Source: Nanobdellota archaeon
Lineage (GTDB): Archaea > Nanobdellota > Nanobdellia > Woesearchaeales > GW2011-AR9
Reading direction: 5' to 3'
DNA: 36,014 bases
Assembly: GCA_018824365.1 (NCBI GenBank)
Contig: JAHJGQ010000091.1
Location: 1-36,014, forward strand
Below are positions 1 through 36,014 of this stretch, one piece after another (positions within the stretch are counted from its first letter, which is position 1; every line of letters begins with the position of its first letter). Both the position numbers and the translations under genes were made by a program. The notes beneath the pieces are model-generated. The model ran no database searches. It was not told the origin of the DNA and saw only the letters and a program-made list of their open reading frames with translations.

Positions 1-2
1 CA

Positions 3-254
3 ATTCAAGAAGTTGAATCTACATTAAGTTTTGTGGATGGTTCTTATGGACTTATTTGCAGAGAATTGGGAGATATTCTAGCTTACTCACACATGATAGG
101 GATATTACATCCTCAACCGCCAACATTCAATGATGAAAGAATCTTTTTAGGAAAGAGATGGGCCAAAGAAACTTTAAAGAAGCTGGATGCTGATGTCGCT
201 TTTCTCAAATTTTCTAAGAAGGTCTGGGAATATGTTGAAAAAGGTTATTATTAA
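3..254 (+). CDS. C-terminal part of a hypothetical protein, truncated by the window edge
   Basis: Reading frame is open upstream of the GTG at 33 (IQEVESTLSFVDGSYG...) to the window start; stop at 252-254. Confidence 0.55.
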   Translation: MQEVESTLSFVDGSYGLICRELGDILAYSHMIGILHPQPPTFNDERIFLGKRWAKETLKKLDADVAFLKFSKKVWEYVEKGYY

Positions 255-256
255 AT

Positions 257-1357
257 TCATTTCTTCTCTAATAACCAAATCTTATGAACACTTTCGCCTT
301 TATGAACTTCTTCTTCAGAAAGAAGTTTAAACTTATCAGAAAAGGAAGGTTTCCAGTTCTTTCTGCCAATCAGCAATAAAGTGCCTTTTTGTTTTAGAAC
401 ATAACTTGCCTGATAATAGATCTCATTAAGTTTATCCTCATCTTTAGTGGTTATCTGAAAAATCAAATTATCAAACATATTCTCTTTAAATTTTACGTCC
501 AATTCATCTAAAGAGATCTTATGAAAATCTATAAGTTCTTTTACCCCAGCAAGTTGTGCATTTTTTCTTGCAGAAGTAATGTTTTGTTGAGATTCATCAA
601 AGGCAATAATGTTTTTCTGAAAACTTTTATCTGCAAGAGTTTTGGTAAAAAAAGATTGAAAGTCAAACTTATTAAAAAATGGAAATTTAAACAAAGAAAA
701 TTCTTTTTTTTTAGTATTTTGAACAAAGAAACCGGAAGTGTTGAGTGCAGCTTCAATTGCGATAACCCCATCTTTTACAAAGCCAACTAATAAATTATTG
801 CCCAATTTAAATTTACTTTTTCTGACAAAAAAATAGCCCATATCACCTTTAAATGATGCTGCATGTGGAAAAACGCGATAAGGTCTTGCATCTAGTTCAA
901 CACCACACAAATCAATACCCACAAAATAATTTTCTCCATTAAAAAATACATCAACGACAAGATCTGGTTTTTTTAATTCTACTTTTGGTGAAATGTTTAA
1001 TTCTTTTAATTTGGAAAATACTTTTCCAACAACCATTTTTGCTATTGAAATCCTATTTTCTTGTCCTTTGACATTTTCTACTTCAACTTTAAAAGATAGA
1101 TCATCAGAAAAAAAATCTTTCAGATTCAAATCTACATCATTAAAATTGATTGAATCTACTGTCCTGAACTTACCTAAAGAAACAATAATCTTTCTTATTG
1201 ATTGAGAACCATAGATCAATTTCAAAATTTCTTCTTTATCTTCTAAAGAAAACTCCAGAACATTTTGATAAGTGAGTGGAGTTATTTTTGTAAGTTCTTT
1301 AATTTCTTCTGCAGAAATAGTTTCTAAACCTGAATTCACTAAAGCAAATAATTTCAT
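257..1357 (-). CDS. THUMP-domain / RlmL-Trm14-like methyltransferase homolog with degenerate catalytic motifs
   Basis: 366 aa; N-terminal [19 protein letters not shown] typical of the THUMP-RFM family; C-terminal Rossmann-like region. ATGA overlap with the gyrA stop. Confidence 0.65.
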
Positions 1358-4095
1358 TCTCGATTTCCTATGGAATGGTCTTTTCTTTCTATTTCTTCTT
1401 CTCCTCTTTTCTCTTCTCTTTCATCAGTCTCTTGTTTTTCATCTTCCTCTTGCTTGTATTGTTCATCTCTTAGTTCAAGATCATTTACTTTATCGTCATC
1501 ATTATCATTATTCTCGTTAGATTCATTATCTTCTAACTTATTATCATCATTATTATTATTATTATTGCTATCCTCATTATTTTCACTACTTTCATCATCT
1601 TCACCAATTTGGGCTTCTCTTTCTTTATAGACTACAACATCTTCCTTTTCAACGTCGATATCTTCTTCATCTACAATAATCTTTGCTGCTGCTGCAAGAG
1701 AATCATCTTCAAGTCTCATAACTCTTACTCCTTGAGTGGCACGCCCTATAGTAGATATATCAGAACATTTTATTCTTATTGCTATACCTTTTTTTGAGAT
1801 AAGCATTAAATCTTCTGACCCATTAACTATCATCACTAATTTTACAGGACCATTTTTTTGAGAAATTTTTATGTTTACAACTCCCCTTCCACCACGATGG
1901 CAAAGGCGATAATCGCTGATTAATGTTCTTTTACCATAACCTTTCTCTGTCAGAGTTAAAATCTCTTTGCCTTCATCAACTGCCAGCATGCCGATCACTT
2001 CATCATCTTTCCTTAATCTAATTCCTCTTATTCCTTTGGCAGTCCTTCCCATAGAACGAACATCACTTTCATTAAAACGGTTAGCAAGACCATTCTTAGT
2101 AGCTAAGATTATTTCTTTATCTCCAGAAGTATATTTAACTCCGACTAGATTGTCGTTTTCCTCTAGATTTATAGCCCTGATTCCCCCTTTTCTGGGGTTA
2201 GAAAAATCTTTTAATTCTGTTTTCTTTACTGTACCATCTCTTGTAGCCATGAAGAGATATCCCTCTTTGAAATTTCTTACAGGGATTATTGCTGTTATTT
2301 TCTCATCTTTTCCTTTTTCCAAAAGATTGGCGATATGCTGCCCTTTAGATTGCCTGCTTCCTTCTGGAAGATGATATACTTTTAACCAGTAAACCTGGCC
2401 TTTGTCCGTAAAGAACAGTAGATAATCGTGTGTAGAAGTGATAAAAATTTTCTCAACGAAGTCTTCTTCTTTCATCCCAGCTGCGATTACACCTTTACCT
2501 CCACGTTTCTGTGTCTTGTAAGTGTCCGGTGATAAACGTTTAATATAACCTGAATTGGTCATTGTTACAATGGTTGTTTCTTCTTTGATCAATTCCTCCA
2601 TATCAACATCTTCATACTCCCCTTCAACAACTTTTGATCTTCTTTCATCACCATAATTATTCTTTATCTCTTCAAGTTCTGCTTTTATCAATTCCAATAC
2701 TTTTTGCTGAGAAGACAATATCTCTCGATAAAGCGTAATTTTCTCCAATAATTCTTTATGCTCAGTTCTTATCTTTTCCTGTTCCAAAGATGCTAATTTT
2801 TGTAAACGCATCTCTAAAATTGCTTTCGCTTGAACTTCGGAAAGTGAATAAGTATTCATCAGGAACAATTTTGCTTCTTCAATATTCTTACTATTCTTTA
2901 TTCCTGGAATCACTTCATCAATGTTATCTATCGCTATCAACAATCCCTCAAGAAGATGAACCTTTTGCTCTGCCTGATTTAAATCGTATTTTGTTCTTCT
3001 TGTTACAACTTCTTTACGATGATCAATATGGTATTCCAATATTTGTTTTAAGCTCAGGGTTTTAGGCTGATTGTCTACCAGTGCAAGCAAATTTAATCCA
3101 AAGCTTACTTTCAGACGGCTGTATTTGTAAAGCTGGTTTAAAATTACATTAGCATCAGAATCTTTTTTTAGGTCTATAACAACCCTTATTCCTTCGCGAT
3201 CAGATTCGTCATTTATATTTCTAATCCCAGATATTTTTTTATCTTTGACCAAGTCAGCAATCTGTTTGATCAGTTCTGCTTTGTTTACTTGATAAGGAAT
3301 TTCTTTAACTATAATCTTGTCTTCTTCTATGTAAACTACGCTTTTGATAATTACCTTACCCCTACCAAATTCATAGGCATGCAGCAAAGAGTTGCCACAA
3401 GCAACTTCTCCCCCTGTCGGGAAATCAGGTGCAGGGATTATTTCCATTAATTCTTGTGTGCTTATTTCAGGATTGTTGATAGTGGCAATAATTCCTTCAC
3501 AAATCTCTTTGACGTTATGCGGAGGAATATTTGTTGCCATCCCTACAGCAATACCTGAAGAACCATTTACAAGTAAGTTGGGAAGCTTATTAGGTAATAC
3601 AATCGGTTCTTTTAGTGAACCATCAAAGTTATCTTTAAAATCAACTGTATCTTTCTCGATATCCCTAAGCATCTCTTCAGCAAGCTTATTTAGCTTAGCT
3701 TCAGTGTAACGCATAGCAGCTGCATTATCGCCATCAATACTTCCAAAGTTGCCTTGTCCTTTGATCAAAGGATAACGCAGACTGAAATCTTGAGCCATAC
3801 GCACTAAAGAATCATAGACTGCTGTATCACCGTGAGGATGGTATTTACCCAATACTTCCCCTACAATACGGGCACATTTTTTAAAAGGCTTATTATGGAG
3901 CATGCCCATATCAAACATTGCATAAAGAATCCTTCTGTGGACTGGTTTAAGCCCATCCCTTACATCAGGAAGGGCTCGGCCTACAATGACGGACATGGCA
4001 TAATTTACATAAGCTTCTCTCATCTCTTCTTCAATGACACGAGGAAGAATCTTGTCTGTGTTTTCAGGTGCCTCAGGCACTTCGTTTTGAACCAT
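1354..4095 (-). CDS. gyrA: DNA gyrase subunit A
   Basis: 913 aa; [29 protein letters not shown], catalytic-Tyr region [10 protein letters not shown], GyrA-box-like QKRGGKG; acidic Asn-rich tail. Confidence 0.97.
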
Positions 4096-4259
4096 TTTTT
4101 AAGAGTGTTTAATATTTCTTTTATCGTCGATAAAAACGTATAAATTAGAGATTTTGGTGGTTTATAAAGCTTGTGGTTAAAAATGAGTTTTTAATGAGTT
4201 TTTATAAAGTTGAAAAAGTTTATAAATCTTAATAATATGATTTTAAGGGAGGTGTTCAA

Positions 4260-4568
4260 ATGGCTATAAAAAAAAGAAATGTAATCTTAGTATATTTATT
4301 TACTCTAATTACATTCGGAATTTATTTGATATATTGGTTAGTTAAAACCAAAGTGGAAATGAATGAACTAGGGGCTAAAATACCAACAGCATGGTTGATC
4401 ATAATTCCCATAGCTAATATCTACTGGCTCTACAAGTATGCCGAAGGTTTCTCTACCAAATTGAAAAAAGATAACAATGCAATCTTATGGTTCTTATTGT
4501 TTTGGTTAGTAGGAATAATTATGCCGATTATGGTACAATTAGAATTAAATAAGAAAGCAAAGAAATGA
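4260..4568 (+). CDS. DUF4234-like small integral membrane protein
   Basis: 102 aa, hydrophobic segments [18 protein letters not shown]; strong SD GGGAGGTG just upstream. Confidence 0.65.
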
Positions 4569-4582
4569 ATTAATAATATTTT

Positions 4583-5203
4583 TTATTTTTTAATTTCTTT
4601 CATCGCCTTTTCTATCTCGCTTTTGCTGACTTCTTCATTTTTCTCTAACTCAATCAGCCTTTCTACTTCGTCTGCTTCTTTATTGACTTCCTCCGCTTCG
4701 TTGAGGATATCTAAAGGTATTTGATCAAGGAAAGCTTTCTTTGCATCTTCACTTGGAAGATCGAAATATTCAAAAAATTTCTTGGTTAGTTTAATTTTAT
4801 AAGTTCTACCAAATTTATCTTTAGTGATGAAACCTTGCTCTTCAAGCTGTCTCATGTGTTCATAAGCACCAGAACCTTTTAATTTTATGACGTCTGACTG
4901 TACGATAGGATATCTCCAGGCGATGATTGCCAATGTTTCCATTAAAGGCTTCTCAAGTTCTGTTGAAGATACTATGTTGCTTACCAAAGAAACAAACTCA
5001 TCACGAACTGTTAATTTCCAACCGTCTTCATTTTTTATGATCTGCAAGGAATGGTCTTTTTCAGAGTATTCTTTAATCAATTTTTCTATAATCTCTTCTG
5101 TTTCTTTGATTTCTAACGAACATAGGCTGGCAACACGTTCAGAAGTAATCTTCTTTCCTACAGCGAAGAGTACAGCTTCAACCTTTTTTTCTTTCTGATC
5201 CAT
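4583..5203 (-). CDS. scpB: Segregation and condensation protein B (ScpB)
   Basis: 206 aa; KKVEAVLFAVGKKITSERVASL, LAIIAWRYPIVQSDVIKLKGSGAYEHMRQLEEQGFI winged-helix motifs. Confidence 0.85.
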   Translation of the reverse strand: MDQKEKKVEAVLFAVGKKITSERVASLCSLEIKETEEIIEKLIKEYSEKDHSLQIIKNEDGWKLTVRDEFVSLVSNIVSSTELEKPLMETLAIIAWRYPIVQSDVIKLKGSGAYEHMRQLEEQGFITKDKFGRTYKIKLTKKFFEYFDLPSEDAKKAFLDQIPLDILNEAEEVNKEADEVERLIELEKNEEVSKSEIEKAMKEIKK

Positions 5204-5225
5204 TTTTGGTCGGTTTCCTAAATAT

Positions 5226-5801
5226 TTACTTTTTACTTTTAAGATAATAAATGCCGTCTTTCAAATCAATAACGTTTTGATCTATCAGTTTATCTAAAAA
5301 ATCTTCCAAGAGATCCTTGTTAACCCCAGTTAATTTACTAATCTGTTCTGAAGTAAGATTACTTTTACCTAATAGAACGGTCACGTAATTTTTCAATAAA
5401 AATGCTGTGTTGGTCTTTAATGTATCATTTTCTATTTTTAATTGCTTTGCAACCATATCAACGCCATGGAGTTTAGCTTGTAGATCATTGATAAAACTGG
5501 AAACCTCATTATCGCTAAGACTTAATTGGCTTGGTTCGATGATATCAATCAATGAAGGCATATAATCAAAACAGAAGTCTATCAAGTTGTCCATCTTTCC
5601 AGTCCAGATCTCCAGTTCTGTAAAAGTAGCCCATAAATCGGTATCTTCTTGCTTCTTTGCTTCAGTCAACTCTTCATTAACAACCTCATAGCGTTCGTCT
5701 TCTTTAATCTTACTTACATATTCTTTGATAGAAGATTCTACATGTTCTTTTGGCTTACCCAACACTTCTATTACAGCTCTAAAAAAAATCTTTTTTTCCA
5801 T
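5226..5801 (-). CDS. Hypothetical protein with a possible C-terminal winged-helix region
   Basis: 191 aa; C-terminal LTSEQISKLTGVNKDLLEDFLDKLIDQNVIDLKDGIYYL resembles HTH plus wing; upstream of scpB on the same strand. Confidence 0.6.
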   Translation of the reverse strand: MEKKIFFRAVIEVLGKPKEHVESSIKEYVSKIKEDERYEVVNEELTEAKKQEDTDLWATFTELEIWTGKMDNLIDFCFDYMPSLIDIIEPSQLSLSDNEVSSFINDLQAKLHGVDMVAKQLKIENDTLKTNTAFLLKNYVTVLLGKSNLTSEQISKLTGVNKDLLEDFLDKLIDQNVIDLKDGIYYLKSKK

Positions 5802-5848
5802 TGATTACAAGAAAATAGTATGCTTTTTAAGTCTTTCTGAAGATTAAT

Positions 5849-5874
5849 TTATTAGTCCATGTTATTAGTCTATG
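5849..5874. repeat. Tandem 13-bp imperfect direct repeat TTATTAGTCCATG / TTATTAGTCTATG
   Basis: Two adjacent copies, 12/13 identical, in the gap between two minus-strand genes. Confidence 0.7.
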
Positions 5875-5887
5875 TTGTATTTATCAG

Positions 5888-8128
5888 TTAACAATTATTC
5901 TTTCCTATCAACACAATACAAAACAGTCCAAAAGTGATGGCAAGAAAATAAGGTATCAATCTTTTGGCTTTTTCAGAACTTGATTCGTAAACAATTATCC
6001 CATTTAGTACATCAATTATTTTTTCTTTTTCTGCTTTAAGTTGAAGATTTGATTCCGGATTGGCTTCAAGAGAGGATTCAGCAAAAAAATTCGATTCTAA
6101 AAACGATTGTTGGGAAGAAAAATTCACTTCTTCTTTTATTTTTCCAGATGATAAAATATATATCTTCTCTGTTAATTCTTTATCAGTTTTCTGCCTATCT
6201 TTATTGATTTTTACTTTTAATTTATACTCCCCTTCTTCAATTCCATCATCTACTTTTATCAGAAATTCAACTGATTTCAGCTCATTTTCATTAAGGGTTA
6301 ACTCCTGTAAATTATAATCATTTTCAACTGTTTTATTATAACAAGAGTAACATCTGCTTCCTTTATAAAGATAGCTCCATAATTTATAATCATGTTTAGA
6401 ATCATCTCCAAGAAGCTGTACTTTCACTTTTAACACATCACCTATTTTAATTGAAGAGGGCAGGTCAATTATCTGATAATGTTCAATCTTGCTTTTCTTT
6501 TCCTCTTCTATTTCTTCAATGTAATCCAAATAATCTTTACATATTTCCTTATCAACACCACCGATAGTAAAAGGCTGTTCAGTTCTCAAGCCCAGACCTT
6601 CAAGAACTAAGATAGCTTGACCATCTTCAATCTTTTGGTTGCAATTTGGAATAAGTTGAATCGGCAGGGTAATATTATATAATTGATATTCTTCATAGAT
6701 GTTCAACTTAGTGGTCTTACTGATCTTTTCTTTGTCTTTCTCTGCCCATAATTGTATTGAGTATTTCGTTTCCTGTCCTTTGTAAATATTTATTTTGGCC
6801 CTGAATTGGTCTCCCCATTCTGCTTCTTCATCATTTCCCAAGTAAAGCGTTCCTATGTTTAAAGATGAAGAGTTCTCTTTATATTGTGGATTGATAGCTA
6901 TAAGTTTAGTCACCTTATTATCAGCTAAATTTCTTTCATTGCAATTTAAACTAAATATTTCAAACTTGACCATATATATCCCTTCAGCAAGATTTGGTGA
7001 GTAAGAACTTATCTTCTTATATGATTCAATGACTGTTTCATTTTTCCAAGGAGAATATTCTTTGATCACTCCTCCAAAAATATCTTCAATTGTACCCTTA
7101 ACGGAAATGTTTTGGGCAAAACCGTATAAACGTTCTATTTCTACCGTAAATGATAAATCTTTATTCTTAAATATGGAATTATCAATTAAGAGGTTAATTT
7201 TCCAATCACAATTTTCAACGTAATAATTTTCTTTGTTTGGAGTGGGAATTGTGTGATACCATTGATTGCCTATCTTGCTTATTGACATTCCTTCAGTACT
7301 GCCAGAATAACTAACACTATCAATAAGCGTTGTTTCTTTAAACAATCTAACTTCATCATAATCAGAATTTAATGAAAAATCGGTATCGCCATCACGATAA
7401 ATCGTTTTATAACATCCAGCACAGATTATTGTTCCTGATTCATCGATAATCTTGTTATCTGCAATTGGTAATTTGCCGTTTTCTTTAGAATCTTTTAATA
7501 TCAACCCTTTCAAATCGATGTTTTGGCTGCCGGGATTGTATAATTCAACCCATTCTCCTAAAGGTTTATTTCCATCATCTTCTCCAATCGGATCCGGTAA
7601 AAATTCATTGATTTTAAGAATTGAATAATCATAACTAAATTCATAATTACTGTTTTGTTGGCCGGGAGTTCCGCCGTCAACTAAGCTTTCCTGCCATTGA
7701 CCATCTTTATTTTTTTCCAAGGTTTTATTGTTGCCATCTGCTAAATCAACATAATCAGTATAGTCAAAACTATCACTACAATTTTCATTGCCCTCTAAAA
7801 CTATTTCTTCACCAGAATTTTTTAAGCTAATGCTCTGTTCAATAACACTATTTTGACTTCCGAAATAATAAGTGAAATTTGCTAAATTTCTTACTATCAG
7901 TAAATAAGAGTGATCATTCAATTCCCCTTGCAAAGCCTTGCCGTCTAAAGAACAATTAGAAATATTGATAGAAAAATCATTAGGATTATACAATTCAATC
8001 CATTCACAATAATTGTCATCACATTGTCCCGGATTGTACATAATTTCATTAATTTCGACCGAAGCCAAAGAAAAATCGGTCAAGAAAGTTGACAGAAGTA
8101 AATATAAGAATAATCTATTGAATCTCAT
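5888..8128 (-). CDS. Secreted or membrane-anchored protein with two lamin-tail-like (LTD) domains
   Basis: 746 aa; N-terminal signal peptide, VEINEIMYNPGQCDDNYCEWIELYNPND and LKINEFLPDPIGEDDGNKPLGEWVELYNPGSQNIDLKG, C-terminal TM LIPYFLAITFGLFCIVLIG. Confidence 0.75.
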   Translation of the reverse strand: MRFNRLFLYLLLSTFLTDFSLASVEINEIMYNPGQCDDNYCEWIELYNPNDFSINISNCSLDGKALQGELNDHSYLLIVRNLANFTYYFGSQNSVIEQSISLKNSGEEIVLEGNENCSDSFDYTDYVDLADGNNKTLEKNKDGQWQESLVDGGTPGQQNSNYEFSYDYSILKINEFLPDPIGEDDGNKPLGEWVELYNPGSQNIDLKGLILKDSKENGKLPIADNKIIDESGTIICAGCYKTIYRDGDTDFSLNSDYDEVRLFKETTLIDSVSYSGSTEGMSISKIGNQWYHTIPTPNKENYYVENCDWKINLLIDNSIFKNKDLSFTVEIERLYGFAQNISVKGTIEDIFGGVIKEYSPWKNETVIESYKKISSYSPNLAEGIYMVKFEIFSLNCNERNLADNKVTKLIAINPQYKENSSSLNIGTLYLGNDEEAEWGDQFRAKINIYKGQETKYSIQLWAEKDKEKISKTTKLNIYEEYQLYNITLPIQLIPNCNQKIEDGQAILVLEGLGLRTEQPFTIGGVDKEICKDYLDYIEEIEEEKKSKIEHYQIIDLPSSIKIGDVLKVKVQLLGDDSKHDYKLWSYLYKGSRCYSCYNKTVENDYNLQELTLNENELKSVEFLIKVDDGIEEGEYKLKVKINKDRQKTDKELTEKIYILSSGKIKEEVNFSSQQSFLESNFFAESSLEANPESNLQLKAEKEKIIDVLNGIIVYESSSEKAKRLIPYFLAITFGLFCIVLIGKNNC

Positions 8129-8249
8129 ATGAGGAGTTAAATGAATTATACAATAAATAATTTTCCCATAAAATCCCCATGAAAATGATTTTTACTATTC
8201 TTGAATACTAAAGAAAGTTTTTAAATGTACTTGGCTTGTTAATTACAAA

Positions 8250-8729
8250 ATGGGATGGTTGTTTGGAAAAAAGAAGAAAGTACCACAAGTTCCTGCTTCT
8301 GAAGGGATTATCAGTGAAAGAGCTTTGAGATTTCCAGTTAAGCGCAGTTCTTCTGAAAGGATTATAGAACCGGATGAAGTGAAAGAAGCGGTTGGTTTTG
8401 AAATGCCAAATGACTTTTCTGAAGAAGCAGAAATGCCGGCAACAGAAGTTCCTACCAGCCCATTACCACCAAGAACTGGAGTTAGTCCTTTTTTTAAACC
8501 ACAAAACAAAGAAGATTTATTTGTAAAAGTAGAAGTTTATCAAAGAGTTCTTGGAGAAATAGACATGCTAAAAAGGAATTTAGCGGAGCTTTCTGAAACA
8601 AATAAAAATTTAGAATTATCAGAGTACAATGAAGAAAATAATTTTAACCGTCTTAGAAGGTCGATGAAATTAATGCATGATAGCCTTTTACAAATTGATA
8701 AAACTGTATTCAAATTTCAAGGTGATTAA
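8250..8729 (+). CDS. Hypothetical coiled-coil protein
   Basis: 159 aa; MGWLFGKKKK start, heptad-like C-terminus. Confidence 0.65.
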   Translation: MGWLFGKKKKVPQVPASEGIISERALRFPVKRSSSERIIEPDEVKEAVGFEMPNDFSEEAEMPATEVPTSPLPPRTGVSPFFKPQNKEDLFVKVEVYQRVLGEIDMLKRNLAELSETNKNLELSEYNEENNFNRLRRSMKLMHDSLLQIDKTVFKFQGD

Positions 8730-8731
8730 AA

Positions 8732-8962
8732 ATGGAAAAAATGCCCGTCTTTATAAAAGTAGAAGAATATGATGATGTCTTAGATTTAGTTAAACTTATC
8801 AAAAAGAAGCTTGATGAAGCAAAGTCAACACTTCTTAAAATAAATGATCTTAAGAATGAAGAAGATCACCAATTAGAAATGTGGCAGAACACGCTTGCAG
8901 AAGTAGAGAAGAAAGTAGATTTTATTGATCATTCTTTGAATGAACCAGAACAATATCAATAA
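8732..8962 (+). CDS. Hypothetical small coiled-coil protein
   Basis: 76 aa; starts 2 nt after the previous stop; helical Lys/Glu/Leu-rich. Confidence 0.6.
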   Translation: MEKMPVFIKVEEYDDVLDLVKLIKKKLDEAKSTLLKINDLKNEEDHQLEMWQNTLAEVEKKVDFIDHSLNEPEQYQ

Positions 8963-8983
8963 GAAAGTAAGTTAAACGAGAAA

Positions 8984-9463
8984 ATGAAAAAAAAAGCAGT
9001 GAAGAAAAAGAGTGTAAAAACAGTAAAAAAAGAAGTTAAAAGAGTTAGTGCTCCAAAAATGCCGGTTAGAGAGAAAGGGCTTAATTTTATGGTCCAGATT
9101 AATGATCCTAAAGCTCTAAGAAAAGATCTTCTTGAAGCGTTACGTGAAGTTATTATCTTTATGCAAGGTTATGAAACATTTAGGAAAGTTCAAGAAGAAA
9201 AAGTTGTTACTTTCTCTAAGCTGCGCGATAATATTAAAGAATTAAATAATCTGATTGATAACAAGTTAAGAAAATTCCTGCCGAAGGGAAAACTTAAAAG
9301 TATTGGTGAAGAAATGAAAGTTCAGGAAGAAGTTGAAGAACAGGAAGAGTTACCAAGACAGGTGAGTATTCTTAGAACTGAACCCAAGAGAGAAAATAAT
9401 GAATTAGATGATCTGGAATATCAACTTAAAGATATTGAAAATAGATTAAAGAAAATCCAATGA
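8984..9463 (+). CDS. Hypothetical coiled-coil protein with Lys-rich N-terminus
   Basis: 159 aa; MKKKAVKKKSVKTVKKEVK start, C-terminal coiled coil LDDLEYQLKDIENRLKKIQ. Confidence 0.6.
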   Translation: MKKKAVKKKSVKTVKKEVKRVSAPKMPVREKGLNFMVQINDPKALRKDLLEALREVIIFMQGYETFRKVQEEKVVTFSKLRDNIKELNNLIDNKLRKFLPKGKLKSIGEEMKVQEEVEEQEELPRQVSILRTEPKRENNELDDLEYQLKDIENRLKKIQ

Positions 9464-9538
9464 TTTCTTTTTTTCCTAGATTTTTTACAATTATTTTAAG
9501 ATAATTTTATAAAACTTCTATGAAAATAACAATCTTAT

Positions 9539-9702
9539 GCGGACGTGCCGGAGTGGTCAAACGGGATAGATTGTTTGTACATAGGTACTAATGAGTCCTA
9601 ACTCAAGTCGTTTTGAGTGATGAGGTCTAACAAGATCGATGAAATACTCGTGAGCCATCTATTGGCTTAGTGCCTACGCAGGTTCGAGCCCTGCCGTCCG
9701 CA
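9539..9702 (+). tRNA. tRNA-Leu(CAA) with two introns (9570-9600 and 9608-9656)
   Basis: Acceptor GCGGACG/CGTCCGC, discriminator A, T-arm GCAGG-TTCGAGC-CCTGC, class II variable arm TGGCTTAGTGCC. After removing both introns the anticodon arm is ATAGA-CTCAAGA-TCTAT. Confidence 0.88.
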
Positions 9703-9746
9703 TATTTTTAATTTATTAGAATTAAAATAAATGAGAGTTAAGCATT

Positions 9747-10474
9747 CTATTTGAAATTTTTTGGATTAATCCTATCAGTTCTTTGATAACTTTTTTCCAA
9801 CTTTGGATGTAATGCAGTAGGTAATAATTCTCGAAGACGAGCCTTACCTTCTTCAAGACCTATATCCATATTCAAACGCATATCAACAATTCCATCTACA
9901 ATCCTCTCTAAGAAATCTGGATAACATGCTGCCGCATATTCTGACCCAAATGGGGACATATCACTCCGAAGTGCTGCGTAAGCGACAAGAAAGTCACTTT
10001 GTACTTTACCTGCACGAAAGATTCCATCAGGCCCCATAAGAAAATCGTGAAAACCAGCAAAATTATCAAACTTTTTAACAATTGCTTTACCTTCATCCAT
10101 ACCAGGCCAATATCGTGGATTTATAATTTGTATATCGGACAATAGTGAAGGTTCAGAAATTGCTGGTGTATGATGAATTTGAACATAGAAATAATTAATC
10201 CGACCCAGTTGCTGCAGGAAGACCCCTAAAACTTCATCTTTTTTTTCGCGTGGTAAAAAAGAATAAATTGCACCAAGTGCATTATAAGGTCGAGTATCTG
10301 GTGCATTATGTGGATGTTGATTTTTAAGAACTGTAATTAATGTATCCACATGTGCTTTACCTAATTCAAGAGTCTCTCTTCATCTAATCGTTCAGGAATT
10401 CCTGCTTTTCCAAGTATTTCAATAAGTTCAGGAGAAACAGTATCCGGATTTTCTATTATAAAAACACTCATCAT
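9747..10474 (-). pseudogene. Hypothetical protein gene interrupted by an apparent frameshift
   Basis: 200-aa ORF (9747-10349) lacks a natural start; a 37-aa ORF (10361-10474, MMSVFIIENPDTVSPELIEILGKAGIPERLDE...) precedes it in another frame. Deleting one GA from GAAGAGAGACT joins them. Confidence 0.55.
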
Positions 10475-10591
10475 TTTAATACATAAAGTAATAACTATAA
10501 AAATATTTTTATCTTTAAATATCTATTTTGATATTCGATCAAAACAACTCCCTCCAAACCTTTATAAAACATAAAACAATCCTTCTTTAAC

Positions 10592-11932
10592 ATGTCAATA
10601 GAAATATGTACAATCGGCGGTTTCTCAGAAACAGGGAAGAATTCTACAGCAGTTAAGATTGATGAGGAAGTAGTCATATTAGATATGGGTCTTCATATGG
10701 AAAATTATATCCGTTATACTGAAGATGAAGATATTAGAGCTATGACTTATGAAGAATTATTACAAGTAAATGCAGTTCCAAACTACGATTTAATAAATGA
10801 TTGGAAAGACAAAGTGATTGGAATCATTCCTAGCCATGGTCATCTTGATCATATTGGTGCTATTCCTTTTTCTGCTTCAATATTTCCAAAATCACCAATC
10901 ATCTGTACACCATATACTGCTGAAGTATTAAGAAGCATCTTTAAAGATGAGAGAATCAGCATTCCAAACAACCTAATTAGTTTAAACTTGAATTCAATAT
11001 ACAAATTGTCAGAAAATATTTCTGTAGAATTAGTTAACATGACCCATTCTATTCCGCATGCTTCGATGATTGTTTTACATACACCTTATGGAAAAATTGT
11101 CTATGCGAATGATTATAAGTTTGACAGGCAGCCAACTTTAGGAAAAACACCTAATTTTGACCGGCTGCAAGAAATAGGTAAAGAAGGAGCATTACTATTG
11201 ATTGTAGAATGCCTTTACGCTCATGAACATAAGAAAATGCCTTCAGAATCAGTAGCCAAACAGATGCTAAAAGATGTTATGTTAGGAGTACATGCAGAAA
11301 AAAAAGCGATGATTGTAACTACGTTCTCTTCACACCTTGCCAGGCTAAAAAGCATTATTGAACTAGGCAATAAATTAAACCGGAAAATTGTCTTTTTGGG
11401 AAGATCTTTATCTAAATATGTTACGGCTGGTGAGAGGATCAATCTGATAGATTTTCAAAAAAACATTACTTTAGTTAAACATAGGGATAGGATTGAAAAA
11501 ATCTTAACAAAGATAAACAAAGAAGGTAAACAAAAATATCTTTTAGTTGTTACCGGTCATCAAGGAGAGCCAAAAGCAATCCTTTCAAGGATGGTTAGAA
11601 ATGAACTGCCATTTAAATTTGAAAATGGAGATGTAGTTATCTTTAGCTGTTCTGTAATTCCAGTTGAATTAAATAAAGACAATAGGGACAAGTTAGAAAG
11701 GCAGATAAGAAGCAAAGGTGCACGTATCTTTAAAGATATCCATGTTTCTGGTCACGCAGCCAGAGAAGATCATCGTGATCTGATTGAATTGGTAAAACCA
11801 AAACACATCATTCCTTCTCATGCAGGTCAAGATAAAGCAAACAATTTAGCCAGCCTAGCTGAAGAGATGGGTTATAAAAGAAATAAGAGCGTCCATTTGA
11901 TGGAAGATGGAAAGAGAATAATCTTAAAGTGA
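10592..11932 (+). CDS. Ribonuclease J (archaeal metallo-beta-lactamase/beta-CASP exonuclease)
   Basis: 446 aa; SHGHLDHIGAIP HxHxDH motif, VSGHAAREDH and PSHAGQ C-terminal motifs. Confidence 0.9.
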   Translation: MSIEICTIGGFSETGKNSTAVKIDEEVVILDMGLHMENYIRYTEDEDIRAMTYEELLQVNAVPNYDLINDWKDKVIGIIPSHGHLDHIGAIPFSASIFPKSPIICTPYTAEVLRSIFKDERISIPNNLISLNLNSIYKLSENISVELVNMTHSIPHASMIVLHTPYGKIVYANDYKFDRQPTLGKTPNFDRLQEIGKEGALLLIVECLYAHEHKKMPSESVAKQMLKDVMLGVHAEKKAMIVTTFSSHLARLKSIIELGNKLNRKIVFLGRSLSKYVTAGERINLIDFQKNITLVKHRDRIEKILTKINKEGKQKYLLVVTGHQGEPKAILSRMVRNELPFKFENGDVVIFSCSVIPVELNKDNRDKLERQIRSKGARIFKDIHVSGHAAREDHRDLIELVKPKHIIPSHAGQDKANNLASLAEEMGYKRNKSVHLMEDGKRIILK

Positions 11933-12000
11933 AAACCACTACTTTATAACAATAAATCTTATAAAGAGTTCATTCTTGGAAGTTTTAGAGGGTTTGAGAA

Positions 12001-12747
12001 ATGAAATTAGTCCTAGCTGAACCAAAGTACTTTAAAGACAGTATTTCTATAATTTCTGATTTAGTGACAGAAGCTAAATTTAAAGTTAACAGAGATGGTC
12101 TTGAAATGGTAGCCATGGATCCTGCAAATGTTGCCATGGTCATATTTAAGCTTCTAAGCAGCAGTTTTACGAAGTATGAAGTTAAAGAAATTGAAGAAAT
12201 CTGTATCAATCTTAATAATTTAAAACAAATTTTGCGTAGAACTAAAGGAGATGATATGCTGACATTAGAAACTACTGAAGATAACAAACTAAAGATACAG
12301 CTTAAGAGCAATACAACAAGATCATTTTCCATCCCAACTCTTGAAATAGAAGATAAAGAACAAAAAGTTCCTGAACTTACATTTCCGATAGTTGTAAAGA
12401 CCAATTCTGATGTATTATCTGAAGCAATAGAAGACGTAAGTGTTGTTGCTGAGTCCGTAACTTTATTAGGAGAGAAAAGCCAATTGTTGGTGAAAGCAGA
12501 AGGAGACTTATCAAAAGCTTTTATTGAGATTAAACCAGACGAAAACACCATCATTAAATGTGATTCGGAAGATAAATTTAAAGCAAAATATTCTTTAGAA
12601 TATTTGAAGAAGATGATTAATGGCGGCAAGCTAACAGAAAACGTTTCTTTATACTTTAATACCGATTACCCTTTAAAATTAGAATATAAAGTTACTGATA
12701 AATTATTGTTAAGTTTCATTCTTGCTCCTAGAGTAGATAATGACTAA
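12001..12747 (+). CDS. pcn: DNA polymerase sliding clamp (PCNA)
   Basis: 248 aa; EAKFKVNRDGLEMVAMDPANVAMVIFKL, C-terminal YPLKLEYKVTDKLLLSFILAPRVDND. Confidence 0.95.
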   Translation: MKLVLAEPKYFKDSISIISDLVTEAKFKVNRDGLEMVAMDPANVAMVIFKLLSSSFTKYEVKEIEEICINLNNLKQILRRTKGDDMLTLETTEDNKLKIQLKSNTTRSFSIPTLEIEDKEQKVPELTFPIVVKTNSDVLSEAIEDVSVVAESVTLLGEKSQLLVKAEGDLSKAFIEIKPDENTIIKCDSEDKFKAKYSLEYLKKMINGGKLTENVSLYFNTDYPLKLEYKVTDKLLLSFILAPRVDND

Positions 12748-12887
12748 TTAATTCTTTCAAAAGGACAAATAAATCTGTTTTTTTAGCTGAAAGTGACAAA
12801 AATAAGATTCAATAAAGCTAAAATAGACAATTCTATTAAAAAATTAAGAAAAATTAATAAAAAAAAGCCCAATTTTACATTTTTCTT

Positions 12888-12941
12888 ATATTAAAAACAC
12901 TATATTAAAAAAAATTAAGATATTAAAATGACATATTAAAA
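12888..12941. repeat. Four copies of ATATTAAAA upstream of the 12954 CDS
   Basis: Copies at 12888, 12902, 12920 and 12933, each exact 9 bp, in a very AT-rich intergenic region. Confidence 0.7.
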
Positions 12942-12953
12942 TTATAAGAAAAA

Positions 12954-13865
12954 ATGAAAAGATTAGATATAATATTTGAATCGCCAAATGATGAAGAAAA
13001 AATAATTTCTGGAGTTATCAGAGCAACAAAAGAAATATCTGATTTGGAAGTAAGATTACATTATGCTTCTGCTGAAAAAACTCCTGAAAAACTAGCAGTG
13101 GTCATGTCAGAACTTAAATCTGAAGAAGGGGATAATAAAGTATACATTGTTGGAGGAAGAATGAACAATGGTCTAACCAGCATAATTAGGAGTTATACTA
13201 ATCCAAACGATCTAGTGATTGGTATCCCTGTTGATGATGACAAAACAAATGGTTTAAGCTCATTTATCTCTACTTCTGAAAAATCTTTTGGAAGCCCGAT
13301 CTTAATGGCAGGATTAAATAATAGTTATGCTGCTTTAAATATTGGCTATAAAATATTACAAAGGGCAGAAGAATTGAAATCTGGAAATATGATGAATAAT
13401 CAAATTGTCATCTATGAAGATAAAAATAATAGTTGTTCCATAACCAGACAATTGCCCCAACTACGTTCAGAGCTAGAACAAGTAGGATTGGATTATGTCA
13501 GTAAATTCATAGACGAGATTGGTCCAAATGATATTGTAGTCAATATATTTAATATTAAAGATAAACTAACAACTAGACTAAGCAGAGTTGATGAAATTCT
13601 CAGGAACGGATTAGGTATACAAATCGGCATTTTAGAAAGTCAACCTTATCAAAAAGAACAAGATTATGTTCAATGTTTAAAAGGAACTAAAAAAACTGGA
13701 ATAGTAAGTATTGGAGCGTATGCAAATGCAGTACACATAGCTGCACAAATAACCCAGAATGAAAACTCATTAGGTTTAATAGAACAAAGAAAAGATGAAA
13801 TTGTAAGAAATATTGAAGAAAATAAAGGCCTATCGGTTGTGAACGGTATTGTAATAAAGTTCTAA
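12954..13865 (+). CDS. PurE-like (AIR carboxylase superfamily) protein with two tandem domains, divergent
   Basis: 303 aa; HYASAEKTPEKL where PurE has SAHRTPE, DLVIGIPVDDDKTNGLSSF, GSPILMAGLNNSYAALNIGYKIL; weaker second half with IVSIGAYANAVHIAAQI. Confidence 0.6.
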   Translation: MKRLDIIFESPNDEEKIISGVIRATKEISDLEVRLHYASAEKTPEKLAVVMSELKSEEGDNKVYIVGGRMNNGLTSIIRSYTNPNDLVIGIPVDDDKTNGLSSFISTSEKSFGSPILMAGLNNSYAALNIGYKILQRAEELKSGNMMNNQIVIYEDKNNSCSITRQLPQLRSELEQVGLDYVSKFIDEIGPNDIVVNIFNIKDKLTTRLSRVDEILRNGLGIQIGILESQPYQKEQDYVQCLKGTKKTGIVSIGAYANAVHIAAQITQNENSLGLIEQRKDEIVRNIEENKGLSVVNGIVIKF

Positions 13866-13932
13866 ATAATCTAAATCAAAATCTCTTTTTTTTCATTAAT
13901 TTTATAAAATAACTATTTGAATTGTATAAAGT

Positions 13933-15021
13933 ATGAATCTAAACATAAGATATAACCCAAATAAGTTCATCCATGTAGGAGAGATCTCACTTAGTGAAGA
14001 AACTAAAAAACTGCTTAAGAAGTCTGAAAAAGTTTATTTTGAAAATTTTGATGGTAAAACGTGGTATGGAAGATGCATTTTCCTTAGCTGGTATTGTTCA
14101 TTAGGAGATTGTACTTTCTGTTTCAGATCTACACAAAAACATAAGATTAAACATACTGAAGATTCTAAAAGAACCATGGCTTCTGTACTTCTTGAAGCTT
14201 TATTCTGTAAAATGTTTAACTGGAGAATAGAATTTCTTACTGGAGGATATGGCATTATGCCTTTCACTGATCTATTAGAATTTACTAAAAATGTATCTTC
14301 TGTTTATGGTCAAAAGATCTGGTTGAATTTAGGAATAATCTCTGAAGAACATCTTCAACGATTACAGCCTTATGTAAAAGGTATCTGTGCTTCCATGGAA
14401 ACTTTGCATCCGGAAATTCATAAAAAGACCTGCCCAAGCAAACCAATTGAACATTATGATAAGATGCTTTATGAATTGAATAAATCAAAAAAAAGATTCA
14501 AGAAAAGTATTGCTGTAATCATCGGTCTAGGTGATAAGATAGAAGACAAAGATTACTTGTTTGATTTTATCGATAAACATAAATTAGATAGGATAACTCT
14601 TTATGCTTTGAAACCGATAGCAGGAACTGAATTTAAGAAAGGGCCAGATGTTGAAGAATATGTTCAATGGATTGCTCATCTAAGAATTAGATTTCCAAAG
14701 TTAGAAATCATTGCCGGAACAAATCTTAGAAGATCAGAAGAAGCAGGTTATTTGATGAAAGCGGGAGCAAATGCTGTTACTAAATTTCCTGCTACTAAAC
14801 AATTTGCTACAAAAAAAGCTAAACTAGTAGAAAAATTAATTGTAAATGAGGGACGTAATTTCATCAGTAACCTATCTAAATTGCCTGAGATTGACTGGAA
14901 TGGAGAGATAGATAAATTATTGATAGATGAAAAATATAAAGTAAGGATGAAAGAAAAATTGAATCTTTACTTAGAGAAATTTGAAAATCCCATTGATGTA
15001 GATAAAGAGATGAACAGATAA
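13933..15021 (+). CDS. Radical SAM protein with CX4CX2C cluster motif
   Basis: 362 aa; SWYCSLGDCTFCFRS; downstream TIM-barrel-like features, LTGGYG. Confidence 0.8.
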   Translation: MNLNIRYNPNKFIHVGEISLSEETKKLLKKSEKVYFENFDGKTWYGRCIFLSWYCSLGDCTFCFRSTQKHKIKHTEDSKRTMASVLLEALFCKMFNWRIEFLTGGYGIMPFTDLLEFTKNVSSVYGQKIWLNLGIISEEHLQRLQPYVKGICASMETLHPEIHKKTCPSKPIEHYDKMLYELNKSKKRFKKSIAVIIGLGDKIEDKDYLFDFIDKHKLDRITLYALKPIAGTEFKKGPDVEEYVQWIAHLRIRFPKLEIIAGTNLRRSEEAGYLMKAGANAVTKFPATKQFATKKAKLVEKLIVNEGRNFISNLSKLPEIDWNGEIDKLLIDEKYKVRMKEKLNLYLEKFENPIDVDKEMNR

Positions 15022-15060
15022 AGAAAATAGAAAAAAAAAATGTTAAAAAAGATATAAAAG

Positions 15061-16317
15061 ATGATCAAGAATAAAAAAAATAAAATAGAAATCATGGCTC
15101 CAGTAGGTTCTTATGAATCTTTAATGGCAGCTATCAAAGCAGGAGCCGATTCTGTATATTTTGGAATTGAGCAATTGAACATGCGGGCTAGAGCTGCCAA
15201 GAGGTTTACTTTAGATGATCTTCCTAAAATAACTAAAATTTGTAGAGAGAAGAACGTCAAAACCTACATCACTTTAAATGTTGTAATGTATAATGAAGAT
15301 CTGCAATTGATGAAAAAAATTTGTGATACTGCAAAGAAAGCAAAAATCGATGCAGTTATTTGCACGGATATTGCAGCTATAAAATATGCACATTCTATCG
15401 ATTTAGAAGTTCATATTTCTACACAGGCCAATGTTAGTAATATTGAAGCTGTGAAGTTTTATTCACAATTTGCTGATGTGATCGTTTTGGCCAGAGAACT
15501 TAACTTAAATCAAATTAATGAAATTATAAAATCGATTAAAAAAGAAAAAATTGAAGGGCCGAAAGGAGAATTGATAAAAATTGAATTGTTCGTTCATGGT
15601 GCTTTATGTGTTTCTATTTCAGGAAAATGTTATATGAGTTTAGCTCAATACAACCATTCTGCCAATAGGGGAGATTGTTTGCAGGTTTGCAGAAGATCCT
15701 ACAAAGTAACTGATGAAGAGACGGGAGATGAGTTAATGATTGATAATAAATTTGTAATGTCCCCAAAAGATTTATGCACAATCGGAATTATTGATAAAAT
15801 TATTGAATCAGGAGTAAGCGTATTTAAAATAGAAGGACGGGGCAGATCGCCAGATTATGTTTATACAACAGTTAAAGTTTACAAAGAAGCTGTTGATAAT
15901 TACTTTTCTGGAACTTACACGAAAGAAAAAATTGATACTTGGATTAAAGAATTGGAGAAAGTATTCAACCGCGGTTTTTGGCAAGGAGGTTATTATTTAG
16001 GAAATAAATTAGGTGAATGGAGCGGCACATATGGTTCCAAATCAACAGTTGAGAAAATTTACATCGGGAAAGTGAAAAATTATTTTGCTAGAAAGAAAAT
16101 TGTTTATTTAATTATTGAAACAGGGGAGATTGGTGTGGGTGATGAAATCTTAATTACCGGACCTACAACAGGTGTAGTAAAAACAAAAGTTAAAGAGTTG
16201 TATGTCAACGATAATCATAAAGAAAAAGCTAAAAAAGGGGATTTAGTTACAGTTCCAATTCAAGAGAAAGTAAGAGCAAATGACAAATTATTTGTACTTA
16301 ATAAAAAAGAAAAATGA
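15061..16317 (+). CDS. U32 family peptidase / TrhP-RlhA-like protein
   Basis: 418 aa; IMAPVGSYESLMAAIKAGADSVYFG; conserved Cys pattern LCVSISGKCYMS...GDCLQVCRRSY. Confidence 0.9.
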   Translation: MIKNKKNKIEIMAPVGSYESLMAAIKAGADSVYFGIEQLNMRARAAKRFTLDDLPKITKICREKNVKTYITLNVVMYNEDLQLMKKICDTAKKAKIDAVICTDIAAIKYAHSIDLEVHISTQANVSNIEAVKFYSQFADVIVLARELNLNQINEIIKSIKKEKIEGPKGELIKIELFVHGALCVSISGKCYMSLAQYNHSANRGDCLQVCRRSYKVTDEETGDELMIDNKFVMSPKDLCTIGIIDKIIESGVSVFKIEGRGRSPDYVYTTVKVYKEAVDNYFSGTYTKEKIDTWIKELEKVFNRGFWQGGYYLGNKLGEWSGTYGSKSTVEKIYIGKVKNYFARKKIVYLIIETGEIGVGDEILITGPTTGVVKTKVKELYVNDNHKEKAKKGDLVTVPIQEKVRANDKLFVLNKKEK

Positions 16318-17405
16318 TTAAGATATATCAAAAACTTATTAGACCGGTATTTTTTAAAATTGATCCTGAAAGAGTCCACAACATGATTCTTTTTTATGGT
16401 AAATTATTAGGTAAATTTTATTTGACAAAAAACATTCTCAGATTTATGTTTAATTATCAAAATGATAAGCTTAAACAAAAAATTCATGGGATAGAATTTT
16501 CAAATCCAATCGGTTTGGCTGCCGGTTTTGATAAAGATGCACAACTGATGAACATATTACCTTCAATAGGTTTTGGTTATGAGGAGATAGGTACAATTAC
16601 CGCAAAATCTTGCACAGGAAACCCAAAACCAAGATTATGGAGAATGCCAAAATATAAGTCAATCGTCGTTAATTATGGACTGAAGAATCTTGGTTGTAAA
16701 GCCATAGCTAAAAGATTGAAAGGCAGACAATTTGATTTTCCTTTGGGAATAAATATAGCTAAAACAAACAGTAAAGAAACCGTTGATAGAGAAGCTGGAA
16801 TTAAAGATTATGTAGATGGATTTTCTATGATGGAACCATTTGCTGATTATATTACTATCAACATCAGTTGTCCAAATGCTTATGGAGGACAACCTTTCTC
16901 GGATTCAGAATCATTAAACGGATTGCTTCACAAAATTGATGAAATTAAAATCAGCAAACCAATCTTTCTTAAGTTGTCACCGGATCTTCCTATAGAAGAA
17001 GTGGATAAGATTATTGCTGTTTGTGACAGGCATAATATTCAAGGATTTGTTATTTCTAACCTTGTAAAGAATAGAAGTAAAACTTACATTCCAGCTAAAG
17101 AATTTTCTAAAATAGGAGAAGGCGGCTTAAGCGGTAAAGTAGTTTATGATTTTTCAAATGAACTGATCTCTCATGTTTATAAAAAAACAAAAGGCAGATA
17201 CATAATAATCGGATGCGGAGGAATATTTACTGCTGAAGATGCCTATGAAAAGATTAAGAGAGGTGCTTCTCTTTTGCAGCTGATTACCGGACTTATTTAT
17301 GAAGGCCCAGGTGTAATCAAAGAGATAAATAAAGGAATTGTAGAATTACTTGAGAAAGATGGATTTACTAATATTTCTGAAGCAGTTGGGAGTGAATACA
17401 GTTAA
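16314..17405 (+). CDS. pyrD: Dihydroorotate dehydrogenase, class-2-like
   Basis: 363 aa; N-terminal IDPERVHNM extension, NPIGLAAGFDKDAQ, NISCPNAYGGQPFSD, GCGGIFTAEDAYEKI; ATGA overlap with the upstream gene. Confidence 0.9.
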   Translation: MIKIYQKLIRPVFFKIDPERVHNMILFYGKLLGKFYLTKNILRFMFNYQNDKLKQKIHGIEFSNPIGLAAGFDKDAQLMNILPSIGFGYEEIGTITAKSCTGNPKPRLWRMPKYKSIVVNYGLKNLGCKAIAKRLKGRQFDFPLGINIAKTNSKETVDREAGIKDYVDGFSMMEPFADYITINISCPNAYGGQPFSDSESLNGLLHKIDEIKISKPIFLKLSPDLPIEEVDKIIAVCDRHNIQGFVISNLVKNRSKTYIPAKEFSKIGEGGLSGKVVYDFSNELISHVYKKTKGRYIIIGCGGIFTAEDAYEKIKRGASLLQLITGLIYEGPGVIKEINKGIVELLEKDGFTNISEAVGSEYS

Positions 17406-17414
17406 ATTATTGCT

Positions 17415-17549
17415 TTAATAAATATACAAATTTGTCCCTGCTTTCTCTCTTGAAAGAGATGCTAATCTATTAGTATTAAAGTTATCCGGGGAAGAAGAGG
17501 GGCAGCCGATTATTTCCATGAATCTGCAAACCATAGGGGTTGAAAGCAT
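17415..17549 (-). other. Possible 44-aa small ORF (or gene remnant) in the intergenic region between convergent genes
   Basis: MLSTPMVCRFMEIIGCPSSSPDNFNTNRLASLSREKAGTNLYIY*; locally less AT-rich; below the cutoff of the supplied ORF track. Confidence 0.25.
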
Positions 17550-17561
17550 AATGTTTTTTTC

Positions 17562-18386
17562 TTATTTATCAAATTGTTTTAGCATATGATAAATCTTTAA
17601 ACAATCTGCTTTTGCAAAACTTCTTGAATGATAAATTTTCCCAAAAGTGTCTGGAACTTTTCTAAAATCAGAATGAACTTCACTATATGTAAAAAAAACA
17701 TCTACTTGTCCTGGATTATACTTTTGGACTTCTTTTTCAACTCTCCTTAAAGTTCTTCCAGTAACAACACTATCATCCATTACTAAAACTTTTTTTCCTT
17801 CTAAGACATCTGGATTCTCTAACCATTCAAACTGAGCTCCTTTACCTCTTCTTTTTGCTCTAGCTAGAACAAGAGGTAAGCCAAACAAGTTGAAAATCAA
17901 ACCAGTATAGATACCTCCGCTTGTTAATGGTGTGCTAATATCATAATCATCACACAAACGAGAAGCTGCGCTTAAAAGTTGAGGCATCTCAGAAGAGTAA
18001 CCCCTACTTTCAACATTACTTTCTTCCCTAAGTTTTGTTAATCTTTCATGTATTACGTCATCTATTGAACTAAATTTGTGCTTAAAAACAAGTGGGTCAC
18101 TCAAAGAGCTGTAATGTTTTTCAAAAATCTCTTCTACCTTCCAGTCATGAGCCAAGATCAAAGCTTTTGTTAACTTTCCATCATCATATAAAGATTCTAA
18201 GAAGCATCTTTTTTCTTCATCTGTTCCTGCTAATCTTAACAATTTGATTCTTGCATCAGTTAAATGAGGACAAGAACTATAAACCCCAATTTCATCAAGA
18301 AGATTTCTAGCACCATCTACATCATCTTCTATACTAAAACCAATTGCTTTACTAATTACTACCGCCGATTCAATATCTTGATCCAT
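17562..18386 (-). CDS. Phosphoribosyltransferase-domain protein
   Basis: 274 aa; PRPP-binding motif KVLVMDDSVVTGRTLRR; long N-terminal helical extension. Confidence 0.75.
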   Translation of the reverse strand: MDQDIESAVVISKAIGFSIEDDVDGARNLLDEIGVYSSCPHLTDARIKLLRLAGTDEEKRCFLESLYDDGKLTKALILAHDWKVEEIFEKHYSSLSDPLVFKHKFSSIDDVIHERLTKLREESNVESRGYSSEMPQLLSAASRLCDDYDISTPLTSGGIYTGLIFNLFGLPLVLARAKRRGKGAQFEWLENPDVLEGKKVLVMDDSVVTGRTLRRVEKEVQKYNPGQVDVFFTYSEVHSDFRKVPDTFGKIYHSRSFAKADCLKIYHMLKQFDK

Positions 18387-18620
18387 ATATTAACTAAAAA
18401 AAATCACCCATTTATAAAATTTTCTATGGGTTTGTTACTTGAGAGTTACTATCCGATATTAACCGGCTTTCATTTCTACTTTTTTAAAATCATCCTATAA
18501 AATCATAAAAGTTTCAATTAAGCTAATAACATAAAAAGAAATAGGAAGATTATGTTAGTGTTAGATAATATGCATAGAATTGTCTAAAATTTTAAATGTG
18601 TTCTTACCTTTGGAACAACT

Positions 18621-19217
18621 ATGATACATATTAAAGGCTCCGATAATGAATATAAGATATCTCTCGGTTCTAAAGATCCAGAAACAACATTATCAGTCAT
18701 TAATAAAGATATTTTAAAATTTATTAAAAAATTGAATGGAGAGGAAGAGGAAGAATCTTTTGCTTACATTCACGAAGCCGCCAAGATTGCTGAATATTCT
18801 TCTTGTTTACGTTCAAAGTGCGGTTCGGTGATAGTAAACGGTAATAAGATCATCGGTAAAGGGTTTAACTCTCCGCCGTTAAACAAAACGATAGATCACT
18901 GCTTTAAAGATAATCTACCAGAAGATTTCAAATCGGATAAAACTTGTTGTGTCCACGCAGAACAACGTGCGGTGATGGATGCTTTAAGAAACAATCCTGA
19001 AGAAATAGCAGATTCACGAATCTATTTCATCCGACTTGATCAATATGGCAGTGTAAAGAAATCCGGACAACCTTACTGTACTATTTGTAGCAAATTAGTC
19101 CTAGATGTAGGAATTGCGGAATTTGCTCTTTGGCATGATGATGGTATTTATGTTTATAATACTGAAGAATATAATCGGCTTTCTTTTCAGTTTAGGTCAA
19201 GCAATATTATCAAGTAA
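18621..19217 (+). CDS. Cytidine/deoxycytidylate deaminase family protein
   Basis: 198 aa; zinc motifs CVHAEQRAV and PYCTIC. Confidence 0.85.
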   Translation: MIHIKGSDNEYKISLGSKDPETTLSVINKDILKFIKKLNGEEEEESFAYIHEAAKIAEYSSCLRSKCGSVIVNGNKIIGKGFNSPPLNKTIDHCFKDNLPEDFKSDKTCCVHAEQRAVMDALRNNPEEIADSRIYFIRLDQYGSVKKSGQPYCTICSKLVLDVGIAEFALWHDDGIYVYNTEEYNRLSFQFRSSNIIK

Positions 19218-19247
19218 CGAAAATATAATAAACACAAATTTCCATTA

Positions 19248-21140
19248 ATGAGTTATATGATTCTTGGTAGAATTACAGGAAAAGTAAGCACCACACAATT
19301 TCAGTTCTCTGTGAGTGGTACAGATACTAAAAAATTTCAGTTCATTCAGGTTAATCATCCTGAATACGGTTTTGTTCTCGGACAAGTCATGGAACTGGAA
19401 CGGACAGCTGAAGGAATGGAAGCTAAGTGCAATGTTATTGGTTATAAAGATTTGGATGGAAGAATAAAAGGAATAAGAACTCCTTTCAACCTTAATACAG
19501 AAGTATTGGATGCAGAAGACTCATTCATCAAAAAGATTATTGAACTTGAAGGAGAGGGTGGTTTTATAGGAAAGCTAGAAGGGAAAGATATTTCGGTTAG
19601 AGTTAATCTACAAAAAATTCTTACTAAACATCTTGCCGTATTAGCTAAATCTGGTGCGGGGAAAAGTTATACCGTCGGTGTTCTTTTGGAAGAGATTATG
19701 GAGAAGAATGTTCCTTTGTTGATAATCGATCCTCACGGAGAATACTCTTCAATGAAAGAACCGTCGGATGAGGAGCAGGAGAAGTTGATTGCTTGGAATA
19801 TAGATAAGAAAAGATACAGTCAAAAGATACAAGAATATGGTGACCTGAATATTAACGAAAATCTTCGTCCTTTAAAATTGAATGAGAAAATGAGTTCTTA
19901 CGAATTGATGAAAATATTACCTATACAGCTTACTAACACCCAGGAAGCAATTCTTTTTTCCATAATTAAAGATTTAGAAGAAATTAATTTTGATAATATC
20001 ATATTAGGATTAGAACAATTGAATTCCAGTGGAAAATGGAGTTTAATTGACACGATGATGTATTTAAGAGACCTGAAATTGTTTTCTGCACATCACACAA
20101 GTTTCAATGAGATTATCCAACCAGGAAAATGTTCAATCATCAACTTAAAAGGAATTTCCCCAGAAGTGCAGGAAGTTGTTGTTTACAAATTACTCAAAGA
20201 TCTGTTCTTAGCTAGGAAGCAAGATAAAATACCCCCTTTTTTTTGTGTAATTGAAGAAGCACACAATTTCTGTCCGGAGAAAGGTTTTGGTAGAGCTAAG
20301 AGTTCAGAAGTGATTAGATTAATATCTTCTGAAGGAAGAAAATTTGGTTTAGGCCTATGTGTTGTTTCACAACGGCCGGCATTAGTACAGAAAACAGTAT
20401 TAGCGCAATGTAGTACACAAATTATAATGAAAATAACCAACCCTAATGATTTAAGAGCAATAACCGGTTCGATTGAAGGAATTACTTCAGAAGCTACTGA
20501 AGAGATTCAAAATCTTCCAGTTGGTTCTGCTTTAGTTTGTGGAATTGTTGACAGACCGCTAGTTGTTAATATCAGGCCAAGAAAAAGTAAACATGGAGGA
20601 CATGCAGTAAACATATTAGGAAATTCAACAAGCGAAACATATGTTCCTAAAACAGAAAATAGGACAGAAGAGAATATAGAAGATGGAATAGAAATTGAGA
20701 GATATGATCAAGAATACAACAAAGATGTATTTAAAGAAAACAAGAAATTTGAAGAGAAAAATCTATTGTCAATTATTAAGCCAACCATAAATATTAAAGA
20801 GATTAAGTTAATGAGTGAAAGGCCCATAAGTAAAATTACCACTTATTTGATTCCAGCAATATTTTTTTCTTGTAAATTTAAAGGAGAAAATATCAACTTC
20901 CTTGTTGATAAGATTAAAGGGAAGATTATCTTAAATCCTGAAAAAGACGAAAAGAGAGATATTTTTCGTTTAGATTTGGATTGTAATTTTTTACGTAAAC
21001 CTTCATTTGAAAGTATTAATTATGATACCAAAATGGAGGAAAAAATATCTTCAGGCAGATTAAGAGAAGAATTGAGCAAATATTGTAAAGTTGATGATTT
21101 TAAAGAATGTTTTATTGTCTATTATAAGATTGATTATTAA
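19248..21140 (+). CDS. herA: HerA-like ATPase / DNA translocase (DUF87)
   Basis: 630 aa; Walker A AKSGAGKSYTVGVL, DPHGEYSSM, FFCVIEEAHNFCPE, VSQRPALVQKTVLAQCSTQIIMKITNPNDL. Confidence 0.88.
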   Translation: MSYMILGRITGKVSTTQFQFSVSGTDTKKFQFIQVNHPEYGFVLGQVMELERTAEGMEAKCNVIGYKDLDGRIKGIRTPFNLNTEVLDAEDSFIKKIIELEGEGGFIGKLEGKDISVRVNLQKILTKHLAVLAKSGAGKSYTVGVLLEEIMEKNVPLLIIDPHGEYSSMKEPSDEEQEKLIAWNIDKKRYSQKIQEYGDLNINENLRPLKLNEKMSSYELMKILPIQLTNTQEAILFSIIKDLEEINFDNIILGLEQLNSSGKWSLIDTMMYLRDLKLFSAHHTSFNEIIQPGKCSIINLKGISPEVQEVVVYKLLKDLFLARKQDKIPPFFCVIEEAHNFCPEKGFGRAKSSEVIRLISSEGRKFGLGLCVVSQRPALVQKTVLAQCSTQIIMKITNPNDLRAITGSIEGITSEATEEIQNLPVGSALVCGIVDRPLVVNIRPRKSKHGGHAVNILGNSTSETYVPKTENRTEENIEDGIEIERYDQEYNKDVFKENKKFEEKNLLSIIKPTINIKEIKLMSERPISKITTYLIPAIFFSCKFKGENINFLVDKIKGKIILNPEKDEKRDIFRLDLDCNFLRKPSFESINYDTKMEEKISSGRLREELSKYCKVDDFKECFIVYYKIDY

Positions 21141-21202
21141 CAAACTGTCCTTACCGGATAGATGTTCTTAAATTTTATAAATGAGCACCACTTCTAATAA
21201 AA

Positions 21203-22840
21203 ATGCACGCTGTAAATAATACTAAAAAACTGAAATTTATAGTTGTTACTGGAGGTGTTCTTTCTGGGTTGGGTAAGGGCGTTGCTGCTGCTTCTATAGG
21301 TAAACTTCTTTCTTCAAAGTTGAAAATCGTCCCAATGAAATTAGATGGTTATCTCAATGTAGATCCTGGAACTATGAATCCAATAGAACATGGTGAAGTA
21401 TTTGTCCTTGACGATGGAGGGGAAGTAGACATGGACTTTGGACATTATGAGCGTTTCATCAATACAACTTGCAAGTTTGAATGGAATTTGACCATGGGTA
21501 AAGTATTTACAGAAATTAGAGAGAGGGAGAGAAAAGGAGATTATCTTGGAAAAACTGTCCAATTTGTTCCACATGTTGTTGATCTTATCAAAGAAAAATT
21601 CTTCCAAGTGGCAGAAAAAGAAAATGCGGATTTAATGTTAATTGAAGTTGGAGGAACCGTTGGAGATATCGAAAATGAACCCTATATTGAAGCAGTTAGA
21701 CAGCTTAAAAGTGATGTTGGAAGTGAGAACATATTATATGTTCACTTAACTTATGTTCCCATACCAGGAGGAGTTAATGAACAGAAAACTAAACCTACAC
21801 AACAAAGTGTCAAGATGCTTACAGAAAGGGGAATACAACCAGATGTTATCATCGGCAGATCACCAGAAAAACTTGGTGATAACGTGAAAGAAAAAATTGC
21901 TTGTTTTTGTGGATTAAAAAGAAATGAAGTTATTAGTGGTGTTGATGTAGATAGTGTTTACAAAATTCCGTTAATATTTGAAATGGAAGGTCTAAGTGGA
22001 ATAATACATAAAAAACTGCAAATATACAGTCCGCCAGATTTGAGGGAATGGCAAGTTCTGGTTGATAACTTAAATAATTTAAAAGAAAGTATAACTATTG
22101 CTATATGTGGAAAATACACTAATTTAGAAGATAGTTACGCTAGTATAAATGAAGCCCTGATGCATTGTAGTGCCCAGACAAAACATAAGATTGATTTAAA
22201 ATTTATAGAGACAACAAATATTGAAAATGGAGATATATCAATTCAAGAAGCATTGCAAGGAGTCAATGGAGTTATCATTCCTGGAGGTTTTGGAGATAGA
22301 GGGACAGAAGGAAAAATAGAAGTAATTAAACATTGTCGAGAACAAAAAATTCCTTTCTTAGGAATATGCCTTGGTTTACAGCTTGCTGTCGTTGAATATG
22401 CTAGAAATGTATGTGAATTATATAAAGCCAATAGTAGTGAAATTGATAAAAATACCCTTTACCCAGTAGTTGACTTTCTTCCAGAACAAAGAAAAATTGA
22501 AAACAAAGGCGGTACGATGAGACTTGGTTCATATAAAGCGATACTTAAAGAAGGAAGCCTAGCAAAAAAATTATATAAATCTGAATTTGTTTGGGAAAGA
22601 CATAGGCATAGATATGAAGTAAACCCAGATTATCATCAAATATTACAAAATAATGGTCTAGTCATCTCCGGTATATCTCCTGACGAGAGGTTAGCTGAAT
22701 TCATTGAGATCGATGATCACCCATATTTTATCGCTACACAATCACACCCAGAATTAAAAAGTAAATTGATAAAACCTGCACCTTTGTTTTTAGGTTTGGT
22801 AAATTCTGTTATCTCAAGAAAATCACCACTATTAAAGTAA
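21203..22840 (+). CDS. pyrG: CTP synthase
   Basis: 545 aa; KFIVVTGGVLSGLGKGVAAASIG; glutaminase GICLGLQLAVVEYARN; HPELKSK. Confidence 0.98.
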   Translation: MHAVNNTKKLKFIVVTGGVLSGLGKGVAAASIGKLLSSKLKIVPMKLDGYLNVDPGTMNPIEHGEVFVLDDGGEVDMDFGHYERFINTTCKFEWNLTMGKVFTEIRERERKGDYLGKTVQFVPHVVDLIKEKFFQVAEKENADLMLIEVGGTVGDIENEPYIEAVRQLKSDVGSENILYVHLTYVPIPGGVNEQKTKPTQQSVKMLTERGIQPDVIIGRSPEKLGDNVKEKIACFCGLKRNEVISGVDVDSVYKIPLIFEMEGLSGIIHKKLQIYSPPDLREWQVLVDNLNNLKESITIAICGKYTNLEDSYASINEALMHCSAQTKHKIDLKFIETTNIENGDISIQEALQGVNGVIIPGGFGDRGTEGKIEVIKHCREQKIPFLGICLGLQLAVVEYARNVCELYKANSSEIDKNTLYPVVDFLPEQRKIENKGGTMRLGSYKAILKEGSLAKKLYKSEFVWERHRHRYEVNPDYHQILQNNGLVISGISPDERLAEFIEIDDHPYFIATQSHPELKSKLIKPAPLFLGLVNSVISRKSPLLK

Positions 22841-22883
22841 AAAAAATCTATTTATAATATTAACACTCTTTCTAGATATATAA

Positions 22884-23717
22884 ATGGTGGCAAGAAAAAA
22901 AAACCTAATCAGAAAAAGCCTTTTTAGATTAAGCTGGGAAATTGTAAAGAACAACAAGATACTTTTTTTTCCAAACATAGCTATATTAATTAGTAACATA
23001 ATTCTTCTTGGTTTACTTTTTAATTTTACGGGATTTGGAATTTCGCTCTGGAAAAATAATCTGAATAACTTGATAGAAGTTACTGTCTCTTTAAGGTTTT
23101 TTTCTGTTTTTGTTATCTATCTAATACTTAATATGCTAATAGATAATTTCTTTTATACTTTTAAATATGGTTTAATAAAAGACATATTATTGAAAGGAAA
23201 GACTGATTTAAGAAAAGGGTTTTATTTTGCAAAAAAATATTATTGGACTACGCTTGGAATACATATCTTAAGCGTTCTTATAATATTTATTTCTATGGCT
23301 TTGCTAGCTTTGTTGATTTTCCTGATGCTGCCATTAAATCAATTGGTTACAGTTTCGGTATTTATACCATTATTAATCGTATATTTCGTTTATATGAGCA
23401 TAAGGCTATTTTTCATTTACCCGATCATGACTTTTGAGAAGAAGGGCGCATATAATTCTTTGGTTGAAGATTTCCATTTTGTCAAGACTCATTTTAGCCA
23501 TACTTTCGTCAGTTGGCTTGTTGTTGTTGGAATTTCGATTCTAGTTTCAATAATTAATAAAAATATAGGATATGTTAGCGAGATATTGTATGGACAATTA
23601 TTTATTTTGGGATTGATTGGATTTTCTTTAATAATAGTTATTGAATTTATTGTATCAGTATGGGAGCATGTTTATATTTTTAAGAGTTATTTGACTGCTA
23701 AGAAAAGAAGTTCCTAA
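22884..23717 (+). CDS. Hypothetical multi-pass membrane protein
   Basis: 277 aa with several long hydrophobic segments. Confidence 0.7.
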   Translation: MVARKKNLIRKSLFRLSWEIVKNNKILFFPNIAILISNIILLGLLFNFTGFGISLWKNNLNNLIEVTVSLRFFSVFVIYLILNMLIDNFFYTFKYGLIKDILLKGKTDLRKGFYFAKKYYWTTLGIHILSVLIIFISMALLALLIFLMLPLNQLVTVSVFIPLLIVYFVYMSIRLFFIYPIMTFEKKGAYNSLVEDFHFVKTHFSHTFVSWLVVVGISILVSIINKNIGYVSEILYGQLFILGLIGFSLIIVIEFIVSVWEHVYIFKSYLTAKKRSS

Positions 23718-23754
23718 AAATAGGAAAATGTTTGTTAGAAAAGTGAAATGATCT

Positions 23755-24165
23755 TTATGTTGAGCAAGAATTTCTAAACAAAGTTGATTTAAATTTATTT
23801 TTGTTGTAAGATTTCATCATTTTTATTTCTGGAGTTAAATTTAACTCTTTCAGTTTATTAGTCAGTTCTTTTTCATCAATTTTATGGTCGTAACCTAAAC
23901 AGACAACATCCGGTTTGTTTTCTTGGATCGGTTTAAGGAAATTTTTTAAGTCGCCTAAAACAGCTTTATCGACAATCTTTAAACTTTTGATCAATTCGAA
24001 CCTTTCTTTCTCATTGAAAATCAATTTCTTTTTTTGTTTTTGTTTTGTCTTATCTCTGGCGACGACAACAATTAGATAATCACCATATCTTTTTGCTTGT
24101 TTTAAATAGTTCAGATGGCCCAGATGCAATATGTCAAATGTGCCGAAGCAGATTACTTTTTTCAT
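23755..24165 (-). CDS. Nucleotidyltransferase, RibL-like FAD synthase / cytidylyltransferase family
   Basis: 136 aa; VICFGTFDILHLGHLNYLKQAKRYGD (HxGH motif), ATGA overlap with the upstream gene. Confidence 0.8.
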   Translation of the reverse strand: MKKVICFGTFDILHLGHLNYLKQAKRYGDYLIVVVARDKTKQKQKKKLIFNEKERFELIKSLKIVDKAVLGDLKNFLKPIQENKPDVVCLGYDHKIDEKELTNKLKELNLTPEIKMMKSYNKNKFKSTLFRNSCST

Positions 24166-24848
24166 TTTTTTATCAATTTGGCTTTCTTAACTATCAATCT
24201 TCCTGTATAATCATTTTCCATTATTTTCTCTGATTCAATAATCTTTATTTTCTTCTTGAATAGGGGGCAATCAAGAACAAGCGATTCTGCTTCTCCACCT
24301 TCAAAAGCAATATGAAATCCAGTTTCTTTATTAAGATCTTTTAATTTATCGAGTTCGCTATTAGTAATTATTTTTCCAAGCCAGTCTTTAGACATACCTT
24401 CACCAGCTACGCTTGTCAAAATAAACTTAAAACCTTTTTCTAACAACTCTTCCATCAATTTCTCTTGAGATCTATGCCATAACGGAGAAAAAACTTTTAA
24501 TCCTAACTTCTCAGCAATCTTTTCTATCCTGCTGCTTTGATATTCTGAAAATAAAGCTCCAGTGATTAAACCTTCAAATTCAAAATTATCTTTAGCTTTC
24601 TGGATTGTTTTCTCTAAATCTTTCAACTCTTCTTCTTTTATTCCCTCAGTTCCACCAATAACAATGGGAATATCCATAGATTCAGCTTGCAGTTCTGTCA
24701 ATTCAATTGCTGGGGTGTGAAACATGTACGAATCTGGATTTTCAGATTTCATGGTAATCAAACAGGTAATTTCATGACCTTGTTGCTTAGCTAAATAAAT
24801 CGCATAAGTGGAATCTTTCCCTCCAGTAAATAAAGCTGCTAATTTCAT
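24162..24848 (-). CDS. Diphthine--ammonia ligase (Dph6 / archaeal PP-loop ATPase)
   Basis: 228 aa; LAALFTGGKDSTYAIYLA, VAGEGMSKDWLGK, AFEGGEAESLVLDCPLF. Confidence 0.88.
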   Translation of the reverse strand: MKLAALFTGGKDSTYAIYLAKQQGHEITCLITMKSENPDSYMFHTPAIELTELQAESMDIPIVIGGTEGIKEEELKDLEKTIQKAKDNFEFEGLITGALFSEYQSSRIEKIAEKLGLKVFSPLWHRSQEKLMEELLEKGFKFILTSVAGEGMSKDWLGKIITNSELDKLKDLNKETGFHIAFEGGEAESLVLDCPLFKKKIKIIESEKIMENDYTGRLIVKKAKLIKK

Positions 24849-24893
24849 ATTTAACCTAAATTGTACTAAATTTTTATAAAATTATAGTAAAAT

Positions 24894-25796
24894 ATGATTA
24901 AAATGGAAGAATTATGGTTAGAAAGAAAAAGACTTGTTAGTGAAAAAAAATGGATTGAAGTAATTGATAATCTAAAAAGTGAAGAAATAATAGAAAATAA
25001 AGAAGAAGCAAAAAAAATTCTTAAAGAAAAACTAATTTTTTCTATTGAAAAAAGAATTCCTAAAGAAAGATTTGGTATTTTTTTCTCTGGCGGAGTTGAT
25101 AGTTCTCTTATTGCAGCGATATGTAAGCGCCTAAAGAAAGATTTTATTTGTTATACGGTTGGATTTCAGGAAAATACAAAAGAGCCCGAAGATGTTATTG
25201 AAGCTAAAAAAGTTGCTAAAAAACTTGGTCTTGAATTAAAGTATAAAATTTTTGATTTAAATGAAGCTAAAGAAATAATCCAAAAAACTTCTAAACTTCT
25301 AAAAAAAGTTGGGAAGAATGATGTTGTCAATATTGGAGTAGGTTCGGTAGTTTTAGCAGCAATAGAATTGGCAAGTAAAGATAATATCATTTATTTTTTA
25401 GGCGGATTGGGAAGTGAAGAAATATTTGCCGGTTATGAAAGACATGAAAAAGCAAAAGAAATTAACAAAGAATGTTGGAATGGATTAAAGAAGATGTGGG
25501 AAAGAGATTTAGTGAGAGATTTTAATCTGGCAAAAGAATTTAGTGTTATAATCAAAACGCCTTTCTTAGATGAAGAATTAATCAAATATGCAATGAAAAT
25601 TCCTGCAGGATGGAAAATTGTTGATGGCAAGAAAAAAGTAGTTTTAAGAGAAGTTGCTGAAGAATTTTTAGGGGAATTTGCCTGGAGGAAAAAAAAAGCT
25701 GCTCAGTATGGAAGTTGTTTTGATAAGGCTATTTCAAAGTTAGCCAGGAAGGAAGGTTTTAAGTTGAAAAAGGAATATTTAGATTACCTCAAATGA
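24894..25796 (+). CDS. Asparagine synthase-like PP-loop ATPase without N-terminal glutaminase domain
   Basis: 300 aa; FGIFFSGGVDSSLIAAI, GGLGSEEIFAGYERH, TPFLDEELIKYAMKIP. Confidence 0.85.
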   Translation: MIKMEELWLERKRLVSEKKWIEVIDNLKSEEIIENKEEAKKILKEKLIFSIEKRIPKERFGIFFSGGVDSSLIAAICKRLKKDFICYTVGFQENTKEPEDVIEAKKVAKKLGLELKYKIFDLNEAKEIIQKTSKLLKKVGKNDVVNIGVGSVVLAAIELASKDNIIYFLGGLGSEEIFAGYERHEKAKEINKECWNGLKKMWERDLVRDFNLAKEFSVIIKTPFLDEELIKYAMKIPAGWKIVDGKKKVVLREVAEEFLGEFAWRKKKAAQYGSCFDKAISKLARKEGFKLKKEYLDYLK

Positions 25797-26881
25797 ATCT
25801 CTAAAATATCTTTATCTTTCAAACAATGATTAAGCATTAATCTCTGTCCAGGAAATTTAGTTGAGCTTCCCCAAACTCTTGCAAACTTAAACCGTTTAGG
25901 AAAATCTCTATGTAGTTTATTGCAAACATCATTAATCGTAGAATTACGTTTTATTATTAATGGTTCTTTCATGTCTGCATCCTTACCTGGCTCTTTCATA
26001 TAAATGCGGATAAAATCTAACTTTTGAAAAATTTTCTCTTTAAGAATTTCTATATTAATTCCTTGTTCGGCAGAGATAGCAAAATCTGCATTGAGTTCTT
26101 TCTTGATCTTAGAGACAGTTGCTACATCAGCCAAATCGGCTTTAGTGATACAAGTTATAGCAGGAATATATTTCTTATTTCCTTCGATACAATCAATAAA
26201 ATCATCTATGTCAATAGGACTTCTTATTAGCACTTCAGCATTAACTACTTTAAATTCCCTTAAAATCCTCTTTAATGTCTCGTCATCAACAGCTAATGGT
26301 ACTGTTTTGCCGATATGTATTCCGCCTTGAGATTTTTTCTTGATGTAAACTTCTGGTTTGACTTTGTTTACCCTAATATGGGAATCCCATACTTCTTTAA
26401 GGATTGCCGGATGATGTTCAGGATGATTTACATCAATTACAATCAAGACCATATCTGCCGTCCTGATTACTGTAAGTACTTCTTTTCCTCTTCCTTTACC
26501 TGATGCTGCACCACTTACTATTCCAGGAACGTCCAATATCTGAATCTTAGATTGCTTGTATTCCAACATACCAGGAATTACGGAAAGTGTCGTAAAAGCA
26601 TAAGCACCAACTTCGGAACTTGCTCCAGTAAGCTTGTTAAGCAAAGTAGATTTTCCCGCAGAAGGAAAACCTAATATGAGTATTGTCCCATCGCCTGATT
26701 TTCTTACTGAATAGCCATAATCTGATCTTCCAGTTTTCTTCTGCGTTCTTGATTCTTGTTTCTCTTTAAGCTGAGCAATTTTAGCTTTGACAATACCGAT
26801 ATGACCTTGAGTAGCTTTATTGTATTTAGTTTTCTTTAACTCATCTTCCAGTTCCTTAATCTTCTTATTATAATCCACCAT
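25784..26881 (-). CDS. DRG-family GTP-binding protein with TGS domain
   Basis: 365 aa; GFPSAGKSTLLNKLTGASSEVGAYAFTTLSVIPGM, DVPGIVSGA, C-terminal VWGSSTKFPGQRLMLNHCLKDKDILEIH. Confidence 0.95.
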   Translation of the reverse strand: MVDYNKKIKELEDELKKTKYNKATQGHIGIVKAKIAQLKEKQESRTQKKTGRSDYGYSVRKSGDGTILILGFPSAGKSTLLNKLTGASSEVGAYAFTTLSVIPGMLEYKQSKIQILDVPGIVSGAASGKGRGKEVLTVIRTADMVLIVIDVNHPEHHPAILKEVWDSHIRVNKVKPEVYIKKKSQGGIHIGKTVPLAVDDETLKRILREFKVVNAEVLIRSPIDIDDFIDCIEGNKKYIPAITCITKADLADVATVSKIKKELNADFAISAEQGINIEILKEKIFQKLDFIRIYMKEPGKDADMKEPLIIKRNSTINDVCNKLHRDFPKRFKFARVWGSSTKFPGQRLMLNHCLKDKDILEIHLR

Positions 26882-26997
26882 GTAAGATAATCTTTATCTA
26901 TGACTTTTAATATTTTCCTATTTAATTTAAACTAGATATCTTTTACAGAGCCTAAAATATCGCAACGCTTATAAAGTAAATTAAATGTTTATTCCTT

Positions 26998-27534
26998 ATG
27001 GCAAATGGAGTCGTAGAGGCTGCACAATCTTACATTTATACGATTATTGTAGGAGTAGTTATCCTGCTTGTCGGTTTTGGCTTAGGGATTCTTGCAAGAA
27101 AATTGATGCAGAAAGTTCTCAAAGAGATAGAACTTAACAAAATCATGGCCAAAGTTGGAATTACACATAATCTAGAAAGAGGCATAAGCATAATTATATC
27201 TTATCTTATTTATCTCGTTACCATCGTTTATTTTCTACGTCAGTTAGGTATAACTTCAGTTGTTTTATATCTTGTATTAGGAGGGATCCTTATGCTGATA
27301 ATTTTAACTTCTTTAGTAGGACTGAAAGATGTCATACCTAATTTTGTTGCCTGGTTGATTTTACAGAAAAGAGGTAACATTAAAGTTGGTAAAACAGTAG
27401 AAGTAAAAGAAATTTCCGGCAGGGTAGAAAAAGTGGGTTATCTTGAGACGGAAATCAAGACATATGGTGGAGATATCTTATATGTACCAAACACATTATT
27501 TCTAAAGTCAAAATTCAAAATAAAGAAAAATTAA
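26998..27534 (+). CDS. Small mechanosensitive channel (MscS)-like membrane protein
   Basis: 178 aa; TM segments then KVGKTVEVKEISGRVEKVGYLETEIKTYGGDILYVPNTLFL. Confidence 0.8.
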   Translation: MANGVVEAAQSYIYTIIVGVVILLVGFGLGILARKLMQKVLKEIELNKIMAKVGITHNLERGISIIISYLIYLVTIVYFLRQLGITSVVLYLVLGGILMLIILTSLVGLKDVIPNFVAWLILQKRGNIKVGKTVEVKEISGRVEKVGYLETEIKTYGGDILYVPNTLFLKSKFKIKKN

Positions 27535-27568
27535 ATTGATTGTTGATATTTTGTTTTCTTGATGTCAT

Positions 27569-27664
27569 AAACGATTGATGTCGTTTTTGTGGATGCAAAA
27601 ATAGCTAAACTGTGCCATTCATCCATTGACTAAAGTCGATGTTTTTCTGGCTATTTTTTTGCAT
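27569..27664. other. Structured intergenic region (hairpins) between convergent genes
   Basis: AAACGA-TTGATG-TCGTTT; ATGCAAAAATAGC/GCTATTTTTTTGCAT long-range stem enclosing CATTGAC-TAAA-GTCGATG. Confidence 0.55.
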
Positions 27665-27671
27665 AATATGT

Positions 27672-27992
27672 TTACTCATTCTTTTTGAATTTATCAACAA
27701 CTTCTTTTTGAAGTTCTTCAATGTTTTTTTTAAGTCTCTCTTCCTGCTTAACAAAATTGTTAAGACGGATCACGGCTATATCTTTTTTTTCATTGATGTC
27801 TTTTGAAAGGTTATCTTTAGAAGAAGCAACCATGATATTTCCGATGATTTTGTAAGCTTTGTCAGTTACTTTCAGTTCGCTCAATGCAGATTCAAACTCA
27901 ACAATTGAATTTTGTATCTGCTGCTTCTGTAAAAGAGTATTCTGTAAATTCTGCTGCAATATTTGTAGCTGGCTTATCTTTGTTGAGTTCAT
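27672..27992 (-). CDS. pfdB: Prefoldin subunit beta
   Basis: 106 aa; LQNTLLQKQQIQNSIVEFESALSELK, KAYKIIGNIMV. Confidence 0.88.
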   Translation of the reverse strand: MNSTKISQLQILQQNLQNTLLQKQQIQNSIVEFESALSELKVTDKAYKIIGNIMVASSKDNLSKDINEKKDIAVIRLNNFVKQEERLKKNIEELQKEVVDKFKKNE

Positions 27993-28046
27993 TTTTTAAA
28001 AATAGTCTAAAATGATATAAATGATATCTTTTTGTAAGTTGCTAAC

Positions 28047-28181
28047 TTATCTGGCTTTTACATTTACAATAGTACGGCGATCTTTATATAGAACTTTTCC
28101 ACCACAATAAGGGCACCTAACCCTTACAGCAATATTTTCAGCTTCTATTTTTTTTCCACAATCAAAACATATGTAATACAT
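28047..28181 (-). CDS. rpoP: DNA-directed RNA polymerase subunit P (Rpo12)
   Basis: 44 aa, not in the supplied ORF track: MYYICFDCGKKIEAENIAVRVRCPYCGGKVLYKDRRTIVNVKAR; CxxC...CPYCG zinc ribbon, next to the L37Ae gene. Confidence 0.93.
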   Translation of the reverse strand: MYYICFDCGKKIEAENIAVRVRCPYCGGKVLYKDRRTIVNVKAR

Positions 28182-28192
28182 TTTTTCACATC

Positions 28193-28387
28193 CTATGAGA
28201 TAGAGTAAGCTTTTCCAGTAAACTTAACTTCACAATACCTACATTGCCAAATTCCAAGTGCAACACGTTTTACACCAGTCTTATTACAAGAAGGGCATTT
28301 ATGTTTTGCTCTTTGTTGAGACTCAATCTTAGCAAATTTGCTCTTTGTGCTTCTTCCGTACCTTGCTCCAAATCTTTTAGTTGGCAT
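28193..28387 (-). CDS. rpl37ae: 50S ribosomal protein L37Ae
   Basis: 64 aa; RFGARYGRSTKSKFAKIE, KCPSCNKTGVKRVALGIWQCRYCEVKFTGKAY. Confidence 0.95.
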   Translation of the reverse strand: MPTKRFGARYGRSTKSKFAKIESQQRAKHKCPSCNKTGVKRVALGIWQCRYCEVKFTGKAYSIS

Positions 28388-28470
28388 TTTCTTATGTTAT
28401 TTATTTTTTTAATGGTTTATTTTTTAAATTTTTTTAAATTTTCTTTGATTTTTTTGATTGAATATTAAAG

Positions 28471-28591
28471 TGGGGCTGCCCAGACAATCAAATTGACGCT
28501 TTTAGTCGTTGTTAACTTCACCGCCAATTATTTGAACTGGGGTCCAGAGGTCCCAAACCTCTAATGCTGGACCAAGCTACACCACAGCCCC
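28471..28591 (-). tRNA. tRNA-Pro(TGG) with a T-loop intron (28485-28530)
   Basis: Acceptor GGGGCTG/CAGCCCC, discriminator A, anticodon arm AGAGG-TTTGGGA-CCTCT, T-stem CCCAG/CTGGG separated by TTCAAA + 46-nt intron + T; spliced T-loop TTCAAAT. Confidence 0.88.
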
Positions 28592-28653
28592 AAGGTATAT
28601 TTATAAATATTTTGTTAAAAATAGGGGGTTTGTTTAAAAGATTTATGGTGTCT

Positions 28654-29697
28654 TTAACTTAATCTCACTTTTAATAACTCTTTTGAAGCTCTTGTTAAGA
28701 TTCTTGCTTTGTTGTTGAAAATGATGGTATCTTCAATTCTCAATCCATATTTCTGGGGAAAATAAATTCCCGGTTCTATAGTAAAAACCTGGTTTTTTAT
28801 TACTTTTTGCTTATTTTCTCGTGAAAAAGAGGGGAATTCATGAATATCGATACCAAGACCATGACCAAGCTTATGAATGAAGAAAGATGAAAGATTACCC
28901 AAATTTTTTCGAACATTTTCTTCTAATGAAAAAAAATGACTTCCAGAAGCAATATGTCTTATCGTCTTTGTTTGGATCTCTGATAATTTATAGTAGAGTT
29001 GTTTTTCTTCTTCACTTATTGTGTCTAAATACAATACGCGGGACATGTCAGAGCAATAATTTTGGTAACGAGCGCCAAAATCGAGCAACAAAAAACCTTT
29101 TCTTAGCTTTTCAGAGGAAGTTTGATGATGAGGAATAGCAGCATTCTTACCGGAGGCCACAATCGTCGGAAAAGAAAGATCTGCGCCTTGTTCACGAATA
29201 TTCTTTTCTAAGAAAAAAGCCACATCTTGTTCTGTACGGATCTTTTTAAGAGAAAAATTGGCTACAAGATCATTAAATGAATTGGTGGTTATTTGGCATG
29301 CATGAGATATCTTATTAATCTCTTCAGGAATCTTTTGTGAACGCAGTTTAAGTAATACCAATGAGATATCGATAAAAATTGCTTTAGGAAATGCTTTCTT
29401 TAATTTTTCATAATAAGATAAAGGGATATTTTCTTTATTTATCCCAATTTTCATATTTTTTTTATCCGCTATTTCCTTTTCCCAATCTTTATTCAAGTTT
29501 ACTATTTCAATATTTTTTAATTTTGGCTTTAAATCAAGCTCAGACAGATAAAAATAAGCATCATTTGGTGAAATTGTAAGGATTGCTTTAGAAGGTTTCA
29601 TCTGAGTAAAATAAGTTATGTTAGAATCAGGAGAAATCAAAAAAGCCAAATCTATTTCTTCCCTATTAAGATATTTCTGGAAAATTTTTAATTTCAT
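28654..29697 (-). CDS. Xaa-Pro aminopeptidase-like M24 metallopeptidase
   Basis: LLDFGARYQNYCSDMSRVLYL, HKLGHGLGIDIHEFP, FTIEPGIYFPQKYGLRIEDTI. Start placed at the internal ATG 29697 (MKLKIFQKYLNREEIDLAFLISPDSNITYFTQ) rather than 29937. Confidence 0.88.
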   Translation of the reverse strand: MKLKIFQKYLNREEIDLAFLISPDSNITYFTQMKPSKAILTISPNDAYFYLSELDLKPKLKNIEIVNLNKDWEKEIADKKNMKIGINKENIPLSYYEKLKKAFPKAIFIDISLVLLKLRSQKIPEEINKISHACQITTNSFNDLVANFSLKKIRTEQDVAFFLEKNIREQGADLSFPTIVASGKNAAIPHHQTSSEKLRKGFLLLDFGARYQNYCSDMSRVLYLDTISEEEKQLYYKLSEIQTKTIRHIASGSHFFSLEENVRKNLGNLSSFFIHKLGHGLGIDIHEFPSFSRENKQKVIKNQVFTIEPGIYFPQKYGLRIEDTIIFNNKARILTRASKELLKVRLS

Positions 29698-29741
29698 GGA
29701 TATGATAGTTTTTTGCTGCTTAAAAAACCTTCTGGTATTTG

Positions 29742-29999
29742 GTATGTAATAGGTCAGCTTGCACGGCACGATTATTTTTGGCTCAAATTCATATAGGACA
29801 CAAAAAGTGCTGAAAGAGCATTCGCACAAAAAAGAAACTACTTTTTTGGCATCCCAGAAAAATCGTTGTTTTTCTGTGGACATAACACGGACTAAAGTCT
29901 GGCTCTTTCTGCTCTTTTTCGTGTAAAATCTTAACAACTTAATTTAAGCTCAACTTGCCAAAAATGTACCTCCATTGGCAAAGCAGACCTATTACTTAC
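29742..29999 (-). ncRNA. Candidate structured non-coding RNA of unknown class (strand tentatively minus)
   Basis: Nested complementary segments: 29746-29755 with 29986-29995; 29781-29789 with 29941-29949; 29798-29819 with 29902-29924; local hairpins at 29828-29847, 29855-29876, 29890-29899 and 29955-29981. Confidence 0.65.
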
Positions 30000-30137
30000 A
30001 GTATTTGCCTCTAGACTTTTCCTAGCTTTAATGATCATATTTTGATTATTTTAAAATACATTTATTGTTTTTCATAGAACTAAGAACTTTAAAAAAACCC
30101 CAAAACAATTATAAACACCAAAAATAAGGTTTTTGAT

Positions 30138-31340
30138 ATGAAAAAAGTGGTGCTACCTAATGGTCTAACGATTATTTTTGAAAAGAAAATGGGTAATTCG
30201 GTAGTTATAGAAGTTATGGTTAATGTAGGTAGTAATATCGAGAAAAAAAATGAAAGGGGAATTTCCCATTTTCTTGAACATATACTTTTTGAGGGTACTG
30301 AAAAAAGGCCAAACAATAGAGAGATTTCCAACGAAATTGAAAAGATAGGTGGAGATTTTAATGCTTATACTTCTTACGAGAAAACGTGTTTTCATATAAA
30401 AGTTCTAAAAAAATATTTCAATACCGCAGTAGATGTATTAGCTGACATCATGCTTAATTCTTTGTTCAGAGAAGAAGATATCACTAAAGAAAAGAATATA
30501 GTCCTAAAAGAGATTGATATGATTCTTGATGAGCCAAAATACAGCCAATGGATATTACTGCAAAAAAATCTTTTTGAAAAACACCCCTGCCGTTATCCAA
30601 CTTATGGTGATGAAAAGATTATCAAAAATCTTAACAGAAAAAAAGTAACTGATTTTTTTAACAAGCATTATGTCGCAAGTAATGTGGTTATTTCTATAGT
30701 GGGGGATGTTGATAATTGGAAAGAGGAAGTGATGAACAAGTTCACTCTCAAAAAAGGAAAGACGTTTAAGCATCCAATGGTAGAAGAACCAAAATCTAAA
30801 AATAATAAAATTAAGAAAATTAAGAAAGATATCATTAACACGCACATAGTTATTGGTTTTAAGACGGTCCCTAGAATAAATAAAGACTCTTATGTTCTTG
30901 ATGTCATCAACGGAATATTGGGCAGAGGACAAAGCGGAAAAATGTTTACAGAAATAAGAAGCAAAAAAGGTCTTGCTTATGATGTAGGTACCCAAAGTTT
31001 GACAAATAAGAGTTTCGGATATTTTGCTGTCTATGCGACAATCGATAAGAGAAATATTAAACAGGTCAAAAACATAATTTTACAGGAATTGGATTATTTG
31101 AAAAAGATATCTCAAAGTGAATTGAAAGAAGCGAAAGATTATATTGAAGGTGATTATCTTTTAGAGATAGAAGATTCACAGAAAGTTGCTGATCAGTTAT
31201 TGGCTTGGGAACTGATGGGAGATGCAAAACTGATGAAAGATTATGTTAAGAATGTCCGTAATGTTGGAATTTCTGACGTGAGAAGAGTAGCACAAAAGTA
31301 TTTTAACAATTATACAATGATAATGCTGGAAGGGAAATAA
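30138..31340 (+). CDS. M16 family zinc peptidase
   Basis: 400 aa; HFLEHILFEGT (HxxEH), RSKKGLAYDVGT. Confidence 0.92.
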   Translation: MKKVVLPNGLTIIFEKKMGNSVVIEVMVNVGSNIEKKNERGISHFLEHILFEGTEKRPNNREISNEIEKIGGDFNAYTSYEKTCFHIKVLKKYFNTAVDVLADIMLNSLFREEDITKEKNIVLKEIDMILDEPKYSQWILLQKNLFEKHPCRYPTYGDEKIIKNLNRKKVTDFFNKHYVASNVVISIVGDVDNWKEEVMNKFTLKKGKTFKHPMVEEPKSKNNKIKKIKKDIINTHIVIGFKTVPRINKDSYVLDVINGILGRGQSGKMFTEIRSKKGLAYDVGTQSLTNKSFGYFAVYATIDKRNIKQVKNIILQELDYLKKISQSELKEAKDYIEGDYLLEIEDSQKVADQLLAWELMGDAKLMKDYVKNVRNVGISDVRRVAQKYFNNYTMIMLEGK

Positions 31341-31362
31341 AGATTTATTTATGATAAGCTAT

Positions 31363-32382
31363 TTATGAATAAGCTTCCAAAGCCAACTTATCTAATTTCC
31401 CTTTATTTTTTTGAAATGGTTCTAAAAGAATATTAATCTCATTAGCCAATCTATTCTTTAAATCTAAAGGATGGAGTTCTTTATTTACAAACGCAGTCTC
31501 AACCTCACCATAAGAATTAAATTCAATGTTCCCACCAAACTTTTCAGGACGTTCAATGATAAATTTTTCTCTTTTATCTTCTTTCAAGACCATAATAACA
31601 TGTTTGAGGAAAGCTAATACGCCATTATCTTCCACTATTCCTGCTTCACAATGAGCTTTATTTAGTTTATTTTTCACTGTTTTTGGATCATCCAATAGGT
31701 CTATTTTTGATTTTGGATCAGAAGCAGACATTTTCTTGCCGGTTAAACCCGGAATCATCGGAGTCATGACTTCTATTCTTGACTTGTAACCAAGTTTTGG
31801 TAAATTTTCTCTGGCATACATTAAGATCTTTCTTTGATCAACACCACCATATTGTACATCTACACCTAAATATTGTTCATCTAAAGCCTGCATCAAAGGA
31901 TATAGTAAACCAGATAATTTTGGTGATTCTCCAAATTTAACAACATCAGAAGCGGCTTTTGAGGCATCATGGATAGTAGTAGTCGTAGAAAGTTTTAATG
32001 TATCAAGGATAAAATCTTCTTTTAATTGGTAACTTGTTCCTTTAACTATCTCAAAATTTTTAATATCCGTACCAATAGATTTAAACATTAAAGGGATTAT
32101 AGTTGAATAATAGTTGTACCTTTTTTCTAAAACATCCCAAGGACAATTGTCTAAAGCTCCGTGAAGATCTGCTAAAAGAAGTTTTACTTTAAAACCAGCT
32201 TTCAAGAAATCAGCTAATTTAATCACCCAGATAAAATAAGCTATGTGGGGCTTCCCCGTTATTGCTGTGCCTAAATAAACAATAGGCTGCTTCTTTTTTG
32301 TTAATAATTCTAACAATTCTTCTTCCGATATGATTTCTTGAGTATTTCTTTTGATAAGATTCAGTCTTTCTTCAGGAGTCAT
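31363..32382 (-). CDS. tyrS: Tyrosine--tRNA ligase
   Basis: 339 aa; YLGTAITGKPHIAYF, LGVDVQYGGVDQRKILMYAREN, GKKMSASDPKSKIDLLD. Confidence 0.93.
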   Translation of the reverse strand: MTPEERLNLIKRNTQEIISEEELLELLTKKKQPIVYLGTAITGKPHIAYFIWVIKLADFLKAGFKVKLLLADLHGALDNCPWDVLEKRYNYYSTIIPLMFKSIGTDIKNFEIVKGTSYQLKEDFILDTLKLSTTTTIHDASKAASDVVKFGESPKLSGLLYPLMQALDEQYLGVDVQYGGVDQRKILMYARENLPKLGYKSRIEVMTPMIPGLTGKKMSASDPKSKIDLLDDPKTVKNKLNKAHCEAGIVEDNGVLAFLKHVIMVLKEDKREKFIIERPEKFGGNIEFNSYGEVETAFVNKELHPLDLKNRLANEINILLEPFQKNKGKLDKLALEAYS

Positions 32383-32538
32383 ATAAATATGTAGAAAAAA
32401 CCATAGTTTAAATATTTAATGGGAGAATTATTATAAAAATCAGTAAAATATAAATATCCAACGTGTAACTAAGTGTTATGAGGGCATTAATCATGACAAA
32501 ACTATTCTTTTTGATTTTTTGTGGAGGAAATATTAAAG

Positions 32539-33177
32539 ATGATTAAAGTAATTATTCTTGATTTGTGGGGTACGCTTGTAGAAAATGGTGTTTGGAGTCC
32601 AATCAAGCAGGTAAAAAACATTTTAGGTATTAAGAGCCCTTTTTCTGAATATGTAGTCAGGATGGAAAGGGCAATGATGACAGAAAAATATCCTACATTG
32701 AAAGAAGCTTTTGAAAATATATGTAAAGAGTTTAATGTAGAATGTGAACAAGAAAAAATAGAAATGCTTATCGGCATGTGGAATAAATCTTGGATGTTAG
32801 CACGGCCTTATGAAGAAGCTATGGAAGAATTGAGAAAACTTGGTGAAAAATATAAATTGGTGTTAGTTTCCAATACTGATTGTTTCTCAGTTAATCAAGT
32901 CCTAGATAAATTCAAAATGAGAGAATTCTTTGATAATATATTCCTTTCTTATGAAGTTCATCTGATTAAGACAGATAAAAATTTCTTAAAAACAGTACTA
33001 GATGATATAGGTTATAATGTTGAGGAATGTGTTATTGTCGGTGACAGTATACAAAGCGACATGGTTGCTGCAAAAAGGCTGGGAATGAAAGCTATCCTTG
33101 TTGATCGTAAAAATACAAGGGATTTTCATCCTAAAATCAAAAATCTTAAAGAATTGGAGAAAGCTTTGGAATTTTAA
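32539..33177 (+). CDS. HAD superfamily hydrolase
   Basis: MIKVIILDLWGTLVENG, VLVSNTD, VIVGDSIQSDMVAAKRLGMKAILVDR; GGAGG just upstream supports the 32539 start. Confidence 0.9.
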   Translation: MIKVIILDLWGTLVENGVWSPIKQVKNILGIKSPFSEYVVRMERAMMTEKYPTLKEAFENICKEFNVECEQEKIEMLIGMWNKSWMLARPYEEAMEELRKLGEKYKLVLVSNTDCFSVNQVLDKFKMREFFDNIFLSYEVHLIKTDKNFLKTVLDDIGYNVEECVIVGDSIQSDMVAAKRLGMKAILVDRKNTRDFHPKIKNLKELEKALEF

Positions 33178-33178
33178 A

Positions 33179-34072
33179 ATGATAGACATAGTTTTTCTGG
33201 GAACTGGATGTATGCAACCAACTAAAGCTAGAAACCATTCCGGATTCCTACTTAGATTTAATGAAGAAAATATCTTGTTTGATTGCGGTGAAAATATTCA
33301 AAGACAGATGCGTATAGCAGGAATTAAACCAGCAAAAATAACCAAATTATTGATAAGCCACTGGCACGGCGACCATGTTTTCGGCATCCCTGGATTGATG
33401 AGCTCTATGGGTGCAGACCAGTTTGCAAAGAAACTGTTTATCTACGGACCAAAAGGAACAAAAAAGTATTTAGAGCATCTTTTCAAGTCGTTTGTCAGTA
33501 AAGACATAATTGAACATGAAGTATTTGAAGTCAATGCACCGGGAATAATATTTGAAAATGAAGATTTTATGATTGAATCTGAACCTTTAAAACATTCTGC
33601 TCTTTGTGTAGGATATAAATTTATCGAAAAAGATAGGTTAAGGATCAATCTTGCTAAAGCTAATAAGCTGGGTCTGGAAGGTCCGGTGTTAGGTAAGATT
33701 CAGCAAGGTAAAAATATAGTTCATGAAGGAAGAAAAGTTAACTTTGAAGAACTTACTTATGTTGTTAAAGGAAAAAGGATAGCTTACATCGCAGATACAA
33801 TCCCTTGTGAAGGAGCAAACAATTTAGCTAAATATGTAGATTTGTTAATTTCAGAAGGTACGCATCTAAGTGATATTAGTGAGAAAAGTAAAAAATATAT
33901 GCATCTGACGGTTAAAGATGCTGCTTTGATCGCTTCTGAAAATAATGCTAAAAAACTTGTCTTAACACATATCAGCCAGAGATACAAGAGCACGATGGAA
34001 ATTATTGAAGAAGCCAGAACTTACTTTGATGATACTATTGTTGCTGAAGATTTTATGAAGATAAAAGTATAA
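33179..34072 (+). CDS. rnz: Ribonuclease Z
   Basis: MIDIVFLGTGCMQPTKARNHSGFLLR, ISHWHGDHVFGIPGL, YIADTIPCEGA, LVLTHISQRY. Start at 33179, not 33098, which overlaps the HAD gene. Confidence 0.93.
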   Translation: MIDIVFLGTGCMQPTKARNHSGFLLRFNEENILFDCGENIQRQMRIAGIKPAKITKLLISHWHGDHVFGIPGLMSSMGADQFAKKLFIYGPKGTKKYLEHLFKSFVSKDIIEHEVFEVNAPGIIFENEDFMIESEPLKHSALCVGYKFIEKDRLRINLAKANKLGLEGPVLGKIQQGKNIVHEGRKVNFEELTYVVKGKRIAYIADTIPCEGANNLAKYVDLLISEGTHLSDISEKSKKYMHLTVKDAALIASENNAKKLVLTHISQRYKSTMEIIEEARTYFDDTIVAEDFMKIKV

Positions 34073-34137
34073 CTACCAACCACAATAATCGATAATAACT
34101 ATTAATTATTTAACGTTTCGATATTAATGTCCATACT

Positions 34138-34539
34138 ATGAACAGAAAAGCCAAAGGCACGAATGGGGAAAGGGAACTAATAAAATTCTTTAATGAAAGT
34201 GGAACTTGGAGCGCTATACGTTCTGCAGGATCAGGAAGCTCTAGGTATCCTTCTCCCGATGTTCTTGCCGCCAATGCCATCAGAAGGTTGGCTATAGAAT
34301 GCAAGACGACAAAAGATAAAAAAAAATACTTTCAGGAAGATGAAATAGAACAATTACAAACATTTTCTCAAAAATTCGGAGCAGAAAGTTGGATTGGAGT
34401 GAGATTCCCTAACCAACCCTGGTATTTTTTAATGTTAGAAGATCTAGAGAAAACAGGCAAGGGCTGGGCAATTTCTTTAGAATTAGCGGAAAGAAAAGGA
34501 TTATTAATAGAAGAATTGATAGGAACTAATCAGCTATAA
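34138..34539 (+). CDS. hjc: Holliday junction resolvase Hjc
   Basis: 133 aa; KGTNGERELIKFF, IRSAGSGSSRYPSPDVLAAN, LAIECKTTKDKKKYF. Confidence 0.9.
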   Translation: MNRKAKGTNGERELIKFFNESGTWSAIRSAGSGSSRYPSPDVLAANAIRRLAIECKTTKDKKKYFQEDEIEQLQTFSQKFGAESWIGVRFPNQPWYFLMLEDLEKTGKGWAISLELAERKGLLIEELIGTNQL

Positions 34540-34600
34540 AAAACAAAAGATTTAAAAGTGTATTATTCAAATGATATATGAATAAAAGCTTCTTTATAAG

Positions 34601-35341
34601 ATGAGACTAACAAAAAAAAAAATTGAAGAAATAATGCTGTCTATTCTAGGTGAAGAAGGTTTACCTTTAGTTAAAGAGCTTACCGATAAAGAAAATGTTT
34701 CTGAATTTGAGCTGGCTGATAAGATTAAGAAGGATATTAAAGTAGTCAGAAGAATGTTATATTTATTATATAACCACAATTTAATATGTTTTACTCGTAA
34801 AAAAGATAAACAAAAAGGATGGTATATATATTATTGGACCCTGATTCCTGAAAGTATAAGATTCAATTATTTTAAACGTAAAAAAGAGCTACTAGAAAGG
34901 CTTAAAGAAAGTTTAAACGAAGAAAATAAAGAACTTTTTTTTGTCTGTCCAAACAATTGTGTAAGGCTCAATTTTGATCAGTCGATGGATTTTGAATTCC
35001 ATTGCCCTGAATGTGGAGAACTTATTTCTCAGGACAATAGTAAAGAAAGAATAAAAATGCTTCAAAAAGATATAAAAGATATTGAAAAAGAACTGGAAGC
35101 AATGAAAATTCGGCGAAATGTTAGAAGGAAGAAGGTTAAAGAACGTAAGAAAGAAGTAAAGACAAAGAAAAAGATTGTAAAGAAAACCATAACAAAAAAA
35201 AGTGTAAAAAAGAAAGCACCTGCAACTAAAAAATCGGTTAAATCTATTAAGAAAATTAAACCTAAAAAAACTACAAAGATAGTTGCGAAAAAAAAGGAAG
35301 TGGTTAAAAAGAAGAAAAAAACCATTAAAGAAAAAAAATAA
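34601..35341 (+). CDS. tfe: Transcription initiation factor E alpha subunit (TFE) with Lys-rich C-terminal tail
   Basis: 246 aa; winged helix VSEFELADKIKKDIKVVRRMLYLLYNHNLI, zinc ribbon CPNNC...CPECG, then about 75 aa K-rich tail. Confidence 0.9.
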   Translation: MRLTKKKIEEIMLSILGEEGLPLVKELTDKENVSEFELADKIKKDIKVVRRMLYLLYNHNLICFTRKKDKQKGWYIYYWTLIPESIRFNYFKRKKELLERLKESLNEENKELFFVCPNNCVRLNFDQSMDFEFHCPECGELISQDNSKERIKMLQKDIKDIEKELEAMKIRRNVRRKKVKERKKEVKTKKKIVKKTITKKSVKKKAPATKKSVKSIKKIKPKKTTKIVAKKKEVVKKKKKTIKEKK

Positions 35342-35342
35342 A

Positions 35343-35555
35343 TTATCTTTTCTTAACTTTCAAAGGTTTTCTTTTAATCGCTTTTTCAATTACTAATTCT
35401 TCATTGAGAATTTTTGAAGTAACTTTTTGGATATTCAATTCCATAGAAGCAACTCTTCTTTCCATTAGAATCAGAACTCTCAATGAATAGACAATTGCAG
35501 CCAAAGTACCGATAATTACAGCAAGAATGACTTCCGCTAACTCTAAACCTGGCAT
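35343..35555 (-). CDS. Hypothetical small single-TM protein
   Basis: 70 aa; LAEVILAVIIGTLAAIVYSLRVLILM; SD-like GAGGTG upstream. Confidence 0.6.
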   Translation of the reverse strand: MPGLELAEVILAVIIGTLAAIVYSLRVLILMERRVASMELNIQKVTSKILNEELVIEKAIKRKPLKVKKR

Positions 35556-35577
35556 TTTTTACACACCTCTTTTATTT

Positions 35578-35778
35578 TTATTCTAATTCTTCATATAATT
35601 CTCTTTTTAGCGCCTCATACGCACCCTCTTCTTGTTCCACGCCTCCACCAAAAAAACTATATTTAAGCCTATACTGTTTAATCCAATAAGTTTCATCCTT
35701 TTGTTGAAAATAAAATTTATCTCTTTCCTTATTTGTTATTATTATTCCCACTCCCATATACACCTTATCCTCTTCCAT
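35578..35778 (-). pseudogene. Truncated Nudix hydrolase (N-terminal part only)
   Basis: 66 aa; Nudix-box GGGVEQEEGAYEALKRELYEELE then immediate stop. Confidence 0.55.
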
Positions 35779-35810
35779 TAAATCTTAATCGAAAAATTCT
35801 TTATAAGGTT

Positions 35811-36014
35811 TTATGCAAAATAAATTTTTTCATAAAAATTAATTCGGTTATTACAACAATCTTTAAAAAAGGGGTTCAATTTAAAATGCTTACAATTATT
35901 TCCGAAAATGTTAACAAATTCATTTAGAAATACTTCTTTGCAATTTTCCAAAATTATTTTTTCCACAATTGGTTCTAATTCTCGTTTTAATGTTTCGTCT
36001 GAGCTTTCTTTCTG
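35811..36014 (-). CDS. C-terminal part of a hypothetical protein, running off the right edge
   Basis: Open frame from the window end: QKESSDETLKRELEPIVEKIILENCKEVFLNEFVNIFGNNCKHFKLNPFFKDCCNNRINFYEKIYFA*. Confidence 0.55.
   Translation of the reverse strand, partial: QKESSDETLKRELEPIVEKIILENCKEVFLNEFVNIFGNNCKHFKLNPFFKDCCNNRINFYEKIYFA

Follow-up and report, generated by a model that had tools for sequence, protein, structure and literature searches.

Fold and genomic context of the M24-M16 gap

The window analyzed here, a contig of 36,014 nucleotides from a Nanobdellota archaeon (JAHJGQ010000091.1), carries an unusually long gap between divergent genes for an M24 and an M16 peptidase, and the question raised by this locus is whether the elaborate fold of positions 29742-29999 belongs to an unannotated RNA gene, as a sequence-only reading had proposed, or to something else. 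The gap does measure the 440 bp attributed to it, provided that M24 starts at the ATG at 29697. Every helix named in that reading could be located in the sequence, the apical hairpins among them. Complementarity reaches 89% across 19 nt for the outer arms (29742-29760 with 29981-29999) and 89% across 18 nt for the rod (29802-29819 with 29902-29919). The fold is also non-random, both strands having energies far below those of dinucleotide-shuffled sequences (minus strand -82.4 kcal/mol, z -4.8; plus strand -83.6 kcal/mol, z -6.9; none of the 200 shuffles equalled either value), with z values of about -5 to -7 for complementarity.

No Rfam family matched within the window at the gathering threshold, in agreement with the earlier view that the sequence does not represent SRP RNA or RNase P. 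When the threshold was relaxed, the gap and 13 related loci yielded insignificant matches only, nothing credible among them, and no tRNA or tmRNA was found in the window.

Within the same GTDB family, 23 M16 genes were found in the divergent arrangement with M24. Of these 23 relatives with a measurable gap, 12 have a short syntenic gap, about 70-120 bp (counted as 60-108 bp, to which 12 bp are added if M24 begins at the ATG equivalent to the window's 29697), AT-rich and without such a fold; the fold energies of the 12 short gaps range from -1.7 to -21 kcal/mol, versus -105 kcal/mol for the gap of the window. The helices are thus not conserved in relatives at this locus, an outcome that the first reading had itself named as refuting its RNA gene. 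Several further relatives have larger, folded gaps of 225-793 bp that are unrelated to that of the window, and none of these larger gaps contains the 58-bp unit described below. The M24-M16 gap seems a tolerant landing site and a likely insertion hotspot. The gaps of loci L256, L258, L259, L262, L265, L267, L278 and L283 hold inserts of 355-793 bp, mostly strongly folded and devoid of the 58-bp unit.

Two nested repeats

A search of the window's own genome (1.23 Mb in 122 contigs, 96% complete) with positions 29742-29999 returned 22 matches, which form two groups. The first group (contigs C28, C73 and C119) consists of the outer parts alone, continuous from GGCTCAAA to GTAAAATC, while the second (C54, C119:8150 and C86) consists of the inner part alone, as standalone relatives. 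The existence of outer-only and inner-only copies shows that a 135-bp element has entered an outer one of ~121 bp (Table 1). Four further copies of the outer element reside in this genome, at C28, C73, C119 and C14, three of them without insert; the copy at C14 shows the same outer/inner left junction as the window, followed by an internal deletion, and because this junction is shared the composite itself must have moved to a second place. Nesting also recurs, as a related inner element lies inside a different outer-type element in genome G006 (L051). Some assemblies break exactly at the outer-element repeats.

The stretch is therefore very probably made up of mobile DNA elements nested in one another, in an archaeon of the Nanoarchaeota/Woesearchaeota type: the central stem of an IS66-family MITE holds a 135-bp element with a 58-bp double-hairpin tip. 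An RNA gene with a conserved housekeeping or regulatory role and an SRP-like rod, located between M24 and M16, would also fit a fold that is strong and covarying and an outer part whose G-U asymmetry points to the minus strand. However, what had been taken for a single gene resolves into two nested repeats, each found separately elsewhere in the same genome; the sequence is multicopy, its flanks differ among copies and its outer and inner parts are separable, and these features, together with the short unfolded gaps of the 12 relatives and the failure to match an Rfam family, leave such a gene extremely improbable. The expectation that the helices covary was borne out, although their conservation lies in mobile families and not at the M24-M16 locus.

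Table 1. Position of the nested elements and flanking genes in the window.
Feature	Position	Strand	Basis
M24 (Xaa-Pro-type) peptidase gene, flank	28654..29697	-	PF00557, E 1.2e-47
Target-site duplication, left, 8 bp, GGTATTTG	29734..29741	.	7/8 identical to 30000-30007
Outer element (probable MITE), left half: terminal inverted repeat GTATGTAATAGGTC, core CTTGCACGGCACGATTATTTTTGGCTCAAA	29742..29789	-	Copies C28, C73, C119, C14; strand by G-U asymmetry
Inner insertion, 135 bp, deletion derivative of a larger hairpin element	29790..29924	.	Absent from C28, C73, C119; boundaries ambiguous by 2 bp
58-bp double-hairpin unit	29823..29880	.	Model R1, 88.5 bits; covariation; empty sites in relatives delimit the same unit
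Hairpin 1: CGC, A bulge, 8 bp, loop AAACTA, GCA	29823-29851		
Hairpin 2: TCC, 8 bp, loop TCGTTG, T bulge, GGA	29852-29880		
Third small hairpin of inner element, CGGAC TAAA GTCTG	29888..29901	.	Alignment of inner copies; stem differs among copies
Outer element (probable MITE), right half: core GTGCC(T/A)CC..TTGGCAAAGC, terminal inverted repeat GACCTATTACTTAC	29925..29999	-	Copies; model R2 match 29939-29999, minus strand
Target-site duplication, right, 8 bp, AGTATTTG	30000..30007	.	Sequence
M16 peptidase gene, flank	30138..31340	+	PF00675, E 9e-39

The outer element and its relation to IS66

The outer element, which spans 29742-29999, is delimited by terminal inverted repeats of the form GTA(T/A)GTAATAGGTC. 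In most copies these repeats start with GTAA (GTAAGTAATAGGTC), the left end of the window copy reading GTATG. The target duplication of the window is inexact (7/8); exact 8-bp duplications were found around the copies at C28 (CTTTAAGT), C73 (AAAAAACC) and L166 (GGTTTTTA), as well as around three outer copies in G060 (GGTTAAGA, ATTAAAAT and ATGACAGA). The inverted repeats of IS66 begin with GTAAG and its direct repeats are 8 bp long (PMC11946415), the latter length being given also in PMC3281130.

Moreover, the outer terminus GTAAGTAATA(G/T)GTCAGC matches that of a complete IS66 transposon in G020 (GTAAGTAATAAGTCAGCA), with 16/18 positions at the right end. This transposon (L321) displays GTAAGTAATAAGTC at both ends around the transposase, followed at the right end by AGCA, and its ORF (L321:442-1752) was identified as an IS66 transposase (NF033517, NCBIfam, 213 bits against a cutoff of 180, with which Pfam agrees). 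A second, independent terminus match links an IS66 element of G033 (GTACGTATTTAGTTG; terminus GTACGTATTTAGTTGC) with the outer-type element of G006 (L323/L051). Because of these two independent matches, the varying outer stems include the termini of different IS66 lineages.

IS66 transposases were detected in 6 of the 49 family genomes. None was found in the window's own genome (96% complete) or in most carriers of the outer element, the assemblies being incomplete drafts; an IS66 transposase in the own genome is in any case no requirement for relic copies. A search by terminus pattern for an autonomous element in G000 (the window's genome), G007, G018, G026 and G033 gave no widely spaced pair at one mismatch, and the autonomous partner was recovered through the IS66 family search, in G020. 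Judging from the termini and the duplications, an IS66 transposase supplied in trans would move the outer element by way of its GTA-starting inverted repeats and leave the 8-bp duplication.

These features are shared with IS66-family MITEs, namely inverted repeats starting with GTA(A), an 8-bp duplication, no transposase, and termini common to a full IS66 transposon. The outer elements differ from them in that their interchangeable termini enclose a core that is structured and conserved, and in hosting further hairpin elements. Of note, a third repeat of the window's genome (C93:11117-11303, L159) has GTAAGTAATAGGTC termini, an unrelated interior and the flanks CTATTTTTCTT/CTATTTTTCTG; it is a further MITE of this terminus family.

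The conserved core of the outer element (CTTGCACGGCAC ... GTGCCTCCATTGGCAAAG) lies amid replaceable flanking stems and covaries, 95.3% of its 32 pairs being paired and 12 pairs changed on both sides, values that are inflated by the relatedness of the copies. The corresponding model (R2) matched 16 of the 49 family genomes. The minus-strand preference proposed in the sequence-only reading is absent from the fold energy of the window copy, but it is supported across 16 copies of the outer element, in which G-U pairs number 44 on the minus strand versus 19 on the plus strand and the minus strand is lower in energy in 12 of 16 (Wilcoxon p = 0.014, for copies that are not independent). Such a bias could mean that a transcript of the outer element matters. 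The elements might then be both mobile and active as RNA, with the core (CUUUGCCAAUGGAGGCAC / CGUGCCGUGCAAG, minus strand) as a putative functional domain of that RNA, such as a protein-binding or processing signal, that travels with IS66-type MITEs. The persistence of the core while its flanking stems are swapped, its covarying pairs, the G-U asymmetry and the occurrence of R2 in a third of the genomes would all suit this explanation; however, the inverted repeats and the 8-bp duplication account for the spread without any RNA, and the supporting statistics come from kin copies, so that we consider a dual role somewhat unlikely.

Structure and distribution of the 58-bp double hairpin

Within the inner element, the 58-bp unit consists of two adjacent hairpins of 29 nt. 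The alignment of inner copies of relatives gave the geometry of a 3-bp foot, a bulged base, an 8-bp stem and a 6-nt loop, the second hairpin abutting the first in inverse orientation (the window loops being CAACGA/AAACTA). Among 74 distinct 58-mers, drawn from draft metagenome assemblies and including related copies that inflate the covariation statistics, 97.1% of the cells are Watson-Crick while the stem sequences change freely. Pairing holds in 96% of cases for the feet, or lower stems (77% after shuffling), and in 98.7% for the upper stems (74% after shuffling). The non-Watson-Crick combinations in the 1628 cells of these 74 copies amount to 16 G-U and 11 A-C. Because G-U pairs are rare and there is no strand bias, pairing is probably kept at the DNA level and not by selection on an RNA.

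The loops of both hairpins are drawn from one small set: CAACGA, AAACTA, AGAATA and CAAAGA. Kissing of the two loops was considered and rejected, their complementarity being 3.91 of 6 positions versus 3.89 for shuffled partners; the loops do not covary.

The model of the unit (R1) matched 41 of the 49 family genomes; the highest number of matches in one genome, both strands included, was 62, which corresponds to about 30 copies. In a phylum-wide sample it was present in 49 of 279 genomes, all within the same order or class, and the named carrier contigs belong to 'Nanoarchaeota archaeon', 'Candidatus Woesearchaeota archaeon' and, in one case, 'archaeon'. A single marginal match (E 0.007) came from the remaining 52 genome contigs and the 23 viral contigs; for the viral contigs (14 and 9 pattern matches) the covariance model confirmed the double hairpin in none. 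Bacterial pattern matches in genome contigs were dismissed as chance, save for the marginal one at E 0.007, and phage relatives had chance 35-bp matches only. Archaeal chromosomes were the sole location of the unit in our searches. Double-hairpin elements in archaea were not described in the open-access literature searched, and the 58-bp units apparently constitute an undescribed, widespread double-hairpin family in Woesearchaeota-type archaea.

Insertion sites of the unit

Empty sites, which concern copies in G068 and G026 and not the window's own unit, demonstrate that repeats and coding DNA receive the unit as one self-contained insert that leaves no target duplication. Of six near-identical repeats aligned in G068, two are longer than the others by exactly 58 bases, which lie between TTTTATA and TATACAAAG and are not accompanied by a duplication. 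A helicase gene of G026 contains an insert of 57 bp that is in frame and open, lacks a duplication and is absent from G062, G063 and G007. This insert (L037:1498-1554) adds about 19 residues (AQKNNDFSGVPQTPGVCQH) and is the sole proven in-frame case. Copies were also observed inside other copies (L041 and L223).

The unit probably inserts into tRNA genes as well. An apparent tRNA-His of G064 has it in the D arm, with none in that of G024, and D-arm insertions occur in the apparent tRNA-His of four genomes in total (L023 in G005, L031 in G014, L066/L227 in G064 and L069/L226 in G061), these tRNAs having been read by eye. ARAGORN did not call the interrupted tRNA-His genes.

Possible routes of spread

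We propose that recognition of the unit depends on its shape, the likeliest forms being an extruded cruciform or single-stranded DNA in a folded state, and that some enzyme or replication process would move it. Tentatively, the double hairpin may represent a minimal mobile element of a new class, recognised by nothing but its fold (bulged hairpins of 29 nt whose loops come from a fixed set), with tens of copies in most members of this archaeal family, repeated insertion into mobile elements, coding frames and tRNA-His, and possibly removal at the RNA level in the tRNA.

Bulged hairpins in inverse pairs and duplication-free insertion recall Y1 systems, and Y1_Tnp genes are present in 17 of the 49 genomes, including that of the window. 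A Y1 (IS200/RAYT-like) transposase could thus move the unit as single-stranded hairpins, in the manner of REP/BIME sequences. Yet Y1 genes show no association with the unit, occurring in 4 of 11 copy-rich genomes versus 13 of 38 others, and G036, G068, G011 and G029 have many copies and no Y1, which makes this route improbable. The own genome holds two Y1 (IS200/RAYT-like) transposase genes or fragments, at C34:392-736 and C8:1348-1560.

Spread through RNA, with the unit reverse-spliced or retrotransposed as a folded transcript and removable from tRNA precursors like archaeal introns, would explain how four genomes tolerate copies in the D arm of their apparent tRNA-His, where an unspliced insert should be harmful; a missing duplication was likewise argued to reflect an RNA route for the Allomyces elements (PMC2800124). 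On the other hand, G-U pairs are too few and strand bias is absent (16 vs 11 of 1628 cells), no canonical bulge-helix-bulge could be drawn at the tRNA junctions of L023 and L031 (by eye only), and the helicase insert of G026 stays in frame, as though translated. We regard this route as unlikely.

Comparison with known systems

The closest known kind is found in the mitochondria of Allomyces and other fungi, namely the double-hairpin elements (DHE; Paquin et al. 2000, as cited in PMC2800124 and PMC7218506), which reportedly are without flanking duplications and are retained in transcripts (PMC2800124). Both kinds have two adjacent hairpins of tens of bp, are optional in their presence, and insert inside genes too, with no target-site duplication. 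The archaeal units differ in their chromosomal location, their strict 29+29 nt, their bulged bases and small set of 6-nt loops, and in arms that change freely yet stay complementary. By analogy, the 58-bp unit may work like a fungal DHE; we do not claim common descent or sequence kinship.

Rickettsia palindromic elements (PMC10969869) are also small palindromic sequences that insert in frame into protein genes, but they are bacterial and about 150 bp long, whereas here the units measure 57-58 bp and one in-frame case is proven. REP/BIME palindromes (RAYT/Y1) resemble the unit in being imperfect hairpins in inverse pairs with many copies per genome; in contrast, no GTAG/CGTC foot tag and no association with Y1 transposases were seen here. 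The repetitive hairpin-forming elements of sponge mitochondria (PMC2800124) are likewise multicopy tandem hairpins, double and multiple, although in them the stems are conserved and the loops vary, whereas in the archaeal unit the loops are conserved and the stems vary.

The 58-bp double hairpins rank among the smallest discrete mobile units, spreading without the ordinary scar of transposition, and arms that change sequence yet stay paired offer a test case of how DNA palindromes move and repair themselves. For the annotation of small archaeal genomes they carry a warning, namely that strong covariation and a large folded gap can be the mark of mobile DNA and not of RNA genes. In longer forms of the inner element (L034, L022, L019 and L051), a second module, a conserved hairpin, lies upstream (..GTCATAAAAATGCG..CGCATTTTTAGGAC..), in which the double-hairpin plan is repeated on a larger scale.
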